Shown one piece after another: positions 1 through 64,000 of a DNA stretch of 64,000 nt. Made by a program: the position numbers and the translations under genes. The stretch is taken from positions 1,302,001 to 1,366,000 of the forward strand of contig NC_019973.1 in the NCBI RefSeq assembly GCF_000230995.2, read 5' to 3'. This DNA is from Mesorhizobium australicum WSM2073. GTDB taxonomy: Bacteria; Pseudomonadota; Alphaproteobacteria; Rhizobiales; Rhizobiaceae. Each line of letters opens with the position of its first letter. The first letter of the stretch is position 1. Under the pieces are notes generated by a model that was not told where the DNA came from, did no database searches, and saw only the letters and a program-made list of their open reading frames with translations.

Positions 1-1
1 G

Positions 2-385
2 ATCGAAGGTGCCCATGAGGGCGTCGGCATCGGCGACCGCTTCCTCGGCCATGTCGAGCGCACGCGCGTGCTGCTGCACCTGGTCTCCGCGCAGGAGGAG
101 AACCCGGGCAAGGCCTACAAGACCGTGCGGGCCGAGCTCGAGGCCTATGGCCACGGCTTGGCCGACAAGGCCGAGATCCTGGCGCTGAGCCAGGTCGATA
201 CGCTCGACGCAGACGCGCGCAAGAAGAAGGTCGCCTCGCTGAAGCGTGCCGCCGGCCGCGCGCCGATGCTGCTGTCGGCGGTCACCGGCGAGGGCGTCGA
301 GGCGGTGCAGCGCGCGTTGATGGCTGTCATCGCGGAGGCGCGCGCGCGGATCGCCGCGCCGGTCGAGACGCGCTGGGAAAAGTAA
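2..385 (+). CDS. obgE: GTPase ObgE/CgtA, C-terminal fragment
   Basis: This is the 3' end of an Obg-family GTPase, a ribosome-assembly and stress GTPase. The reading frame is open from base 2, so the start lies outside the window. Visible are the end of the switch region ([20 protein letters not shown]), the G4-like element ALSQVDTL typical of alphaproteobacterial Obg, and the G5 element [10 protein letters not shown]. The protein ends ETRWEK just after the G domain, so there is no long Obg C-terminal extension. It lies 4 bases before proB, consistent with an obgE-proB-proA-nadD operon. The only oddity is the truncation by the window edge. Confidence 0.95.
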
Positions 386-389
386 AGTC

Positions 390-1526
390 ATGCAGCCGCT
401 CAGGAAATACCGGCGCATCACCGTCAAGATCGGCTCGGCATTGCTCGTCGACCGCGCGAGCGGCCTGAAGCGCGACTGGCTGGCCTCGCTCGCCGACGAC
501 ATCGCGGTGCTTGCCCAGGGAGGCGCCGAAATCCTCGTCGTGTCGTCGGGCGCCATCGCGCTCGGCCGCACCATCCTTGGCCTTGGCAAGCGCGCCCTGA
601 AGCTCGAGGAGAGCCAGGCCGCCGCCGCCGTAGGGCAGATCGCGCTCGCCGGCGCATGGTCGGACGCGCTCGGCAAGGGTGCCTTGAAATCGGGCCAGAT
701 CCTTTTGACGCTCGGCGACACCGAGGAGCGCCGGCGTTATCTCAACGCGCGGGCCACCATATCGACGCTGCTCAAGATGAAGGCGGTGCCGGTCATCAAC
801 GAGAACGACACGGTGGCGACCTCCGAAATCCGCTATGGCGACAATGACCGGCTGGCGGCCCGCGTCGCCACCATGATGGGCGCGGACCTTCTGGTGCTGC
901 TCTCCGACATTGACGGGCTCTACACCGCGCCGCCAGCGTCGGACCCCGGTGCAAAGTTCATTCCGGTGGTCGACCGCATCACACCAGACATCGAAGCGAT
1001 GGCGGGAGCCGCCGCGTCCGAGCTGTCGCGCGGCGGCATGCGTACCAAACTCGACGCGGGCAAGATCGCCAATGCTGCGGGCACGGCGATGATCATCACC
1101 TCCGGCACAAGGCTGTCGCCGCTGATGGCGATCGAGCGCGGCGAGCGCGCGACGTTCTTCAAGCCCAGCGCCAATCCGGTGAAAGGCTACAAGACCTGGA
1201 TCGCCGGCCAGCTCGAACCGGCCGGGCGGCTGACCGTCGATGCCGGCGCCATCGGCGCGCTCATTTCGGGCAAGTCGCTGCTGCCGGCCGGCGTCAAGCT
1301 GGTCAGCGGCAATTTCTCCCGCGGCGACACGGTGGCGATCCTGTCGCCCGAAGGCCGCGAGATCGCGCGCGGGCTGGTTGCCTACGATGCCGCCGATGCC
1401 GTAAGGATCGCAGGCCTGAAGACGGCCGAGATCGAGACGGTGCTCGGTTACGAGGCGCGTTCGGCGATGATCCACCGCGACGATCTCGTCGTAAGTCACG
1501 CCGGAAGCGACACAAGCGGAGGATGA
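390..1526 (+). CDS. proB: Glutamate 5-kinase
   Basis: ProB phosphorylates L-glutamate to gamma-glutamyl phosphate, the first step of proline synthesis, in the cytoplasm. The 378-residue length matches the two-domain form. An N-terminal amino-acid kinase fold carries [10 protein letters not shown] near residue 12, VVSSGAI near 51, NENDTV near 137 and LLSDIDGLY near 172. A C-terminal PUA domain (about 285-365) includes [10 protein letters not shown]. The start ATG follows obgE by 4 bases and the stop is 3 bases before proA, so translational coupling is likely. Feedback inhibition by proline is known for the family. Confidence 0.97.
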
Positions 1527-1529
1527 GCC

Positions 1530-2816
1530 ATGCTGAAGCTGCATGAAAAATCCGGGGACGACACCGTGGCGCTGATGGCCGATATCGGGCGCCGCGCCCG
1601 CGCTGCCGCCCGACCGCTGGCCATCGCCACCGCCGCCGCCAAGAACGCCGCTCTTGTCGCTATGGCCGACGCGATCATTTCCCGCGCGCGGGACATTCTC
1701 GACGCCAACGCCATCGATGTCTCGAATGGCCACGAATCCGGGCTTTCCGGCTCTTTCATGGATCGGCTGAAGCTCGATCCGGCACGCATCCGCGCCATGG
1801 CGGACGGTATTCGCGAAATCGCTGCCCTGCCCGATCCAGTCGGTGATGTCATCGCCGCGTGGGAGCGGCCGAACGGTCTGCGCATAGAGCGCGTACGTAC
1901 GCCGCTCGGTGTCGTCGGCGTCATCTATGAAAGCCGGCCGAACGTGACGGCGGATGCCGGCGCTCTCTGCCTCAAGGCGGGCAATCCGGTCATCTTGCGC
2001 GGCGGCTCGGATTCACTCAATTCCTCCTCGGCGATCCATGCCTGCCTGGTCGAGGGACTGAAGGCGGCCGGTCTGCCCGGGGATGCCATCCAGCTGGTGC
2101 CGACCACCGACCGCGCCGCGGTCGGCGAGATGCTCAAGGGGCTTGGCGGCAATCTCGACGTCATCATTCCGCGCGGCGGCAAAAGCCTGGTCGGGCGGGT
2201 GCAGAGCGAGGCGCGGGTGCCGGTCTTCGCCCATCTCGAAGGCATCTGTCATCTCTATATCGACCGCTCCGCCGAGCTCGACATGGCGGTGCGGATCGCC
2301 GTCAACGCCAAGATGCGGCGCACCGGCGTCTGCGGTGCCGCCGAAACGCTGCTGGTCGACCGTGCGGTCGCCGCCACCCATCTGGTGCCGGTCCTCGATG
2401 CGCTGCGCGCCGCCGGCTGCGAGATCCATGCCGATCAAGAAGTGATGAAAATGTTCTTCGACGCCAAGCCGGCGACCGACGCCGACTGGGTGACCGAATA
2501 TCTCGACGCGATCATCGCGGTGAAGCTGGTCGACGGGATCGCTGGTGCGATCAATCACATCGAAACCTTCTCCTCGCATCATACCGAGGCGATCGTCGCC
2601 GAGGACGCGAAGGCGGTCGAACGGTTCTTCAACGAGATCGATTCGGCGATCCTGCTGCACAACGCCTCGACGCAGTTCGCCGATGGCGGCGAGTTCGGCA
2701 TGGGCGCCGAGATCGGCATCGCCACCGGCAAGATGCACGCGCGCGGGCCGGTCGGCGTCGAGCAGTTGACCTCGTTCAAATATCGCGTGCGCGGGTCGGG
2801 ACAGGTGAGGCCTTGA
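1530..2816 (+). CDS. proA: Glutamate-5-semialdehyde dehydrogenase (gamma-glutamyl phosphate reductase)
   Basis: ProA reduces gamma-glutamyl phosphate with NADPH to glutamate-5-semialdehyde, which cyclises to pyrroline-5-carboxylate. The 428 residues fit the family. Diagnostic stretches are [17 protein letters not shown] (about 130), [12 protein letters not shown] (about 155), [11 protein letters not shown] (about 211) and [14 protein letters not shown] around the catalytic cysteine (about 265). The C-terminus has the typical FGMGAEIGI and [10 protein letters not shown] motifs. It is tightly linked to proB (3-base gap) and followed 27 bases later by nadD. Confidence 0.97.
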
Positions 2817-2843
2817 AGCTTTTGATCGCCAGAGCCTGAAGCG

Positions 2844-3476
2844 ATGCTGGCCTCTTCCGAACCGGCGACACCCTCCAGCTATCTGAAGATGCCGCATGCC
2901 GAGAAGGGGCTGGCCGTCGGACTGTTCGGCGGTTCGTTCAACCCGCCGCATGCCGGCCACGCGCTGGTCGCCGAAATCGCTTTGCGGCGTCTGGCGCTGG
3001 ACCAGCTTTGGTGGATGGTGACCCCAGGCAATCCGCTGAAGAGCACGCGCGAACTGGCGCCGCTGGGCGAGCGCATCGCGCTTTCCGAGAAGATCGCCAA
3101 GAACCCGAAGATCAAGGTCACCGCCTTCGAGGCGGCACACAATGTGCGCTACACCGCCGACACGCTGGCGCTGGTCAAGGCACGCAATCCCGGCGTCGAC
3201 TTCGTCTGGATCATGGGCGCCGATTCCCTGCGGGACTTCCATCGCTGGCAGCGCTGGCGCGAGATCGTCATGACCTTTCCGATCGCGGTCATCGACCGCC
3301 CGGGCGCGACGCTGTCCTTTCTGTCGTCGGTTGTCGCCAAGACCTTCGATTACGCCCGCATCGACGAAGGCGACGCGCCAAGGCTTGCGCGGATGAAGGC
3401 GCCGGCCTGGACCTTCATCCACGGTCCGCGTTCCTTGCTGTCGTCGAGCGCGATCCGGAAGATGGCGAAGGGTTGA
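2844..3476 (+). CDS. nadD: Nicotinate-nucleotide adenylyltransferase
   Basis: NadD adenylates nicotinic acid mononucleotide to deamido-NAD in NAD biosynthesis. The protein (210 residues) has the nucleotidyltransferase signature GLFGGSFNPPHAGH near residue 27, WIMGADSLRDFHRW near 128 and the C-terminal SSSAIR ATP-binding motif. The first 20 or so residues precede the conserved core; an internal ATG at codon 17 (MPHAEKG) is a possible alternative start. The gene ends the proline/NAD part of the operon. In many relatives nadD directly precedes rsfS; here two transport genes lie between them. Confidence 0.95.
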   Translation: MLASSEPATPSSYLKMPHAEKGLAVGLFGGSFNPPHAGHALVAEIALRRLALDQLWWMVTPGNPLKSTRELAPLGERIALSEKIAKNPKIKVTAFEAAHNVRYTADTLALVKARNPGVDFVWIMGADSLRDFHRWQRWREIVMTFPIAVIDRPGATLSFLSSVVAKTFDYARIDEGDAPRLARMKAPAWTFIHGPRSLLSSSAIRKMAKG

Positions 3477-3545
3477 GCGTCGTCCGTCCGGCCATGTCGT
3501 TTTTACAGCGGCGTCCGCCTGACCCATGGGCGATGCTGACCAGCC

Positions 3546-4844
3546 ATGGCGATTCACAAGAAAACCCATCCCACGATCGATCCCGACCAGGGCAGCACGC
3601 CTGCGCCGCTGATCGCGATTGCCAGTGTCATCGTGTCGATGGCGCTGATTGCCATCGGCAACGGGCTGATGTTCGCCTATATCCCCGTCCGGCTCGGCGT
3701 CGAAGGGTTCGATCCGGTCTGGGCAGGGCTGATCGTCACCGGCCTGTCGGCCGGCGGCCTCGCCGGCTGTATCCTGACCGGTCCGCTGGTGCGCCGGGTC
3801 GGCCACGCCCGCGCCTTCATGGTGCTGTCGGCGCTGATCGCGCTGTCCAATGCCGCCATCGGCGCCGGACCGCACCCGCTGCTGTGGATCGTGGCGCGCG
3901 CGCTTTACGGCTTTGCCATATGCGGCCTGTTCATCGTCGCGCAAAGCTGGCTCAACGACGCGCTGCCGAACGCCGTACGGGGCCGGGTGATGGCCGTGTT
4001 CTATGTCGCCTACATTGCCGGTCTTGGGGTCGGCTATGCGACGCTTGCCGTGATCGACATCCACACGGCCGCCGCGTCGCTGATCGGCATCGCCTTTACC
4101 GCTCTGTCGATCCTGCCTGTCGGCATGACACGCCTTGCCCAGCCGCCGGCGCCGCAGGCGGCTTCGGTGGCTCTGCGCCAAGCCTGGCGGATTTCGCCGG
4201 TCGGCGTCGCCGGCATGCTGGCGGTCGGCGGCCTGTCGATGATCATTTCCGGCTTCGCGCCCATCCACGCGACGGCCAAGGGCTACAGCCAGGCCGATGT
4301 CGCGCTGCTGCTGTCGGCAATGCCGGTCGGCACGCTGATCCTGCAGATACCGCTCGGCTGGCTCTCCGACCGTACTGATCGGCGCTACGTGCTTGCCGGC
4401 GCCGCGGCGCTGGCGGTCGTTGCCAGCGTGCTCGCCATCGCCTTCGACGGCGGTGCGCTGATGGTGCTGGTGGTGATCTATCTGATCTGGGACGGGGCGG
4501 CGGAATCGATCTACGCGCTCTCCAGCGCGCATGCCGCCGACCGCGCCAGGAAGGATGAACTGCTGGCGCTGTCGAGCTCGATGCTGTTTGCCTGGTCGCT
4601 CGCCGGCTTCATCGTGCCGGGCATTGTCACGGCGCTTTCCGCCGTCTTCGGCACGGCAACCTTCATCTATGTCGGCATCGTCATCGCCTCGGTATTCTGC
4701 CTTTTCGTGCTGTGGCGGGTGATCGCGGCGGGCCGCGTTCCGGCTGCCGCCACGGGCAGTTTCGCACCGATGTCGGCGCAAGCGCCCTTGCCGGTCGAAC
4801 TCGCCTTCGCGCCGGACGAAGTGGTCCGCCACAGGGGCGACTGA
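3546..4844 (+). CDS. MFS transporter
   Basis: A 432-residue major facilitator superfamily permease of the inner membrane. About twelve hydrophobic segments are visible, beginning LIAIASVIVSMALIAIGNGL, with a large loop near the middle after the sixth. The motif after helix 2 is a divergent form (LVRRVGHARAF), and LGWLSDRTDRRYVL in the second half is the repeated MFS motif A. The layout recalls YcaD/UMF-type exporters, but the substrate cannot be read from sequence. The gene lies 69 bases after nadD and meets a minus-strand MscS gene immediately (no gap), so it is probably the end of its transcript. Confidence 0.85.
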   Translation: MAIHKKTHPTIDPDQGSTPAPLIAIASVIVSMALIAIGNGLMFAYIPVRLGVEGFDPVWAGLIVTGLSAGGLAGCILTGPLVRRVGHARAFMVLSALIALSNAAIGAGPHPLLWIVARALYGFAICGLFIVAQSWLNDALPNAVRGRVMAVFYVAYIAGLGVGYATLAVIDIHTAAASLIGIAFTALSILPVGMTRLAQPPAPQAASVALRQAWRISPVGVAGMLAVGGLSMIISGFAPIHATAKGYSQADVALLLSAMPVGTLILQIPLGWLSDRTDRRYVLAGAAALAVVASVLAIAFDGGALMVLVVIYLIWDGAAESIYALSSAHAADRARKDELLALSSSMLFAWSLAGFIVPGIVTALSAVFGTATFIYVGIVIASVFCLFVLWRVIAAGRVPAAATGSFAPMSAQAPLPVELAFAPDEVVRHRGD

Positions 4845-5696
4845 TTACTGCTTGCGGGCCTCGGGTGGCGATGCTTCCGGAGGCGGCTGCGGGATCGAGA
4901 TGCCTTCGCTGTCGAAGGCCTGCTTGGCGCGTTTCGTCATGTCGATCTGGGTGGCGAAATGGTCCGCCGCCGCGGTCCAGTAGCGCAAGGTGAGCGAAAC
5001 GGTCGTATCGCCGAGCCCGGCCACGAAGGCGATCGGCGCCGGTTCGCGGCGGATGCGCTTCTCGGCACCGGCAATGGCAAGCAATGTCTTCTGGGCGCCG
5101 TCTATGTCGTTCCAGGAGCCGATGCTGAGCGTGATGTCGGTGCGGCGCACGCCGTTGCGGGTGAAATTGCGCACCGGCTGATTCCACAGCGTCGAATTCG
5201 GCGCCAATATGTAGATGCCGTCGGCGGTCCTGAGCTTGGTGGCGAAAAGGCCGATTTCCTCGACCGAACCGGCAATGGAACCGACCTCAACGGACTCGCC
5301 AATGCGGAATGGCCGCAACGCGAGCAGCATGATGCCTGCGGCGATGTTCTGCAGCGTGCCTTGCAGGGCGAGACCGATGGCGAGGCCGATGGCGCCGATC
5401 GCGGCGATGATCGATGCAGTCTGCACGCCGAACTGGCCGAGCACCATGATGACGACGAGGATCAGAATGGCGTAGCGCCCGATCTTTGAAAAGAAATGCC
5501 GCAGCGTCGCGTCGAAACCATGGATATGGCCGAGGCCAGCCGAGATCGAGCGCTCGGCAAGGTTGGCAACGATGTAGCCGACCACCAGGAGGATGACGGC
5601 GCCGATGGCGGAAAAGGAATAGGAGACGATCAGCGTACTCAGCTGCGCGAGGCCGGTCTGGACGGTGAGAAGGGTGTCTTGCGGGTCGATCGGCAT
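4845..5696 (-). CDS. Small-conductance mechanosensitive channel (MscS family)
   Basis: A 283-residue inner-membrane MscS-type channel that releases solutes on hypo-osmotic shock. Three hydrophobic segments occupy about residues 20-45, 65-85 and 90-125; the third is the Gly/Ala-rich pore helix (AAIGAIGLAIGLALQGTLQN). The cytoplasmic beta domain follows with RPFRIGESVEVG, EEIGLFATKL and APNSTLWNQPVRN. The length matches E. coli MscS. It is convergent with the MFS gene and diverges from rsfS over about 150 bases. I did not detect a terminator in the zero-length convergent junction. Confidence 0.92.
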   Translation of the reverse strand: MPIDPQDTLLTVQTGLAQLSTLIVSYSFSAIGAVILLVVGYIVANLAERSISAGLGHIHGFDATLRHFFSKIGRYAILILVVIMVLGQFGVQTASIIAAIGAIGLAIGLALQGTLQNIAAGIMLLALRPFRIGESVEVGSIAGSVEEIGLFATKLRTADGIYILAPNSTLWNQPVRNFTRNGVRRTDITLSIGSWNDIDGAQKTLLAIAGAEKRIRREPAPIAFVAGLGDTTVSLTLRYWTAAADHFATQIDMTKRAKQAFDSEGISIPQPPPEASPPEARKQ

Positions 5697-5848
5697 GGCG
5701 GGATTCCGGTTGGTCGGTCAGCCGGTAACCGCTGTGGAAGGCCTGGGTTCCGATGTTTTTGCGTCACCCGTGGAACAACATTCCACTCGGCGAGTTCGCG
5801 TCGATCGGGGCTCCGTCTTGAAACTGCAACGGAACTCTGCCTATCTAA

Positions 5849-6316
5849 GTGGTGTCACCTGCTTTAAGGGGTGATTTGGTTGTTCTTGCTGCGAAAGGAA
5901 ATACACTGAGAACAGCACTGCGGAAGAAGGCCGACATCGTGCCTTCGCCGGCCAGGATCAGCGTAGACGACGCCGTGTCCCGTGCCATCAAGACAGTCCT
6001 TGCCAGTCTGGAAGACTCCAAGGCCGAAAACATTGTCTCAATCGACATTCAGGGGAAATCGAGCCTCGGCGACTACATGGTCGTTGCGTCGGGCCGATCG
6101 CACCGTCATGTCGCGGCTGTCGCAGACCATCTCCTCAAGGCGCTCAAGGATGCCGGCCTCGGCACCGCGCGCGTCGAGGGACTGTCAGGCGCCGACTGGG
6201 TCCTGATCGATTCTGGCGATATCATCGTCCATGTCTTCCGCCCCGAAGTCCGCGAATTCTACAATCTCGAAAAGATGTGGCAGGCGCCGGATCTCGAGGA
6301 AGAGACCCTCCACTAA
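5849..6316 (+). CDS. rsfS: Ribosomal silencing factor RsfS
   Basis: RsfS (formerly Iojap/YbeB) binds ribosomal protein uL14 and blocks subunit joining, slowing translation during starvation. The core includes AENIVSIDIQGKSSLGDYMVVASGRSHRHV split over about residues 58-88, then VEGLSGADWVLIDSGDIIVHVF and YNLEKMW, which are family hallmarks. The frame is open from a GTG at 5849, but the first 30 residues are not conserved in the family; a GTG at 5939 or TTG at 5876 could be the true start. It is followed by rlmH after about 80 bases, which contain a palindromic repeat. Confidence 0.93.
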   Translation: MVSPALRGDLVVLAAKGNTLRTALRKKADIVPSPARISVDDAVSRAIKTVLASLEDSKAENIVSIDIQGKSSLGDYMVVASGRSHRHVAAVADHLLKALKDAGLGTARVEGLSGADWVLIDSGDIIVHVFRPEVREFYNLEKMWQAPDLEEETLH

Positions 6317-6330
6317 GCCGATTGTGTTCG

Positions 6331-6378
6331 ATGCATGTCGTTGCCGTAAACCGGTTCCCCCTGTCGGGTGACATGCAT
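6331..6378. repeat. Palindromic intergenic repeat, ATGCATGTC family
   Basis: Nine-base arms ATGCATGTC (6331-6339) and GACATGCAT (6370-6378) flank a 30-base core containing AAACCGGTT. A related element occurs at 56247-56299 in this window with a similar core order, so this is a dispersed short repeat. It separates rsfS from rlmH and would form a long hairpin in an mRNA spanning both. Confidence 0.7.
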
Positions 6379-6398
6379 TAGCGGCTATAGAGGCGAGG

Positions 6399-6881
6399 AT
6401 GAGGATTTCAGTTCATGTCGTGGGCCGAATGAAAGCCGGCCCCGAGCGGGAGTTAGCCGACCGCTATTTCGAGCGGTTCGCCAAGAGCGGACCCGGCGTG
6501 GGGCTCGAATTCGCCGGGATCACCGAGATCGTCGAGGGCCGCGCGCAGAGCGCCACCGAGCGCCAGCGCGACGAAGGTTCGCGGCTGCAGGCACAGCTGC
6601 AGCCAGGTACGGCCCTCATCCTGCTCGACGAGCGAGGCAAGAGCCTGTCTTCACAGGATTTCGCCGGCCGTCTGGGACAGTTGCGCGACGGCGGACGCAA
6701 GGCGCTGGTCCTCGCCATTGGTGGCGCCGACGGCCACGATCCGTCGCTGCGCGGCCAGGCCGAGCTGGTGATGTCGTTCGGGGCGCTCACCTGGCCGCAT
6801 CAGCTGGTGCGGGTGATGCTGGGTGAACAACTCTACAGGGTGGCGACGATCCTGTCGGGTCATCCCTACCACAGGTCCTGA
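6399..6881 (+). CDS. rlmH: 23S rRNA (pseudouridine-1915-N3) methyltransferase RlmH
   Basis: RlmH is a SPOUT-class enzyme that uses S-adenosylmethionine to methylate pseudouridine 1915 of 23S rRNA in assembled 70S ribosomes. The 160-residue protein shows the knotted SAM-binding region LAIGGADGHDPSLR (about 105-118) and the C-terminal signature LGEQLYRVATILSGHPYH. The opening MRISVHVVGRMKAGPE is typical. Its placement after rsfS is the usual pairing in many bacteria. Confidence 0.96.
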   Translation: MRISVHVVGRMKAGPERELADRYFERFAKSGPGVGLEFAGITEIVEGRAQSATERQRDEGSRLQAQLQPGTALILLDERGKSLSSQDFAGRLGQLRDGGRKALVLAIGGADGHDPSLRGQAELVMSFGALTWPHQLVRVMLGEQLYRVATILSGHPYHRS

Positions 6882-7038
6882 AAGCCGCCGGATCGCGCCG
6901 AATTTGGCCCCAAATGCCGCGCAAGATTCAACGTGGGCCTGTTTTTCCGTTGCATTGCGTTATTGCGAACCCTTTGGGCGACAGGCGCTAACATGGTTGA
7001 TGATTCGTTAACGAAGGCGCGGATAGAATCGATCGCGA

Positions 7039-8388
7039 ATGTCTGAAGGCTGGAAATCGACGACGGGCCCATCGACGGGGGGCTCCTGGCGCGTGCGCTG
7101 CGGTATCGCCGCGGCGGCGGTGCTTCTGTCGCTGCATGCTGTGCGGGCCGAAAACACGCTCGACATGGCGCCCGATCCGGACCAGAGCCGTGCCGAATAC
7201 GAGCAGGTTTCGAAGGAAATAACGCTGTCGTCGGAACGGCTGGCCAAGCTCGCCGCCGATATCGCCGCGGTCAAGAAGGACCACGCCTCGATCACCGCGG
7301 CACTCATCCAGTCGGCGATGACCGAGCAGAAGCTCGGCCAGGACATCGAGGACATCGGCGCCAAGCTGGAAGGGCTCAAGGGCCAGCAACAGAAGATCCG
7401 TACTTCGCTGGCGGCGCGGCGCGATGTGCTGGCCGAAGTGCTGGGCGCCCTGCAGCGCATGGGGCTCAACCCGCCGCCGGCGATCCTGGTCAAGCCGGAA
7501 GATGCGCTGTCGTCGGTGCGCAGCGCCATCCTGCTCGGCGCCGTGGTGCCTGAGTTGCGCCAGCAGACCGACAGCCTGCTGGCCGATCTCAAGGAGCAGA
7601 CCCGGGTGACGGCTTCGATCGAGGCGGAACGGGCGCGGCTGACGGCGGCGGTCGGCGATCAGACGGCGGAGAAGAAGCGGCTCGGCATGCTGCTCGAAGC
7701 CAAGCAGAAGCTCGAGACCGACACGAAGGCGCAGATGGCGGCCGAACAGCAGCGTTCCGAGCAATTGGCGGCCAAAGCCAGCAGCCTGAAGGATCTGATC
7801 ATCTCGCTCGAAGCGCAGGCGGACAAGAACCGCAAGGCCGCGGACGCCGCAAAGGCAGCCGCCGCTGGCCAGGCCGGCGGCACCGAGCCCGGTGGCGACC
7901 AGACGGCATCGCTGCCGGTCCCCGAAGGCAACAGGTTGACCGCCGCGGCGCCTTTCTCGGCGCTGCAAGGGCAGGTCGCCCTGCCGGTCACCGGCCGCAT
8001 CAAACTCAGGTTTGGCGCCGACGACGGTAACGGCGCCTTGATGCTTGGGGACATGGTTGCGACACAATCGGGAGCCATCGTTACCGCGCCGGCGGATGGG
8101 AATGTGCTTTATGCGGGGCCGTTTCGCTCCTACGGTCAACTCTTGATCCTCAATGCCGGCGACGGTTATCATGTCGTCTTGGCTGGGATGAGCAGAATCA
8201 GCGTCGTGACTGGCCAGTCGGTGCTTGCAGGAGAGCCGGTCGGCGCGATGGGAGAAGCCCGGGTGGCAAGCACCTCGGTTTCGAAGAATGGAAATGCCAC
8301 GCCGGAGCTCTATGTCGAGTTCCGCAAGGATGGAAAACCCGTCGATCCGGCCCCATGGTGGGCGGACCGTTTTTCTGGAAGGACGTGA
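7039..8388 (+). CDS. EnvC-like murein hydrolase activator with degenerate LytM (M23) domain
   Basis: A 449-residue secreted or periplasmic protein of the EnvC/LdpF type. After a hydrophobic signal-like segment (AAAAVLLSLHAVRA, about 25-38) there is a long coiled coil (about 50-290), a low-complexity linker and a C-terminal LytM fold (about 310-449; GRIKLRFGADD, GNVLYAGPFRSYGQLLI). The metal ligands expected of an active M23 peptidase are missing (FGADDGNGALMLGDMV and YHVVLAGM replace the His-containing motifs). As in EnvC, the likely role is to activate an amidase at division. It is followed by ctpA with a 1-base gap. Confidence 0.9.
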   Translation: MSEGWKSTTGPSTGGSWRVRCGIAAAAVLLSLHAVRAENTLDMAPDPDQSRAEYEQVSKEITLSSERLAKLAADIAAVKKDHASITAALIQSAMTEQKLGQDIEDIGAKLEGLKGQQQKIRTSLAARRDVLAEVLGALQRMGLNPPPAILVKPEDALSSVRSAILLGAVVPELRQQTDSLLADLKEQTRVTASIEAERARLTAAVGDQTAEKKRLGMLLEAKQKLETDTKAQMAAEQQRSEQLAAKASSLKDLIISLEAQADKNRKAADAAKAAAAGQAGGTEPGGDQTASLPVPEGNRLTAAAPFSALQGQVALPVTGRIKLRFGADDGNGALMLGDMVATQSGAIVTAPADGNVLYAGPFRSYGQLLILNAGDGYHVVLAGMSRISVVTGQSVLAGEPVGAMGEARVASTSVSKNGNATPELYVEFRKDGKPVDPAPWWADRFSGRT

Positions 8389-8389
8389 A

Positions 8390-9721
8390 ATGATGCGGAA
8401 ACTGTCGCTTCTGTTTGCCGGTGCGCTGATGGGCGCGTCCGCCATGAGCCTTGTCTATGGCGCACCCGGCTCGGCGGCGAACGCTGCGGGGTCCGAGACT
8501 TACAAGCAACTGGCGATCTTCGGCGACATCTTCGAGCGGGTGCGGGCGCAGTATGTGACCCCGCCCGACGACAAGTCGCTGGTCGAGAACGCCATTAACG
8601 GCATGCTTTCCTCGCTCGACCCGCACTCCTCCTACATGAACGCCGAACAGGCGCAGGACATGCGCGTGCAGACCAAGGGCGAGTTCGGCGGGCTCGGCAT
8701 CGAGGTCACCATGGAGAACGACCTGGTCAAGGTGATCACGCCGATCGACGATACGCCGGCCGCCAAGGCTGGCGTGCTGGCCGGCGACTATATCGCCAAG
8801 ATCGACGGCGAGGAGGTTCGCGGCCTGACGCTCAACGACGCGGTCGACAAGATGCGAGGCCTGGTCAACACGCCGATCAAGCTGACCATCCTGCGCCAGG
8901 GCGCCGACAAGCCGATCGAGCTGACGGTGGTGCGCGACATCATCAAGGTCAAGGCGGTCAAGTTCCGGGTCGAGAACGATATCGGCTACATGAAGATCAC
9001 CTCCTTTACCGAAAAGACCTATGACGACCTCGAGAACGCCATCGAGACCATCAAGAAGCAGGTGCCGGACGACAAGCTGAAGGGCTATGTGCTCGACCTG
9101 CGCCTCAATCCGGGCGGCCTGCTCGACCAGGCGGTGAGCGTGTCGGACGCCTTCCTCAAGCGCGGCGAGATCGTCTCGACGCGCGGACGCGATCCAAAGG
9201 ACGTCACCCGCTTCGACGCCAAGCCGAAGCAGACCGACGATATCAATGGCAAGCCGATGATCGTGCTCGTCAATGGCGGCTCGGCCAGCGCTTCGGAAAT
9301 CGTCGCCGGCGCGCTGCAGGACCTGCGCCGCGTCACGGTGGTCGGCACGCAGTCCTTCGGCAAGGGCTCGGTCCAGACCATCATCCCGCTCGGCGAGAAT
9401 GGCGCGCTCAGGTTGACGACGGCGCTCTATTACACGCCGTCGGGCAAATCGATCCAGGGCAAGGGCATCACGCCCGACATCAAGGTCGACCAGCCGCTGC
9501 CGCCCGAACTGCAGGGCAGGGACCTGACGCGCGGCGAATCCGATCTCAAGGGCCATATCAAGGGCGCCGACGAGAGCAAGACCGGCTCGGGTTCCGCGGC
9601 CTATGTGCCACCGGATCCGAAGGACGATCTGCAGCTCATCTATGCCGAGCAGTTGCTGCGCGGCCAGAAGACCGATCCGGCCTTCCCGCCCAATCCGGAA
9701 AAGGCCGTGCTCAACCAGTAA
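8390..9721 (+). CDS. ctpA: S41 family carboxy-terminal processing peptidase
   Basis: A periplasmic serine protease of the tail-specific (CtpA/Prc) family, 443 residues from the ATG at 8390. A signal sequence (LSLLFAGALMGASAMSLVYG) is followed by a PDZ domain (about 90-170; GLGIEVTMENDLVKVITPID) and the S41 catalytic core. The catalytic Ser lies in VNGGSASASEIVAG and the Lys in GTQSFGKGSVQT. The frame stays open upstream into envC, but the chosen start gives the signal peptide and sits 1 base after the envC stop, implying coupling. EnvC-CtpA adjacency is common in alphaproteobacteria and points to cell-wall remodelling. Confidence 0.95.
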   Translation: MMRKLSLLFAGALMGASAMSLVYGAPGSAANAAGSETYKQLAIFGDIFERVRAQYVTPPDDKSLVENAINGMLSSLDPHSSYMNAEQAQDMRVQTKGEFGGLGIEVTMENDLVKVITPIDDTPAAKAGVLAGDYIAKIDGEEVRGLTLNDAVDKMRGLVNTPIKLTILRQGADKPIELTVVRDIIKVKAVKFRVENDIGYMKITSFTEKTYDDLENAIETIKKQVPDDKLKGYVLDLRLNPGGLLDQAVSVSDAFLKRGEIVSTRGRDPKDVTRFDAKPKQTDDINGKPMIVLVNGGSASASEIVAGALQDLRRVTVVGTQSFGKGSVQTIIPLGENGALRLTTALYYTPSGKSIQGKGITPDIKVDQPLPPELQGRDLTRGESDLKGHIKGADESKTGSGSAAYVPPDPKDDLQLIYAEQLLRGQKTDPAFPPNPEKAVLNQ

Positions 9722-9836
9722 GGCAACCGGTCTGGCCGGTTGAACGAAGCAATGCGATGCTGCCGGGACCGAAAGGTTCCGGCAGTTTGATTCGGGGGCA
9801 GGACCAGGCCTCCAAATACGGCGCCAAGGCGCCGGG

Positions 9837-11084
9837 ATGGATGAATTCGTGCATGTGTTGCCGAAGGAGGTCGCCTTCGGAACCGTGCATCGGGGACAGG
9901 GCTTGGCTGATATCGGCAAGGACATCGAACGCCCGCTTGGACAGGCCGTCCGGGCGCCTCGCGGCGCCGGCAGGATCAGCGTCGGTGTGATCGCGGCGAG
10001 CGCGATCGTGCTTGCCGTGGTCGGCGTCTCGGCCGCAATCGCGTTCAGGGAAAAGCCGTTTCGAAAGCCGCAGGAAGTCGCCGTCTCGACGCCGAAAGTG
10101 ACCGCGGCGGCCGAGCCCGCCGCGTCGCCTCCCGCATTGGCTCCGGCGACGACGCCAAAGGTGGAGATGCCGGCCAAGACGGGCGGTCCGCAGATCATTC
10201 ATGTGCAGACCGAAGAAGGCGATGGCCCGCCAAAGGCGGCAATCGTCATTCGCGATCCATCGACCGTCGGCCAGAACCTCAAGATCGCGCATATTCCCGA
10301 CAAGGCGCTGATCGAAACCAGTGAAACCGGGCTCTTGCCGATGCGCTCCGCCGACGGAAGGCGACCGTTCGACGTCTATGCGCGGCCATGGTCCGGCACG
10401 CGTGGCGCGCGTGTGGCGATCATCATCGGCGGGCTCGCGGTTTCACAGACTGGTACCCAGGCGGCGATCGCCAAGCTGCCGGCGGAAGTGACGCTGGCCT
10501 TCGCGCCACAGGGCAACAGCATCGGCCGCTGGATGCAGGCTGCAAGGCAGAGCGGCCACGAGGTCGTCATGCAGGTGCCGCTCGAGCCGTTCGACTATCC
10601 CAAGGTCAACCCCGGCCGCAACACGCTGACGGTGGCGGCGAGCGCGGAAGAAAACCTGAAGAACCTGCACTGGGCGCTGTCGCGGACGACGAACTATACC
10701 GGTGTCATGAACTATATGGGCGCGCGGTTTTCCGCCGACTCCGCGGCGATGGAGCCGTTCATGGCCGAACTTGGCAAAAGGGGCCTCGCCTATATCGACG
10801 ACGGCTCGTCGGCGCGCAGCTTGGCTCCGGACATGGCGCTGAGGAATGGCGTCCCTTTCGTCGCCGGCGACACGGCGATCGATGCGGTGCAGGATCGCGG
10901 CGCCATCCTGAAGAAGCTCGACAGCCTCGAAGCGACCGCGCGTGCCAAAGGCACGGCCGTCGGCATCGGCTCGGCTTTCGACCTGACGGTCGACACGGTC
11001 TCGTCATGGGTGGCCGAGGCCAAGAAGCGCGGCATCGAGATCGTGCCGATTTCAGCGGTGGCCGTCGATCCGCAAAAAGGTTAG
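9837..11084 (+). CDS. Divergent polysaccharide deacetylase family protein (YibQ-like)
   Basis: A 415-residue protein with one N-terminal membrane anchor (about 45-65, ISVGVIAASAIVLAVVGVSA), a Pro/Ala-rich linker and a C-terminal divergent NodB-like domain (about 170-405). Family features are VAIIIGGLAVSQTGTQAAI, LAFAPQGNSIGRWMQAARQ, GHEVVMQVPLEPFDYP and GVMNYMGARF. The catalytic role is not established; the gene usually accompanies envC and ctpA. The start is uncertain: a TTG at 9903 (LADIGKDI) is the more conserved beginning in related proteins as I recall them, and a strong AAGGAGG lies at 9864-9870. Confidence 0.88.
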   Translation: MDEFVHVLPKEVAFGTVHRGQGLADIGKDIERPLGQAVRAPRGAGRISVGVIAASAIVLAVVGVSAAIAFREKPFRKPQEVAVSTPKVTAAAEPAASPPALAPATTPKVEMPAKTGGPQIIHVQTEEGDGPPKAAIVIRDPSTVGQNLKIAHIPDKALIETSETGLLPMRSADGRRPFDVYARPWSGTRGARVAIIIGGLAVSQTGTQAAIAKLPAEVTLAFAPQGNSIGRWMQAARQSGHEVVMQVPLEPFDYPKVNPGRNTLTVAASAEENLKNLHWALSRTTNYTGVMNYMGARFSADSAAMEPFMAELGKRGLAYIDDGSSARSLAPDMALRNGVPFVAGDTAIDAVQDRGAILKKLDSLEATARAKGTAVGIGSAFDLTVDTVSSWVAEAKKRGIEIVPISAVAVDPQKG

Positions 11085-11120
11085 CCAAGGCCTTCGGAAG
11101 GCGACTGGAGAGACTGAGTG

Positions 11121-11642
11121 ATGCCGCAGACGAAAAAAGTCGACCGCGAAACGCTGCCCTACCGACCCTGTGTCGGGCTGATGATCCTCAATGGCGAGGG
11201 GCTGGTCTGGGTCGGGCATCGCATTGCCGAACCCGACAGCGAGTTCGCCGGCACGACGCAGCTCTGGCAGATGCCGCAAGGCGGCATCGACAAGGGCGAG
11301 GAGCCGTTGCAGGCCGCCGAGCGCGAGCTCTACGAGGAGACCGGCATGCGCAGCGTCTCGCTGTTGGCAGAAGCGCCGGACTGGATCAACTATGACCTGC
11401 CGGACCATCTGGTCGGTATCGCCTTCAAGGGGCGGTATCGCGGCCAGACGCAGAAATGGTACGCCTTCCGCTTCCATGGCGATGCCAGCGAGATCCAGAT
11501 CAATCCGCCGCCGGGCGGCCACACAGCCGAATTCGACAAATGGTCATGGCAGCCGATGCAAGACCTGCCCGACCTGATCGTGCCGTTCAAGCGCAAGGTC
11601 TATGAAGAGGTGGTGGGGGCGTTCCGTCACCTTGTGCCATAG
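11121..11642 (+). CDS. rppH: RNA pyrophosphohydrolase (Nudix)
   Basis: RppH removes pyrophosphate from 5'-triphosphate RNA ends and so starts 5'-dependent mRNA decay. The 173-residue protein contains a complete Nudix box, [20 protein letters not shown] followed by TGM (about 53-75), with the preceding WQMPQ that is typical of RppH/IalA proteins, and QKWYAFRF later. GTG at 11118 and ATG at 11121 are adjacent starts; ATG is preferred. It closes the envC-ctpA-yibQ-rppH run. Homologues in Bartonella are the invasion-associated IalA. Confidence 0.95.
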
Positions 11643-11739
11643 CTGGACGGGCTCCGGCCGCGGTTCAAACGCCCGCGGTTGCCGCGCCGGTTCGACCGCC
11701 TTATTGATTTGATGTCTGTCCGTCACAAGAAGGGCCGCC

Positions 11740-12879
11740 ATGTACGACGCCCCCAAAAGATCACTGCCCGAGGAAGCCGACGCCCCGAGCGAGGCTGCTG
11801 CCGGGGCTATCCTCACCATCGATCTTGGCGCGATCCGTGAAAATTACCGGCGACTGAAGGCGCGGCTGGGCGGCGTGCGCTGCGCGGGCGTGGTCAAGGC
11901 CGACAGCTACGGTCTGGGTGCGAGCCAAGTGGCATCGACGCTGATGAAAGAAGGCTGCGACATCTTCTTCGTCGCTCTGCTGGCCGAAGGAATCGCGCTC
12001 CGCAAGGCGATCGGGGCAGGACCCGAGATCTATGTGCTGAACGGTCTGCCGCCAGGCTCCGAGGGGGAAGCGGTCGCGTCTGGTCTCTGCGCGGTCATCA
12101 ACAGTGGCGCACAGTTGAGAGCCTGGCGCGCGGCGGCACATCGCGTTGGCCAAAGACTTCCGGCCGCGATCCAGGTCGACAGCGGCATGTCGCGACTTGG
12201 CATGGCGCCGCCCGAAGTCGAGGCCATGGCCGGCGACACCGCCGCGTTCGATGGCATCGCCATCAGGTATGTAGTGAGCCATCTGGCCTGCGCCGACGAG
12301 CCGCACCATCCCGCCAACGAACAGCAGCGGCGGGCCTTCGAGCGGTTGCGTGCCATGCTGCCCGGGGCACCCGCCTCGCTCGCCAATTCCTCCGGCATCT
12401 TTCTGGGACCGTCCTACCATTATGATCTCGCCCGCCCTGGCGCCGCGCTCTATGGCATCAATCCGACGCCTGCCGAACCCAACCCGATGCTGCCCGTGGT
12501 GCGGCTGCAGGCCAAGGTGGCGCAGACGCGCAGCGTCGAAAAGGGCACCGGCATCGGCTATGGCCACACCTACCATGCGGAAGGGCCGCTCAGCCTGGCG
12601 ACGATCTCGTTCGGCTACGCGGATGGCTGGCTGCGCCGGTCCGCGTCGGCCGCCTGGTTCGAGGGGGCGCGCCTGCCCTTCCTCGGACGCGTATCGATGG
12701 ATTCGATCATTCTCGACATCTCGGCCTTGCCGCCCGGCAGGCTCCGCGAAGGGGATCTCGTCGAACTGCTCGGCCCTTCACAGAGCGTCGACGATGCCGC
12801 CGGCCATGCCGGCACCATCGGCTACGAAATCCTGGCCAGCTTTGGGACGCGGTTTCATCGGCGCTATGTCGGCGGCTGA
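11740..12879 (+). CDS. alr: Alanine racemase
   Basis: A PLP-dependent racemase interconverting L- and D-alanine for peptidoglycan or for D-alanine catabolism. The 379-residue protein carries the PLP lysine in CAGVVKADSYGLGA (about 48), QVDSGMSRLG (about 150), an N-terminal TIM barrel and a C-terminal beta domain with the catalytic tyrosine region GIGYGHTYHAEG and GRVSMDSIILD. A dadA gene lies 1.4 kb downstream on the same strand, separated by two Rnk-like genes, so a catabolic (DadX-type) role is possible. The sequence alone does not separate Alr from DadX. Confidence 0.95.
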   Translation: MYDAPKRSLPEEADAPSEAAAGAILTIDLGAIRENYRRLKARLGGVRCAGVVKADSYGLGASQVASTLMKEGCDIFFVALLAEGIALRKAIGAGPEIYVLNGLPPGSEGEAVASGLCAVINSGAQLRAWRAAAHRVGQRLPAAIQVDSGMSRLGMAPPEVEAMAGDTAAFDGIAIRYVVSHLACADEPHHPANEQQRRAFERLRAMLPGAPASLANSSGIFLGPSYHYDLARPGAALYGINPTPAEPNPMLPVVRLQAKVAQTRSVEKGTGIGYGHTYHAEGPLSLATISFGYADGWLRRSASAAWFEGARLPFLGRVSMDSIILDISALPPGRLREGDLVELLGPSQSVDDAAGHAGTIGYEILASFGTRFHRRYVGG

Positions 12880-13143
12880 GCGGTTTGGCCGCGCTTGACA
12901 AGCGGACGCCTGTCGGCAAGGTTCGGCGCATGAGCAACCTCGCTTGTAGCACAACCTTGTTCAGGGTCTGCCCGATCGCGGGATCGTAGCCCCGGCGCGG
13001 CCGCCTTCCGGCGTCCGTCCGTACCGGGGCATCCATACATCCACAATCGCCATCAAGCCGAACAGCCCTTCGCGGCTGCCGGCCTTTCATCACGCCGCCG
13101 CCAGTGCGGCGGCAGGCGCGCATCCGTTCGATGCGCCGATCCC

Positions 13144-13578
13144 ATGAGGTTTGCCATGCAACATGCAAAAGAACTGCGTCCAAACAGCCATATTCTGATC
13201 AGCGAAGCCGACCATGACAGGCTGACCGGCCTGGCGAGGGCGTTGCTCGATCGCGCGCCCGAGACGGCCGAGGAGCTGCTTTCGGAAATGGACCGGGCCG
13301 TCGTCACGAACGCGGCGGCGATGCCGGCCGGTGTGGTGCGAATGGGCTCGACGGTTATGGTGCGCGGCGAAAGCGGGGACATCCAGCGCATCATGCTGGT
13401 CTACCCGGGTGAGGCCGACATAGCCGAGAATCGGATCTCGGTGCTGACGCCGATGGGAACCGCGCTCATCGGCGCGAGCGTTGGGCAGGCGGTTTGCTGG
13501 AACGGTCGTGGTGGTCGGGAACTGTTCGTGACCGTCGAAGCCGTCGATACGCCGGCTTCCGGCCCGCAACGAGCTTGA
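13144..13578 (+). CDS. Rnk-like nucleoside diphosphate kinase regulator / GreA-type C-terminal domain
   Basis: A 144-residue protein whose C-terminal half resembles the FKBP-like GreA/GreB C-terminal domain as found in Rnk (VVRMGSTVMVRGESGDIQRI, YPGEADIAENRISVLTPMG, ALIGASVGQAVCWN). The N-terminus (LISEADHDRLTGLARALL) matches the short Rnk helical hairpin rather than the long GreA coiled coil, so it may bind RNA polymerase without GreA-type cleavage stimulation. An internal ATG at 13156 is an alternative start. A paralogue begins 14 bases downstream. The 264 bases upstream hold no gene I can support; a TTGACA at 12895-12900 lacks a convincing -10. Confidence 0.85.
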   Translation: MRFAMQHAKELRPNSHILISEADHDRLTGLARALLDRAPETAEELLSEMDRAVVTNAAAMPAGVVRMGSTVMVRGESGDIQRIMLVYPGEADIAENRISVLTPMGTALIGASVGQAVCWNGRGGRELFVTVEAVDTPASGPQRA

Positions 13579-13592
13579 AGGCGGAGGCGGTG

Positions 13593-14135
13593 ATGACGAG
13601 CACGAATTGCTGCCTGACGACGAAGGACTTTGCCGTTCTCGAAGTCATGCTGGAGCGCCGGCGGGCATTCGCGGATCCGATCGTGCGCATGCTCGAATAC
13701 AAGCTTTCATGCGCCGATGTCGTGCCGATCGATTCGGTCGGCCCCGACATCGTCACGCTGAACAGCAGGGTGGTGTTCGGCGTCGATACCGGTCCCGCGG
13801 AGACGCGAACCCTGGTGCAGCACGAGGTGCGCGGGCCGGTCGGCTCCAGCCTGTCGGTCGCAACGAGGCGCGGACTCTGCATGCTTGGCATGGCGCAAGG
13901 CCAGACTGCAATGGTCGAACACGCCGACGGCCGGCGGGAGTGGATCCTGATCCGGGCCGTGCTCTACCAGCCGGAGGCTGCCCGGCGCACGGTCAGGCAG
14001 AAACACCAGGCTGACGCGCAGCGACCGCACGGGCTCAGGCTCGTCTACAGTGCCGCAGCCGATTGGAGGCCTCTTGGCGAGACGGCCGGAATGCGGCAGA
14101 CAGAAGACGACGACCCCGGTCCCTCGGCGGCGTGA
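13593..14135 (+). CDS. Second Rnk-like protein
   Basis: A 180-residue protein paralogous to its upstream neighbour. The core (LTTKDFAVLEVMLERRRAF, SRVVFGVDTGPAETRTLVQH, GSSLSVATRRGLCMLGMAQG, WILIRAVLYQPEA) follows the Rnk layout, but it carries a C-terminal tail of about 45 mostly polar residues. The ATG at 13593 is chosen because it begins the conserved part; the frame is open about 100 bases upstream into the neighbouring gene. The tandem of two divergent copies suggests duplication with specialisation. No function beyond the fold can be claimed. Confidence 0.75.
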   Translation: MTSTNCCLTTKDFAVLEVMLERRRAFADPIVRMLEYKLSCADVVPIDSVGPDIVTLNSRVVFGVDTGPAETRTLVQHEVRGPVGSSLSVATRRGLCMLGMAQGQTAMVEHADGRREWILIRAVLYQPEAARRTVRQKHQADAQRPHGLRLVYSAAADWRPLGETAGMRQTEDDDPGPSAA

Positions 14136-14255
14136 ATGGGCAACAGCGCGTGGTCTCGAAGATCGACATCGATTTTCGCTCGGGATCATGCGCAAATCGA
14201 AAAATACGGCCGCGTCCACGGGCGTCCTGAGGACGCTCGGCGCGGCAAGGAGTGA

Positions 14256-15515
14256 ATGATGAAAATCATGGTGCTGGGCAGTGGCGTGATCGGGGTGACC
14301 ACGGCCTATTATCTCGCCGAGGCCGGCCACGAGGTGACGGTGATCGACCGCCAGAAAGGGCCGGGGCTGGAAACCAGCTTTGCCAATGCCGGCGAGATTT
14401 CGCCCGGCTATGCCTCGCCTTGGGCCGGGCCCGGCATCCCGCTCAAGGCGATCAAGTGGCTCTTGATGAAGCATGGTCCGCTGGTGGTGCGGCCGGCCTT
14501 CGATCCGCATATGTGGACGTGGCTGGTCAAGATGCTGCGCAACTGCACCGCCGAGCGCTACGCGATCAACAAATCGCGCATGGTGCCGCTGGCGGAATAC
14601 AGCCGCGACACGCTGAAGGCGCTGCGCGAGGCGACCGGCATCGCCTATGACGAGCGGACGCAGGGCACGCTGCAGCTGTTTCGCACGCAAAAGCAGCTCG
14701 ACGGCACATCAGGCGATCTCGAGGTGCTGAAGAAATATGGCGTGCCCTATGAGGTCCTTGATCCCGACGGCTGCATCACGGCGGAACCAGCGCTGGCCGG
14801 GGTGCGTGAAAAATTTGTCGGCGGCCTGAGACTGCCGGGCGACGAGACCGGCGACTGCAAGATGTTCACCGACAGGCTGGCCGAGCTCTGCGTGGCGCGC
14901 GGCGTGAAGTTCGAATACGACACGACGATATGGCGCGTCATCCGCAGCCGCAACCGCGTCAACAATATGAGCACCAGCAAGGGCTGGCTGACCGCCGACG
15001 CCTATGTGATGGCGCTGGGCAGCTATTCGGCTGGTTTCATGCGCCGGATGAAGCGACCGATCCCGGTCTATCCGGTCAAGGGCTATTCGATCACGGTGCC
15101 GATCAAGGACGCCGCCGCCGCACCGGTGTCGACGGTGATGGACGAAACCTACAAGGTCGCGATCACCCGGCTCGGCGATCGCATCCGCGTCGGCGGCACG
15201 GCCGAGATTTCCGGCTTCGACCTCAGGCTGCATGAATCGCGTCGGCGCACGCTCGAACACTCGGTCGGCGACCTGTTTCCGGGAGCCGGCGCGATGCGCG
15301 ATGCGACGTTCTGGTGCGGGCTGCGGCCGATGACGCCGGACGGACCGCCGCTGATCGGCCGCACGGAGCTGTCCAACCTCTATCTCAACACCGGCCATGG
15401 CACGCTCGGCTGGACCATGGCCTGCGGCTCGGCCAAGGTGCTGGCCGACATCATCTCCAACCGGGTGCCCGATATCGACGTGCGTGCCTTGGCCCAGGAG
15501 CGTTACCTGAAATAG
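14256..15515 (+). CDS. dadA: D-amino acid dehydrogenase, FAD-dependent
   Basis: DadA oxidatively deaminates D-amino acids, mainly D-alanine, at the membrane and passes electrons to quinones. The 419-residue protein begins with a Rossmann FAD motif ([20 protein letters not shown]) and has [20 protein letters not shown], which is typical of DadA, plus a C-terminal FAD contact [18 protein letters not shown]. An ATG-ATG pair at 14256/14259 starts it, after an AGGAG about 6 bases upstream. Together with alr it would convert L-alanine through D-alanine to pyruvate and ammonia. Confidence 0.95.
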
Positions 15516-15555
15516 CCGCCGCGCGTCTCGCGCTTTATTCTTTGCTTATGTCGTT

Positions 15556-15571
15556 GCCCCGGAACCGGGGC
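15556..15571. repeat. Convergent-gap palindrome, possible diverged repeat copy
   Basis: GCCCCGG, AA, CCGGGGC forms a perfect hairpin between the convergent dadA and phospholipase D-like genes. The surrounding bases (ATGTCGTTGCCCC) resemble the left half of the repeat at 6331, so this may be a worn copy. There is no T-tract, so terminator activity is not evident. Confidence 0.4.
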
Positions 15572-15575
15572 GATA

Positions 15576-17720
15576 TCAGAACGCCTGCCTGACCCACGCC
15601 TCGTCGAACAGCAGCCGGTAGGCCCACGGGATCGTCACATTGGTGGCGACCGGGTTCGAGTGGACGAGGTAGTCGTCATAGACCGGCTTCATCCTGGCAT
15701 AGATGGCGCGGTCGAGCACCATCATGCCGTTCTCCGAATCGTGGAAGAAGCTGCGGTTGTTGAGGTTGACCGAGGAGATGGCAACCAGCCTTTCATCGAT
15801 CATCATGATTTTGGAATGCAGCACCACGTCAGGCGCCTTGAACTCGCGGATATCGATACGGTCGCCATATTTCTCGACGAACAGCTTGTTGAGCGCGGTG
15901 AGAAACCTGCCCCCGATATCGCCCTTGAGGTCGATGCGGCCGACGATATCGATCCTGACGCCGCGGGCGAGCGCCCGGTCAAAAGCTTTGGCGAGGCTGG
16001 GCGTCAGATTGAGGTAGGGGTTGACGATCTGGATATGGTGCCGGGCGGCATCGACCAGTTCGACGAAATAGGCCTCCAGCGCATGGTCATCCTCATAGGG
16101 CATCGAGATGAAATGCCGGGCATTGCCCCGGGGGCCATCTCCGCGGACCGGGATGGAGAAGGGGCGCGCCAGGTTGGTGTCGGCGTCGCGCAGCCATATC
16201 GTCGACAGCTGCGCGGCGAGCGTCTCGACCGTCGCCCGGTCGGCGAACTCGATGTCGAAGTCGCTCCAGTTCGAGTAGTAATTCAGCGAAAACCCGTCGG
16301 TCTTGCCGTATTGCTCGAGGTCCGGATAGCGCGACAGATCGATCGGCTGGTGGAACAGGAAACCGTCATGGATGTTGCGGCCGCCGATGATGACGCGCGA
16401 GCGCGCGGGGTCCTGCGCCAGCGTGGCCAGCATCTTGACATGATGGACCTTGTGCAGTTGTGAAATCTGCTCGTCGATCGGCGCGCCGTGGTCCGCCCGC
16501 CAGCGATATTCCTGCAGCTCCACATTGGGGAATTCGGCGGCCAGCCGGTGCAGCATGGCGTCGTCCTTTTCGCGCTCCAGCACGTCGGTGACTATGATGC
16601 GCACCTTGGTGCCAAGCGCTGCATGATGGCGGATCAGCCGTTCGATGACGCGCCCGGAAAAATCGGCCTTGAATTCCAGCGAGGACAGATAGATCAGCTT
16701 CAGCCTTGGCGCCTTCGAGAAATCGAGCGGCAGTTCCGGATCGCCCTTGTCTATTGCCGCATTGGACAGCGGCGCGCCCATCAGCGCCTCGACCTTGGCG
16801 TTGAAGCCGTCGCGCGACTTGCGCAGCAGCCTGGGCTCGCCGATCGGCATGGCGCAGGTCTGCGACAGCCAGCGGCTGGCATAGAAGGCGCGCTCGAGCG
16901 CATCGAGGCCTGCATCGCCGGGGACTGGGCAGCGCTGGTAGCGGCTGTCCAAGCTGGCAAGCGCCGGATCCGCGGTTTCTTCACGCCGGATGGTGAGCGG
17001 TGTACCGGTGGGCGCAAGGCTGGAGCGGATCCTCGCCGTGCACCGGTTCAGGCCGTCGCCCGGGAACAGGCTGACCGTGTCGTCCTCGCCGGAGAGGTGA
17101 AAGTGGAATGCCGCGCCGGCGGCGATGGTGCGTGAGGCTCCGCCAGCGCGGAGCGCCACTGCGCCGTCGCAACTGCCTTCGATGTCGGCCGGCTGTTTGC
17201 CCGCCTGGCGCACGACGATCTCGGTGCTGCGTGCCTGCAAGCCGGAGAAATCGAAAATCCTGGCGGCCGAGGGCCGCGCCGCCGCATCGATATAGAGCGT
17301 CTGCCGCGACACCCGCCAGCGGCCGTCGAAATGACCGTCACCGCTGCCCCCACCGGTCGGCGGCAGATGAGCGTTGGCGACCGGTCCGGCCAGGTGCTGG
17401 AGCGTCGAATAGGTCGCCTGGAAATCGCGGTTCTGGACATCGAGGCGGTTGCGCCCGAAGGGGCCGGTGCCGTTGGCACGGTCCATGGCGCCGAGCTGGT
17501 GGTGGGCGAGCAGTGCCAGGAACCGTCTTTCATAGTCGCTGCCGCCGTCATTGCCGAAGAACTGCTCAGCCGCGACCCGCGACCCGGGCGTGCCAGCCGA
17601 CAGCGAGGGCCGTGCGCAAGCCTCCTGCCCGGCCGATAGTTCGCAGGCATTGCGGCCCGCACCGCAGCCGGCAAGGGCGGCCAGCCCGAACAGGGCGAGG
17701 ATGGCCGTGCGGATGTTCAC
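15576..17720 (-). CDS. Phospholipase D-like / cardiolipin synthase-like lipoprotein
   Basis: A 714-residue predicted lipoprotein: the N-terminus ends in a lipobox (LAALAGCGAG) after a hydrophobic stretch. Two PLD-family motifs are present. The second (about residue 634) is complete, HSKIMMID, followed by SVNLNNRSFFHDSENGM. The first (about residue 425, HVKMLATLAQD) keeps His and Lys but not the aspartate at the usual place, and is followed by VIIGGRNIHDGF. The function could be phospholipid hydrolysis or transphosphatidylation; the substrate is unknown. The first 350 residues match nothing I recognise. The start overlaps the upstream phospholipase A2-like gene by 4 bases, so the two are very likely cotranscribed. 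Confidence 0.85.
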   Translation of the reverse strand: MNIRTAILALFGLAALAGCGAGRNACELSAGQEACARPSLSAGTPGSRVAAEQFFGNDGGSDYERRFLALLAHHQLGAMDRANGTGPFGRNRLDVQNRDFQATYSTLQHLAGPVANAHLPPTGGGSGDGHFDGRWRVSRQTLYIDAAARPSAARIFDFSGLQARSTEIVVRQAGKQPADIEGSCDGAVALRAGGASRTIAAGAAFHFHLSGEDDTVSLFPGDGLNRCTARIRSSLAPTGTPLTIRREETADPALASLDSRYQRCPVPGDAGLDALERAFYASRWLSQTCAMPIGEPRLLRKSRDGFNAKVEALMGAPLSNAAIDKGDPELPLDFSKAPRLKLIYLSSLEFKADFSGRVIERLIRHHAALGTKVRIIVTDVLEREKDDAMLHRLAAEFPNVELQEYRWRADHGAPIDEQISQLHKVHHVKMLATLAQDPARSRVIIGGRNIHDGFLFHQPIDLSRYPDLEQYGKTDGFSLNYYSNWSDFDIEFADRATVETLAAQLSTIWLRDADTNLARPFSIPVRGDGPRGNARHFISMPYEDDHALEAYFVELVDAARHHIQIVNPYLNLTPSLAKAFDRALARGVRIDIVGRIDLKGDIGGRFLTALNKLFVEKYGDRIDIREFKAPDVVLHSKIMMIDERLVAISSVNLNNRSFFHDSENGMMVLDRAIYARMKPVYDDYLVHSNPVATNVTIPWAYRLLFDEAWVRQAF

Positions 17721-18160
17721 CCCGTCGCCCCGGCCTTCATGACGCTCAACTGCGCCGGGTCGCGGGGCGGCATGAAACCTTGCGGGAAAACCTTGCAGAC
17801 AGGGATGGCGAAGGTGGCGATCAGCAGGTCCGCCTCGCCGCGCATCTTGCGGGGCGCCGTCATGTCATCGCGGATCGCCCTCGCCGAGGCGACAAGGGCG
17901 CCGTCGCAGTCGCAATGGTTGCGGCGGGCGATGTAGCAGGCATCATGGGTTCGGCAAACGGCGTCGAGGCGATCGACAGGCCGGGCCGACAGATCGCCGG
18001 TGCGGGTGCCGGGACCGCAGTAATTGCCGATGACGAAAGGCGAGGGACGCGCCATGGCGTAGCGGATCGGTTTCGGCAATTCGGCTTCCGGAACTTTTGT
18101 CCATGGGTTGGCGCATGCGGAGACGAACAGCAGCGGCAGGATGGCAAGAACGGCTCGCAT
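17717..18160 (-). CDS. Phospholipase A2-like lipoprotein
   Basis: A 147-residue predicted lipoprotein with lipobox LLFVSACAN near residue 15. It contains a phospholipase A2-type calcium loop and active site: NYCGPGTRTG followed by DAVCRTHDACY, the latter matching the C-x-x-H-D-x-C pattern with the catalytic His-Asp pair. Several additional cysteines (HCDCDG, PVCKVF) could form disulfides. PLA2 enzymes release the sn-2 fatty acid from phospholipids. The ATG at 18160 is chosen because it gives a normal signal peptide; the frame continues upstream to 18196. It overlaps the PLD-like gene by 4 bases (ATGA-type coupling). Confidence 0.82.
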   Translation of the reverse strand: MRAVLAILPLLFVSACANPWTKVPEAELPKPIRYAMARPSPFVIGNYCGPGTRTGDLSARPVDRLDAVCRTHDACYIARRNHCDCDGALVASARAIRDDMTAPRKMRGEADLLIATFAIPVCKVFPQGFMPPRDPAQLSVMKAGATG

Positions 18161-18348
18161 GTCTATCCGCGCCAGCTTTCTGAAAGATTTCCCCACCCGA
18201 CCTGTCCCATGGCCGGCGACCGCACGCCTGATGCCACACTGGTCGGTTTTGTGGCAAGGAAAAGGCGGCGTGCGTGATCCAGGCCCGCGTTATTGTGATG
18301 TCGGCACCCTGCCTGAAGGGCGCGAAACCCGCAGGCATCTGGGCGAAA

Positions 18349-19230
18349 TCAGGTAAACAACCCCCGCTCCCGTTCCACCGCCTTGGTGATGAAGGAGGCA
18401 ACGATCTGGACGCGGCGCAGCGGTCTCACCGATTCGTGATAGACCAGCCAGTAGGCGCGGCGGATGGGCGCGACCACATCGACGGCGACCAACTCCGGCA
18501 TCGAGCGGGCGACGAAGGTGTGCAGGATGCCGATGCCGGCGCTCGAGCGCACCGCTTCGGCCTGACCAAGTGCGGAGGAGATGGCAAAGCTGGTCCGCCA
18601 ATCGGCGCTGAATTCGGCGGCGTAGTCGAGCGACGGGCTGACGATCAGGTCAGGCACATAGCCGATGAGGGTGTGCTGGCCAAGTTCGGCGGCGGTTTTG
18701 GGCAGGCCATGCGCGCCGACATAGCCGCGGGAGGCAAACAGCCCGAGCGAGTAGTCGACCAGTTTTCCCGCCACCAGCCGGCCTTCGGTCGGCCGCTCGA
18801 CGGTTATGGCAATGTCGGCCTCGCGTCGCGACAGGGAGAAGGAGCGCGGCACCGGGACGAGCTGGATGGTGAGTTCGCGGTGCTGGGCGGTGAGTTCGCC
18901 CAGCCGCTTGGCCAGGAAAGCGACGCCGAAGCCGTCAGGCGCGCCGATGCGCACGGTTCCGGACACGTCGTCGCCTTCGCCCGATATGGTCGAGCGGGCG
19001 GCGATCATGTCGCCCTCCATGCGCTCGGCGATGTCGAGGAAGCGCTCGCCGGCCGGGGTCAGTTCGCTGCCGGTGGTCAGCCGGCGGAAGAGTTTCGTGC
19101 GTAACGCGTCTTCAAGGGCCGCGATGCGGCGCGAGACCGTGGCGTGGTTCAGCTCCAACCGCCTGGCGGCGCCAAGGATCTGGCCGGCCCGCGCCACGGC
19201 GAGGAAGATGCGGACGTCATCCCAGTTCAT
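18349..19230 (-). CDS. LysR family transcriptional regulator
   Basis: A 293-residue LysR-type regulator. The N-terminal winged helix-turn-helix is clear (LAVARAGQILGAARRLELNH, ATVSRRIAALEDAL), followed by the effector-binding domain (VSGTVRIGAPDGFGV onward). It is transcribed divergently from mmsA with a 158-base intergenic region, the usual LysR layout, so it most likely controls mmsA and itself. The effector cannot be deduced. T-N11-A-like sequences exist in the gap but none is distinctive enough to call. Confidence 0.92.
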   Translation of the reverse strand: MNWDDVRIFLAVARAGQILGAARRLELNHATVSRRIAALEDALRTKLFRRLTTGSELTPAGERFLDIAERMEGDMIAARSTISGEGDDVSGTVRIGAPDGFGVAFLAKRLGELTAQHRELTIQLVPVPRSFSLSRREADIAITVERPTEGRLVAGKLVDYSLGLFASRGYVGAHGLPKTAAELGQHTLIGYVPDLIVSPSLDYAAEFSADWRTSFAISSALGQAEAVRSSAGIGILHTFVARSMPELVAVDVVAPIRRAYWLVYHESVRPLRRVQIVASFITKAVERERGLFT

Positions 19231-19388
19231 GGCGTTCCCCTGATGGCGATCTCGGGCGAGTATTGCGAGAATTGATGCTCGCGCGTCAATCGATATCTAT
19301 TTTGCGCACAACGGTTGCGTTCTCCCTCGCGTTGCCATCGGCCGGCCAAAGGCGGACAATGCGACATCACAACCCAGGGAGAGAAATC

Positions 19389-20885
19389 ATGATCGACTAC
19401 GGTCATTTCATCGGCGGCAAGCGTGTCGCCGGCACCAGCGGCCGCAAGCAGGACGTCATGCAGCCGATGGACGGCACGGTGCGCGGCACGGTGGCACTGG
19501 CCTCGCAGGCGGAATTGCGCGCGGCGGTCGAGAACGCCAAGGCCGCACAGCCCAAATGGGCCGCGACCAATCCGCAGCGCCGCGTGCGCGTGCTGATGAA
19601 GTTCCTCGAACTGGTTGCCCGCGACTATGACGAACTGGCTGAGATTCTTGCGCGCGAACATGGCAAGACCATCGCCGACGCCAAGGGCGATATCCAGCGC
19701 GGCCTGGAAGTGGTCGAGGTTTGCATCGGCGCTCCGCACATGATGAAGGGCGAGTTCACCGACGGCGCCGGCCCCGGCATCGATGTCTATTCGATGCGCC
19801 AGCCGCTCGGCGTCGTCGCCGGCATCACGCCATTCAATTTCCCGGCGATGATCCCGCTTTGGAAGATCGCGCCGGCGATCGCCTGCGGCAACGCCTTCAT
19901 CCTGAAGCCTTCGGAGCGTGATCCGGGTGTGCCGATGCGCATTGCCGAACTGTTCATCGAGGCCGGTCTGCCGGCCGGCATCCTCAATGTCGTCAACGGC
20001 GACAAGGATGTCGTCGACGCCATCCTCGACGATCCGGATATCAAGGCCATCGGTTTTGTCGGCTCGACGCCGATCGCGCACTACATCTATTCGCGCGGCA
20101 CGGCGGCCGGCAAGCGCGTGCAGTGCTTCGGCGGCGCCAAGAACCACATGATCATCATGCCCGACGCCGACATGGACCAGACCGTCGACGCACTGATCGG
20201 CGCCGGCTACGGCTCGGCCGGCGAGCGCTGCATGGCTATCTCGGTGGCCGTTCCGGTCGGCAACGACACCGCCAACCGGCTGATGGAAAAGCTGATCCCG
20301 CGCGTCGAAAGCCTGAAGGTCGGCCCGTCGACGGATTCGGCAGCGGATTTCGGCCCGCTGGTTACCGCTCAGGCGCTGGAGCGCGTCAAGGGTTACGTCG
20401 ACACCGGTGTCAAGGAAGGCGCCAAGCTTGTCGTCGACGGCCGCGGCTTCAAGATGCAGGGCTATGAGAACGGCTACTATATGGGCGGTTGCCTTTTCGA
20501 CAATGTCACGGCCGATATGCGCATCTACAAGGAAGAGATCTTTGGGCCGGTGCTCTCGGTGGTGCGCGCGCCGACCTATGAGAACGCCATCAAACTCGCC
20601 AACGATCATGAGATGGGCAATGGCGTCGCCATCTTCACCCGCGATGGCGACGCCGCGCGCGACTTCGCCAGCCGTGTCCAAGTCGGCATGGTCGGCGTCA
20701 ACGTACCGATCCCGGTGCCGATCGCCTATTACACTTTCGGCGGCTGGAAGGCGTCTTCCTTCGGCGACCTCAACCAGCATGGCCCGGACGCGTTCCGCTT
20801 CTACACCAAGACCAAGACGGTTACCTCGCGCTGGCCGTCCGGCATCAAGGACGGCGCCGAGTTCGTTATCCCGACGATGAATTGA
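19389..20885 (+). CDS. mmsA: CoA-acylating methylmalonate-semialdehyde dehydrogenase
   Basis: MmsA converts methylmalonate or malonate semialdehyde plus CoA and NAD to propionyl- or acetyl-CoA, in valine and myo-inositol/beta-alanine degradation. The 498-residue protein has PLGVVAGITPFNFPAMIPLW (about 137), KPSERDP, GFVGSTPIA and the catalytic cysteine in GSAGERCMAISVAV (about 284). The ATG at 19389 follows GGGAG and starts the conserved MIDYGHFIGGKRV. An intrinsic terminator follows about 60 bases after the stop. LysR control from the divergent gene is likely. Confidence 0.95.
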   Translation: MIDYGHFIGGKRVAGTSGRKQDVMQPMDGTVRGTVALASQAELRAAVENAKAAQPKWAATNPQRRVRVLMKFLELVARDYDELAEILAREHGKTIADAKGDIQRGLEVVEVCIGAPHMMKGEFTDGAGPGIDVYSMRQPLGVVAGITPFNFPAMIPLWKIAPAIACGNAFILKPSERDPGVPMRIAELFIEAGLPAGILNVVNGDKDVVDAILDDPDIKAIGFVGSTPIAHYIYSRGTAAGKRVQCFGGAKNHMIIMPDADMDQTVDALIGAGYGSAGERCMAISVAVPVGNDTANRLMEKLIPRVESLKVGPSTDSAADFGPLVTAQALERVKGYVDTGVKEGAKLVVDGRGFKMQGYENGYYMGGCLFDNVTADMRIYKEEIFGPVLSVVRAPTYENAIKLANDHEMGNGVAIFTRDGDAARDFASRVQVGMVGVNVPIPVPIAYYTFGGWKASSFGDLNQHGPDAFRFYTKTKTVTSRWPSGIKDGAEFVIPTMN

Positions 20886-20948
20886 CCGGACGCTTTTTTA
20901 TCTGGTCTTCCTCGCTGCAGGGCGGATGAGAAGATCGATTGAACCTGA

Positions 20949-20982
20949 GGCCTAAGTCCCCGGACTTAGGCCTTTTGTTTTT
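20949..20982 (+). terminator. Intrinsic terminator after mmsA
   Basis: Arms GGCCTAAGTCC (20949-20959) and GGACTTAGGCC (20962-20972) are perfectly complementary around a short loop, followed by TTTTGTTTTT. This is a strong rho-independent terminator for mmsA. Confidence 0.92.
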
Positions 20983-21121
20983 GCAAACGCTAATGTGATG
21001 GAACCGGTGGGGGATTGCGCGACTTAGGGCTGCAATCCTGCCGTGGAGGAGGCGCGGCAGACAACCAGGGCGCCGACGGCGGGCCGGTGGCATTGCATCG
21101 TCCGGCGCAAGGAGGTGTCAA

Positions 21122-21427
21122 ATGACACGACGTCTTACGGCGACAATGTTCGTTGCGGCGATGGCGATGTGCTCGTGCGCTGCTCAGGCAAATGCAGCTG
21201 GGCAATGCGCGCCACGCGCCGATATCGTGAAGGCGCTCGGCGAGAACTTCCACGAAAGCGAAGCCGGGCGCGGCCTGATCAACCCCAATGTGGTCCTCGA
21301 GGTCTTCGTTTCGGAACAAGGCAGCTGGACGGTCTTGGCTTCCGATACGAAAGGCCAGAGTTGTATCCTGTCGGTTGGCGAAGGCTGGGACAGCCCGACA
21401 CTCAAGGCGGCCTTGCCGGGCGCCTGA
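21122..21427 (+). CDS. Small secreted protein of unknown function
   Basis: A 101-residue protein with a strong ribosome binding site (AAGGAGGTG, 9 bases upstream) and a signal peptide ending near ANA-AG (about residues 1-26). The mature part of about 75 residues has two cysteines (QCAPRADIV and QSCILSVGEGW) that could form one disulfide. The segment ALGENFHESEAGRGLINPN and EVFVSEQGSWTVLASD recall small periplasmic proteins common in rhizobia, but I cannot assign a family function. It stands alone between the mmsA terminator and a convergent GntR gene. Confidence 0.75.
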   Translation: MTRRLTATMFVAAMAMCSCAAQANAAGQCAPRADIVKALGENFHESEAGRGLINPNVVLEVFVSEQGSWTVLASDTKGQSCILSVGEGWDSPTLKAALPGA

Positions 21428-21452
21428 GCGATTTGCCTTCGCGCTCTTGCAA

Positions 21453-22103
21453 CTAGCGCGTGGCGGCGACCTCGGCATGGCCGCGCAGCAGTGCCATCAG
21501 TTTCTTGGCGTCCTTGGCGGCGCCTTCCTCATCGCCGTCCAGGATCGAGCGGATCAATGCAACATGGTGCTCGGCGGACTCCGCCAGCCCGGTGTCGGCC
21601 TTGTAGCGGAACCAGAAGCGGCGGCTGTGGGTCTGCAGGGGGGCGGCCAGCCGGGCGGCGAACGGGTTGTCGGCGGCCAGCGCCAGCGCCTCGTCGAGCG
21701 CCTTGTCGGCCTGGATGAAGGCGAGCACATTGCCTGATATCACTGCTTTCTGCATGGCGAGCGCCGCCTCGTGGAACAGGTCGGCGGCCTCGCGGGTGAC
21801 GAAGCGTGCGGCCGAACGGGCGAGCACCACCTCGACGCCGCGCCTTGCGTCGAGCACACGCAGCCAGTCGCCGGGGTGCAGTGGCGCGATCGCGATGCCG
21901 GCGCGGGGCCTGACGTCTAGCAATCCCTCCCAGGCCAGCCGCTGGATCGCCTCGCGCACCGGCGTGCGGCCGAGCGCCAGCCGCTCGATCAGGGACCCCT
22001 CGGTGACAAAACTCGCCGGGGCCAGTTCGAGCGTGACGATCATGTTTTCGAGGACGCGATAGGCCTTGGTCGCCGCGGGCTCCGACACGATGCTTGCTTC
22101 CAT
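21453..22103 (-). CDS. GntR (FadR/FCD) family regulator of hydroxyproline catabolism
   Basis: A 216-residue GntR-family regulator. The N-terminal winged helix includes VTEGSLIERLALGRTPVREA and IQRLAWEGLLDVRPRAGIA; the C-terminal all-helical FCD ligand domain runs from about residue 75. The ATG at 22103 (MEASIVSE) is preferred; the frame extends upstream to 22145 but that stretch overlaps the operator. It is divergent from the hydroxyproline operon, and palindromes in the 111-base gap are likely its binding sites. By position it corresponds to HypR of Sinorhizobium meliloti, also a GntR protein; the effector would be hydroxyproline or an intermediate. Confidence 0.9.
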   Translation of the reverse strand: MEASIVSEPAATKAYRVLENMIVTLELAPASFVTEGSLIERLALGRTPVREAIQRLAWEGLLDVRPRAGIAIAPLHPGDWLRVLDARRGVEVVLARSAARFVTREAADLFHEAALAMQKAVISGNVLAFIQADKALDEALALAADNPFAARLAAPLQTHSRRFWFRYKADTGLAESAEHHVALIRSILDGDEEGAAKDAKKLMALLRGHAEVAATR

Positions 22104-22123
22104 GGATATCAAAGGCTCTCTCC

Positions 22124-22144
22124 TGATATATCTAGAATATATCA
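22124..22144. promoter_or_regulatory. Palindromic operator in the GntR/hydroxyproline divergent gap
   Basis: Arms TGATATAT (22124-22131) and ATATATCA (22137-22144) flank the 5-base centre CTAGA. The palindrome lies about 20 bases upstream of the GntR start. A related site is at 22189-22200. Binding by the GntR protein is inferred from position and symmetry. Confidence 0.65.
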
Positions 22145-22188
22145 TAACAGATTCCGCGTTGACAGCAGCTTTCCTAACAGATATACAG

Positions 22189-22200
22189 CTGATATATCAG
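22189..22200. promoter_or_regulatory. Second palindrome, next to the hydroxyproline operon start
   Basis: CTGATATATCAG is a perfect 12-base palindrome sharing TGATATAT with the site at 22124. It lies 14 bases before the start codon of the first operon gene, where a bound repressor would block transcription or early elongation. The AGGAG-poor GGAGAG that follows is the ribosome binding site. Confidence 0.6.
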
Positions 22201-22214
22201 ATGGAGAGATAGCT

Positions 22215-23108
22215 ATGTGGACCGGAGTTTTCCCCGCCGTCACGACCAAATTCACCGCCGACGACCGGCTCGATCACGCCGAGATGGAGCGCTGCTTCGG
22301 CCTGCAAATGGATGCCGGCTGCGATGGCATCATCGTCTGCGGCTCGCTGGGGGAGGGACCGATGCTGTCGCCTGACGAGAAGATCGAGGTGCTGAAGACC
22401 GCGCAGAAGATCGCTGGCAAGAAGCCGGTGCTACTGACGGTCAACGAGGCCGGCACCCGCGAGGCCGCCAGTATCGCCAAGCGCGCCGCCAAGGAAGGCG
22501 CCAATGGCCTGATGGTGGTGCCGAGCCCGATCTACCACACCAACGCGGAAGAGACGGTGGCCGCGCTGCGCGCAGTGGCGGAAGCCGGCGACTTGCCGGT
22601 CATGATCTATTCCAACCGCCTCGCCTACCGCGTCGATGTAAGCGTCGACCAGATGGAGGAGCTGGCGTCGGACAAGCGCTTCGTCGCCATCAAGGAATCC
22701 TCCGACGACATCCGCCGCTCGACCGAGATCATCAACCGCCTGGGCAGCCGCTACGACCTGTTCACCGGCGTCGACAACCTGGCCTTCGAGGCGCTCTCCG
22801 TGGGTGCCATCGGCTGGGTGGCCGGCCTGGTCACCGCCTTCCCGCGCGAGACCGTCGCCATCTACCAGCTGATGAAGCAGGGGCGCCGCGAAGAAGCGCT
22901 CGCCATCTACCGCTGGTTCCGGCCGCTGCTCGACCTCGATGTCTCGACCTATCTGGTGCAGAACATCAAGCTTGCCGAAGTGTTCGCAATCAACACCAAT
23001 GACCGCGTGCGCATGCCGCGCATGCCGCTGTCGGGCGAACGCCGCAAGGCTGTCGAGAAGATCATCAAGGATGCGCTGGCGGCGCGGCCGACACTGCCGC
23101 AGTTCTAA
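22215..23108 (+). CDS. hypD: DapA-family delta-1-pyrroline-4-hydroxy-2-carboxylate deaminase
   Basis: A 297-residue TIM-barrel lyase of the DapA/NAL superfamily. The Schiff-base lysine lies in FVAIKESSDD (about 158) and the tyrosine in VMIYSNRLAYRVD (about 133); CGSLGEGPMLS replaces the usual GTTGE motif. On its own the sequence could be another keto-acid aldolase or dehydratase. Its neighbours (a proline-racemase-family epimerase and an FAD amino-acid dehydrogenase under a GntR regulator) point to the deaminase that makes alpha-ketoglutarate semialdehyde in hydroxyproline breakdown. It is the first gene of the operon. Confidence 0.85.
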   Translation: MWTGVFPAVTTKFTADDRLDHAEMERCFGLQMDAGCDGIIVCGSLGEGPMLSPDEKIEVLKTAQKIAGKKPVLLTVNEAGTREAASIAKRAAKEGANGLMVVPSPIYHTNAEETVAALRAVAEAGDLPVMIYSNRLAYRVDVSVDQMEELASDKRFVAIKESSDDIRRSTEIINRLGSRYDLFTGVDNLAFEALSVGAIGWVAGLVTAFPRETVAIYQLMKQGRREEALAIYRWFRPLLDLDVSTYLVQNIKLAEVFAINTNDRVRMPRMPLSGERRKAVEKIIKDALAARPTLPQF

Positions 23109-23127
23109 AGAGGGTGGCGGCAGCCAG

Positions 23128-24465
23128 ATGAGAGGCAGCGCCCAGGTGCAAGGAAAGTCCAAATCGACAGACAAGGGGCGGCGCTCCTCATCCGCCCTGC
23201 GGGCACCTTCTCCCCGTGAACGGGGAGAAGGGAGAGACATCGCCATCGTCGGTGGCGGCATCATCGGCATTTGCGCGGCTGCCTTCCTTGCCGAGGCGGG
23301 ACTGGACGTCACGCTCTTCGACCGCACGGGTATCTGCGAGGAGACGAGCTCCGGCAACGCCGCCGCCTTTGCCTTCTCCGACGTGCTGCCGCTGGCGCAC
23401 AAGGGCATGATCCGGCAGCTGCCAAAATGGCTCGCCGATCCACTCGGCCCGCTCAGCATTCCGCCCGCCTACCTGCCGAAGCTGCTGCCCTGGCTGATCC
23501 GGTTCTGGCGCGCCGGCGCGCCTGGGAAATACGAGGCGAGCCTGACCGCGCAGGCCGGCATGATGAAGCTTGCCGAGGCCGAATGGATGGATCTGCTCGA
23601 TCGTTCCGGCACCCGGCCGATGCTACGTGAGGACGGTTCGCTCGAACTTTACGAAGGCGAGGCCGAGTTCCGCGCCGCGCTGTCGGGCTGGGCGGCGCGC
23701 GAGCGCTTCGGCATCGGCTTCCGCCATGTCGAGGGCGAGAACCTAGCGGACTTGCAGCCGGGGCTGTCACCGCGCTTCGTCAAAGGCACTTTCGTGCCTG
23801 GATGGAAGACCGTCGCCGATCCAAAACTGCTCGGCAAGGCGGTGTGGGCGTACGCGCAGTCCAAGGGCGCCCGCTTCGAAATGGCCCGCATCGACCGCGT
23901 CGCGGCGGATCAGGATGGCGCGACACTGACGCTGGCCGACGGCACGACGAGGCAAGCCGGTCACATAGTCATTGCCGCGGGCGCCTGGTCGCATCTGCTG
24001 GCGCGGCAACTCGGCGATCGCATTCCGCTGGAGACCGAACGCGGCTACAACACGACGCTGCCGCCGAGCGCCTTCGACGTGAGGCGACAGTTGATCTTTT
24101 CCGGCCATGGCTTCGTCATCACCCCGCTCGAAACCGGCCTGCGTGTCGGCGGTGCCGTGGAACTCGGCGGCATCGAGCGGCCGCCCAATTTCAACAGGTC
24201 GAAAGCGCTCTTGCGGAAGGCGCGGGAATTCCTGCCGGGGCTCGATCCCTCGGGCGGGCGCGAATGGATGGGGTTCCGGCCCTCGCTGCCGGATTCGGTG
24301 CCCGTCGTCGGCAAGGCGGCGCGAAGCCAGTCGGTGATCTACGCCTTCGGCCACGGCCATCTCGGCCTGACGCAGGCCGCGGCAACCGGGCGGTTGATCA
24401 GGGAATTCGTTCTGGGGCAGACTTCATCCGTTGATCTGGCCCCCTTCAGTCCACAACGGTTTTGA
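23128..24465 (+). CDS. hypO: FAD-dependent cis-4-hydroxy-D-proline dehydrogenase
   Basis: A 445-residue DadA-like FAD oxidoreductase. The conserved part begins with the Rossmann motif IAIVGGGIIGICAAAFLAEA (about residue 38) and ends with the FAD contact FGHGHLGLTQAAATG. In this operon it should oxidise cis-4-hydroxy-D-proline to pyrroline-4-hydroxy-2-carboxylate. The first 37 residues are atypical: bases 23183-23232 are a palindromic repeat translated in frame, and no start codon lies directly before the conserved DIAIVGG. The ATG at 23128, 19 bases after hypD, is the best start; GTG at 23143-23149 region is less likely. Function is inferred from context. Confidence 0.85.
   Translation: MRGSAQVQGKSKSTDKGRRSSSALRAPSPRERGEGRDIAIVGGGIIGICAAAFLAEAGLDVTLFDRTGICEETSSGNAAAFAFSDVLPLAHKGMIRQLPKWLADPLGPLSIPPAYLPKLLPWLIRFWRAGAPGKYEASLTAQAGMMKLAEAEWMDLLDRSGTRPMLREDGSLELYEGEAEFRAALSGWAARERFGIGFRHVEGENLADLQPGLSPRFVKGTFVPGWKTVADPKLLGKAVWAYAQSKGARFEMARIDRVAADQDGATLTLADGTTRQAGHIVIAAGAWSHLLARQLGDRIPLETERGYNTTLPPSAFDVRRQLIFSGHGFVITPLETGLRVGGAVELGGIERPPNFNRSKALLRKAREFLPGLDPSGGREWMGFRPSLPDSVPVVGKAARSQSVIYAFGHGHLGLTQAAATGRLIREFVLGQTSSVDLAPFSPQRF
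23183..23232. repeat. RIME-like palindromic repeat inside the hypO coding region
   Basis: Two hairpins in tandem: GCCC-TGC-GGGC (23194-23204) and CCTTCTCCCCG (23206-23216) paired with CGGGGAGAAGG (23221-23231) around TGAA. The preceding CTCATCCGCCCTG and this hairpin match, from memory, the rhizobial intergenic mosaic element pattern. Here it is read through in frame as the hypO N-terminus. Confidence 0.75.
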
Positions 24466-24479
24466 TCTCGAGGAGCGAC

Positions 24480-25481
24480 ATGGCCAAGAAATCCTTCTTC
24501 TGCATCGACGGCCACACTTGCGGCAACCCGGTGCGGCTGGTCGCCGGCGGGGGCCCGCTGCTGCAGGGCTCGACGATGATGGAGCGACGGGCGCATTTCC
24601 TGGCCGAATACGACTGGATCCGCACCGGCCTGATGTTCGAACCGCGCGGCCATGACGTGATGTCCGGCTCGATCCTCTACCCGCCGACCCGTGAGGATTG
24701 CGACATCGCCATCCTGTTCATCGAGACGTCCGGCTGCCTGCCGATGTGCGGTCACGGCACCATCGGCACGGTGACGATGGCGATCGAGCATGGGCTGATC
24801 AAGCCGAAGACGCCGGGTGTGCTGCGGCTCGACACGCCCGCCGGCCTGGTCATCGCGGAATACAAGCAAGTCGGCGAGTATGTCGAGGAGGTGCGCATCA
24901 CCAACGTGCCGTCATTCCTTTATGCCGAAGGACTGGCGGTAGAATGTCCGGGGCTCGGCGAGATCACCGTCGATGTCGCCTATGGCGGCAATTTCTACGC
25001 CATCGTGGAGCCGCAGGCGAACTATCGCGATATGGCCGACTATTCCGCCGGCGACCTCATCGCCTGGAGCCCGGTGGTGCGGCAGCGGCTCAACGAGAAG
25101 TATTCCTTCGTGCATCCGGAGAATCCCGGGATCACCGGGTTGTCGCACATGCTGTGGACCGGCAAGCCGACGGTCGAGGGAGCCGATGCCCGCAATGCCG
25201 TCTTCTACGGCGACAAGGCGATCGACCGCTCTCCATGCGGCACCGGCACCTCGGCGCGCATGGCGCAACTCCATGCCAAGGGCAAGCTCAAGGCGGGGGA
25301 TGCGTTCGTCCATGAATCGATCATCGGCTCGCTGTTCAAGGGCAAGGTTGAAAAGGACGTCACCGTCGCCGGCAAGCCGGCCATCATCCCTTCGATCGGC
25401 GGCTGGGCCCGCATGACTGGACTGAACACGATCTTCATCGACGACCGCGATCCGTTCGCGCATGGTTTCGTGGTCAAGTAG
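24480..25481 (+). CDS. hypRE: 4-hydroxyproline 2-epimerase (proline racemase family)
   Basis: A 333-residue proline-racemase-fold enzyme. Both catalytic cysteines are present, in LPMCGHGTIGT (about 90) and RSPCGTGTSARM (about 253), so it is an epimerase/racemase rather than the dehydratase subtype, in which the second position is changed. It should convert trans-4-hydroxy-L-proline to cis-4-hydroxy-D-proline, the first step of the pathway. The ATG at 24480 follows GAGGAG; a TTG at 24462 in frame is less likely. It is the last gene of the operon; the alpha-ketoglutarate semialdehyde dehydrogenase (HypH) is not in this window. Confidence 0.92.
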   Translation: MAKKSFFCIDGHTCGNPVRLVAGGGPLLQGSTMMERRAHFLAEYDWIRTGLMFEPRGHDVMSGSILYPPTREDCDIAILFIETSGCLPMCGHGTIGTVTMAIEHGLIKPKTPGVLRLDTPAGLVIAEYKQVGEYVEEVRITNVPSFLYAEGLAVECPGLGEITVDVAYGGNFYAIVEPQANYRDMADYSAGDLIAWSPVVRQRLNEKYSFVHPENPGITGLSHMLWTGKPTVEGADARNAVFYGDKAIDRSPCGTGTSARMAQLHAKGKLKAGDAFVHESIIGSLFKGKVEKDVTVAGKPAIIPSIGGWARMTGLNTIFIDDRDPFAHGFVVK

Positions 25482-25816
25482 GAGAATCCTGACCCTGCGG
25501 AAAGGAGTGTGACGAAAAAACGAACCGTGTCAGGAACGCAACGATTCCTCTTATCACCTAATTTTGACGGTGATTTCTTCGAAACGGAGCGCATGATGCG
25601 GCTCAATCGTCAAAGACATTGCGTTATGCCAATGATAGGGTCCGCGATAGTCCAGGGGCTGGGTGCGAAAAGCGGGCGATCGGGAAGACGTGACTTGCAA
25701 ACACGCGGAGCGGTCAAAAAAATCACGTTGCAATCCGGGCTCGAAACTTTACGACTAGGGGAAATACGAAAAGGAATGCGTCTGCATGGGCGACATTCCA
25801 GGGGAGCCATGTACAC
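25482..25816 (+). other. Gene-free region upstream of livH
   Basis: This 335-base stretch has lower GC than its surroundings and no supported gene. It presumably holds the end of the hydroxyproline transcript and the liv promoter. GGGGAG at about 25800-25805 is the likely livH ribosome binding site. I see no clear terminator, riboswitch or tRNA, and no -35/-10 pair good enough to call. Confidence 0.5.
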
Positions 25817-26719
25817 ATGCAGTACTTTGTCCAGCAGCTTATCAACGGGCTGACGCTGGGATCGATCTATGGGCTGATCGCGATCGGCTACACGATGGTC
25901 TACGGCATCATCGGCATGATCAATTTCGCCCATGGCGACATCTTCATGGTGGGCGCTTTCACGGCGCTGATCGTCTTCCTCATCCTCGGCGCGCTGTTTT
26001 ATTCGGTGCCCGTGGTCATCGCGCTGCTGGTCATGATGATCGTGGCGATGCTGCTCACCAGCCTCTACAACTGGACGATCGAGAAAGTGGCCTACCGGCC
26101 GCTGCGCGGTTCCTTCCGGCTGGCGCCGCTGATCACCGCCATCGGCATGTCGATCGCGCTGTCGAACTTCGTCCAGGTGACGCAAGGCCCGCGCAACAAG
26201 CCGATCCCGCCGATGGTCAGCCAAGTCTACAACATCAACGGCGTCAGCGTTTCGCTGAAGCAGATCATCATCGTCATCGTCACCGCTTTGCTGTTGGCGC
26301 TGTTCTGGTACCTGGTCAACAAGACCTCGCTTGGCCGGGCGCAACGCGCCTGCGAGCAGGACCGCAAGATGGCCGCACTGCTGGGCATCGACGTCGACCG
26401 CACCATCTCGATCACGTTCATCATGGGCGCCGCTCTTGCCGCTGTCGCCGGCACGCTGTTCCTGATGTACTACGGCGTCATCGCCTTCTCGGACGGCTTT
26501 ACCCCCGGGGTCAAAGCATTCACGGCGGCGGTTCTTGGCGGCATCGGCTCATTGCCAGGTGCGGTGCTGGGCGGCCTCCTGATCGGCTTCATCGAGAGCA
26601 TGTGGTCGGCCTATTTCTCGATCGACTACAAGGACGTCGCCGCGTTCTCGATCCTGGCAATCGTGCTGATCTTCCTGCCTTCCGGCATATTGGGCCGGCC
26701 AGAAGTCGAAAAGGTCTGA
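25817..26719 (+). CDS. livH: Branched-chain amino acid ABC transporter permease LivH
   Basis: A 300-residue inner-membrane permease of the HAAT family, one of two membrane subunits of the branched-chain amino acid importer. About eight hydrophobic segments are visible; [20 protein letters not shown] at the N-terminus and [18 protein letters not shown] are family signatures, and [20 protein letters not shown] near residue 240 is the coupling region. It leads an operon of livH, livM, livG, livF and a DUF6867 gene, with overlaps or gaps of a few bases. Confidence 0.96.
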
Positions 26720-26723
26720 GACC

Positions 26724-28319
26724 ATGGCCGTGACCGTATCTCCAGAGCGCGACACCGTCGCCAGCCCCATGCAGCGCGCGCTGCGCGAGGGCTTCTATGC
26801 CGGCGCCATCTCGCTTGGCCTGTTCGTGCTGTTCATCGGCCTCAAGACAGACCAGAACATCTCCAATGAACTGGTCCTGGTGAAGCGCTGGGGCCTCTTG
26901 GCCGCCGTGGTGATCGCCACGGCTATCGGCCGTTTCCTTTATGTCGCCTATGGTCAACCCTTCATGGCCAACCAGAAGATCGCCGATGTCGCCACCGGCC
27001 TGTTGCCGGCCAGTGCGGCGTCGCGCTTCTTCCTGTTGCCGGCGTTTGTCGTGGCGATCATCGCGGTGGTGCTGCTGTTCGTGTTCAACGGCTCGCTTCC
27101 CGGATGGATAGGAGCAGAGGCGGCCGGCTATCTGCAGTTCCTGCGCGCGCTCGCAATCATCTATGCGCTGGCCTGTGTGATCTACTATTACCGCGGCTTC
27201 ATCCACGCCAACTTCACCAAGCTCGGCATTGCCGCGCTGGTGCTCTATCCGATCCTTGTCATCGTCGTGCTGTCGCTGATGTCGTGGTCGGTCGCCACCG
27301 GATTGCAGGGCTCGCTGAAATGGGTCGACAATTTCGGCATCCAGATCCTGATCTACGTGATGCTGGCCTGGGGGCTGAACATCGTCGTCGGCCTCGCCGG
27401 CCTGCTCGATCTGGGCTACGTCGCCTTCTACGCCGTCGGGGCCTACGCCTATGCGCTGCTTGGCACAACCTACGGCCTGTCGTTCTGGATCCTGCTTCCG
27501 GCGGCCGGCGCCATGGCCGCGTTCTGGGGCGTGCTGCTCGGCTTTCCGGTGCTGCGCCTGCGCGGCGATTACCTGGCGATCGTCACCCTTGCCTTCGGGG
27601 AGATCATCCGCCTGGTGCTGATCAACTGGCGCGATGTGACCAACGGTTCGGCCGGTATCTCCGGCATCCCGAAAGTCACCTTTTTCGGCTTGATGACCTT
27701 CAACGTCTCGGACCCCAACTACATCGCCAAGGTCCTGCACCTCGCAACCTCGAGCGCCTACTACAAGATCTTCCTCTATTACCTGATCCTGGCGCTTTGC
27801 ATGCTCACCGCCTTCGTCACCATCAGGCTGAGGCGCATGCCCGTCGGGCGTGCCTGGGAGGCGCTGCGCGAGGACGAGATTGCCTGCCGCTCGCTCGGCA
27901 TCAACACCACCACGACCAAGCTGACGGCGTTTGCCACCGGTGCCATGTTCGGCGGTTTTGCCGGGGCATTCTTCGCCGCGCGACAAGGCTTCGTCAGCCC
28001 GGAATCCTTCGTCTTCCTGGAATCGGCCATCATCCTGGCCATCGTCGTCCTTGGCGGCATGGGGTCGCTGGTCGGCATCGCCGTCGCCGCGATGGTGATG
28101 ATCGGCGGCACCGAGGCGCTGCGCGAGCTCGACTTCCTCAAACAGGTCTTCGGGCAAGACTTCACCCCCGAACTCTACCGCATGCTTCTGTTCGGCATGG
28201 CCATGGTCATCGTCATGCTGTGGAAGCCGCGGGGCTTTGTCGGCAGTCGTGAACCGACAGCCTTCCTCAAGGAGCGAAGGGCTGTCTCAAGCTCCTTCAC
28301 CAAGGAGGGTCACGGCTGA
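26724..28319 (+). CDS. livM: Branched-chain amino acid ABC transporter permease LivM
   Basis: The second membrane subunit, 531 residues. It is longer than E. coli LivM because of about 150 extra residues with additional hydrophobic segments before the conserved core; extended forms occur in rhizobia. The core begins near [20 protein letters not shown] (about 208) and includes [20 protein letters not shown] and [20 protein letters not shown]. The stop codon shares one base with the livG start, so translation is coupled. The role is import of Leu/Ile/Val or related amino acids. Confidence 0.95.
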
Positions 28320-29800
28320 TGAATGCGAACGCACAAATGAACGACGCCATCCTGCAGGTCGATCATCTGTCGATGAAGTTCGGCGGCCTGGTCGCCATCG
28401 GCGACCTGTCCTTCACTGCCAGGCGCGGCGAAATCACCGCGCTGATCGGCCCCAACGGCGCCGGCAAGACCACCGTGTTCAATTGCATCACCGGCTTCTA
28501 CAAGCCGTCGGAAGGCATGATCACGCTCAACCGGGCCGATGGCTCCAGCTACCTGCTGGAACGGCTGCCCAACCATGAGATCCCGGCGCGCGCCAAGGTG
28601 GCGCGCACCTTCCAGAACATCCGCCTGTTCTCGGGCATGACGCTGCTGGAGAACCTGCTCGTCGCCCAGCACAACAAGCTGATGAAGGCCTCCGGGTATA
28701 CGATCCTGGGCCTGTTCGGCTTCAGCGGCTACCGCAAGGCCTCGGCCGAATCGGTGGAGCTTGCCAAGCACTGGCTGGAAAAGGCCGATCTCGTCGATCG
28801 CGCCGACGATCCGGCCGGCGACTTGCCCTACGGCGCACAGCGGCGGCTCGAGATCGCGCGCGCCATGTGCACCGGTCCCGAGCTTCTGTGCCTCGACGAA
28901 CCGGCGGCCGGTCTCAACCCGAAGGAATCGGCGGCTCTCAACGAACTGCTGATGGGGATCAAGCACACGACAGGCACCTCGATCCTCCTGATCGAGCACG
29001 ACATGTCGGTGGTCATGCAGATCTCCGACCATGTCGTGGTGCTGGAATATGGCCGCAAGATCTCCGACGGCAATCCGCAGTCGGTGCGCACCGACCCGCG
29101 CGTCATCGCTGCCTATCTTGGCGTCGACGACGAGGAGGTCGAGACCGTACTTACCGAAGTCGGCGACGAGGACGTCATCGAACAGCTCGACATCGGCCCC
29201 GATTCCGCGCATGGCCCGGGGACATCGTCATCGTATCTGGCCGGGCCGGTGAGCGACACCGTCGGCCATAGCCAAGGCGAACGCGTAACCGTGTCGAAAG
29301 GCGCCTCGAAGGCAGCGCAGGTCGATGCCCGCGGCGCCAGCGTGGCAAGCAGGCCTGTTGCCCCGACACCGGCGCCGGCCAAGCCCGCCGCGAAGAAAGC
29401 GGCACCAAGGAAAACGGCGGCCAAGGCGCCCGCCGCGAAGGCCGAAGGCGTTTCGAACCGCCTCGCTGCCCCCCGTGGCGGCAAGGCCGACAATCTGACC
29501 CGCATCAAGGGCATCGGCACGGTCAACGAGAAGAAGCTCAACGAACACGGCATCTTCCACTTCGATCAGATCGGCGCCTGGAAGAAGGCAGACGTCGAGG
29601 CGGTCGAGGCCTATCTCGCCTTTGACGGACGCATCGCGCGCGAGGAGTGGGTCAAGCAGGCCAAGCTGCTCGGCCAAGGCAAGGATACGGAATTCTCGCG
29701 CCGCGTCGATGCAGGCAAGGTGGCGACCAGTCATGTGTCCGGCAAAGCCAAGGCGAGCACAGCCAAGCCCGTTCAGGGCAAGCGTGGAGGGGGCAAGTGA
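28319..29800 (+). CDS. livG: LivG ATPase with C-terminal helix-hairpin-helix extension
   Basis: The ATPase subunit LivG, 493 residues; usual LivG proteins are about 250-290. Residues 1-265 are a complete ABC domain: Walker A GPNGAGKTTVFN (about 44), a signature-like LPYGAQRRLEIARAM, Walker B LLCLDEPAAGLNP and the terminal VIAAYLGV of LivG. An Ala/Lys/Pro-rich linker follows (about 320-380), then a domain with NLTRIKGIGTVNEKKLNEHG and GIFHFDQIGAWKKADVEAVE (about 390-450), which resembles the helix-hairpin-helix module attached to NuoE and L21 proteins in alphaproteobacteria. The tail is basic. The stop overlaps the livF start by one base. Confidence 0.93.
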   Translation: MNANAQMNDAILQVDHLSMKFGGLVAIGDLSFTARRGEITALIGPNGAGKTTVFNCITGFYKPSEGMITLNRADGSSYLLERLPNHEIPARAKVARTFQNIRLFSGMTLLENLLVAQHNKLMKASGYTILGLFGFSGYRKASAESVELAKHWLEKADLVDRADDPAGDLPYGAQRRLEIARAMCTGPELLCLDEPAAGLNPKESAALNELLMGIKHTTGTSILLIEHDMSVVMQISDHVVVLEYGRKISDGNPQSVRTDPRVIAAYLGVDDEEVETVLTEVGDEDVIEQLDIGPDSAHGPGTSSSYLAGPVSDTVGHSQGERVTVSKGASKAAQVDARGASVASRPVAPTPAPAKPAAKKAAPRKTAAKAPAAKAEGVSNRLAAPRGGKADNLTRIKGIGTVNEKKLNEHGIFHFDQIGAWKKADVEAVEAYLAFDGRIAREEWVKQAKLLGQGKDTEFSRRVDAGKVATSHVSGKAKASTAKPVQGKRGGGK

Positions 29801-30528
29801 TGGCCACGACAACGCTGCTCGATATCAAGGGCGTGGAGACCTATTACGGCAACATCCGTGCGCTGAACGGCGTCAATGTCAGTGTCAAGCAAGGTGAGAT
29901 CGTGGCGCTGATCGGCGCCAACGGCGCCGGCAAGTCGACGCTGATGATGACCATCTTCGGGGCTCCACGCGCCCGCACGGGCACCATCACTTTCAACGGG
30001 ACCGATATCACCCAGTTGCCGACACACGAAATCGCGCGCATGCGCATTGCTCAGTCACCGGAGGGCCGGCGCATCTTTCCGCGCATGACGGTGATGGAAA
30101 ACCTGCAGATGGGCGCCAGCCTCGACAACCTCAAATATTATGGCGAGGACGTCGAGAAGGTGTTCACGCTGTTCCCCAGGCTGAAGGAGCGTATCGCCCA
30201 GCGTGGCGGTACGCTGTCGGGCGGCGAACAGCAGATGCTGTCGATCGGACGCGCACTGATGGCGCGGCCGAAACTGCTTCTGCTCGACGAGCCGTCGCTG
30301 GGTCTGGCGCCGCTGATCGTCAAGCAGATCTTCGATGCCATTCGTGAGTTGAACCGCACCCAAGGGCTGACCGTGTTCCTGGTCGAGCAGAACGCGTTCG
30401 GCGCGCTCAAGCTCGCCACGCGCGGCTATGTCATGGTCAACGGCAATGTGACGATGAGCGGCACCGGCAAGGAGCTGCTCGCCAATCCGGAAGTGCGCGC
30501 CGCCTATCTCGAAGGCGGACATCACTGA
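29800..30528 (+). CDS. livF: Branched-chain amino acid ABC transporter ATPase LivF
   Basis: The second ATPase, 242 residues, of normal length. Walker A is GANGAGKSTLMM, the signature LSGGEQQMLSIGRALM, Walker B LLLLDEPSLGLAP, and VEQNAFGALKLATRGYVM and AAYLEG at the end are LivF hallmarks. The ATG at 29800 overlaps the livG stop by one base; an upstream in-frame extension lies inside livG and is not needed. Works as a heterodimer with LivG. Confidence 0.96.
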   Translation: MATTTLLDIKGVETYYGNIRALNGVNVSVKQGEIVALIGANGAGKSTLMMTIFGAPRARTGTITFNGTDITQLPTHEIARMRIAQSPEGRRIFPRMTVMENLQMGASLDNLKYYGEDVEKVFTLFPRLKERIAQRGGTLSGGEQQMLSIGRALMARPKLLLLDEPSLGLAPLIVKQIFDAIRELNRTQGLTVFLVEQNAFGALKLATRGYVMVNGNVTMSGTGKELLANPEVRAAYLEGGHH

Positions 30529-30544
30529 GTTCAGGAGACTTCCC

Positions 30545-30892
30545 ATGCAAGGCATTCTCTACGAGGAACCGTCGATCTGGCAGTTCTTCTTCGTCACCTG
30601 CCTGCTCGGCGGATGGGCGGCCTGGATGACCGGCAAGGCCAGTGCCCAGACATGGCGCAGCTTCATCCAGCTGTTTGCCTATCTGCTCGGGCTCGGCATC
30701 GGAATCCGCTTCATCCATCACGCGCTGTTCGACGGCACGATGTTCTCGCTGCATTACTATATCGTCGACACCATCGTGCTGATGATACTGGGCTTCGTCG
30801 GCTATCAATACACACGAACCAACCAGATGGTCACACAGTATAATTGGCTCTACGAAAGAGCTTCAATCTTGAGCTGGAAACCGAAAGGTTGA
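30545..30892 (+). CDS. DUF6867 family small membrane protein
   Basis: A 115-residue protein with three hydrophobic segments (about 10-27, 38-58 and 75-93) and conserved-looking ends MQGILYEEPSIWQFFFVT and TQYNWLYERASILSWKPKG. I recall this family as DUF6867, regularly found directly downstream of livF in Rhizobiales. The GGAG ribosome site lies 8 bases upstream and the gap to livF is 16 bases. A role as an accessory membrane subunit of the importer is plausible but not shown. Confidence 0.85.
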   Translation: MQGILYEEPSIWQFFFVTCLLGGWAAWMTGKASAQTWRSFIQLFAYLLGLGIGIRFIHHALFDGTMFSLHYYIVDTIVLMILGFVGYQYTRTNQMVTQYNWLYERASILSWKPKG

Positions 30893-31029
30893 CGTTCATC
30901 ATTAACGCCGCGTCAGGGATGAATCGGCGTGACAAGTGCCTGAAAATCGGCAAACTATGCTTTCTGCGATAAGGGTGGGCATCGCATGAAAGCTTCATCC
31001 ACGCCCACTCCGTTAATGGGAGCGTTTAA

Positions 31030-32148
31030 ATGAAAAAGTCACTTTTGTCCGCCGTGGCCCTGACCGCGCTCGTCGCGTTCGGCGGCAACGCGTGGGCTGA
31101 TGTAATGTTCGCCGTCGCCGGGCCGATCACCGGTCCGAACGCGGCCTTCGGCGCACAGTTGCAGAAGGGCGCCGAAGCGGCGGTCGCCGAGATCAATGCC
31201 AAGGGCGGCATCAATGGCGAGCAGATCAAGCTCGAAGTCGGCGACGATGTCTCCGATCCGAAGCAGGGCATCTCGGTCGCCAACAAGTTCGTCGGCGACG
31301 GCGTCAAGTTCGTGATTGGCCACTTCAACTCGGGCGTGTCGATCCCGGCCTCCGAAGTGTACGCCGAAAACAACATCGTCGAAATCACGCCGGCCGCAAC
31401 CAACCCGAAGTTTACCGAGCGCGGCTTGTGGAATGTGTTCCGTACCTGCGGACGCGACGACCAGCAGGGCAGCATCGCTGGCGCCTATATCGCCGCGAAC
31501 TTCAAGGATGCCAAAGTCGCCGTGATCCATGACAAGACCCCTTATGGCCAGGGCCTCGCGGACGAAACCAAGAAGGCGATGAACGCCGCCGGCATCAAGG
31601 AAGTGATGTATGAAGGCGTCAATGTCGGCGACAAGGACTTCTCGGCGCTGATCGCCAAGATGAAGGAAGCCGGCGTCACCCTGATCTACTGGGGTGGCCT
31701 GCATACCGAAGCCGGTCTGATCATCCGTCAATCGGCGGACCAGGGCCTCAAGGCCCCGATGATGTCGGGTGACGGCATCGTGACGGACGAACTCGCCGCC
31801 ATCGCGGGCGACGCTGTCGCCGGCACCCTCAACACGTTCGGCCCCGATCCGCGTCTGATCCCGGCCAATAAGGAACTCGTCGAGAAGTTCCGCGCGCAGG
31901 GTTTCGAGCCGGAAGCCTACACGCTCTACGCCTATGCCGCCGTGCAGGTGGTCGCCGAGGCGGCCGCTGCTGCCAAGACGAACGATCCGCAGGCCGTCGC
32001 CAAGGCGATGCATGAAAGCGGCCCGTTCCCGACCGTTCTGGGCGATCTCGCCTATGACGCCAAGGGCGATCCGAAGCTGCCGGGCTACATCATGTACGAA
32101 TGGAAGAAGAAGGACGACGGGAAGTATTCCTGGTTCCCGAAGTCGTAA
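31030..32148 (+). CDS. livJ: Branched-chain amino acid ABC transporter substrate-binding protein
   Basis: The periplasmic binding protein (372 residues) of the HAAT system. A cleaved signal peptide ([20 protein letters not shown]) precedes the type 1 periplasmic fold: [90 protein letters not shown]. It lies 137 bases after the DUF6867 gene, long enough for its own promoter, so it may be expressed more strongly than the permeases. A strong terminator follows. LivJ versus LivK naming is arbitrary. Confidence 0.95.
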
Positions 32149-32171
32149 TTCATTCGGATCCGAAACCAACG

Positions 32172-32204
32172 ATGCCCGGCGCCTCGCGCCGGGCATTTTC
32201 TTTT
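32172..32204 (+). terminator. Intrinsic terminator after the liv binding-protein gene
   Basis: ATGCCCGGCGC (32172-32182) pairs perfectly with GCGCCGGGCAT (32186-32196) around a CTC loop, followed by TTTTCTTTT. It is a strong rho-independent terminator 24 bases after the stop codon. Confidence 0.93.
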
Positions 32205-32437
32205 GATGCGCGGCGGCAGCCGGGTTACGTCACGGTGAGCCTTCCTTAGCCAGGAAGATCGCATCCAGGATCGAAATTGTCGCCATTGTTCCGTCCGTTC
32301 GAACCGATGCATGCGAGTGTTGGCCGGACAATCGATCTAAATCGGTTTAAATCAGCGTCGATTTTGTTTGCACTGCAGCATTTTCGCGCTAATCATTGCC
32401 CCGATTTCCCGTTCCTTCCGCTGCTGGAGCCCAGTCC

Positions 32438-35896
<3,459 letters not shown>

Positions 35897-36055
35897 GAGC
35901 TCGCAAGGAACGGGCAGGCTGTCGGCTCATGACGGCAGGCCTTGGCGAGCTGTTCGATAACGGCTTGACCCGCCGGCTCCGGTCGGGCATCGAACCGCTG
36001 AAATTCGTCGCGGCACGTTCCCCGAGTCGCGGCGCGGAACCGATTTGGAGAAAAC

Positions 36056-36316
36056 ATGGCCGACGATATCACCGAGACCAGCCAGACTGTTGCCGCCGGC
36101 CAGCTGCGTGCCTTGATCGAGCGCATCGAGCGGCTCGAGGAAGAAAAGAAGACGATCTCCGACGACATCAAGGAAGTCTTCGCCGAAGCCAAGGGCACCG
36201 GCTTCGACACCAAGGCAATCCGCACCATCATCCGTCTGCGCAAGAAGGACCAGGCCGAGCGCCAGGAGGAGGACGCCATCCTCGATCTGTACATGGCCGC
36301 CCTCGGCATGGTGTAA
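36056..36316 (+). CDS. gapR: GapR family (DUF2312) DNA-binding protein
   Basis: An 86-residue, highly helical protein: [40 protein letters not shown] and [20 protein letters not shown] match GapR, the alphaproteobacterial nucleoid-associated protein that clamps around overtwisted DNA and is needed for replication and segregation in Caulobacter. The length (about 85-90) is normal. GGAG lies 10 bases before the ATG. It is followed by two small genes of unknown function on the same strand. Confidence 0.93.
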
Positions 36317-36365
36317 GACTAACCGGCCGGTGCCCGACGCGGTTGCCGGTGATACGGTTCGAACC

Positions 36366-36806
36366 ATGAGCGAATTCGACTTCGGCGGCCGCCGCGCCTC
36401 GGAATTCCGCCATCGCGGCTTCTGGTTGCTGTTTGCCGAACGGCATCCGGAAGAAAGAGCCCGGCTGGCGCGGCGCGGGCCCTGGTTCTGGCAGCGCGGA
36501 CTGCCCGATTTCGCTCTGGTGCTTTCCATGTATGTCGCGCCGGCGCAGAACCATGTCGGCGTCTTCTTCGGCCGCAACGAGAAGTTCGGCGCCACGCAAA
36601 GCTGGTCGCGGCTGGAGCCGCTCCGGCCAGCGATCGAAGACAGGCTGAAACTCAGGCCGGAACAAAGCTGCGAGGGCCTTGGCATCAATTCGATGTGGCG
36701 CGTCAATTGCTTTGCCGAGGACAACTGGCCTGCCATGACCGACTGGCTGGTGACGGAATGCTCGCGGGTCGAGTGCGCCGTGACCGAAGTGCTGAGGCAG
36801 GGGTAA
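36366..36806 (+). CDS. Conserved hypothetical protein
   Basis: A 146-residue soluble protein rich in Trp and Arg (GFWLLFAERHPEERARLARR, FWQRGLPDFALVLSMYVAPA, NHVGVFFGRNEKFGA, EDNWPAMTDWLVTE). The alternation recalls DUF4268-like domains of restriction-associated proteins, but the match is weak and I do not assign it. The ATG at 36366 is preferred over an in-frame start 12 codons upstream. It is one codon-length from the next gene, with which it is probably cotranscribed. Confidence 0.7.
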   Translation: MSEFDFGGRRASEFRHRGFWLLFAERHPEERARLARRGPWFWQRGLPDFALVLSMYVAPAQNHVGVFFGRNEKFGATQSWSRLEPLRPAIEDRLKLRPEQSCEGLGINSMWRVNCFAEDNWPAMTDWLVTECSRVECAVTEVLRQG

Positions 36807-37106
36807 GTGATCGCGGATTTCTTCCGCTCGCGTTGGCTTGGCGAGGTGCCGATCGGCCGGCTGTTCTGGCGCGACATGATGCTTGTCGGAACCGCGATCA
36901 ATATAGTGTCGTCCGCCGCGGCGCTGATCCTGCTTGGACTGAAGATGCCGCTCGGCCTCGTCCTGGCGGTGCATTTCGCACCGGTGCCCTACAGCATCTT
37001 CCTGGCTTTGGCGGTCTGGCGCACGGCTGAGAAGGCCGGTGGTGCCAGGGCTTCCCTCTTCATGCTGGGATCAGCGCTCTGGCTGATCGCCACCATCGTC
37101 GTCTGA
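36807..37106 (+). CDS. Small membrane protein of unknown function
   Basis: A 99-residue protein with three hydrophobic segments: about 25-45 (MLVGTAINIVSSAAALILLG), 50-68 (LGLVLAVHFAPVPYSIFLAL) and 80-98 (FMLGSALWLIATIVV). It starts at a GTG whose codon immediately follows the stop of the previous gene, suggesting translational coupling. No motif identifies a function. Confidence 0.7.
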   Translation: MIADFFRSRWLGEVPIGRLFWRDMMLVGTAINIVSSAAALILLGLKMPLGLVLAVHFAPVPYSIFLALAVWRTAEKAGGARASLFMLGSALWLIATIVV

Positions 37107-37122
37107 CGAAGCTGCCCGCACG

Positions 37123-37147
37123 AAAAAGGGCGGCCGGAGCCGCCCTT
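37123..37147 (-). terminator. Intrinsic terminator after msrB
   Basis: AAGGGCGGC (37126-37134) pairs with GCCGCCCTT (37139-37147) around CGGA. Read on the minus strand the stem is followed by a run of five T residues, so it terminates msrB. On the plus strand there is only a weak T-tract, but it may slow convergent transcripts. Confidence 0.85.
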
Positions 37148-37170
37148 GGCAAGCATTCACGACGCGTTGT

Positions 37171-37575
37171 TCAGCCGGCCGGCTCGAATTTCAGCGCCAC
37201 GCCATTGATGCAGTAGCGCAGGCCGGTCGGCGGCGGGCCGTCCTCGAAGACATGGCCGAGATGGCTGCCGCAACGGGCACAATGGCATTCGGTGCGGACC
37301 ATGCCGTAGCTGCGATCGACGGTGTTCTCGACCGAGCCCGGCACGGGATCGTTGAAGCTCGGCCAGCCGGTGCCGCTCTCGAATTTCAGCGTGGATTGGA
37401 ACAGCGGCTGGTCGCAGCCGACGCAGGAAAAAGTACCGGCGCGCTTCTCGTACAGCAGGGCACAGCTTCCCGGCCGCTCGGTGCCATGGTTGCGCATGAC
37501 GGCGTATTGCTCCGGCGTCAGCCGGGCGCGCCATTCGGCGTCGGTGCGGGTGACGGGGTAGGTGTGGGTGTCCAT
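37171..37575 (-). CDS. msrB: Peptide methionine (R)-S-oxide reductase
   Basis: MsrB reduces methionine-R-sulfoxide in proteins, repairing oxidative damage. The 134-residue protein has two zinc-binding pairs, CVGCDQPLF (about 51) and [14 protein letters not shown] (about 99), the substrate motif [14 protein letters not shown] and the catalytic cysteine in [10 protein letters not shown]. It is convergent with the small membrane protein gene and has its own terminator. Confidence 0.96.
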
Positions 37576-37678
37576 TTGATCTCCTCAGCCTTGGCGGCTC
37601 GTTCTTGGTTGCAACCGGATATTCGCAACAAGATAGGGGTTTGTTACAGACCTGCCCAGTCCGACCGCTCCGGATATC

Positions 37679-38869
37679 TCAATGTTTGCGCGACAATTGC
37701 CTCGTGGCGCCTTCCAGTCCGGCCAGAGTCAACGGGAACATGCGGCCGTCGAAGATGTCACGGATTATCGCGATCGAATGGGTAAAGCCCCAGTTCTTCT
37801 CGTTCTCGGGGTTAAGCCACACCGCGTTCGGCCATTGCCGCAGCAGCCGGCCGAGCCAGACGGCTCCGGCCTCGAGGTTCCAGTGTTCCACCGAGCCGCC
37901 TGGGTGGGCGATCTCGTATGGGCTCATCGAGGCATCACCGACGACGATGACCTTGTAGTCGGGGCCATATTTGTGGATGAGATCGAAGGTCGAGATCGTC
38001 TCGGCATGGCGGCGGCGATTGTCCTTCCACACGCCTTCGTAGAGGCAGTTGTGGAAATAGAAATATTCGAGCTGGCGGAATTCGGCGCGGGCGGCGGAAA
38101 ACAGCTCCTCGACGCTCTTGATATGATCGTCCATCGAGCCGCCGACATCGAAGAACATCAGGAGCTTCACCGCATTGCGGCGCTCGGGCCGTGTCTGGAC
38201 GTCGAGATAGCCGTGCTCGGCGGTGGCGTGGATGGTACCGGGCAGGTCGAATTCTTCTTCGGCGCCCTCGCGCACCCAGCGGCGCAGGCGCTTCAGCGCG
38301 ATCTTGATGTTGCGGGTGCCGAGTTCGACGGCATCGTCGAAATTCCGGAACTCGCGCTTGTCCCAGACTTTCACCGCGCGACGGTTGCGGCTTTCGTTCT
38401 GGCCGATGCGCACGCCTTCGGGGTTGTAGCCATAGGCGCCGAAGGGAGAGGTGCCGCCGGTGCCGATCCATTTCGAACCGCCCTGGTGGCGGCCCTTCTG
38501 TTCCTCGAGCCGCTGCTTTAGCGTCTCCATCAGCCTGTCGAAACCGCCCAGCGCCTCGACCAGCTTTTTCTCTTCCTCGGTCAGGTGCTTTTCGGCGAGC
38601 CGGCGCAGCCATTCCTCGGGAATATTGGCGACGTCGACCGCATCCGGCCCGCCCAGTGCCTCGACGCCCTTGAAGACATGCGCGAAGACCTGGTCGAAGC
38701 GGTCGATATGGCGTTCGTCCTTCACCAAAGCGGCACGGGCGAGATAATAAAAACCCTCGACGTCGTAATCGACCAGCCCGGCGGCCAGCCCCTCCAGCAG
38801 AGAGAGGTATTCCCTGAGCGAGACGGGAACGCGCGCTGCCTTCAGCTCGAGGAAGAAGGGGATGAACAT
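37679..38869 (-). CDS. VWA (CoxE-like) domain protein
   Basis: A 396-residue soluble protein of the CoxE/VWA family. The N-terminal half is helical (MFIPFFLELKAARVPVSLRE opening is typical), and a C-terminal von Willebrand A domain begins near residue 225 with a MIDAS motif FFDVGGSMDD. These proteins act with MoxR AAA ATPases in metal-cofactor insertion or protein remodelling; the target is unknown. A MoxR gene lies 540 bases upstream on the same strand with a GNAT gene between them, so the three are probably one transcript. Confidence 0.9.
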   Translation of the reverse strand: MFIPFFLELKAARVPVSLREYLSLLEGLAAGLVDYDVEGFYYLARAALVKDERHIDRFDQVFAHVFKGVEALGGPDAVDVANIPEEWLRRLAEKHLTEEEKKLVEALGGFDRLMETLKQRLEEQKGRHQGGSKWIGTGGTSPFGAYGYNPEGVRIGQNESRNRRAVKVWDKREFRNFDDAVELGTRNIKIALKRLRRWVREGAEEEFDLPGTIHATAEHGYLDVQTRPERRNAVKLLMFFDVGGSMDDHIKSVEELFSAARAEFRQLEYFYFHNCLYEGVWKDNRRRHAETISTFDLIHKYGPDYKVIVVGDASMSPYEIAHPGGSVEHWNLEAGAVWLGRLLRQWPNAVWLNPENEKNWGFTHSIAIIRDIFDGRMFPLTLAGLEGATRQLSRKH

Positions 38870-38875
38870 GGCCGG

Positions 38876-39322
38876 TTACAGCAAATCATACTCGATAAAG
38901 CCCGTCCTGCGCGCGACATGGTCGTAGAGCTTGCGGGCGGTGGCATTGGTTTCGTGCGTCATCCAATAGACGTTCTTCACGCCGATTTTGCCGGCCTCCT
39001 GCTTCACCGCCTCGATGAGGGCCGCGCCGATGCCCTTTCCGCGCACATCCGGGTCGGCGAACAGATCCTGCAGGTAGCAGTTGTTTTTCTCCGACCAGCC
39101 GGAGCGATGGTAGAGATAATGGGTGAGGCCGACGGCCTTGCCGCCCGATGTGGCGATAAAACCCTTCGGCTCGAACTCGCCTTCGGTGAATAACCGTTTC
39201 CAGGTGATGGCATAGACCTCTTCCGGCAGCTTGGTTTCGTAGAAGGTCAGATAATCGGTCCACAGGCGGTGCCAGTCGGCGTGGTCGGATTGCGCGAGCG
39301 GGCGGACAACGATCTCAGACAT
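38876..39322 (-). CDS. GNAT family N-acetyltransferase
   Basis: A 148-residue GCN5-related acetyltransferase. The acetyl-CoA binding motif is DLFADPDVRGKGIGAALIEA (about 85-105), followed by WMTHETNATARKLYDHVAR and a terminal GFIEYDLL. The substrate is not predictable. It lies 6 bases before the VWA gene in the direction of transcription, which supports cotranscription with the MoxR/VWA pair. Confidence 0.9.
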   Translation of the reverse strand: MSEIVVRPLAQSDHADWHRLWTDYLTFYETKLPEEVYAITWKRLFTEGEFEPKGFIATSGGKAVGLTHYLYHRSGWSEKNNCYLQDLFADPDVRGKGIGAALIEAVKQEAGKIGVKNVYWMTHETNATARKLYDHVARRTGFIEYDLL

Positions 39323-39405
39323 TTTATCTCCTCCGAAGGGTTCTGGCCGAAGCTGACCTTCTCTTCGGCCCGCGGCAACGGTCCACAGCCGGGGAAAGCG
39401 CTGCC

Positions 39406-40245
39406 CTATTGCTGTCTTCTCGCCATGAATGCCAGCCGCTCGAACAGATGCACGTCCTGCTCGTTCTTCAACAGGGCGCCATGCAGTTTAGGCAATGCGT
39501 TCTTGGGGTCGGCGCGCAAATCCTCCGGCGCGATGTCGTCGGCGACCAGCAGGCGGATCCAGTCGAGCGCCTCGGAGGTCGATGGCTTCTTCTTCAAGCC
39601 TGGCACGTCGCGGATTTCATAGAACTGGGTGAGGGCCGCGCGCACCAGGTTCTGCTTGATGCCAGGATAGTGCACGTCGACGATTCTGTGCAGCGTGTCG
39701 ACGTCGGGAAAGCGGATGTAGTGGAAGAAGCAGCGGCGCAGGAAAGCGTCCGGCAACTCCTTCTCGTTGTTGGAGGTGATGATGACGATCGGGCGAACGG
39801 CGGCGCGGATGGTCTCGCCGGTCTCGTAGACGAAGAACTCCATCCGATCGAGCTCCTGCAGCAGGTCGTTGGGGAATTCGATGTCGGCCTTGTCGATCTC
39901 GTCGATCAGAAGCACGACCTTCTTGTCGGCCGCGAATGCCTCCCAAAGCTTGCCGCGCTTGATGTAGTTCTTGATATCGTTGAACCTGACATCGCCGAGC
40001 TGGCTGTCGCGCAGCCGCGACACCGCATCGTATTCGTAGAGACCTTGCTGCGCCCGCGTCGTCGATTTGACGTGCCACTCGATCAGCTCGAGGCCGAGTG
40101 CCGCCGCCACCTGGCGGGCGAGTTCCGTCTTGCCGGTGCCGGGCTCGCCCTTGACCAGCAAGGGCCGCTCCAGCGCGATCGCCGCGTTGACCGCCACCAT
40201 CAGATCCTTGTCGGCGACATAGGCCGCCGTGCCTTCGAAACGCAT
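39406..40245 (-). CDS. MoxR family AAA ATPase
   Basis: A 279-residue MoxR-type AAA+ ATPase. Walker A is GEPGTGKTEL (about 33), Walker B VLLIDEIDKAD (about 92), sensor 1 IITSNNEKELPDAFLRRCFF and the C-terminal lid follow. The ATG at 40245 is chosen because it starts the conserved MRFEGTAAYVADKDL and has GGAG 7 bases upstream. Pairing of MoxR with a VWA/CoxE protein is a known chaperone-like module for activating partner complexes. The divergent region upstream contains 6S RNA. Confidence 0.93.
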   Translation of the reverse strand: MRFEGTAAYVADKDLMVAVNAAIALERPLLVKGEPGTGKTELARQVAAALGLELIEWHVKSTTRAQQGLYEYDAVSRLRDSQLGDVRFNDIKNYIKRGKLWEAFAADKKVVLLIDEIDKADIEFPNDLLQELDRMEFFVYETGETIRAAVRPIVIITSNNEKELPDAFLRRCFFHYIRFPDVDTLHRIVDVHYPGIKQNLVRAALTQFYEIRDVPGLKKKPSTSEALDWIRLLVADDIAPEDLRADPKNALPKLHGALLKNEQDVHLFERLAFMARRQQ

Positions 40246-40369
40246 TTTTGCTCCTTGGTTGGTCGTCGCGACCGTAAGGACGCCGCCGCGGCTGTGCAAG
40301 GGTTGCGCCGGATGGCGAATAAAGCCGCCGTGACTGCCTGCGTCACTGGCGCTTGAGCCACCAGCGGCC

Positions 40370-40375
40370 TATATT
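40370..40375 (+). promoter_or_regulatory. Probable -10 element of the 6S RNA promoter
   Basis: TATATT ends 6 bases before the first base of the predicted 6S RNA terminal stem, which is the usual -10 to start-site spacing. No clear -35 hexamer is seen at 17 bases, so only the -10 is called. Confidence 0.5.
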
Positions 40376-40381
40376 GGGCAG

Positions 40382-40536
40382 GACGGTCTGTGCTTCCCGG
40401 CAGGAGAACATTTTCCCCGGGGCCTTAACGATCCTTAGGGAGCTGTCCCTGGGAAGACCCGTGGGTTTTCTCACACGGCGCCCACCTACTTTGTAGGTTC
40501 CCGGGATCGCTCTCTCCACCGGTTGTGTGGATCGTC
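40382..40536 (+). ncRNA. ssrS: 6S RNA
   Basis: 6S RNA mimics an open promoter and sequesters sigma-70 RNA polymerase in stationary phase. This 155-base stretch lies directly upstream of ygfA, the conserved location of ssrS. GACGGTC at 40382-40388 pairs with GATCGTC at 40530-40536 (one G-U), closing a long imperfect rod: the 5' side (CTTCCCGGCAGGAGAAC, CCCCGGGGCC) and the 3' side (GGTTCCCGGGATCGCTCTCT) can pair around a central bubble. The ends are estimates. The remaining 98 bases to the ygfA start show no other feature. Confidence 0.8.
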
Positions 40537-40633
40537 ACTTGTCGCAAGGCGTCCACGCATCTTGGTGGATGATGCGGTGGAAAACGTCGCACTTGAGACC
40601 CCGCACAGCTCTGACCTTTTCTACCTTGGCCGC

Positions 40634-41221
40634 ATGACCTCTCCTAAAGACCTGAAAAAGAAGCTGCGCCTCGAGGCACTCGCCCGCCGCGACGGCCTCG
40701 ATGCATTCTGGCGGGTGGAGGCTGCGCTCGAAATGGCGGAGACGGCGCGCGACCATCTGGAGATCGGGCCCGGTCAGATCGTCTCCGGCTTCTGGCCGAT
40801 GCGCTCGGAGGTCGATGTCAGGCCGCTGATGTTCGCCTTGCGAGAGAAGGGCGCACGGCTCTGCCTGCCTGCCATTCTCGACAAGACCACCATCGTCTTT
40901 CGCGAACTGGTTCGCGGCGCGCCGATGGTCGACATGGGCTTTGGCACGGTCGGGCCGCATGCCGAGGCCGAAGTTCTCGATCCTTCGGTCGTGCTGGTGC
41001 CGCTCGCCGCCTTCGACGCGCGCGGTCACCGCATCGGATATGGCGCTGGCTATTACGACCGGGCGATCGCGAAGCTCGTCGACAAGGGACTCGCGCCCCG
41101 GCTGATCGGCATCGCCTTCGACTGCCAAGAAGTTTCGCAAGTTCCAGACGAACCCCATGACGTGGTCATCCCGGAAATACTCACCGAGAGCGGGTTGCGC
41201 CGCTTTGCGCCAAAATTGTAG
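40634..41221 (+). CDS. ygfA: 5-formyltetrahydrofolate cyclo-ligase
   Basis: This ATP-dependent enzyme converts 5-formyl-THF to 5,10-methenyl-THF. The 195-residue protein starts MTSPKDLKKKLRLEALARRD and shows SGFWPMRSEVDVRPLM, LVPLAAFDARGHRIGYGAGY and YYDRAIAKL, the ATP/substrate-binding signature. The frame is open upstream into the 6S RNA region, but the ATG at 40634 begins the conserved sequence. Cotranscription with 6S RNA by readthrough is known in other bacteria. Confidence 0.94.
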   Translation: MTSPKDLKKKLRLEALARRDGLDAFWRVEAALEMAETARDHLEIGPGQIVSGFWPMRSEVDVRPLMFALREKGARLCLPAILDKTTIVFRELVRGAPMVDMGFGTVGPHAEAEVLDPSVVLVPLAAFDARGHRIGYGAGYYDRAIAKLVDKGLAPRLIGIAFDCQEVSQVPDEPHDVVIPEILTESGLRRFAPKL

Positions 41222-41236
41222 ATAGTTCTTTGAAAC

Positions 41237-41280
41237 GCATGATCTTTGCCGAAAAGTCATGCAACTTTTCGGGATCAGGC
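41237..41280. repeat. Palindromic repeat, GCATGATC family
   Basis: Outer arms GCATGATC and GATCAGGC (imperfect) enclose perfect inner arms CCGAAAAGT (41249-41257) and ACTTTTCGG (41264-41272). I recognise this as a diverged copy of a common rhizobial intergenic palindrome. It ends 4 bases before the ymdB start codon, where a ribosome binding site would lie. Confidence 0.6.
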
Positions 41281-41284
41281 ATAG

Positions 41285-42109
41285 ATGCGACTTCTTTTCC
41301 TCGGGGACATGGTCGGCAAGACGGGCCGCACCGCGGTATGGGAACAACTGCCTGGCCTGATCTCCGACTTCAAGCTCGATTTCGTCATCGTCAACGGCGA
41401 GAACGCGGCCGGCGGCTTCGGCATCACCGAAGAGATCTTGCGTGAGACGATCGCGGCGGGCTGCGATGTCGTGACCACCGGCAACCATGTCTGGGACCAG
41501 CGCGACGCTCTGGCCTTCGCGCCGCGCGAGCAGCGGTTCCTGCGGCCTTCCAATTTCCCCAAAGGCACGCCCGGGCGCGGCTCCGGTGTCTACATCGCCA
41601 AAAACGGCGCGCGCGTGCTGGTCGCCAACATTATGGGCCGGGTGTTCATGCACCCGGAACTCGACGACCCGTTCCAGGCCGGCGAACGCGAGCTTGCCGC
41701 CTGTCCGCTCGGCGAGCAGGCGGATGCGGTGGTGATCGACTTCCACGCCGAGGCAACCTCGGAAAAAATGTGCTTCGCGCATTTTGTCGATGGCCGCGCC
41801 AGTCTCGTCGTCGGCACTCACACGCACCAGCCCACCGCCGACCACCAGATCCTCAATGGCGGCACCGGGTACCTGTCGGATGCCGGCATGTGCGGTGACT
41901 ATGATTCCTCGCTCGGCATGGACAAGGAAGAACCGCTCAACCGGTTCCTGTCGAAAGTGCCGAAAGGGCGTTTCGAGGCGGCGACGGGACCGGCGACGTT
42001 GTGCGGCGTCGGCGTCGATATTTCCGACCGCACGGGGCTGACCGAGAAGATCGCGCCGTTTCGTCGCGGGCCAAGGCTGGAAGAAACGGCTCCGTCCTTC
42101 TGGGCGTGA
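41285..42109 (+). CDS. ymdB: TIGR00282 family metallophosphoesterase (YmdB-like)
   Basis: A 274-residue calcineurin-like phosphoesterase of the YmdB family, which in Bacillus hydrolyses cyclic nucleotides in vitro and affects sporulation and biofilm. Metal ligands are visible in LFLGDMVGKTGR, IVNGENAAGGFGIT, VVTTGNHVWDQRD, VVIDFHAEATSEK and VVGTHTHQPTADHQIL. Its position after ygfA is conserved in alphaproteobacteria. No good Shine-Dalgarno precedes the ATG because a repeat occupies that site, so expression may depend on the upstream gene. Confidence 0.92.
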   Translation: MRLLFLGDMVGKTGRTAVWEQLPGLISDFKLDFVIVNGENAAGGFGITEEILRETIAAGCDVVTTGNHVWDQRDALAFAPREQRFLRPSNFPKGTPGRGSGVYIAKNGARVLVANIMGRVFMHPELDDPFQAGERELAACPLGEQADAVVIDFHAEATSEKMCFAHFVDGRASLVVGTHTHQPTADHQILNGGTGYLSDAGMCGDYDSSLGMDKEEPLNRFLSKVPKGRFEAATGPATLCGVGVDISDRTGLTEKIAPFRRGPRLEETAPSFWA

Positions 42110-42177
42110 CATTGATATAGGGGGTCGCAGTACCTAATTGCCGGCGACACTGCTCTAGATCGTAGGGGACGACCTCC

Positions 42178-42945
42178 ATGCAGCTTATCGAATTCCTGGC
42201 GCCGCATTTTCAATTCGTTTCGGACCCGACCGCCTGGGTCGCGCTGCTGACGCTGGTGGTGCTCGAGATCGTGCTCGGCATCGACAACCTGATCTTCATC
42301 TCGATCCTCACCAACAAGCTGCCCGTGGAGCAGAGAGCTCGCGCGCGGCGTCTTGGCATCTCAGCGGCGCTGGTCATGCGCCTGGTGCTGCTCGCCACCA
42401 TTTCCATCATCGTTCAACTGACGACGCCGGTCTTCACGGCGTTCGGCCACGGCTTCTCCTGGCGCGACCTGATCCTGATCGCCGGCGGTCTGTTCCTGGT
42501 GTGGAAGGCGACCAAGGAGATCCACCACACGGTCGATCCCGACGACCATCAGGACACGATGCTGGGCGAAACGCTCAAGATCTCGCTTGCCGGCGCGATC
42601 TTCCAGATCCTGCTGCTCGACCTCGTCTTCTCCATCGATTCCATCATCACCGCCGTCGGCATGACCGACGAGATCGCCATCATGTATATCGCGGTCATCG
42701 CGGCCGTGACCGTGATGATGCTGGCGGCCGGACCGCTGGCGGACTTCATCGCCAAGAACCCGAGCATCGTCATGCTGGCGCTGGGCTTCCTGCTGATGAT
42801 CGGCATGACGCTGATCGCCGACGGCATGGGCTATCATGTGCCCAAGGGCTACATCTATGCGGCGATGGGTTTTTCGGCGCTGGTCGAGGGGCTCAACATG
42901 CTGGCGCGGCGGCGCAAGAAAGCGAAAACCGGCGACGGCCACTGA
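42178..42945 (+). CDS. TerC family integral membrane protein
   Basis: A 255-residue membrane protein of the TerC/Alx/YoaE family, with seven or so hydrophobic segments. The conserved acidic motifs [20 protein letters not shown] (about 25) and [20 protein letters not shown] (about 145) are clear; the family is linked to metal (Mn) export and tellurite resistance. The tail is basic. A GAGG-poor leader precedes the ATG (GGGGACGACC). A hairpin (CCGGGGC 42956-42962 with GCCCCGG 42972-42978) lies in the convergent gap but has no T-tract. Confidence 0.9.
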
Positions 42946-42966
42946 TACTAGTCGGCCGGGGCGAGC

Positions 42967-43434
42967 CTAGTGCCCCGGAACACCCTTCGGATGGCGGTCA
43001 CCCATCAAGCCGAGCGTCAGGCCCTGTTCCAGCCAGGCCTTGGCGCCGGCGAGCACAAGCGCAAAGCCGTCGGTTGAGCCGACCGCTTGTTTCACCTGCT
43101 CGTCGCCATTGCCGGCAAAGCCGAAATTGTGGACCTCGAGGAATGTCGCTTCGCCAGGCATTTCGGTGAAGGTCCAGACCACCGTGGTCGGCGGATCGCT
43201 CCACGTCATGACGATCTTCTTGTCCCTGGCGATCTCGCTGACCTCGACTGTCGTCGAGACCCCATACATGCGCCACTCCCACTGAACCGGTTTGCCGCCA
43301 TCAAGCCGGCCGCTGCCATGGGTGAACCAGAATTTGGTCGTGATCGCCGGATCGACGACGGCTTCGAAAACCTCAGCGACCGGCCGCCGGATCAGCATGG
43401 CGGCTTCGGCTGTCGGTGTCTCACGGATTTCCAT
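42967..43434 (-). CDS. SRPBCC (AHSA1-like) domain protein
   Basis: A 155-residue START/Bet v1-like protein of the AHSA1 group: RPVAEVFEAVVDPAITTKFW, FTHGSGRLDGGKPVQWEWRM, KIVMTWSDPPTTVVWTF and LVLAGAKAWLEQGLTLGLMG. Such proteins bind small hydrophobic ligands or act as stress-response factors; no specific ligand is evident. It is the third gene of a minus-strand cluster SRPBCC-VOC-SRPBCC controlled from a divergent ArsR gene. Confidence 0.9.
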   Translation of the reverse strand: MEIRETPTAEAAMLIRRPVAEVFEAVVDPAITTKFWFTHGSGRLDGGKPVQWEWRMYGVSTTVEVSEIARDKKIVMTWSDPPTTVVWTFTEMPGEATFLEVHNFGFAGNGDEQVKQAVGSTDGFALVLAGAKAWLEQGLTLGLMGDRHPKGVPGH

Positions 43435-43458
43435 GGCGATCTCCTTTCGAATACGCCC

Positions 43459-43821
43459 TCACCAGGCGTCGGGTTCGCGCACCATATGGATGATGCCGGC
43501 CGGATTGGTGATCCAACCACCTCGGAAACCCGCGTCCAAGGGCTCGACGGCATCGCAACGCACAATTCCCGCCTTGGCCAGATGATCCGCGGCGCCCGGA
43601 AAATCCCGCGTGAAAAGCTCCAGCCAGATCTCGGCCTGGCTCATCGTCGGCGCCTCGTCGATCCAAAGCCTGTTGGGGCCGAGCTCGAAGCCGATGGCCG
43701 GCGCCTTGGCTGTGAACGGCTTGAGGCCGACGACATCGCGGTAGAAGGCGATCGTCGCTTCGTACTGGTGCGATGGCACCTTCATGGCGATGTTGATGCC
43801 GCCGGTGATCTTCGCGGTCAT
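43459..43821 (-). CDS. VOC/glyoxalase-like domain protein
   Basis: A 120-residue vicinal-oxygen-chelate fold protein (KITGGINIAMKVPSHQYEAT, FYRDVVGLKPF, GPNRLWIDEAPTMSQAEIWL, GIIHMVREPDAW). Only some positions could serve as metal ligands (His in SHQ and Glu in AEIWLELF), so enzymatic activity is uncertain. It sits between two SRPBCC genes and is probably cotranscribed with them. Confidence 0.88.
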   Translation of the reverse strand: MTAKITGGINIAMKVPSHQYEATIAFYRDVVGLKPFTAKAPAIGFELGPNRLWIDEAPTMSQAEIWLELFTRDFPGAADHLAKAGIVRCDAVEPLDAGFRGGWITNPAGIIHMVREPDAW

Positions 43822-43836
43822 GGCTGGGCTCTGTTT

Positions 43837-44325
43837 TCAAATGTTGTTTTCGCTGGCGGGTTCGCCCTTCATCTCGCTGCGGTAATAGCCGTCGCGCAGA
43901 TTGATGCCGTATTCGACATAGGCCTTCATGCAGGCCAGCATCTGCGACCAGCCCTCGCAATTCAGGTAGGACTTCTTCAGACCGACCGCGCCTTCCTGCC
44001 AGCCGCTCTCGGCGATGGTGACGAAGGTGCCGCCATCGTCGAGCGGCTCGAAATTCATCTCGATGCGGGTCTTGTAGGCGGGGTTGCCGTCGGCGTCGGT
44101 GGCATCCCAGCGCAGCACGATGCGGCTGTCCTTGACCACTTCGTCGGCCTCGACCGGCACCTTGCCCCACCAGACGACAGCCGAACCGGCGACCAATGGC
44201 GCGCTGGCACCGCCGATGGTGGTGAAATAGCCGCTCAGCTTCTTCGGGTTGACGACCGCGTCGAAGACTTCGGCGACCGGTTTGCCGATGCGCCCTGAAA
44301 CGCTGAATCCAAGAGACATATCCAC
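43837..44325 (-). CDS. SRPBCC domain protein
   Basis: A 162-residue SRPBCC/AHSA1 protein (MDMSLGFSVSGRIGKPVAEV, FDAVVNPKKLSGYFTTIGGA, ADEVVKDSRIVLRWDATDAD, VTIAESGWQEGAVGLKKSYL). It is a paralogue of the gene two positions downstream. It is the first gene of the cluster, starting 45 bases from the divergent ArsR start, with a palindrome between them. Confidence 0.9.
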   Translation of the reverse strand: MDMSLGFSVSGRIGKPVAEVFDAVVNPKKLSGYFTTIGGASAPLVAGSAVVWWGKVPVEADEVVKDSRIVLRWDATDADGNPAYKTRIEMNFEPLDDGGTFVTIAESGWQEGAVGLKKSYLNCEGWSQMLACMKAYVEYGINLRDGYYRSEMKGEPASENNI

Positions 44326-44352
44326 AGCTCCTTGCTTGAACGAGCCAACAAT

Positions 44353-44372
44353 ATGTTATAAAAACATAACAT
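44353..44372. promoter_or_regulatory. Palindromic operator of the ArsR/SRPBCC divergon
   Basis: ATGTTAT (44353-44359) and ATAACAT (44366-44372) flank AAAAAC. The right arm overlaps the ArsR start codon at 44371. An ArsR-type dimer bound here would block both divergent transcripts. Confidence 0.65.
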
Positions 44373-44694
44373 GTCAAGCCGATCGCAGGACGACCATGTT
44401 TTCAAGGCGCTGGCGCATCCGCGCCGGCGCGAAATGCTGGATCTGTTGAAAGACCAGCCAAAGACCACCGGCATGCTGTGCGAAGCTTTTCCCGATATCG
44501 ACCGCTGCACGGTCATGCTGCATCTCAAGGTGCTGGAGGACGCGGACCTGATCGTCGCGCGCCGCGACGGACGCGAGCGCTGGAACCATCTCAATGCGTT
44601 GCCGATCAAGCAGATTCACGACCGCTGGATCAGCCAGTATGCCGGCCATGCGCTCAGCATCATTGACCGGCTGAAGTCCGATCTGGAAGGGTAG
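44371..44694 (+). CDS. ArsR family transcriptional regulator
   Basis: A 107-residue winged-helix repressor of the ArsR/SmtB type (DDHVFKALAHPRRREMLDLL, TGMLCEAFPDIDRCTVMLHL, KVLEDADLIVARRDGRERWN). Cysteines in MLCEAF and DRCTV are not in the classic CxCxxC arrangement, so metal sensing is not indicated. There is no ribosome binding site before the ATG; the mRNA may be leaderless. It diverges from the SRPBCC-VOC-SRPBCC cluster that it probably controls. Confidence 0.9.
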   Translation: MSSRSQDDHVFKALAHPRRREMLDLLKDQPKTTGMLCEAFPDIDRCTVMLHLKVLEDADLIVARRDGRERWNHLNALPIKQIHDRWISQYAGHALSIIDRLKSDLEG

Positions 44695-44914
44695 GACAGC
44701 CTGCTTGCCGGGCCGCCGCATGCCGAGCGCCCCGGCAACGCGGCGCGGCTGGACGAATTGAGCCGATTTATCTATAAGCCGGCCATTCCGACACAGGGCG
44801 CCGTACGTTCACCCGGACGCATCGGGACGCTCTGAAATTGAATTCGAGCCTTTTGCAAAGGCGAGATGACGCATCTCGCGGCAAGACGCTCTAGCCGAAC
44901 ACGACAGGGGTGCC

Positions 44915-45664
44915 ATGGCTGGCCATTCACAGTTCAAGAACATCATGCACCGCAAGGGCCGTCAGGACGCGGTGCGGTCGAAAATGTTTTCCAAGCTGGC
45001 GCGCGAAATCACCGTCGCCGCCAAGAGCGGAACGCCGGACCCATCGATGAACCCGCGTCTGCGCCTGGCGATCCAGAACGCCAAGGCGGTGTCGATGCCC
45101 AAGGACAACATCCAGCGCGCCATCAACAAGGCCTCGATGGGCGACGCCGAAAACTACGAAGCGGTGCGCTACGAAGGGTATGGGCCTGGTGGCGTCGCCG
45201 TGATCGTCGAGGCGCTGACCGACAACCGCAACCGTTCGGCGTCCAATGTGCGCGCCGCCTTCACCAAGGCCGGCGGCGCGCTCGGCGAAACCGGATCGGT
45301 GTCGTTCATGTGGGACCGCGCCGGCGAAATCTACTATCCGGCCTCGGCCGGCAGCGCGGACAAGATCATGGATGCGGCGATCGAAGCCGGCGCCGACGAT
45401 GTCGAATCGGACGAGGAAGGCCACACGATCTATTGCTCCTTCGAGACTCTCGGCGAGGTGTCTAAGGCGCTTGAAACCTCGCTCGGCGAGGCCGAATCGG
45501 TCAAGGCGATCTGGAAGCCGCAGAACAATGTCCCCGTCGACGAAGAGCGGGCGCAATCGCTGATGAAGCTGGTTGCCACGCTCGAGGATGATGACGACGT
45601 GCAAAGCGTGTACGCCAACTTCGAAGTCGACGACGAGACGATGGCGAAGCTCAGCGCGGCGTGA
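44915..45664 (+). CDS. yebC: YebC/PmpR family protein
   Basis: A 249-residue YebC-family protein. The opening [20 protein letters not shown] is nearly invariant, followed by [20 protein letters not shown] and the C-terminal [12 protein letters not shown]. The family was described as transcription regulators and, more recently, as factors relieving ribosome stalling. In many genomes yebC precedes ruvC; here a SelW-like gene follows. The 220 bases upstream contain no supported feature beyond short dyads. Confidence 0.95.
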
Positions 45665-45680
45665 GCGAAGGTCGTCCGAT

Positions 45681-46001
45681 ATGAGCAAAGCTCAGTTGCC
45701 GGCCATCCGCATTACCTACTGCACGCAATGCCAGTGGCTGTTGCGTGCCGGCTGGATGGCGCAGGAGCTGCTGTCCACCTTCGGTACCGATCTCGGCGAG
45801 GTGACGCTGGTGCCGGGCACCGGCGGCATCTTCACCATCTCCTGTAACGATGTGCTGGTCTGGGACCGCAAGCGCGACGGCGGCTTCCCTGACGCGGCCA
45901 AACTCAAGCAGCTGGTCCGCGACGTGATCGATCCGGATCGGGATCTCGGTCACGCCGACCGCAAAGGCCACAAGGGTGACACGCAGAAAGACCTCGCCTG
46001 A
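45681..46001 (+). CDS. SelT/SelW/SelH family thioredoxin-like protein
   Basis: A 106-residue Rdx-family protein. The redox motif CTQC occurs near residue 14 (ITYCTQCQWLLRAGWMAQEL), where eukaryotic SelW has Cys-x-x-Sec. TLVPGTGGIFTISCNDVLVW and FPDAAKLKQLVRDVIDP follow the family pattern. The role is presumed thiol redox; the partner is unknown. The ATG at 45681 is 16 bases after the yebC stop. Confidence 0.9.
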   Translation: MSKAQLPAIRITYCTQCQWLLRAGWMAQELLSTFGTDLGEVTLVPGTGGIFTISCNDVLVWDRKRDGGFPDAAKLKQLVRDVIDPDRDLGHADRKGHKGDTQKDLA

Positions 46002-46032
46002 GCGGAGTTTTTCTGCGTCTCGTTAGACCTCT

Positions 46033-46509
46033 TCAGAGCAATGCGAAGATAAAGCACGCCATCGCCACGATGGCGGTGACGGTGCGGACGTGGTTCCACA
46101 TCACCCATTGGCTCAGATGGTTCGCCCACACGGCAGCGCCGTTGCTGCTGGCCGGGTCGACGGCGGCGAGAGCATCGTTGAGCGGCACGTTGAAGACCAT
46201 GGTCACGATAGGGTTGCCGACCAGATAGATCACCGCGCCGGCCAGTAACCAGTACGAGCCGGACTGGCTCCAGCCCAAGAGAGCGGCGGCAATGAGAACG
46301 AGGCAGATGAGGCCGGTGCCAAACAGCGCTGTCATGAAGGTCGGGGTGATCACCGTGACATTGATCGAATTCATCGCGGCGATGCCCGCTGGGACGGGCA
46401 GCCGGGCAAGGGCCGCCATGACGAAGTTGGAAAAGGCGAAGAATACGCCACCGACGACGCCCGCGCCGATCGCGGCAATGAAGGTGAGGGTTGGAAGAAG
46501 CTTGATCAT
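46033..46509 (-). CDS. DUF1772 family membrane protein
   Basis: A 158-residue membrane protein with four hydrophobic segments, matching DUF1772 (anthrone oxygenase-like): GVFFAFSNFVMAALARLPVP, AGIAAMNSINVTVITPTFMT, NPIVTMVFNVPLNDAL and VRTVTAIVAMACFIFALL. Catalytic activity is not proven for most members. It is divergent from a TetR regulator with a palindromic operator between, so TetR likely represses it. The ATG at 46509 is chosen; the open frame upstream runs into the operator. Confidence 0.88.
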   Translation of the reverse strand: MIKLLPTLTFIAAIGAGVVGGVFFAFSNFVMAALARLPVPAGIAAMNSINVTVITPTFMTALFGTGLICLVLIAAALLGWSQSGSYWLLAGAVIYLVGNPIVTMVFNVPLNDALAAVDPASSNGAAVWANHLSQWVMWNHVRTVTAIVAMACFIFALL

Positions 46510-46550
46510 CTCAGTTGCTCCAGACGCCGGTTGCGGCGGTTTGCTCTCTA

Positions 46551-46573
46551 AAATGTGAGCATACCTCACATTT
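46551..46573. promoter_or_regulatory. Palindromic operator between DUF1772 and TetR genes
   Basis: AAATGTGAG (46551-46559) and CTCACATTT (46565-46573) are perfect inverted arms around CATAC. The site lies 42 bases from the DUF1772 start and 81 bases from the TetR start. TetR binding is inferred. Confidence 0.7.
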
Positions 46574-46653
46574 GCAAAACGTGATAAACCCTCGTATTTT
46601 GTAAGTCAAGTCGTTCCCGGCGATTTTGCCGGGCGCGTTTGTTGGAGACGGTC

Positions 46654-47283
46654 ATGGAAGGCACGCAAACCAATGAGCGGATCGGTTCGCCGCGCCGGGC
46701 GCCAAGCCAGCAGCGCAGCCGCGAGCGGGTCGAGCGCATGCTGGCCGCCGCCTCGGCGCTGATTGCCGAACAAGGCAGCGACGCAATGCGCATGGGCGAG
46801 GTGGCGGAGCGGGCTGTGGTGTCGATCGGCTCGCTCTACCAGTTCTTTCCGGACAAGAGGGCGATCGTCTGGGCGCTGGCCGAACGCTACACAGCGGAAA
46901 GCCAGGCTTGTATCTCGGCGGCACTCAGGGATGTCAGCGACGCCAAAGGCCTGCGGCAGGCTTTCTCGGAGCTGGTCGATATTTACTACGAGCTGTTCCT
47001 GGCCGAGCCGGTGATGCGCGACATCTGGTCGGGCACGCAGGCCGACAAGGCGCTGCGCCAGCTCGAACTCGCCGACAGCCGCGCGAACGCGGAATTTCTG
47101 ATCGCGGTGCTCAAGCGCCTGCGGCCCGATGCCGATCCGGTGGCGCTCGACACGACGGCATTCTTGGTGTGGCAGATGGGCGAGGCGGCCATGCGGCTGG
47201 CGATCTCGGTCGACAGGCAGGAGGGCGACAGGCTGGTCGCGGCCTACAAGCGCATGGCACTCAGGGAATTGCTGGCCGAATAG
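46654..47283 (+). CDS. TetR family transcriptional regulator
   Basis: A 209-residue TetR regulator. The helix-turn-helix occupies about residues 20-65 (RVERMLAAASALIAEQGSDA, MGEVAERAVVSIGSLYQFFP), and the rest is a helical ligand domain (TetR C-terminal, with DIYYELFLAEPVMRDIWSG). The ATG at 46654 is preferred to the TTG at 46639. It diverges from the DUF1772 gene. It is convergent with rpmE, and the rpmE terminator lies just past its stop. Confidence 0.92.
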   Translation: MEGTQTNERIGSPRRAPSQQRSRERVERMLAAASALIAEQGSDAMRMGEVAERAVVSIGSLYQFFPDKRAIVWALAERYTAESQACISAALRDVSDAKGLRQAFSELVDIYYELFLAEPVMRDIWSGTQADKALRQLELADSRANAEFLIAVLKRLRPDADPVALDTTAFLVWQMGEAAMRLAISVDRQEGDRLVAAYKRMALRELLAE

Positions 47284-47313
47284 GGCCGAAGACCCAGCCT
47301 TCGGCCAAGCAAC

Positions 47314-47336
47314 AAAAAACCCGCCACAAGGGCGGG
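47314..47336 (-). terminator. Intrinsic terminator after rpmE
   Basis: CCCGCC (47320-47325) pairs with GGCGGG (47331-47336) around ACAAG. On the minus strand the stem is followed by TTTTTT (complement of 47314-47319). It terminates the rpmE transcript. Confidence 0.88.
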
Positions 47337-47364
47337 CTCTTGATCCGCGAAAAAGCTCTTCGCT

Positions 47365-47586
47365 TTAGAGACCGAAACCTTCGAAGCGCTTCTTGAACTT
47401 CGACAAGCGGCCGCCGCGGTCGAGCAGGGTCTGCTGGCCGCCGGTCCAGGCCGGGTGGGTGGTCGGGTCGATATCGAGGTTCATCGTATCGCCTTCCTTG
47501 CCCCAGGTCGAACGGGTCGTGTATTCGGTGCCGTCGGTCATGACGACCTTGATGGTGTGGTAGTCGGGATGGATTGCGCTCTTCAT
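47365..47586 (-). CDS. rpmE: 50S ribosomal protein L31
   Basis: Ribosomal protein bL31, 73 residues: [60 protein letters not shown]. There are no cysteines, so it is the zinc-free form; no second L31 paralogue is visible here. GGAACAG precedes the ATG. It has its own terminator and diverges from an ABC transporter gene across 205 bases. Confidence 0.97.
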
Positions 47587-47791
47587 GGCTCTGTTCCTGG
47601 CTTGCCGGCGCGGCGGACGGGCATAAGCCTGCGTCGATGCGCCTCTTTTTAAAACTCGAAGCCGCAGCTATTGAGGAGCCGCGGCTTCTAAAACGGTCGG
47701 CGTGCCTATACATCAGCCGGAATTGAATCACAAGGCCGCGGCAAGCGCATATTGAGGCGCATAGGCTGAAGTGGCTAGAGGAAACACCGAG

Positions 47792-49591
47792 ATGGTGCAA
47801 TCAAGCAGCGCAGACGAGCGCCGACGCTCGCTCAAGCCGCTCAGGCGCCTGTTTCCGTATATCGCCGGATATCGCACGCTGGTCATCGGCGCCCTTATCT
47901 CACTGGCCATCGCGGCGGCAACGACATTGGCACTGCCGCTGGCCGTCCGGCGCATGATCGACCACGGTTTCTCGTCGGCCAGCACCACCTTCATCGCCGA
48001 ATATTTCGGCGCCCTCGTGGCGATGGCCGCCGTGCTGGCCGCGGCGTCGGCCGGCCGTTATTACTTCGTCATCACGCTCGGCGAGCGCGTCGTCGCCGAC
48101 ATCAGGCGCGATGTCTTTGCCCATGTGACGACGCTGTCGCCTGCCTTCTTCGACACCGCCCAGTCGGGGGAAATCGTGTCACGGCTCGCCGCCGACACCA
48201 CGCAGGTCAAGTCGGCGGTAGGCGCCACCGCTTCGGTGGCGCTGCGCAATGTCATCCTCGGCCTCGGCGCGGTGGGCATGATGGTCGTCACCAGCCCGAA
48301 ACTCTCCGGCCTGGTCATCGGGGCGATCCCCGTGATCGTGCTGCCGCTGGTCGCCTTCGGCCGCTCGGTGCGGCGCAAGTCAAGGCAGGCCCAGGACACG
48401 CTTGCCGACGCGACGGCCTATGCCAGCGAGCAGATCGGCGCGGTGCGCACGCTGCAGGCCTTCACCAATGAGAGACTGGTCACCGGACGATTCTCGGGCG
48501 CGGTGGAAGCGGCCTTCGAGGCAGCGCGCGCTTCGATCTTCGCGCGCTCCTTCCTCACCTTCTTTGCCATCTTCACCATTTTCTCCTCGGTCGTGGCGGT
48601 GCTGTGGTTCGGCTCGCGCGACGTGCTCGACGGCACGATATCGCCTGGCACGCTTGGCCAATTCCTCCTTTATTCGGTGTTCGCCGCTGGCGCGCTCGGC
48701 GCGCTGTCGGAAGTCTGGGGCGAACTCGCGCAAGCCGCAGGTGCCGCCGAACGGCTGACCGAGATTCTGGCCGAGACGCCGGCAATCCAGGCGCCGGCCG
48801 ATCCGAAGCCGCTGCCGGCGGTTGCCAAGGGCGCGATCGTCTTCGAGAATGTGTCCTTCTCCTATCCGGCGAGGCCCGATCGCGCCGCCGTCCACGGCCT
48901 GAGTTTTCAAGTCATGCCCGGCGAGACGGTCGCCATCGTCGGCCCCTCGGGTGCCGGCAAGAGCACGGTGTTCTCGCTGATCCTGCGCTTCTACGATCCG
49001 GAAACCGGCAAGATCCTGATCGACGGCGTCGATGTGCGCGAGGCCGATCCCGTCGTGGTCAGGCAGCGCATCGCCATCGTGCCGCAGGACGTCACCATCT
49101 TCGCGGCGAGCGCGCGCGACAATATCGGCTTCGGCCGGCCAGGCGCCAGCGAGGCCGAGATCGAGGCCGCGGCCAAGGACGCACTGGCCGACGAGTTTAT
49201 CCTCAGGCTCGAGAACGGCTATGACAGCCAGGTCGGCGAGCGTGGCGTGACGCTGTCCGGCGGCCAGCGCCAGCGTGTGGCGATTGCACGTGCCATCCTG
49301 CGCGACGCGCCGATCCTGCTGCTCGACGAGGCCACCTCGGCCCTCGACGCCGAAAGCGAGACGCTGGTGCAGACCGCGCTCGAGCGGCTGATGCGGGGGC
49401 GCACCACCATCGTCATCGCCCACCGGCTGGCGACGGTGCTGAAGGCCAACAGGATCCTGGTCATGGATGGCGGCCGCATCGTCGAGGAAGGCACGCATCA
49501 GAGCCTGGTCGCCAAGGGTGGCATCTATGCCAGGCTCGCCAAGCTGCAGTTCGAGACCGGCGCCAGCGCCTTCAGGGGCGCGGCGGAGTAG
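47792..49591 (+). CDS. ABC transporter, fused permease and ATPase (MsbA-like)
   Basis: A 599-residue half-size exporter: six-helix ABC type 1 membrane domain (about 20-310) followed by the ATPase domain with Walker A GPSGAGKSTVFS (about 392), signature LSGGQRQRVAIARAIL, Walker B ILLLDEATSALDAES and the H-loop VIAHRLATV. The ATG at 47792 has AGAGGAA 8 bases upstream; an in-frame GTG at 47771 is the alternative. It resembles lipid A or multidrug exporters, but the substrate is not known. It is convergent with the M32 peptidase gene. Confidence 0.93.
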   Translation: MVQSSSADERRRSLKPLRRLFPYIAGYRTLVIGALISLAIAAATTLALPLAVRRMIDHGFSSASTTFIAEYFGALVAMAAVLAAASAGRYYFVITLGERVVADIRRDVFAHVTTLSPAFFDTAQSGEIVSRLAADTTQVKSAVGATASVALRNVILGLGAVGMMVVTSPKLSGLVIGAIPVIVLPLVAFGRSVRRKSRQAQDTLADATAYASEQIGAVRTLQAFTNERLVTGRFSGAVEAAFEAARASIFARSFLTFFAIFTIFSSVVAVLWFGSRDVLDGTISPGTLGQFLLYSVFAAGALGALSEVWGELAQAAGAAERLTEILAETPAIQAPADPKPLPAVAKGAIVFENVSFSYPARPDRAAVHGLSFQVMPGETVAIVGPSGAGKSTVFSLILRFYDPETGKILIDGVDVREADPVVVRQRIAIVPQDVTIFAASARDNIGFGRPGASEAEIEAAAKDALADEFILRLENGYDSQVGERGVTLSGGQRQRVAIARAILRDAPILLLDEATSALDAESETLVQTALERLMRGRTTIVIAHRLATVLKANRILVMDGGRIVEEGTHQSLVAKGGIYARLAKLQFETGASAFRGAAE

Positions 49592-49641
49592 CAGGTTCAG
49601 TTCGCCTCGGCGTAACGAAAATTGTCGTCCCAGGCGGCATC

Positions 49642-51126
49642 TCAGCCGCCGTAGCGCTGCCTCAAATGGTTGACGAAATGCTTCGCGTTGAGCTTTTCGC
49701 CGGTGGCGCGCTCAAGCAGGTCCGGCGTCGACCAGCGCGACCCCTGCGACCAGATTTTCTCGCGGCGCCAACCGTTGATCGCCTCGAAATTCCCCTTTGC
49801 AAGGTCTTCGTCGGCTGAAGGACGCTCGCGCGTCAGCGCGGCCCATTGCTGCGCCGCCATCATCGCGCCCAGCGTATAGGACGGGAAATAACCGAAGGCG
49901 GCACCCGGCCAATGGACGTCCTGCATCGGCCCGTCGGCGGGGTTGTCGATGGTCGAGAGACCAAGATAGTCGCGCATCCTGGCATCCCAGGCTTCGGGCA
50001 AATCAGCCACTTCGAGGCTGCCCGAAACAAGCTCCTGCTCCAGTTCGTAGCGAAGGATGACGTGCAAGGGATAGGTCACCTCGTCGGCGTCGACGCGGAT
50101 CAGGCCACGTTCGACACGATGCACATGCGGCAGGATATCGTCGAGCGACCAGGCTTCGCCGAGATGCTTCTCCACCACCGGCAGCGCCCAGCGCCAGAAG
50201 GCAGGATTGCGCCCGATCTGCTTTTCGACGAACAGGCTCTGGCTCTCATGCACGGCCATGCCGCGGGCCTTGCCGAGCGGCCAGTGCGCCCACGCCTTGG
50301 GCAGGTTCTGTTCGTAGAGCGCATGACCGGTCTCGTGCAGCACGCCCATCAGCGCCGACAGGAAATCCGAGGTCTTGTAGCGCGTGGTGATGCGCACGTC
50401 GCTGGGCACGCCGCCGCAGAACGGATGGTGCGATACCGACAGTGAGCCGTGCGTCAGGTCGAAGCCGACCGCCGCCATCATGGCAAGGCCGAGTTCGCGC
50501 TGCCGGTCGATGGCATAGGTACCCGAAAGCGGCTTCAGCGGATGCTTGCGCAGCCGCGCTTCCTGGATCGCCAGCGCCTCCGGCATGAAGCCCTTGAGGA
50601 AGGCCTTGAGGTCGGCGAAGACGGGCGTGATGTCGGCCGTGCGATTGCCGGGATCGTATTGTTCCATCAGCGCGTCATAGGGGGCAAGGCCGAGCACGTC
50701 GGAGCGCAGGGCGGCCTCGTCGCGCACCAGCGCCACCACGCCTTCAAGCGCCGGCTGAAAACCCGCCCAATCGTTCTTGGCGCGCAGGGCGCGCCACAAT
50801 TGCTCGCAGCGCATGCGCGCCGTCGTCTGGCGCTCGACGAATTCGACCGGCAGGCAGGTCAGGTTGGTGTATTGCCGCCGCAGCTCGGCGAGAGCCGCCC
50901 GCTGCTCATCGTCCAATTCCTCGCCTTCGGCCGCGGCGATCCAGTCCGGTATTTCCGGCGCGGTCGCCCTGGTGTGATACATGCCGGCAAGGGCCGCCAT
51001 CGCCTTGGCGCGCTTCTCGCCACCGCCGACGGCCATGTGGGTCGCCTCATCGGCGCCGAGGATGGCCAGCGCGTGCTCAAGCGCTTCGAGCTTGCGGCCG
51101 AGATCGTCGAGTTTGTGAAAGGACAT
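49642..51126 (-). CDS. M32 family metallocarboxypeptidase
   Basis: A 494-residue thermostable-carboxypeptidase-1-type enzyme. The zinc motif HETGH lies in ALMGVLHETGHALYEQNLPK (about 262), with the downstream ligand region HESQSLFVEKQIGRNPAFWR and HVHRVERGLIRVDADEVTYP, all typical of M32. It trims C-terminal residues from peptides in the cytoplasm. The ATG at 51126 begins the conserved MSFHKLDDLGRKLEALE; the open frame further upstream is not family-like. A hairpin at 49633-49650 covers the stop codon. Confidence 0.94.
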   Translation of the reverse strand: MSFHKLDDLGRKLEALEHALAILGADEATHMAVGGGEKRAKAMAALAGMYHTRATAPEIPDWIAAAEGEELDDEQRAALAELRRQYTNLTCLPVEFVERQTTARMRCEQLWRALRAKNDWAGFQPALEGVVALVRDEAALRSDVLGLAPYDALMEQYDPGNRTADITPVFADLKAFLKGFMPEALAIQEARLRKHPLKPLSGTYAIDRQRELGLAMMAAVGFDLTHGSLSVSHHPFCGGVPSDVRITTRYKTSDFLSALMGVLHETGHALYEQNLPKAWAHWPLGKARGMAVHESQSLFVEKQIGRNPAFWRWALPVVEKHLGEAWSLDDILPHVHRVERGLIRVDADEVTYPLHVILRYELEQELVSGSLEVADLPEAWDARMRDYLGLSTIDNPADGPMQDVHWPGAAFGYFPSYTLGAMMAAQQWAALTRERPSADEDLAKGNFEAINGWRREKIWSQGSRWSTPDLLERATGEKLNAKHFVNHLRQRYGG

Positions 51127-51268
51127 GGCGGCTTCCGTGGTTGGGGACGGGGCGAAAAGACACCAACGCAAAAGCATTGGCAACCCTCGGATACCATCCG
51201 GCAGATGCAGCTTGCGCAAGCGAGGTTGGGCATGAAATGCTGCCGGCGATGGATGAAGGGGGAGCAGA

Positions 51269-51622
51269 ATGATCGGCAACATCCTGGTCGGGCTGGTGGC
51301 CTTGATCCATGTCTACATCGTCTATCTCGAGATGGTGCTTTGGGACACGCCGCGCGGGCACAAGACATTCCGCCTGACGCCGGAATTCGCCGGCGCCTCC
51401 AAAGTGCTCGCCGCCAATCAGGGTCTCTATAACGGCTTTCTCGCCGCCGGCCTAATCTGGGGGCTTTACCTCGGCGCCGCCGGTTTCCAGGTCGAGGTCT
51501 TCTTCCTGTTGTGCGTGACCATTGCCGGTCTCTATGGCGCGGCGACGGTCGGCCGCAAGATCCTGTACATCCAAACCGTGCCGGCGGTGGTCGCCCTGGT
51601 CGCGGCCTGGCTCGGTTGGTAG
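51269..51622 (+). CDS. DUF1304 family membrane protein
   Basis: A 117-residue membrane protein with four hydrophobic segments, matching DUF1304: ILVGLVALIHVYIVYLEMVL, LAANQGLYNGFLAAGLIWGL, VEVFFLLCVTIAGLYGAATV and VPAVVALVAAWLGW. No biochemical role is known. A GGGGAG ribosome site lies 9 bases upstream. It is divergent from the M32 gene. Confidence 0.88.
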   Translation: MIGNILVGLVALIHVYIVYLEMVLWDTPRGHKTFRLTPEFAGASKVLAANQGLYNGFLAAGLIWGLYLGAAGFQVEVFFLLCVTIAGLYGAATVGRKILYIQTVPAVVALVAAWLGW

Positions 51623-51723
51623 GCAGGATGGGCTGGTAAGGAAAAAAAGGACGCCAGCGGGATTGGGTTCCCGAAGGCGTCAATGGGTCCCTTCCCCGAG
51701 GAGGTTTCCAGGCCGGAATAGCC

Positions 51724-52149
51724 TCAGCCGTTCGGATAGTTTCCGCCGTCGGCGCCATCACCCATCAGGAAACCGCTGCCGGTGTCGATCATCAGGCGTT
51801 GATCCACATTGTCGAGCCGGCGCAGCAGGTCATGGTATTGCGCGGCCGGGATCCTGCCGTGATCCGACGCGGCTATCCTCTCGGCGACCTGACTGATGCG
51901 GGCGGTGCGCATTTCCAGGCGCTCCGCGACGGCCGGGGTGATGTGGTTGGCTTGCCTGGCGTCGACGATGCCCTGATGAACACCCTGGACCTGCTGAACG
52001 AGCGCCTCGACACGGGGGCCTGCCATGTCGGTGGGGGCGGTCGCGTCGAGAGCACCCTTGTGGTGGCCCGCGGCATAGGCGCCGGCGAGCGGGACGGCAA
52101 TGAGAATTGCGGCAAGCGTTGCAGTCTTGAGAGATGCTGATGAGCGCAT
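51724..52149 (-). CDS. Small secreted protein of unknown function
   Basis: A 141-residue protein with a signal peptide (ATLAAILIAVPLAGAYAAG). The mature part is helical (VEALVQQVQGVHQGIVDARQ, RIAASDHGRIPAAQYHDLLR, RLDNVDQRLMIDTG) and ends in a Gly/Asp/Asn-rich tail. It has no cysteines. No family is recognised; a periplasmic location is expected. Confidence 0.75.
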   Translation of the reverse strand: MRSSASLKTATLAAILIAVPLAGAYAAGHHKGALDATAPTDMAGPRVEALVQQVQGVHQGIVDARQANHITPAVAERLEMRTARISQVAERIAASDHGRIPAAQYHDLLRRLDNVDQRLMIDTGSGFLMGDGADGGNYPNG

Positions 52150-52400
52150 GGTGTGCTTCCTCCTGCTGGGAAGGGAGAGCGGCCGCGCCGCCTCGCCTTC
52201 CGACCATTTCGGGTCGTCCAGTCCCGTCGCGTCGCGATGGGAGGCATCGCCGGCGGTTCTCGGCCCTGCGCAGCAAGCTAGGAGCGCTTCGGCGCGAAGT
52301 GTAATTAAAAAAAGATAATCTTTTCAGGCCTTGCCGGCGGATGCCTGCGCCCTAGAGTTGAGCCGGCGAACAATTTCGCGTGAGTTCGCGTGATGATGGA

Positions 52401-53432
52401 TCAACGTTCGGTGAGCTTCAGTTCAATGCGGCGGTTCTTGTTGCGCGCCTCTTCGGTGTCGGCGGGATCGAGCGGCTGGAATTCCCCGAAGCCGGCGGCG
52501 ACGAGCCGGTTAGCCGGCACGCCATTCTCGATCAGGAACTTGACCACCGAGGTCGAGCGCGCCGTCGACAGTTCCCAATTGTCGCGATAACGGCCGTTGC
52601 CGGACAGCGGCTTGTTGTCGGTGTGGCCGTCCACGCGCAGCACCCAGTTGATCTCCGGCGGGATCTCTTTCTGCAGTTCGATGATGGCGTCGGCGAGCTT
52701 CTTCATCTCGACCTTGCCGGCATCGTTGATCACTTCGGATCCGGTCGGGAACAGAACCTCCGACTGGAACACGAAGCGGTCGCCGACGATGCGGATGTTC
52801 TCGCGATCGGCCAGGATTTCGCGCAGACGTCCGAAGAAATCGGAGCGGTAGCGGTTCAGTTCCTGCACACGCTGCGCCAGCGCCACGTTCAGGCGACGGC
52901 CGAGATCGGCGATCTTGGTGTTGGAATCGCGGTCGCGCGTTTCGGAGACGTTGAGGGCATCCTCGAGCGCGCCGATCTGCTTGCGCAATGCCGCGATCTG
53001 CTGGTTGAGGATCTCGACCTGGCTCAGCGCCTGCTGGCTGATCTGGCGCTGGCTGTCCAGTTCGCCGCCCAGCGCCGCGGCTCGCTGGTTGGCGGCGTCG
53101 CCGGCACCCGCACCCTGCGCCAGCAACTGTTCGAGCCGGCTCTTCTCCGCCTCCGCCGCCGACAGCGACGCCTGCAGGTTGGCCAGCGAATCGTCCTTGT
53201 CCTGTGCCGTCGAGCGCTCCAGCGCCAGAAGCTGGGTCAGTTCGTTGATCTGCGAATTGAGGCGCGACAGCGCTGTATCCTTGCCGGAGATTTCGCGCCC
53301 GAGCAGGAACTGCGCCAACACGAAGACGGTGAGCAGGAACATGATGGCGAGCAACAGCGTCGACAGCGCGTCGACGAAGCCCGGCCAATAGTCGATGCGG
53401 CGATCGGTACGCCGGCCCCTGGCAAGCGCCAT
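52401..53432 (-). CDS. MotB/OmpA-like peptidoglycan-binding stator subunit
   Basis: A 343-residue inner-membrane protein with one N-terminal helix (YWPGFVDALSTLLLAIMFLL, containing a membrane Asp at about residue 20 as in MotB), a coiled coil (about 50-200) and a C-terminal OmpA-like domain (about 215-340; VDGHTDNKPLSGNGRYRDNW, LSTARSTSVVKFLIE, NRRIELKLTER). It should pair with the MotA/TolQ-like protein encoded 1 base upstream in transcription order to form a proton-driven complex anchored to peptidoglycan. No flagellar genes are nearby, so a flagellar role is unlikely. Confidence 0.9.
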   Translation of the reverse strand: MALARGRRTDRRIDYWPGFVDALSTLLLAIMFLLTVFVLAQFLLGREISGKDTALSRLNSQINELTQLLALERSTAQDKDDSLANLQASLSAAEAEKSRLEQLLAQGAGAGDAANQRAAALGGELDSQRQISQQALSQVEILNQQIAALRKQIGALEDALNVSETRDRDSNTKIADLGRRLNVALAQRVQELNRYRSDFFGRLREILADRENIRIVGDRFVFQSEVLFPTGSEVINDAGKVEMKKLADAIIELQKEIPPEINWVLRVDGHTDNKPLSGNGRYRDNWELSTARSTSVVKFLIENGVPANRLVAAGFGEFQPLDPADTEEARNKNRRIELKLTER

Positions 53433-53433
53433 G

Positions 53434-54459
53434 CTAGTGCACCCCGGGCTTCTTCAGCGCGTCGGCGATCTTTTCCAGCGTGTTGCGCATCGCCTTTTGT
53501 TCGTCCGACTGGGCTTCGACCCAGTCGCGCATGATCTGCTGTTCGGAGCGCATGTTCTTGACCAAGCCGGAAATGCCGTCGGCGAGATTGGCCATGGCGG
53601 TGGCGACGCGCGGGTTGGAGCCGCCGCCATTCTCCTGCATGCTGCGCAGCCGCTCCGACAGGACGCGGATCTCGTCGGAAGAGTCGGCCTTGGCCGGGTC
53701 GGAAACGACGATGTCGGACGACAGATCCGTGACCGAGGACAGCCAGTTCTCGAGCTCGGTGTAGAAACGTGTCTGGGCGCGGCCGGCCTGCAAGTCGAGG
53801 AAGCCGAGCACGAGCGAGCCGGAGAGGCCGAACAGCGAGGACGAGAAGGCCGTGCCCATGCCGGCCAGCGGCGCCGACAAGCCCTGTTTCAGCGAATCGA
53901 GCACCGCGGCGGCGTCACCCGTGCCGGGATCGAGCGATTCGATGGTCTCGCGGATCGAGCCGATCGTATTCAGCAGGCCCCAGAAAGTGCCAAGCAGGCC
54001 GAGGAACACCAAAAGGCCCACAAGGTAGCGCGAGGTGTCGCGGCTTTCGTCGAGGCGGGTGGCGATGGAATCGAGCATTGTGCGCATCGATGAGGTCGAA
54101 AAGGCCATGGACGAGGAACGGCCGATCATCGCCTTCATCGGCGCCAGCAGCACCGGTTCGGTGGTTTCGGAGCCGGCTCGGAAAGAGTTGACCCAGCGGA
54201 CCTCGCGAAACAGCCGCCCGACCTGCGTGAAGGCCAGCAGGATACCGACGACGAGCACGCCGACGATCAGGCCGTTAAGGCCGGGGTTGGTGACGAAAGC
54301 GGTGGTGACCTGGCGGGTCAGGATGGCGGCGATGAAAGCGACGATGGCCAGGAAGATGACCATGGTCAGCAGGAAGACCTGCGGACTGGACAGTTTATGC
54401 GGGTCGTAGATCAGCACGTCGGAGCGCCTGCCCATGCCGAAGGATCTGAGAAAAGCCAT
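53434..54459 (-). CDS. MotA/TolQ/ExbB-like proton channel subunit
   Basis: A 341-residue membrane protein from ATG 54459 (a TTG 25 codons upstream is possible). Hydrophobic segments lie at about 25-50 and 58-80, then a pair at about 145-168 and 190-225: YLVGLLVFLGLLGTFWGLLN and GLSAPLAGMGTAFSSSLFGL, the MotA/TolQ/ExbB signature. The C-terminal about 100 residues are helical and soluble. With the OmpA-domain neighbour it forms a predicted ion-driven stator complex. What it drives is unknown. It is probably cotranscribed with the downstream gene (1-base gap). Confidence 0.9.
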   Translation of the reverse strand: MAFLRSFGMGRRSDVLIYDPHKLSSPQVFLLTMVIFLAIVAFIAAILTRQVTTAFVTNPGLNGLIVGVLVVGILLAFTQVGRLFREVRWVNSFRAGSETTEPVLLAPMKAMIGRSSSMAFSTSSMRTMLDSIATRLDESRDTSRYLVGLLVFLGLLGTFWGLLNTIGSIRETIESLDPGTGDAAAVLDSLKQGLSAPLAGMGTAFSSSLFGLSGSLVLGFLDLQAGRAQTRFYTELENWLSSVTDLSSDIVVSDPAKADSSDEIRVLSERLRSMQENGGGSNPRVATAMANLADGISGLVKNMRSEQQIMRDWVEAQSDEQKAMRNTLEKIADALKKPGVH

Positions 54460-54585
54460 CCGTGCCCCGTTTCCGATGCCGCTGCCGCTGCCGCCGATCA
54501 CGTAGTTGGCAACTCTAAACGGAATTATGACCAAATTGAATGGTGCTTGGCAATATTGCCACAGGCGGCCTTTGGAGCCGGCGCA

Positions 54586-55272
54586 TCAGAGGCGGTTGAT
54601 GACGAGGCAGTCGACCATGGCCGCCAAATGCAGGCCGGCGCCGGTGACGACGAAGCCGTGCCACAGTGCGTTGTGGAAGCGCAGCGCCTTCCAGGCGAAG
54701 AAAATCACGCCGCAGGAATAGACGACGCCCCCGGCGACGATGAGCACGATCGACGTGGTCGGCAGCGTCTCGACGAGCGGCTTGACGAGAACGATGCCGC
54801 TCCAGCCGATGGCAAGATAGAAGACGATCGCCAGCCTGTCGAAACGGCCGGGGAAAAACACCTTGATGGCAATGCCCGTTGCGGCCGCGGCCCAGACCAG
54901 GACGATCATCCAGCGCGCCAGCGCAGAGTTTCCCAACTGGGCGAGAAAGGGTGTGTAGGTGGCGGCGATCAAGAGATAGATAGCGGCATGATCGAAGCGC
55001 CGCAGGATCCATTTCGCGGGCGAGGTCACCGGCCACAGATTGTAGGTCAGCGATAGCGAGAGCACGGTGAGCAGCGACACGACATAGAAGGCGGCGGCGA
55101 TATATTCGCCAGGCCCGACCCGGAAGGCAGCGAGCGCCAGCAGTGCCGAACCGGCCGCGATCGCCAGCACGATCCCGATAGCATGGACGATCCCGTCGGC
55201 GATCATCTCGGCGCGCGAATAGTGCCAGCGTCCGATGAACGGAATCTCGATCTGTGGCGGGGTGTTGGTCAT
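54586..55272 (-). CDS. Hemolysin III family membrane protein (YqfA/TrhA)
   Basis: A 228-residue seven-helix membrane protein of the PAQR/hemolysin III family. Characteristic positions are AEMIADGIVHAIGIVLAIAA (about 20), LTYNLWPVTSPAKWILRRFD, HAAIYLLIAATYTPF and ALWHGFVVTGAGLHLAAMVD near the C-terminus, which carry the conserved His/Asp/Ser set. Members are linked to membrane fluidity rather than true hemolysis. Confidence 0.93.
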   Translation of the reverse strand: MTNTPPQIEIPFIGRWHYSRAEMIADGIVHAIGIVLAIAAGSALLALAAFRVGPGEYIAAAFYVVSLLTVLSLSLTYNLWPVTSPAKWILRRFDHAAIYLLIAATYTPFLAQLGNSALARWMIVLVWAAAATGIAIKVFFPGRFDRLAIVFYLAIGWSGIVLVKPLVETLPTTSIVLIVAGGVVYSCGVIFFAWKALRFHNALWHGFVVTGAGLHLAAMVDCLVINRL

Positions 55273-55407
55273 CTATCGTCCTGCATCACCCCATATCTGG
55301 GCAACCGACGGACAGTATTTCAAGCTTTGTTTGCGGTTTTACGACTGCGCGCTTTGCCTTGACGCAATGCCAGATGCAAAACCGCGAACATTTTTTCCGG
55401 AATTGCT

Positions 55408-56208
55408 TCAGCGCGGCGGGAGCGGCTTTTTCACCGTCTTCAGCAATGCGCGCTGGATGATCTCGTTGCCGGCGACGACCGTGCCGGTGTCCAGCATGTC
55501 CTGTCCGCCATCCATGTCGGAGGCGAAGCCGCCCGCTTCGCGGATCAAGAGCAGGCCGGCGGCCATGTCCCAGGCCGACAGGCCCACTTCCCAGAAGCCG
55601 TCCATGCGGCCGGCGGCGACATAGGCAAGATCGAGCGAGGCGGAGCCCATGCGGCGGACGCCGGAGACCTCGGCCATGACGTTGCGCAGTTCGACCAGGA
55701 AATTGCCGTGATGGCCGCGGCCGAGATGCGGCACGCCGCAGCCGATCACCGTGTCGACAAGCTTGGTGCGGCCGGCAACGCGCAGGCGCCGATCATTCAT
55801 GAAGGCGCCGCCGCCGCGCTCGGTGGTGTAGAGCTCGTCCATGGCGGGATTGTAGACGACCCCCGCCACGATCTGGCCCTGGCGCTCCAGTGCGATCGAG
55901 ACGGCGAAAAGCGGGATGCCGTGCAGGAAATTGGTGGTGCCGTCGAGCGGGTCGACGATCCAGCGGTGCTGGCTGTCATCGCCGGCGACGGCGCCGCGCT
56001 CTTCCATCAGGAAGCCGTAGCCAGGACGTGCCTTCGACAGTTCGGCGAAAACGATGTCCTCGGCCTTGCGGTCGGCCTGGCTGACATAGTCGCCGGGGCC
56101 CTTCATCGAGACTTGCAGGTTCTGGACCTCGCCGAAGTCGCGCGACAGCGAGCGGCCGGCCTTCATTGCGGCCTGGACCATGACGTTGAGGAGGGCTGAG
56201 CGTGCCAT
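55408..56208 (-). CDS. suhB: Inositol monophosphatase family protein
   Basis: A 266-residue Mg-dependent phosphatase. Metal-binding motifs: the EERGA variant in FLMEERGAVAG (about 68), WIVDPLDGTTNFLHGIPLFA (about 88) and WDMAAGLLLIREAGG (about 213). The activity is myo-inositol-1-phosphate hydrolysis; E. coli SuhB also joins rRNA antitermination complexes. It is 89 bases from efp on the same strand, with a palindromic repeat in the gap. Confidence 0.93.
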   Translation of the reverse strand: MARSALLNVMVQAAMKAGRSLSRDFGEVQNLQVSMKGPGDYVSQADRKAEDIVFAELSKARPGYGFLMEERGAVAGDDSQHRWIVDPLDGTTNFLHGIPLFAVSIALERQGQIVAGVVYNPAMDELYTTERGGGAFMNDRRLRVAGRTKLVDTVIGCGVPHLGRGHHGNFLVELRNVMAEVSGVRRMGSASLDLAYVAAGRMDGFWEVGLSAWDMAAGLLLIREAGGFASDMDGGQDMLDTGTVVAGNEIIQRALLKTVKKPLPPR

Positions 56209-56246
56209 AGTGCTTCTTCCTGGTGCGGCGCTTTAAATTCTGTCTC

Positions 56247-56299
56247 GATGCATGCCGGCGACCCAAACCGGGGCCGCTTCCGGGCGACATGCATGCATC
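56247..56299. repeat. Palindromic repeat, second ATGCATG-type copy
   Basis: GATGCATG (56247-56254) and CATGCATC (56292-56299) flank a core with AAACCGGGG and GGGCGACATGCAT, matching the order of the element at 6331. The right arm overlaps the efp stop codon (56298-56300). It lies between efp and the suhB start. Confidence 0.65.
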
Positions 56300-56864
56300 A
56301 GTCGGCGCGGCGCACGTAAGTGATTTCGTTGGTGTCGACGATGATGCGTTCGCCGGCACCGATGAAGGGTGGCACCAGCACGCGAATGCCATTTTCCAGC
56401 ACCGCCGGCTTGTAGGAGGATGCCGCCGTCTGGCCCCTCACCACGGGATCCGCCTCGGTGATGGTCAGCGTCACGTAATCGGGCAGCGAAATGCCGATCG
56501 GCCGCTCCTCGTAGAGCTGAACCGTCACCATCATGCCGTCCTGCAGGAACGCGGCACGGTCGCCGACGAAATCCTTGTTCAGTTCGAGCTGCTCGTAGCT
56601 TTGGGTGTCCATGAACACCAGCGCGTCGTCCTGCTCATAGAGGAAGGAGAAGTCCTTCAGGTCCAGCCGGATCTGCTCGACCGTCTCGGCCGAGCGGAAG
56701 CGCTCGTTGAGCTTGGTGCCGTTGATGAGGTTCTTCAGCTCAACCTGGTTGTAGGCGCCGCCCTTGCCGGGCTTGACGGTGTTGGTCCTGACCGCCACCC
56801 AGAGGCCGCCATCGTGTTCGATGACGTAGCCGGGGCGGATTTCGTTGCCATTGATCTTGGCCAT
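56298..56864 (-). CDS. efp: Elongation factor P
   Basis: EF-P rescues ribosomes stalled on polyproline. The 188-residue protein has three beta domains: [40 protein letters not shown] and a C-terminal OB-like part ([34 protein letters not shown]). Lys34 lies in KPGKGGAY, the site lysylated by EpmA/EpmB in many proteobacteria; those enzymes are not in this window. The ATG at 56864 is the conserved start. The stop codon is overlapped by a palindromic repeat. Confidence 0.96.
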
Positions 56865-57018
56865 GATGATGGGATCCGGGATGCTGCCAACGGCCGGGCC
56901 ATTGGTATGGGATGTTCGCCGTGACAGGCGATTTAAGGCTCCAAGACCACAAATCGCCCGGAGAGGCAAGGGAGGGCGGGTTGCGGCTGAGCAAGGGGGC
57001 CGGTTCCGCCTACCGCCA

Positions 57019-58059
57019 TCAGGGCAGGCGGTTGGCCTTCTGCAGGGCCTGCTTGGTCTGGTCGTCGCTCAGCCCTTGCAGGAAATCGTCCATCTGCTGA
57101 TCGATGAGGCCGGCGCGGCGGGCGACGATGTACCAGGCGCCGGCGAGCACGAGGTCGGGATCGGTGCCGATGCCTTGCATATAGAGTTTTGCCAGCCGGT
57201 TCTGGGCCGCGACATTGCCGCCTTCGGCGGCCTGCTTCGTCCAGCCGAAGGCCGATTTCAGGTCGCGCGCGCCGCCGCGGCCCTCGATCATCCAGGCGGC
57301 GAGATCGATCTGCGCGGTGTCGTAGTTCTGACGGGCGGCCTGCGCCAGCAGCCGCCGTGCCTGTGCATCGTCGCGCGGCTTGCCCCCGACGCCGTTGGCA
57401 TAGATCTGCGACATGGCGTACTGCGCGTCGGCGAGACCGGTCGCGGCGGCACGCTCATAGTAGGAAACCGCCTTGGCCAGGCCGGCGTTGCCGGGATCCT
57501 GCTGGACCAGCATCTGCGCGAAATTGAACTGCGCCAGCTGGTTGCCGGCCTCGGCGGCAGCCTGCATCAGGGCATAGGCTTCCTTCGCGTCCTTCTTGAC
57601 GTAGCGGCCGTCGAGCAGCATCAACGCATATTGGAACTGCGATTCCGGCACACCCTGCTCGGCGGCAAGCGCGTACCATTTCGCGGCCTCGGCCGCGTTC
57701 AACGGCACGCCCAACCCACGCGACAGGATCTCGGCCACCAGCGTCTGCGCCGCCGGATCGCCATTCTGCGCACGGACCAGCGCCAGATTATAGGCGGTCT
57801 TGTAAAGACCACGCTGGAAGGCACCATAGGCAGCGTCCGCCGGCTTGGCGCCAAAGCGGTCGGGATTGACGCTGTCGGCCGATGGCAACGGCGCGGGTTC
57901 GGATGTGGTGGCGGGCTGCGGCAGCTGCTTTTCGATCGGCTTGTCGGTGTGCACGCCGGTTTCAGGCTTGGGCTGCGGCAAGGGTATGGTTTCGGCGGCG
58001 GCGGCCTGGATCATCACCGCCGCAAGCAGGGCCTGAAGGGAAAGCCTTGCCAGGAACAC
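57019..58059 (-). CDS. SEL1/TPR repeat secreted protein
   Basis: A 346-residue predicted periplasmic protein from a GTG start at 58059, 1 base after the thiE-like stop. A signal peptide ([20 protein letters not shown]) and a Pro-rich segment precede about six SEL1-like repeats (about 95-330), for example [40 protein letters not shown] and [20 protein letters not shown]. These repeats mediate protein contacts. It lies between efp and the thiE-like gene, on the same strand. Confidence 0.87.
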
Positions 58060-58060
58060 G

Positions 58061-58708
58061 TCAGTCCTCGAGGCGCGGCGCTGTTTCGTCGAGCAGCGCA
58101 TTGGCCCGGGCGATCGCCGCCTTCGGATCGATGCCGTCGGCGAACACGGCGCTCGACAGCGCGACGAATTCGGCGCCGGTGGCGGCCACGGTTTCGACAG
58201 AGGCAAGATCGGAACCGGCCTCGACGATGCAGGGGATCTGGATCATCTGCGCCCACCATTGCCCCAATGACAGGTTGCGCGGATGCGGCTCGGGCTTGTT
58301 GTCGTAGCCGAACCGGCCGAAGAAGATGTAGTCGGGCCGGGCTTCGCCGAGTTCGAGCGCGTCGTCACGCGTCTTGGCGCCGCCGGCGCCGACCGTCATT
58401 TTCGCCTGGAAATGTTCGATCGTCTCGGCGAGTTCGGCCTTGGAGACCTCGACATGGATGCCGTCGGCCTGGACGCGGCCCGCGATGCGGGTGTCGCCAG
58501 CGATAATGACGGCCACTCCGGCGGCCTGCGCGGCCGGCACGATACGCTCGGCGAAGGCCTGGAAGGAGGCCTCGTCCATGCCGTTCTCGGGCAGGATCAG
58601 CGAGGCGACATCGCCGCCGTCGAATGCGGCCGTGATCCGATCCGCCGACACGCCGGACGGCGCGATCAGCACGATGCGGCAGCGGTTGGGGGGCGTTGCG
58701 TCATTCAT
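58061..58708 (-). CDS. Thiamine-phosphate synthase-like TIM-barrel protein
   Basis: A 215-residue protein with the ThiE/TenI barrel pattern: AAQAAGVAVIIAGDTRIAGR, VQADGIHVEVSK, GEARPDYIFFGRFG and GAEFVALSSAVFADGI. The QLR-x-K motif that binds pyrophosphate in ThiE is absent (SLILPENG occupies the position), and the GAGGAKTRDDA loop differs. It may have lost thiamine-phosphate synthase activity. No other thi gene is nearby. The ATG at 58708 is preferred to an in-frame start 21 codons upstream. Confidence 0.75.
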   Translation of the reverse strand: MNDATPPNRCRIVLIAPSGVSADRITAAFDGGDVASLILPENGMDEASFQAFAERIVPAAQAAGVAVIIAGDTRIAGRVQADGIHVEVSKAELAETIEHFQAKMTVGAGGAKTRDDALELGEARPDYIFFGRFGYDNKPEPHPRNLSLGQWWAQMIQIPCIVEAGSDLASVETVAATGAEFVALSSAVFADGIDPKAAIARANALLDETAPRLED

Positions 58709-58841
58709 GGTTCTTCGATCCCGGGTTTCGCCTATGCCGGGCGAAGATGGTTGGATTGCGGCATAGAGCAAACTGCCCGCTTTGAACAGGCGGGCAGCCG
58801 GGATCGCGATTTTTGATCCGCCGGGCAGCCGGCGCGTCGCC

Positions 58842-59747
58842 TTACCTGATCGGCTCGGGGCTCGCGGCGGCCGGTCTCGGTTTCCGCAATGTCCAGCCGA
58901 GGTTCATGCCGGCGGCCGCGATCAGGATGGCGGCGGCGCCGGCGACCTGGCTGAGGTGCAGCCGGTGGCCGAAGGCGGTGACATCGACCAGGATGGCAAC
59001 GACCGGATAAATGAAGGACAGCGACCCCTGCAGATGCGTCGGCAGCTTCTGGATGGCGCCGTACATGAGGATGTACATCAGGCCGGTGTGGACGATGCCG
59101 AGCGTTGCCAGCATGGCCCAGCTCCATGGATCGCCGGGGAGATGCGCGAGATTGGCGAAGGGCGCCAGCATGGCGACGCCGACGCAGACCTGAATCAGCG
59201 CGATCAGATGCGGCGGCGTGCCCTTGAGCTTCTTGGTGACGATTGCCGCGACGGCCCAGAAAAAGGCGGCGGCCAGGGCCATCAGGATGCCGGCGAAATA
59301 GTTCGTGCCGACATCAGCGGCATCGGGAGCAGCGGCGACGATCAGCAGCATGCCGGCGAAGGCGATTGCCAGCCATGTCAGCTTGGTCAATGTCAGCCGC
59401 TCGGCGAACAAGAGCGCGCCGAAGCCGACCAGCATGAAAGGCTGCGTGTTGTAGACGGCAGTGGCGATCGAGATCGACGCGCGGGAGAAGGCGCTGAACA
59501 AGAGCAGCCAGTTGACGACGATCGCCGCACCCCCTAGCGCGGCAAGGCCGATGACGCGCAACGACAGCCTGTTGCGCAGCAATCCAAGCGAAGCGCAGAT
59601 GAAGAGCAGCGTCAGCGCGCCGAACGCGCAGCGCCAGAACACGACATCCATGATCGGCTGACCGGACATGATGACGAACCAGCCGATCGTTCCCAGGATC
59701 GCCATTGCGGCCGACATTTCGACCGTGCCTCGTACCGTATCGTTCAT
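58842..59747 (-). CDS. EamA/DMT family transporter
   Basis: A 301-residue inner-membrane exporter of the drug/metabolite superfamily with ten predicted helices in two EamA halves (GTVEMSAAMAILGTIGWFVI at the start; GILMALAAAFFWAVAAIVTK beginning the second). LFAERLTLTKLTWLAIAFAG is typical. It diverges from an Lrp-type regulator over 132 bases, a common arrangement for amino-acid exporters, so amino acids are the likely cargo. Confidence 0.9.
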   Translation of the reverse strand: MNDTVRGTVEMSAAMAILGTIGWFVIMSGQPIMDVVFWRCAFGALTLLFICASLGLLRNRLSLRVIGLAALGGAAIVVNWLLLFSAFSRASISIATAVYNTQPFMLVGFGALLFAERLTLTKLTWLAIAFAGMLLIVAAAPDAADVGTNYFAGILMALAAAFFWAVAAIVTKKLKGTPPHLIALIQVCVGVAMLAPFANLAHLPGDPWSWAMLATLGIVHTGLMYILMYGAIQKLPTHLQGSLSFIYPVVAILVDVTAFGHRLHLSQVAGAAAILIAAAGMNLGWTLRKPRPAAASPEPIR

Positions 59748-59832
59748 AATAAGCCTCTGAACCCGTTGAGGCGGCATAATCTCATGTGAGGTCTGGGCTA
59801 TCCATCTCCTAGGAAAGGCAATATAATGATAG

Positions 59833-59851
59833 TGCCTAATTAAATTAGGCA
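59833..59851. promoter_or_regulatory. Perfect palindrome in the EamA/Lrp divergent gap
   Basis: TGCCTAATT and AATTAGGCA are perfect 9-base arms around a single A. The site lies 28 bases before the Lrp start and 85 bases from the EamA start. Lrp-family binding and control of both genes are inferred from symmetry and place. Confidence 0.7.
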
Positions 59852-59879
59852 TCCGCTCGAAATCAACGAGAAATAGAAA

Positions 59880-60332
59880 ATGCTGGATGATTTAGACCGA
59901 AATCTGCTGGAAATCCTGGTCAGGGATGCGCGAACCTCGCTGAAGGATCTGGCGGCCCAGGTCGGGCTATCGTCGCCGAGCGTTTCGGAGCGGCTGCGGC
60001 GCCTCGAGGAGCGCGGCGTCATCCGGGCGTTCACCGTCGAGATCGATCCGCTGGCGCTCGGCTATACGCTGCAGGCGATCGTGCGGATCAAGCCTCTGCC
60101 GGGCAAGCTGCACATCGTTCAGAAATTGATCGAGGAGATTGAGGCGTTTGGCGAATGCGACAAGGTGACCGGCGACGACTGCTTCGTCGCCCGGCTGTTC
60201 GTGCGCTCGATCGGCGACCTCGACGGCATTCTCGATCGCATCGCCGACAAGGCCGAGACCAGCACCGCCATTATCAAGGCACAGCCGATCCGGCGGCGAC
60301 CGCCGCCACTGGGGTTGCCGGCGGCCTCGTAG
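59880..60332 (+). CDS. Lrp/AsnC family transcriptional regulator
   Basis: A 150-residue Lrp/AsnC regulator: N-terminal helix-turn-helix (MLDDLDRNLLEILVRDARTS, LKDLAAQVGLSSPSVSERLR) and a C-terminal RAM effector domain (VRIKPLPGKLHIVQKLIEEI, CDKVTGDDCFVARLFVRSIG). It is divergent from the EamA exporter with a perfect palindrome in between. Amino acid response is typical of the family. Confidence 0.94.
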   Translation: MLDDLDRNLLEILVRDARTSLKDLAAQVGLSSPSVSERLRRLEERGVIRAFTVEIDPLALGYTLQAIVRIKPLPGKLHIVQKLIEEIEAFGECDKVTGDDCFVARLFVRSIGDLDGILDRIADKAETSTAIIKAQPIRRRPPPLGLPAAS

Positions 60333-60423
60333 GCTTGACACGGCATGGCAGTGGTGGAAAGGCGCGGCCAGTCCACCATCTGTCAGTCTTCCGCCGGATG
60401 ACCGTCCGAGGAGCCAAAAAAAG

Positions 60424-61152
60424 ATGGCGCAGAACATTTATGATCAACCCGATTTCTTTGCGGGCTACAGCCAGCTTGGCCGCTCCGTCGAAGGCCTGGA
60501 TGGTGCCGCCGAGTGGCCGGCGTTGCGCGCGATGCTGCCCGATGTCGGTGGCCTGAGGGTCGTCGACCTCGGCTGCGGCTTTGGCTGGTTCTGCCGCTGG
60601 GCACATGAAAATGGAGCGAGGGAAGTCCTTGGGCTGGACCTGTCGGAGAAGATGCTGGCCCGTGCGAGAGCGGCCGGCCCGGACACCGGCATCACCTACG
60701 AGAGAGCCGACCTCGACCAGCTCAGCCTGCCGCAAGGCGGCTTCGACCTCGCCTACAGTTCGCTCGCCTTGCATTACGTCGAAGACATTGAGCGCCTGTT
60801 CGGGGCCGTGCACGAAGCCCTGTCGCCCGGCGGGCATTTCGTCTTCTCGACCGAGCATCCGATCTACATGGCGCCGACCAATCCGGGCTGGTCGATCGAT
60901 GGGGAGGGGAAAAGGACCTGGCCTGTCGACCAGTATCTGGTGGAAGGGCCGCGCAAGACCAACTGGCTGGCCAAGGGGGTGGTGAAACATCACCGCACCA
61001 TCGGCACCACGCTCAACGCCCTGATCCGCGCGGGTTTCACGATCGAGCATGTCGAGGAATTCAGTCCGACGGACGCGCAGATCGCGGCCAGACCGGACCT
61101 GGCGGAAGAACTCGAGCGACCGATGTTCCTGCTGGTTTCGGCGTGCCGATAG
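60424..61152 (+). CDS. Class I SAM-dependent methyltransferase
   Basis: A 242-residue methyltransferase. Motif I is VVDLGCGFGWFCRWA (about 46), with LGLDLSEKMLARARAAG, FDLAYSSLALHYVEDIE and LSPGGHFVFSTEHPIYMAPT following, as in UbiE-like or MerR-associated enzymes. The opening MAQNIYDQPDFFAGYSQLGR is characteristic of a widespread uncharacterised subgroup. The substrate is unknown. No obvious operon partner. Confidence 0.9.
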   Translation: MAQNIYDQPDFFAGYSQLGRSVEGLDGAAEWPALRAMLPDVGGLRVVDLGCGFGWFCRWAHENGAREVLGLDLSEKMLARARAAGPDTGITYERADLDQLSLPQGGFDLAYSSLALHYVEDIERLFGAVHEALSPGGHFVFSTEHPIYMAPTNPGWSIDGEGKRTWPVDQYLVEGPRKTNWLAKGVVKHHRTIGTTLNALIRAGFTIEHVEEFSPTDAQIAARPDLAEELERPMFLLVSACR

Positions 61153-61257
61153 AATAGGGGCATGGCGAGGCGCGCGGGTTGCTTTTGCTGTCGCTCGACT
61201 CAAGATTGTGGGCTATTCAGGCGTCGACGCGCTTTCCCTCCAGATCAGTTCCTCCTC

Positions 61258-62028
61258 ATGTCAGGCCTGCTTCTCGATCCGTGGTTCTACGCGGCCGCCA
61301 TTCCGGCGGTCATCCTGGTCGGCCTGTCCAAGGGCGGCTTCGGCGGCGCGGTTGGTTTCGTCGGCGTGCCGCTGATGGCGCTGACCATGCCGCCGGTTCA
61401 AGCGGCCGCCATCCTGCTGCCCATCCTGTGCCTGATGGACATCGTCTCGGTGTGGACATGGTGGGGCGTGTACGACCGCAAGATGCTGGTCGACATGATG
61501 CCGGGCGCCATCGTGGGCATCGGGCTTGGCTGGCTGACGGCGGCACTGGTCACCGAGGAAGCGGTGCGGCTCATCGTCGGCGCCGTTGCCATTATCTTCG
61601 TGCTGCGCTGGCTTTACCTGCAATTTCGTCATGGTTCCGACCATGCGGCCGCACCTAATCGCGTGGCCGCGGCCATATGGGGCACGGTCGCAGGCTTCAC
61701 CAGCTTCGTCGCCCATGTCGGCGGCCCGCCCTTCCAGGTCTATGCCTTGCCGATCCGGCTCGACCCCAAGGTGTTGTCGGGCACGGCAGCGATCTTCTTC
61801 GCCGCCACCAACGCGCTGAAACTCATCCCCTATTTCGCGCTCGGCCAGTTCGACACCGCCAATCTGACGGCGTCCGCCGTGCTGATGCCGCTGGCGCCAC
61901 TGTCGACCATCGCCGGTGCCTGGCTGGTGCGGCGGATGCGGCCAGAAATTTTTTATCCCTTCACCTATGCGACCGTGGCGGTCGTGGCAGTGAAGCTTCT
62001 GTGGGACGGGATCGCCGGCATCATGTAG
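61258..62028 (+). CDS. TauE/SafE (TSUP) family sulfite exporter
   Basis: A 256-residue membrane protein with about eight helices. GLSKGGFGGAVGFVGVPLMA (about 23) and TSFVAHVGGPPFQVYALPIR (about 145) are the repeated TSUP motifs. Members move sulfite, sulfoacetate or related organosulfonates; no substrate is indicated here. The ATG at 61258 is chosen as it begins the first helix; the open frame further upstream is unlike a membrane protein. Confidence 0.92.
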   Translation: MSGLLLDPWFYAAAIPAVILVGLSKGGFGGAVGFVGVPLMALTMPPVQAAAILLPILCLMDIVSVWTWWGVYDRKMLVDMMPGAIVGIGLGWLTAALVTEEAVRLIVGAVAIIFVLRWLYLQFRHGSDHAAAPNRVAAAIWGTVAGFTSFVAHVGGPPFQVYALPIRLDPKVLSGTAAIFFAATNALKLIPYFALGQFDTANLTASAVLMPLAPLSTIAGAWLVRRMRPEIFYPFTYATVAVVAVKLLWDGIAGIM

Positions 62029-62041
62029 CGCTCCAGCCGCG

Positions 62042-62593
62042 TCAGGCGGCGCTGGGCACCATGCGTCTTGGCCGGCTGAGCGCCATTGTGGCACCGGCGG
62101 CAAGGACCACCACCATGCCGGCGAGAATCCCGACGTCGTGCTGGGTAGGCTTCAGAACCATGTCGGTGATGATGATGAGCATGACCGCATAGTCGAAGCG
62201 CGCCGCCCGCAGGATGCGCTGTCCATAGCCAAGTGCCGCAGGCGTCACGCCATCCCTGGCGATCATCGCGCCCATGCGGTCGGCGGTCGGCTTGAAGACG
62301 AACATGCCAATGCAAAAGGTCGTGGCGTAGCCGGCAAGCCCGATCAGGACCCAGAGATCGGAGAAGCCGACCCAGAACGAGCACATGATCAATCCGAAGA
62401 CCAATGTCAGCATCGACATCGGAGCGAAGAAGCGGTTGCCCAGTTCGCCAGTGGCGCGCATCGCCTGCAGCGTTCCCTGGATGTTGCCGGCGCGATCCGC
62501 CAGCGTCGCCAGCACCATCAGAGTGAAGCCGCCGCCGACCCAAAGCATCGCCGAAAGGATGTGCAGCAATTTGATGATGGAATACCAATCCAT
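62042..62593 (-). CDS. DUF2269 family membrane protein
   Basis: A 183-residue membrane protein with four main hydrophobic segments (IIKLLHILSAMLWVGGGFTL, MLTLVFGLIMCSFWVGFSDL, IGLAGYATTFCIGMFVFKPT, VMLIIITDMVLKPTQ). The His in LLHILSA and the layout match DUF2269/CopD-like small integral proteins. Function unknown. It is convergent with TauE/SafE (13-base gap). The ATG at 62593 is the start of the conserved part. Confidence 0.85.
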   Translation of the reverse strand: MDWYSIIKLLHILSAMLWVGGGFTLMVLATLADRAGNIQGTLQAMRATGELGNRFFAPMSMLTLVFGLIMCSFWVGFSDLWVLIGLAGYATTFCIGMFVFKPTADRMGAMIARDGVTPAALGYGQRILRAARFDYAVMLIIITDMVLKPTQHDVGILAGMVVVLAAGATMALSRPRRMVPSAA

Positions 62594-62919
62594 GGCTTTT
62601 CCCCGATGTCCAATGGTTGCTGGCGAGGCCGCGCCATTGCCCGCCCGCCGCTTCGATGCCGCAGCGTTTAGCGCCGCGGCTGTTTCAGGACGATGTCGTG
62701 GAAAAACCGGCTGTGTTTCAGGCTGTCGGCTAACGAAAGGAGAGACTAATATGATGAACCCACCGCCCGGTTTTCTGCTATCGTCGGCAGCGTCGGGGAG
62801 CGACATCGTCCGGAAACACTGCCGATGCTAGTGCCGACGCCGGAAGTCCGGCGGCGACAGCGCTCGCCTGACGATCAACCCATTCCCAGCTTGGGAAAAA
62901 GGCAATTCGGGGGACTAAT
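62594..62919. other. Gene-poor divergent region
   Basis: This 326-base gap separates the DUF2269 gene from the heme-copper-oxidase-like gene. It contains one possible short open frame at 62751-62831 (listed separately). I see no tRNA, strong hairpin terminator or recognisable operator. Confidence 0.4.
62751..62831 (+). CDS. Possible 26-residue small protein
   Basis: An ATG-ATG start is preceded by AAAGGAGAG with 7-base spacing, which is a better ribosome site than many real genes here. The frame encodes 26 residues (MMNPPPGFLLSSAASG then SDIVRKHCRC). There is no membrane helix or known motif. It could be a small protein or leader peptide, or chance. Confidence 0.3.
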   Translation: MMNPPPGFLLSSAASGSDIVRKHCRC

Positions 62920-63312
62920 ATGCAAGGGGTAGCACGGAATTTCTTCACGCTGGCGATCATCTACGCGTTGTGCGGCATGGCGCTCGGCATCCACATGGCG
63001 ATCAGCGAAGACCACGGCCAGATGCCGACCCACGCCCACACGATGGTGGCCGGTTGGTTGATGTCGGCGGTTTTCGCGTTCTTTTACCACCTGTTTCCGG
63101 CTGCCGGGCAAAAGACGCTGGCCCTTGTCCATTTCTGGCTGACGGCAATCAGCGGCATCGGGCTGATGATCGGCCTTTATATACTGCTTGCCGGAAATCC
63201 GGGGATCGAGCCGTTGCTGGGGATATCTTCGATCGGCTTCTACGCAGGCATGCTGCTGTTTGCCTTCATCGCCTTGCCGGTGGTGTGGAAAAAAAGCCTG
63301 AGTGAAGGCTGA
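62920..63312 (+). CDS. Small heme-copper oxidase subunit I-like membrane protein
   Basis: A 130-residue protein with four hydrophobic segments (about 8-28, 42-62, 68-90 and 98-122). Histidines are placed as in helices of heme-copper/NO reductase subunit I: GIHMAISEDHGQMPTHAHTM, VAGWLMSAVFAFFYHLFPAA, LALVHFWLTAISGIGLMIGL. It is about a quarter of the size of a full subunit and lacks the copper-binding helices, so catalysis like a terminal oxidase is not expected; heme binding is possible. Monocistronic by position. Confidence 0.75.
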   Translation: MQGVARNFFTLAIIYALCGMALGIHMAISEDHGQMPTHAHTMVAGWLMSAVFAFFYHLFPAAGQKTLALVHFWLTAISGIGLMIGLYILLAGNPGIEPLLGISSIGFYAGMLLFAFIALPVVWKKSLSEG

Positions 63313-63420
63313 AACCCAGCCGGTGCGGCTGTGTTGTTACGGCACAGGAGCACGGTGTTGGGTAAAAAAACATCAGAGCCGTTAAGGGTTCATTAAGCTT
63401 TACAGGCGTTTACTATGTCC
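63313..63420 (+). other. Intergenic stretch before the candidate small RNA
   Basis: A weak hairpin (CAGCC 63317-63321 region with GGCTG) follows the stop codon and may end the upstream transcript. The rest is AT-richer DNA containing a CtrA-type box at 63382-63396. No open frame is supported. Confidence 0.4.
63382..63396. promoter_or_regulatory. CtrA-type box upstream of the candidate small RNA
   Basis: TTAA-GGGTTCA-TTAA matches the full CtrA consensus TTAA-N7-TTAA. It lies 24 bases before the first hairpin of the predicted small RNA, and TACTAT at 63411-63416 is a possible -10. CtrA control is inferred. Confidence 0.6.
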
Positions 63421-63518
63421 ATCCAGTGATCTGGATTCTTACCGAGTGGTTGGAGCCACTTTGTTTGACGCCTCCCTGTTAAACTCCTGAGAGCCGCCTT
63501 ATCCGCGGCTCTTTTTTT
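63421..63518 (+). ncRNA. Candidate trans-acting small RNA with three hairpins
   Basis: Three perfect stem-loops follow one another: ATCCAG-TGAT-CTGGAT (63421-63436), AGTGG-TTGGAG-CCACT (63445-63460) and AGAGCCGC (63490-63497) with GCGGCTCT (63505-63512), the last followed by seven T residues as an intrinsic terminator. An unpaired stretch between stems 2 and 3 contains GCCTCCCTG, which could pair with Shine-Dalgarno sequences, and loop 2 exposes TTGGAG. The architecture is that of rhizobial Hfq-type small RNAs. No open reading frame ends at this terminator. The 5' end is an estimate. Family unknown to me. Confidence 0.7.
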
Positions 63519-63556
63519 GTCCGCACCCAGGCGGCATTCCGCACGGCCGAACGCCG

Positions 63557-63571
63557 TTAACCTTCTGTTAA
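63557..63571. promoter_or_regulatory. CtrA-type box upstream of rcdA
   Basis: TTAA-CCTTCTG-TTAA matches CtrA consensus TTAA-N7-TTAA and lies 115 bases before the rcdA start. In Caulobacter rcdA belongs to the CtrA regulon, so the site fits known biology. Binding is inferred. Confidence 0.65.
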
Positions 63572-63685
63572 ACATGTGCTTGCCTTCACCCCGGACGAAG
63601 CGCATTTTCAAGCTTCAGTTTTATAGGGTCACGGGTGTATCGGCAGAGAGCCGAATCGGCCGGTCGCAAGTGCAGGGGCGTATCA

Positions 63686-64000
63686 ATGAACGAGCCTTCG
63701 AAGGGCATTGCGAAAACCGTCAAGCTGGCGGAACGCCGGGTGTTTTCGCACTCCTTCAAACCGCTTTACCAGGAAGGCATGGGCCTAGTCGAACAGGCGG
63801 CGGAATATCTCGACGGCAAAGGCCGGGCAGAGGCCAAGAAACTGTCGCGGCTGGCGGCCACGCTCTACGCGGCCGAATCGATGCGGCTGACCACCAGGCT
63901 GATGCAGGTTGCCTCGTGGCTGCTTTTGCAGCGTGCGGCGAATTCCGGCGAGATGACGCGCGATCAGGTCGCTTCGGAAAAATCCAAGGTGCGTCTCGAC
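63686..64000 (+). CDS. rcdA: RcdA/DUF1465 protease adaptor, N-terminal part
   Basis: The first 105 codons of a DUF1465 protein, cut by the window end. The helical sequence (VFSHSFKPLYQEGMGLVEQA, AEYLDGKGRAEAKKLSRLAA, TLYAAESMRLTTRLMQVASW) matches RcdA, the adaptor that in Caulobacter helps ClpXP degrade the cell-cycle regulator CtrA. The ATG at 63686 follows GGGG 11 bases upstream. A CtrA-type box lies upstream, suggesting feedback. The rest of the gene is outside the window. Confidence 0.88.
   Translation, partial: MNEPSKGIAKTVKLAERRVFSHSFKPLYQEGMGLVEQAAEYLDGKGRAEAKKLSRLAATLYAAESMRLTTRLMQVASWLLLQRAANSGEMTRDQVASEKSKVRLD

Follow-up and report, generated by a model that had tools for sequence, protein, structure and literature searches.

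The 373-base gap upstream of rcdA in Mesorhizobium australicum WSM2073 carries a gene for a small RNA of the known BjrC1505 family (RF02356), and a CtrA-type box precedes it. As a conserved element predicted before nearly every family copy examined, this box is newly described here. The local copy of this Rhizobiales RNA is probably activated by CtrA through the box, and the transcript of about 100 nt would act in trans as an anti-Shine-Dalgarno repressor. A conserved CtrA box would place the small RNA in the core cell-cycle circuit of the order.

A small RNA gene of the BjrC1505 family upstream of rcdA

The window, that is, the whole stretch of DNA analysed, comprises 64,000 bases. Within it, the gap (63313-63685) extends from the stop codon of a 130-aa open reading frame (63312) to the ATG of rcdA (63686). 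Both the gene-free gap and the exact TTAA-N7-TTAA box reported in the first-pass annotation were confirmed in the sequence. The exact motif was found just twice in the window, on either strand, and both occurrences lie inside the gap; the chance expectation was 0.04, and two were reached in none of 100 shuffles. The features of the locus are as follows.

63382-63396, + strand: CtrA-type box TTAA-N7-TTAA of the small RNA gene, exact in the sequence and kept in the family
63411-63416, + strand: candidate -10 element TACTAT, placed from spacing alone
63419-63518, + strand: small RNA of the BjrC1505/SmelC671 family, 5' end estimated (Rfam match 63375-63518, match of model R1 63413-63517)
63421-63436, + strand: hairpin 1, predicted stem of 6 bp, changes on both sides in 6/6 pairs across the family
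63444-63461, + strand: hairpin 2, predicted stem of 7 bp including two G-U pairs, changes on both sides in 5/7 pairs
63462-63480, + strand: near-invariant core TGTTTGACGCCTCCCTGTT including the anti-Shine-Dalgarno-like CCUCCCUG, from the alignment and the core search (CUCCCUGU in the available text of PMC3927594)
63489-63518, + strand: intrinsic terminator with a predicted 9-bp stem (hairpin 63489-63513) and a T7 tail, changes on both sides in 6/8 pairs
63557-63571, + strand: second exact copy of the TTAA-N7-TTAA motif, downstream of the terminator and ahead of rcdA, from the motif scan
63686-64000, + strand: rcdA (DUF1465), continuing outside the window to a full length of 177 aa

A sigma-70 consensus scan of 63200-63800 gave no promoters. 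The gene downstream of the small RNA matched DUF1465 (PF07323, 180 bits), which we take to be RcdA, the adaptor for CtrA proteolysis; among the 14 control genomes, the profile matched Caulobacter only. The placement beside rcdA noted in the first annotation therefore stands, and this neighbourhood is conserved across the family loci. Just upstream of the small RNA, the 130-aa frame (62920-63312) encodes a membrane protein with a weak resemblance to COX1 (E 0.00057, under the Pfam cut-off). A 6S RNA (RF00013, 77 bits) was located at 40382-40537.

The RNA had been taken for undescribed, but the comparison with known small RNA families identified RF02356 at 63375-63518 (72.9 bits against a cut-off of 50, E 9.2e-12) over the full length of the model (positions 1-140), which excludes a novel RNA. 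BjrC1505 reportedly first came from a B. japonicum paper. The genome of the window contains one copy. Matches were obtained in 166 of the 199 genomes of the order (139 above the cut-off), in 96 of 121 genomes of the taxonomic family (67 above the cut-off), and in 25 genomes of a class-wide draw of 240, two of those 25 coming from the same order. Unlike the Rhizobiales carriers, Caulobacter vibrioides and the rest of the 14 control genomes gave no match. The carriers among the core matches listed included Mesorhizobium, Bradyrhizobium, Phyllobacterium, Devosia, Bosea, Stappia, Roseibium and Sneathiella chinensis, the last of which presumably lies outside the order. The RNA is an old, mostly single-copy small RNA of Rhizobiales.

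The CtrA-type box aligns with positions 8-22 of the RF02356 model, which suggests that the 5' part of the model is promoter and not RNA. The 5' boundary of RF02356 is thus probably wrong, since both the conserved box and what is likely to be the promoter fall within 63375-63418. Model R1, made from 33 promoter-free transcript sequences, picked out the interval upstream of DUF1465 in S. meliloti Ak57 (L170 2701-2807, E 3.6e-7), where one DUF1465 place was found in the record searched, as well as the corresponding gaps in Shinella (L171) and Methylobacterium bullatum (L172). The Rfam model gave 31.7 bits in Shinella, 50.5 bits in Methylobacterium and nothing at E 0.05 in S. meliloti Ak57.

The S. 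meliloti counterpart is very probably a published RNA. For SmelC671, Reinkensmeier et al. (PMC3927594) report a model that is widely distributed in Rhizobiales, shows extensive microsynteny and counts among the most conserved, with CUCCCUGU in a long single-stranded domain followed by a terminator. According to the parts of PMC2873474 available, SmelC671 equals Sm84, a plus-strand RNA whose length in S. meliloti is 100 nt and for which confirmation by deep sequencing is listed; ReC71 of R. etli is grouped with SmelC671/Sm84, and these are the nearest known RNAs (PMC3927594, PMC2873474, available text). As the motif, the length, the strand relative to 6S RNA and the neighbourhood agree, BjrC1505 and SmelC671/Sm84 were assigned to a single family. 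Strain 1021, by its published coordinates, and Ak57 nevertheless differ by approximately 1.3 kb in the distance to 6S RNA. The available text of PMC3927594 mentions neither rcdA nor DUF1465, that of PMC2873474 does not mention rcdA, and neither links SmelC671 to CtrA. In the open-access literature, no function or regulator of BjrC1505/SmelC671 and no publication linking CtrA to this RNA was found.

The predicted fold of 63419-63518 had an energy of -36.7 kcal/mol compared with -21.3 (sd 3.1) for shuffled sequences (z -4.9; none of 200 as good). The three hairpins had been called perfect: they are unbroken and the T7 tail is present, but hairpin 2 contains its two G-U pairs and the terminator stem one. 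Over 126 aligned loci (122 distinct), 93% of the cells in the 27 predicted pairs pair in standard fashion. Changes on both sides were found in 19 of these 27 pairs, covering the three stems and a weak fourth helix, compared with a mean of 8 and a maximum of 13 in 200 shuffles. The covariation expected of the stems across Rhizobiales was thereby observed, with both sides changed in 17 of the 21 stem pairs by our own count from the alignment table. The remaining six pairs form the weak fourth helix (63463-63484) around the core, which shows little variation across the family and would expose CCUCCC in its loop. The motif CUCCCUGU lies ahead of the terminator as in the SmelC671 model; the published model puts it in a single-stranded domain, and here the weak helix predicted around it, which barely varies in the family, may or may not form. 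In four loci, all of family f43 (L086, L104, L114, L130), other upstream sequence was seen by eye in place of hairpin 1, with hairpin 2, core and terminator retained.

The CtrA-type box and its linkage to rcdA

To determine the conservation of the box, 130 loci were chosen with the Rfam model from the 166 matching genomes (133.6 down to 53.1 bits), including the locus of the window and two second copies and leaving out G037, G075 and weaker places. Three loci without a recognisable core (127 left) and one without 110 nt upstream were removed, and the 65 nt upstream of the remaining 126 were scored. At least seven of the eight box letters were present in 120 of the 126 loci and all eight in 51, compared with 12.5% and 0.9% in dinucleotide shuffles of the same regions; regions 200-600 nt further upstream gave 1% and 0/625, respectively. 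Because the Rfam model spans the box, its selection favours boxes, and the count was therefore repeated on loci chosen by the core alone (at least 118 stretches, 114 with enough DNA, which may share species with the Rfam-chosen set). Among the matches listed, the box reached seven letters or more in 112/114 loci and eight in 54/114, compared with 5.9% and 0.4% in simple shuffles and with 3 and 0 of 327 upstream regions. The simple shuffles, used here and in the second-box count below, keep base composition only. As a control, the suhB/MmgR family was scored in the same manner (30 loci, of which three, being the BjrC1505 locus itself, were left out and two were too short), and the box was found in 1/25 loci in a region of equal length and in 4/25 in a 140-nt region.

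The half-site columns were 79-100% conserved, the spacer columns 33-60% and the first C of the spacer 80%, values that partly reflect selection as they come from loci with at least seven letters. Among the 119 loci in which a hairpin was found, 103 had hairpin 1 at 37-44 nt from the box start. Exact boxes were present upstream of the RNA in S. meliloti and Shinella as well. These data support the proposal of an independent small RNA gene that ends at a terminator of its own and is preceded by a CtrA-type box conserved at near-fixed spacing. The family loci are related, and the box and neighbourhood counts are not independent observations.

The rcdA frame was identified in 119 of the 130 loci, and it lay downstream on the same strand in 118; at L089, the open frame starts upstream of the RNA. 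With enough DNA available, rcdA was downstream in 94 of 97 core-chosen loci among the matches listed, and a median of 154.5 nt separated the end of the RNA from the match to the RcdA profile. Outside the order, rcdA was near the RNA in L132, L133, L138, L139 and L140 and absent from the stretches examined for L134, L135 and L137.

Eleven of the 130 loci have no adjacent rcdA, and nine of them could be scored for the box. Eight of the nine keep seven or eight letters, which argues that the box belongs to the RNA. The box is kept with rcdA elsewhere in the genome in L033, L046 and L119, and with no DUF1465 found in the genome in L103, L108, L111 and L118. The exception is L121, a prophage copy with four of eight letters. 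At L128 (G024:C439), a second RNA copy with 7/8 letters has no rcdA nearby, and the other copy in G024 adjoins rcdA. A profile search of the genomes of the eleven loci located DUF1465 elsewhere in G007, G009 and G016 and beside another RNA copy in G024 and G097, and did not find it in G131, G150, G121, G017, G198 and G120. Since G150, G121 and G198 belong to one genus, the independent events are few. The box and the RNA are thus one unit able to persist without rcdA.

The RNA was also found in phages. Core searches of IMG/VR yielded at least 175 viral stretches, which were scanned with R1, and at least nine viral contigs carry the RNA (L442, L444, L445, L447, L448, L449, L527, L541 and L589; E 4.9e-16 to 1.6e-3 on those listed). 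Eleven viral contigs were found in the forward search and four with a reversed 16-mer control; L443 and L446 are exact-core viral contigs that R1 did not detect. The prophage copy (L121:2523-2620) is a second copy in G097 (E 4.4e-12), situated 1.2 kb behind an endolysin gene. In all ten phage and prophage copies listed, the best upstream box had only 4-6 of eight letters and rcdA was absent from the stretches examined. A terminase lies near the RNA in L442, L444 and L589, a tail fibre gene one gene away in L447, a major head protein near it in L541, a primosomal protein in L445 and a DNA methyltransferase in L449; the neighbour proteins tested in L448 and L527 gave no match. The box-less phage copies suggest that the RNA may be useful to viruses too.

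The close linkage raises an alternative, namely that the RNA is mainly the 5' leader of rcdA, a single CtrA-driven transcript that is mostly terminated and otherwise reads into the gene. The same-strand position of rcdA directly downstream (118/130 loci; 94/97 among the core matches listed) at a median of 154.5 nt would suit such a transcript, as would the several start sites of agrobacterial rcdA (PMC10469942, available text) and the CtrA motif and binding at Caulobacter rcdA (PMC4287350, available text). However, a strong terminator follows the RNA, the RNA and the box persist where rcdA has moved or was not found, and at least ten phage or prophage copies occur without rcdA in the stretches examined. 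In addition, a second box of 7-8 letters precedes rcdA in 26 of the 118 family gaps (4% in simple shuffles), which is far from general, and rcdA was unaffected by CtrA depletion in S. meliloti (PMC4433202, available text). A role as rcdA leader is accordingly unlikely, and as the sole role it is disfavoured by the retention of the box and RNA without rcdA and by the phage copies.

The conserved core and its possible targets

The 19-nt core TGTTTGACGCCTCCCTGTT occurred once per genome in 91 of the 199 genomes of the order, and its reversed control in none. The GCCTCCCTG stretch that had been singled out at first lies inside this core and proved to be a family feature, whereas the TTGGAG loop proposed along with it is not, since the majority consensus of 33 members at that place is GAGTGGCTCCTGTCCACTC. 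Given the complementarity of the core to strong ribosome-binding sites, an anti-Shine-Dalgarno riboregulator would be the likeliest mode of action, with 63462-63480 probably forming the target-binding region.

Base-pairing of the core with the start region of rcdA, as a target in trans, was little better than with shuffled sequences: over 110 loci, the mean energy was -15.7 kcal/mol, whereas shuffling the start regions gave -14.9 and scrambling the core gave -14.6, and 53% and 57% of the loci, respectively, surpassed these means. The gcrA leaders likewise showed no pairing beyond shuffles (29 of 30 loci, -16.5 vs -17.0). A search of 31 genomes for the complement of an 18-nt core with up to three mismatches gave 102 sites, about 19 of which are the RNA gene itself by our own coordinate count, compared with 63 for the reversed control, a small excess. 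The genome of the window contains 39 CAGGGAGG-N4-11-ATG sites, and 63 ACAGGGAGG sites were found in 19 genomes; no recurrent protein of note was detected among these. The proteins scanned were 24 from 29 usable loci and 20 from 25, and for the genome of the window 24 of 25 proteins were scanned, from 30 loci with one duplicate dropped. Substrate-binding proteins at first seemed enriched, but they and transporter genes were rejected as targets because a control Shine-Dalgarno sequence, AACGGGAGG, gave such families about as often.

Rather than an mRNA seed, the core might be a module for protein binding or transcription, or else a very short coding sequence, which would be compatible with CtrA control and to which we assign a small probability. 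Most seeds are shorter and less constant than this near-invariant stretch, the phage RNA copies lie near late genes, and the target searches found no target, all of which would fit such a module. On the other hand, the motif equals an anti-Shine-Dalgarno sequence, and the segment after CTGTT differs in length among members, as judged by eye, which means that the sequence behind the core preserves no reading frame.

The RNA was compared with other small RNAs of the group. EcpR1 (SmelC291), a repressor of dnaA and gcrA that is likewise a small RNA conserved in Rhizobiales, lies downstream of divK-pleD with a sigma-70 promoter under ppGpp control (PMC4414408, available text), whereas the BjrC1505-type RNA is situated before rcdA and behind the 130-aa membrane protein. 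GspR (SmelC775), a 143-nt RNA with three hairpins that represses ctrA, is found in Sinorhizobium/Ensifer between SMc03844 and SMc03845 (PMC5928217, available text). Identity with EcpR1 or GspR was set aside by locus position alone. The suhB/MmgR family (RF00519) has a CCUCCCU stretch before its terminator, as in the BjrC1505-type RNA, but as a rule it has no CtrA box, and its model gave 21.6 bits at the present locus, below the 41-bit cut-off. In six of 31 genomes (G025:C6, G020:C16, G022:C14, G014:C231, G002:C334 and G009:C373), the same model gave weak matches to the BjrC1505 locus (E 1.8e-5 to 8.8e-4), from which it appears that the two families share a 3' module of CCUCCCU plus terminator.

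CtrA control of the small RNA

The full CtrA motif has been given as TTAA-N7-TTAA (PMC4287350) and the S. meliloti consensus as TAA-N7-TTAAC (PMC3616915) in the available text of these papers. The exact full motif at 63382-63396 lies upstream of the estimated start, and its position, with a start approximately 100 nt upstream of the end of the terminator, fits activation by CtrA. In the mechanism that we favour, CtrA would turn the gene on by binding the box, whose end lies about 23-25 nt upstream of the estimated start; RNA polymerase would then make an RNA of about 100 nt, ending at its own terminator before rcdA. Acting in trans, the near-invariant GACGCCUCCCUGUU core would pair with purine-rich ribosome-binding sites of target mRNAs and lower their translation. 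The assignment to CtrA in M. australicum WSM2073 comes from the motif only, which would leave room for another protein at the box or for repression by CtrA, but this is hardly probable given the agreement with both published motifs and a location just upstream of the estimated start, where activating CtrA boxes lie.

Activation of the small RNA by CtrA offers a possible reading of a published puzzle. In S. meliloti, CtrA was bound in the rcdA promoter region by ChIP-seq, and rcdA showed no significant response to CtrA depletion by array, qPCR or lacZ fusion, from which it was concluded that direct CtrA regulation of rcdA is not conserved (Pini et al., PMC4433202, available text); we take the rcdA of that study to be this DUF1465 gene. 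A CtrA-driven small RNA could explain binding at rcdA without a response of rcdA. As cpdR1 and pleC were likewise bound without response (PMC4433202, available text), rcdA is no special case. The available text of PMC4433202 makes no mention of sRNA or non-coding RNA, and that of PMC3616915 assigns to rcdA itself a CtrA motif located ahead of this coding gene in S. meliloti.

In S. meliloti, the first box lies approximately 300 bp and the second approximately 140 bp before DUF1465; a second box nearer rcdA is present in Shinella as well. In the window, the box at 63557-63571 is probably the own site of rcdA, and the second box, in S. meliloti as in the window, could give the same ChIP peak. 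An order-wide ancient circuit can be proposed only tentatively, in which CtrA would drive the BjrC1505 riboregulator and rcdA at one locus, each through its own box, and the published binding at rcdA would be at least partly that of the small RNA; phages would have taken the RNA, lost the box and come to express it with late genes. If this were so, phages could deploy a cell-cycle RNA whenever it suits them. CtrA-linked small RNAs are likewise known from Caulobacter, in which six ncRNAs with a CtrA motif (PMC4287350, available text) and CcnA have been described in the accessible literature.
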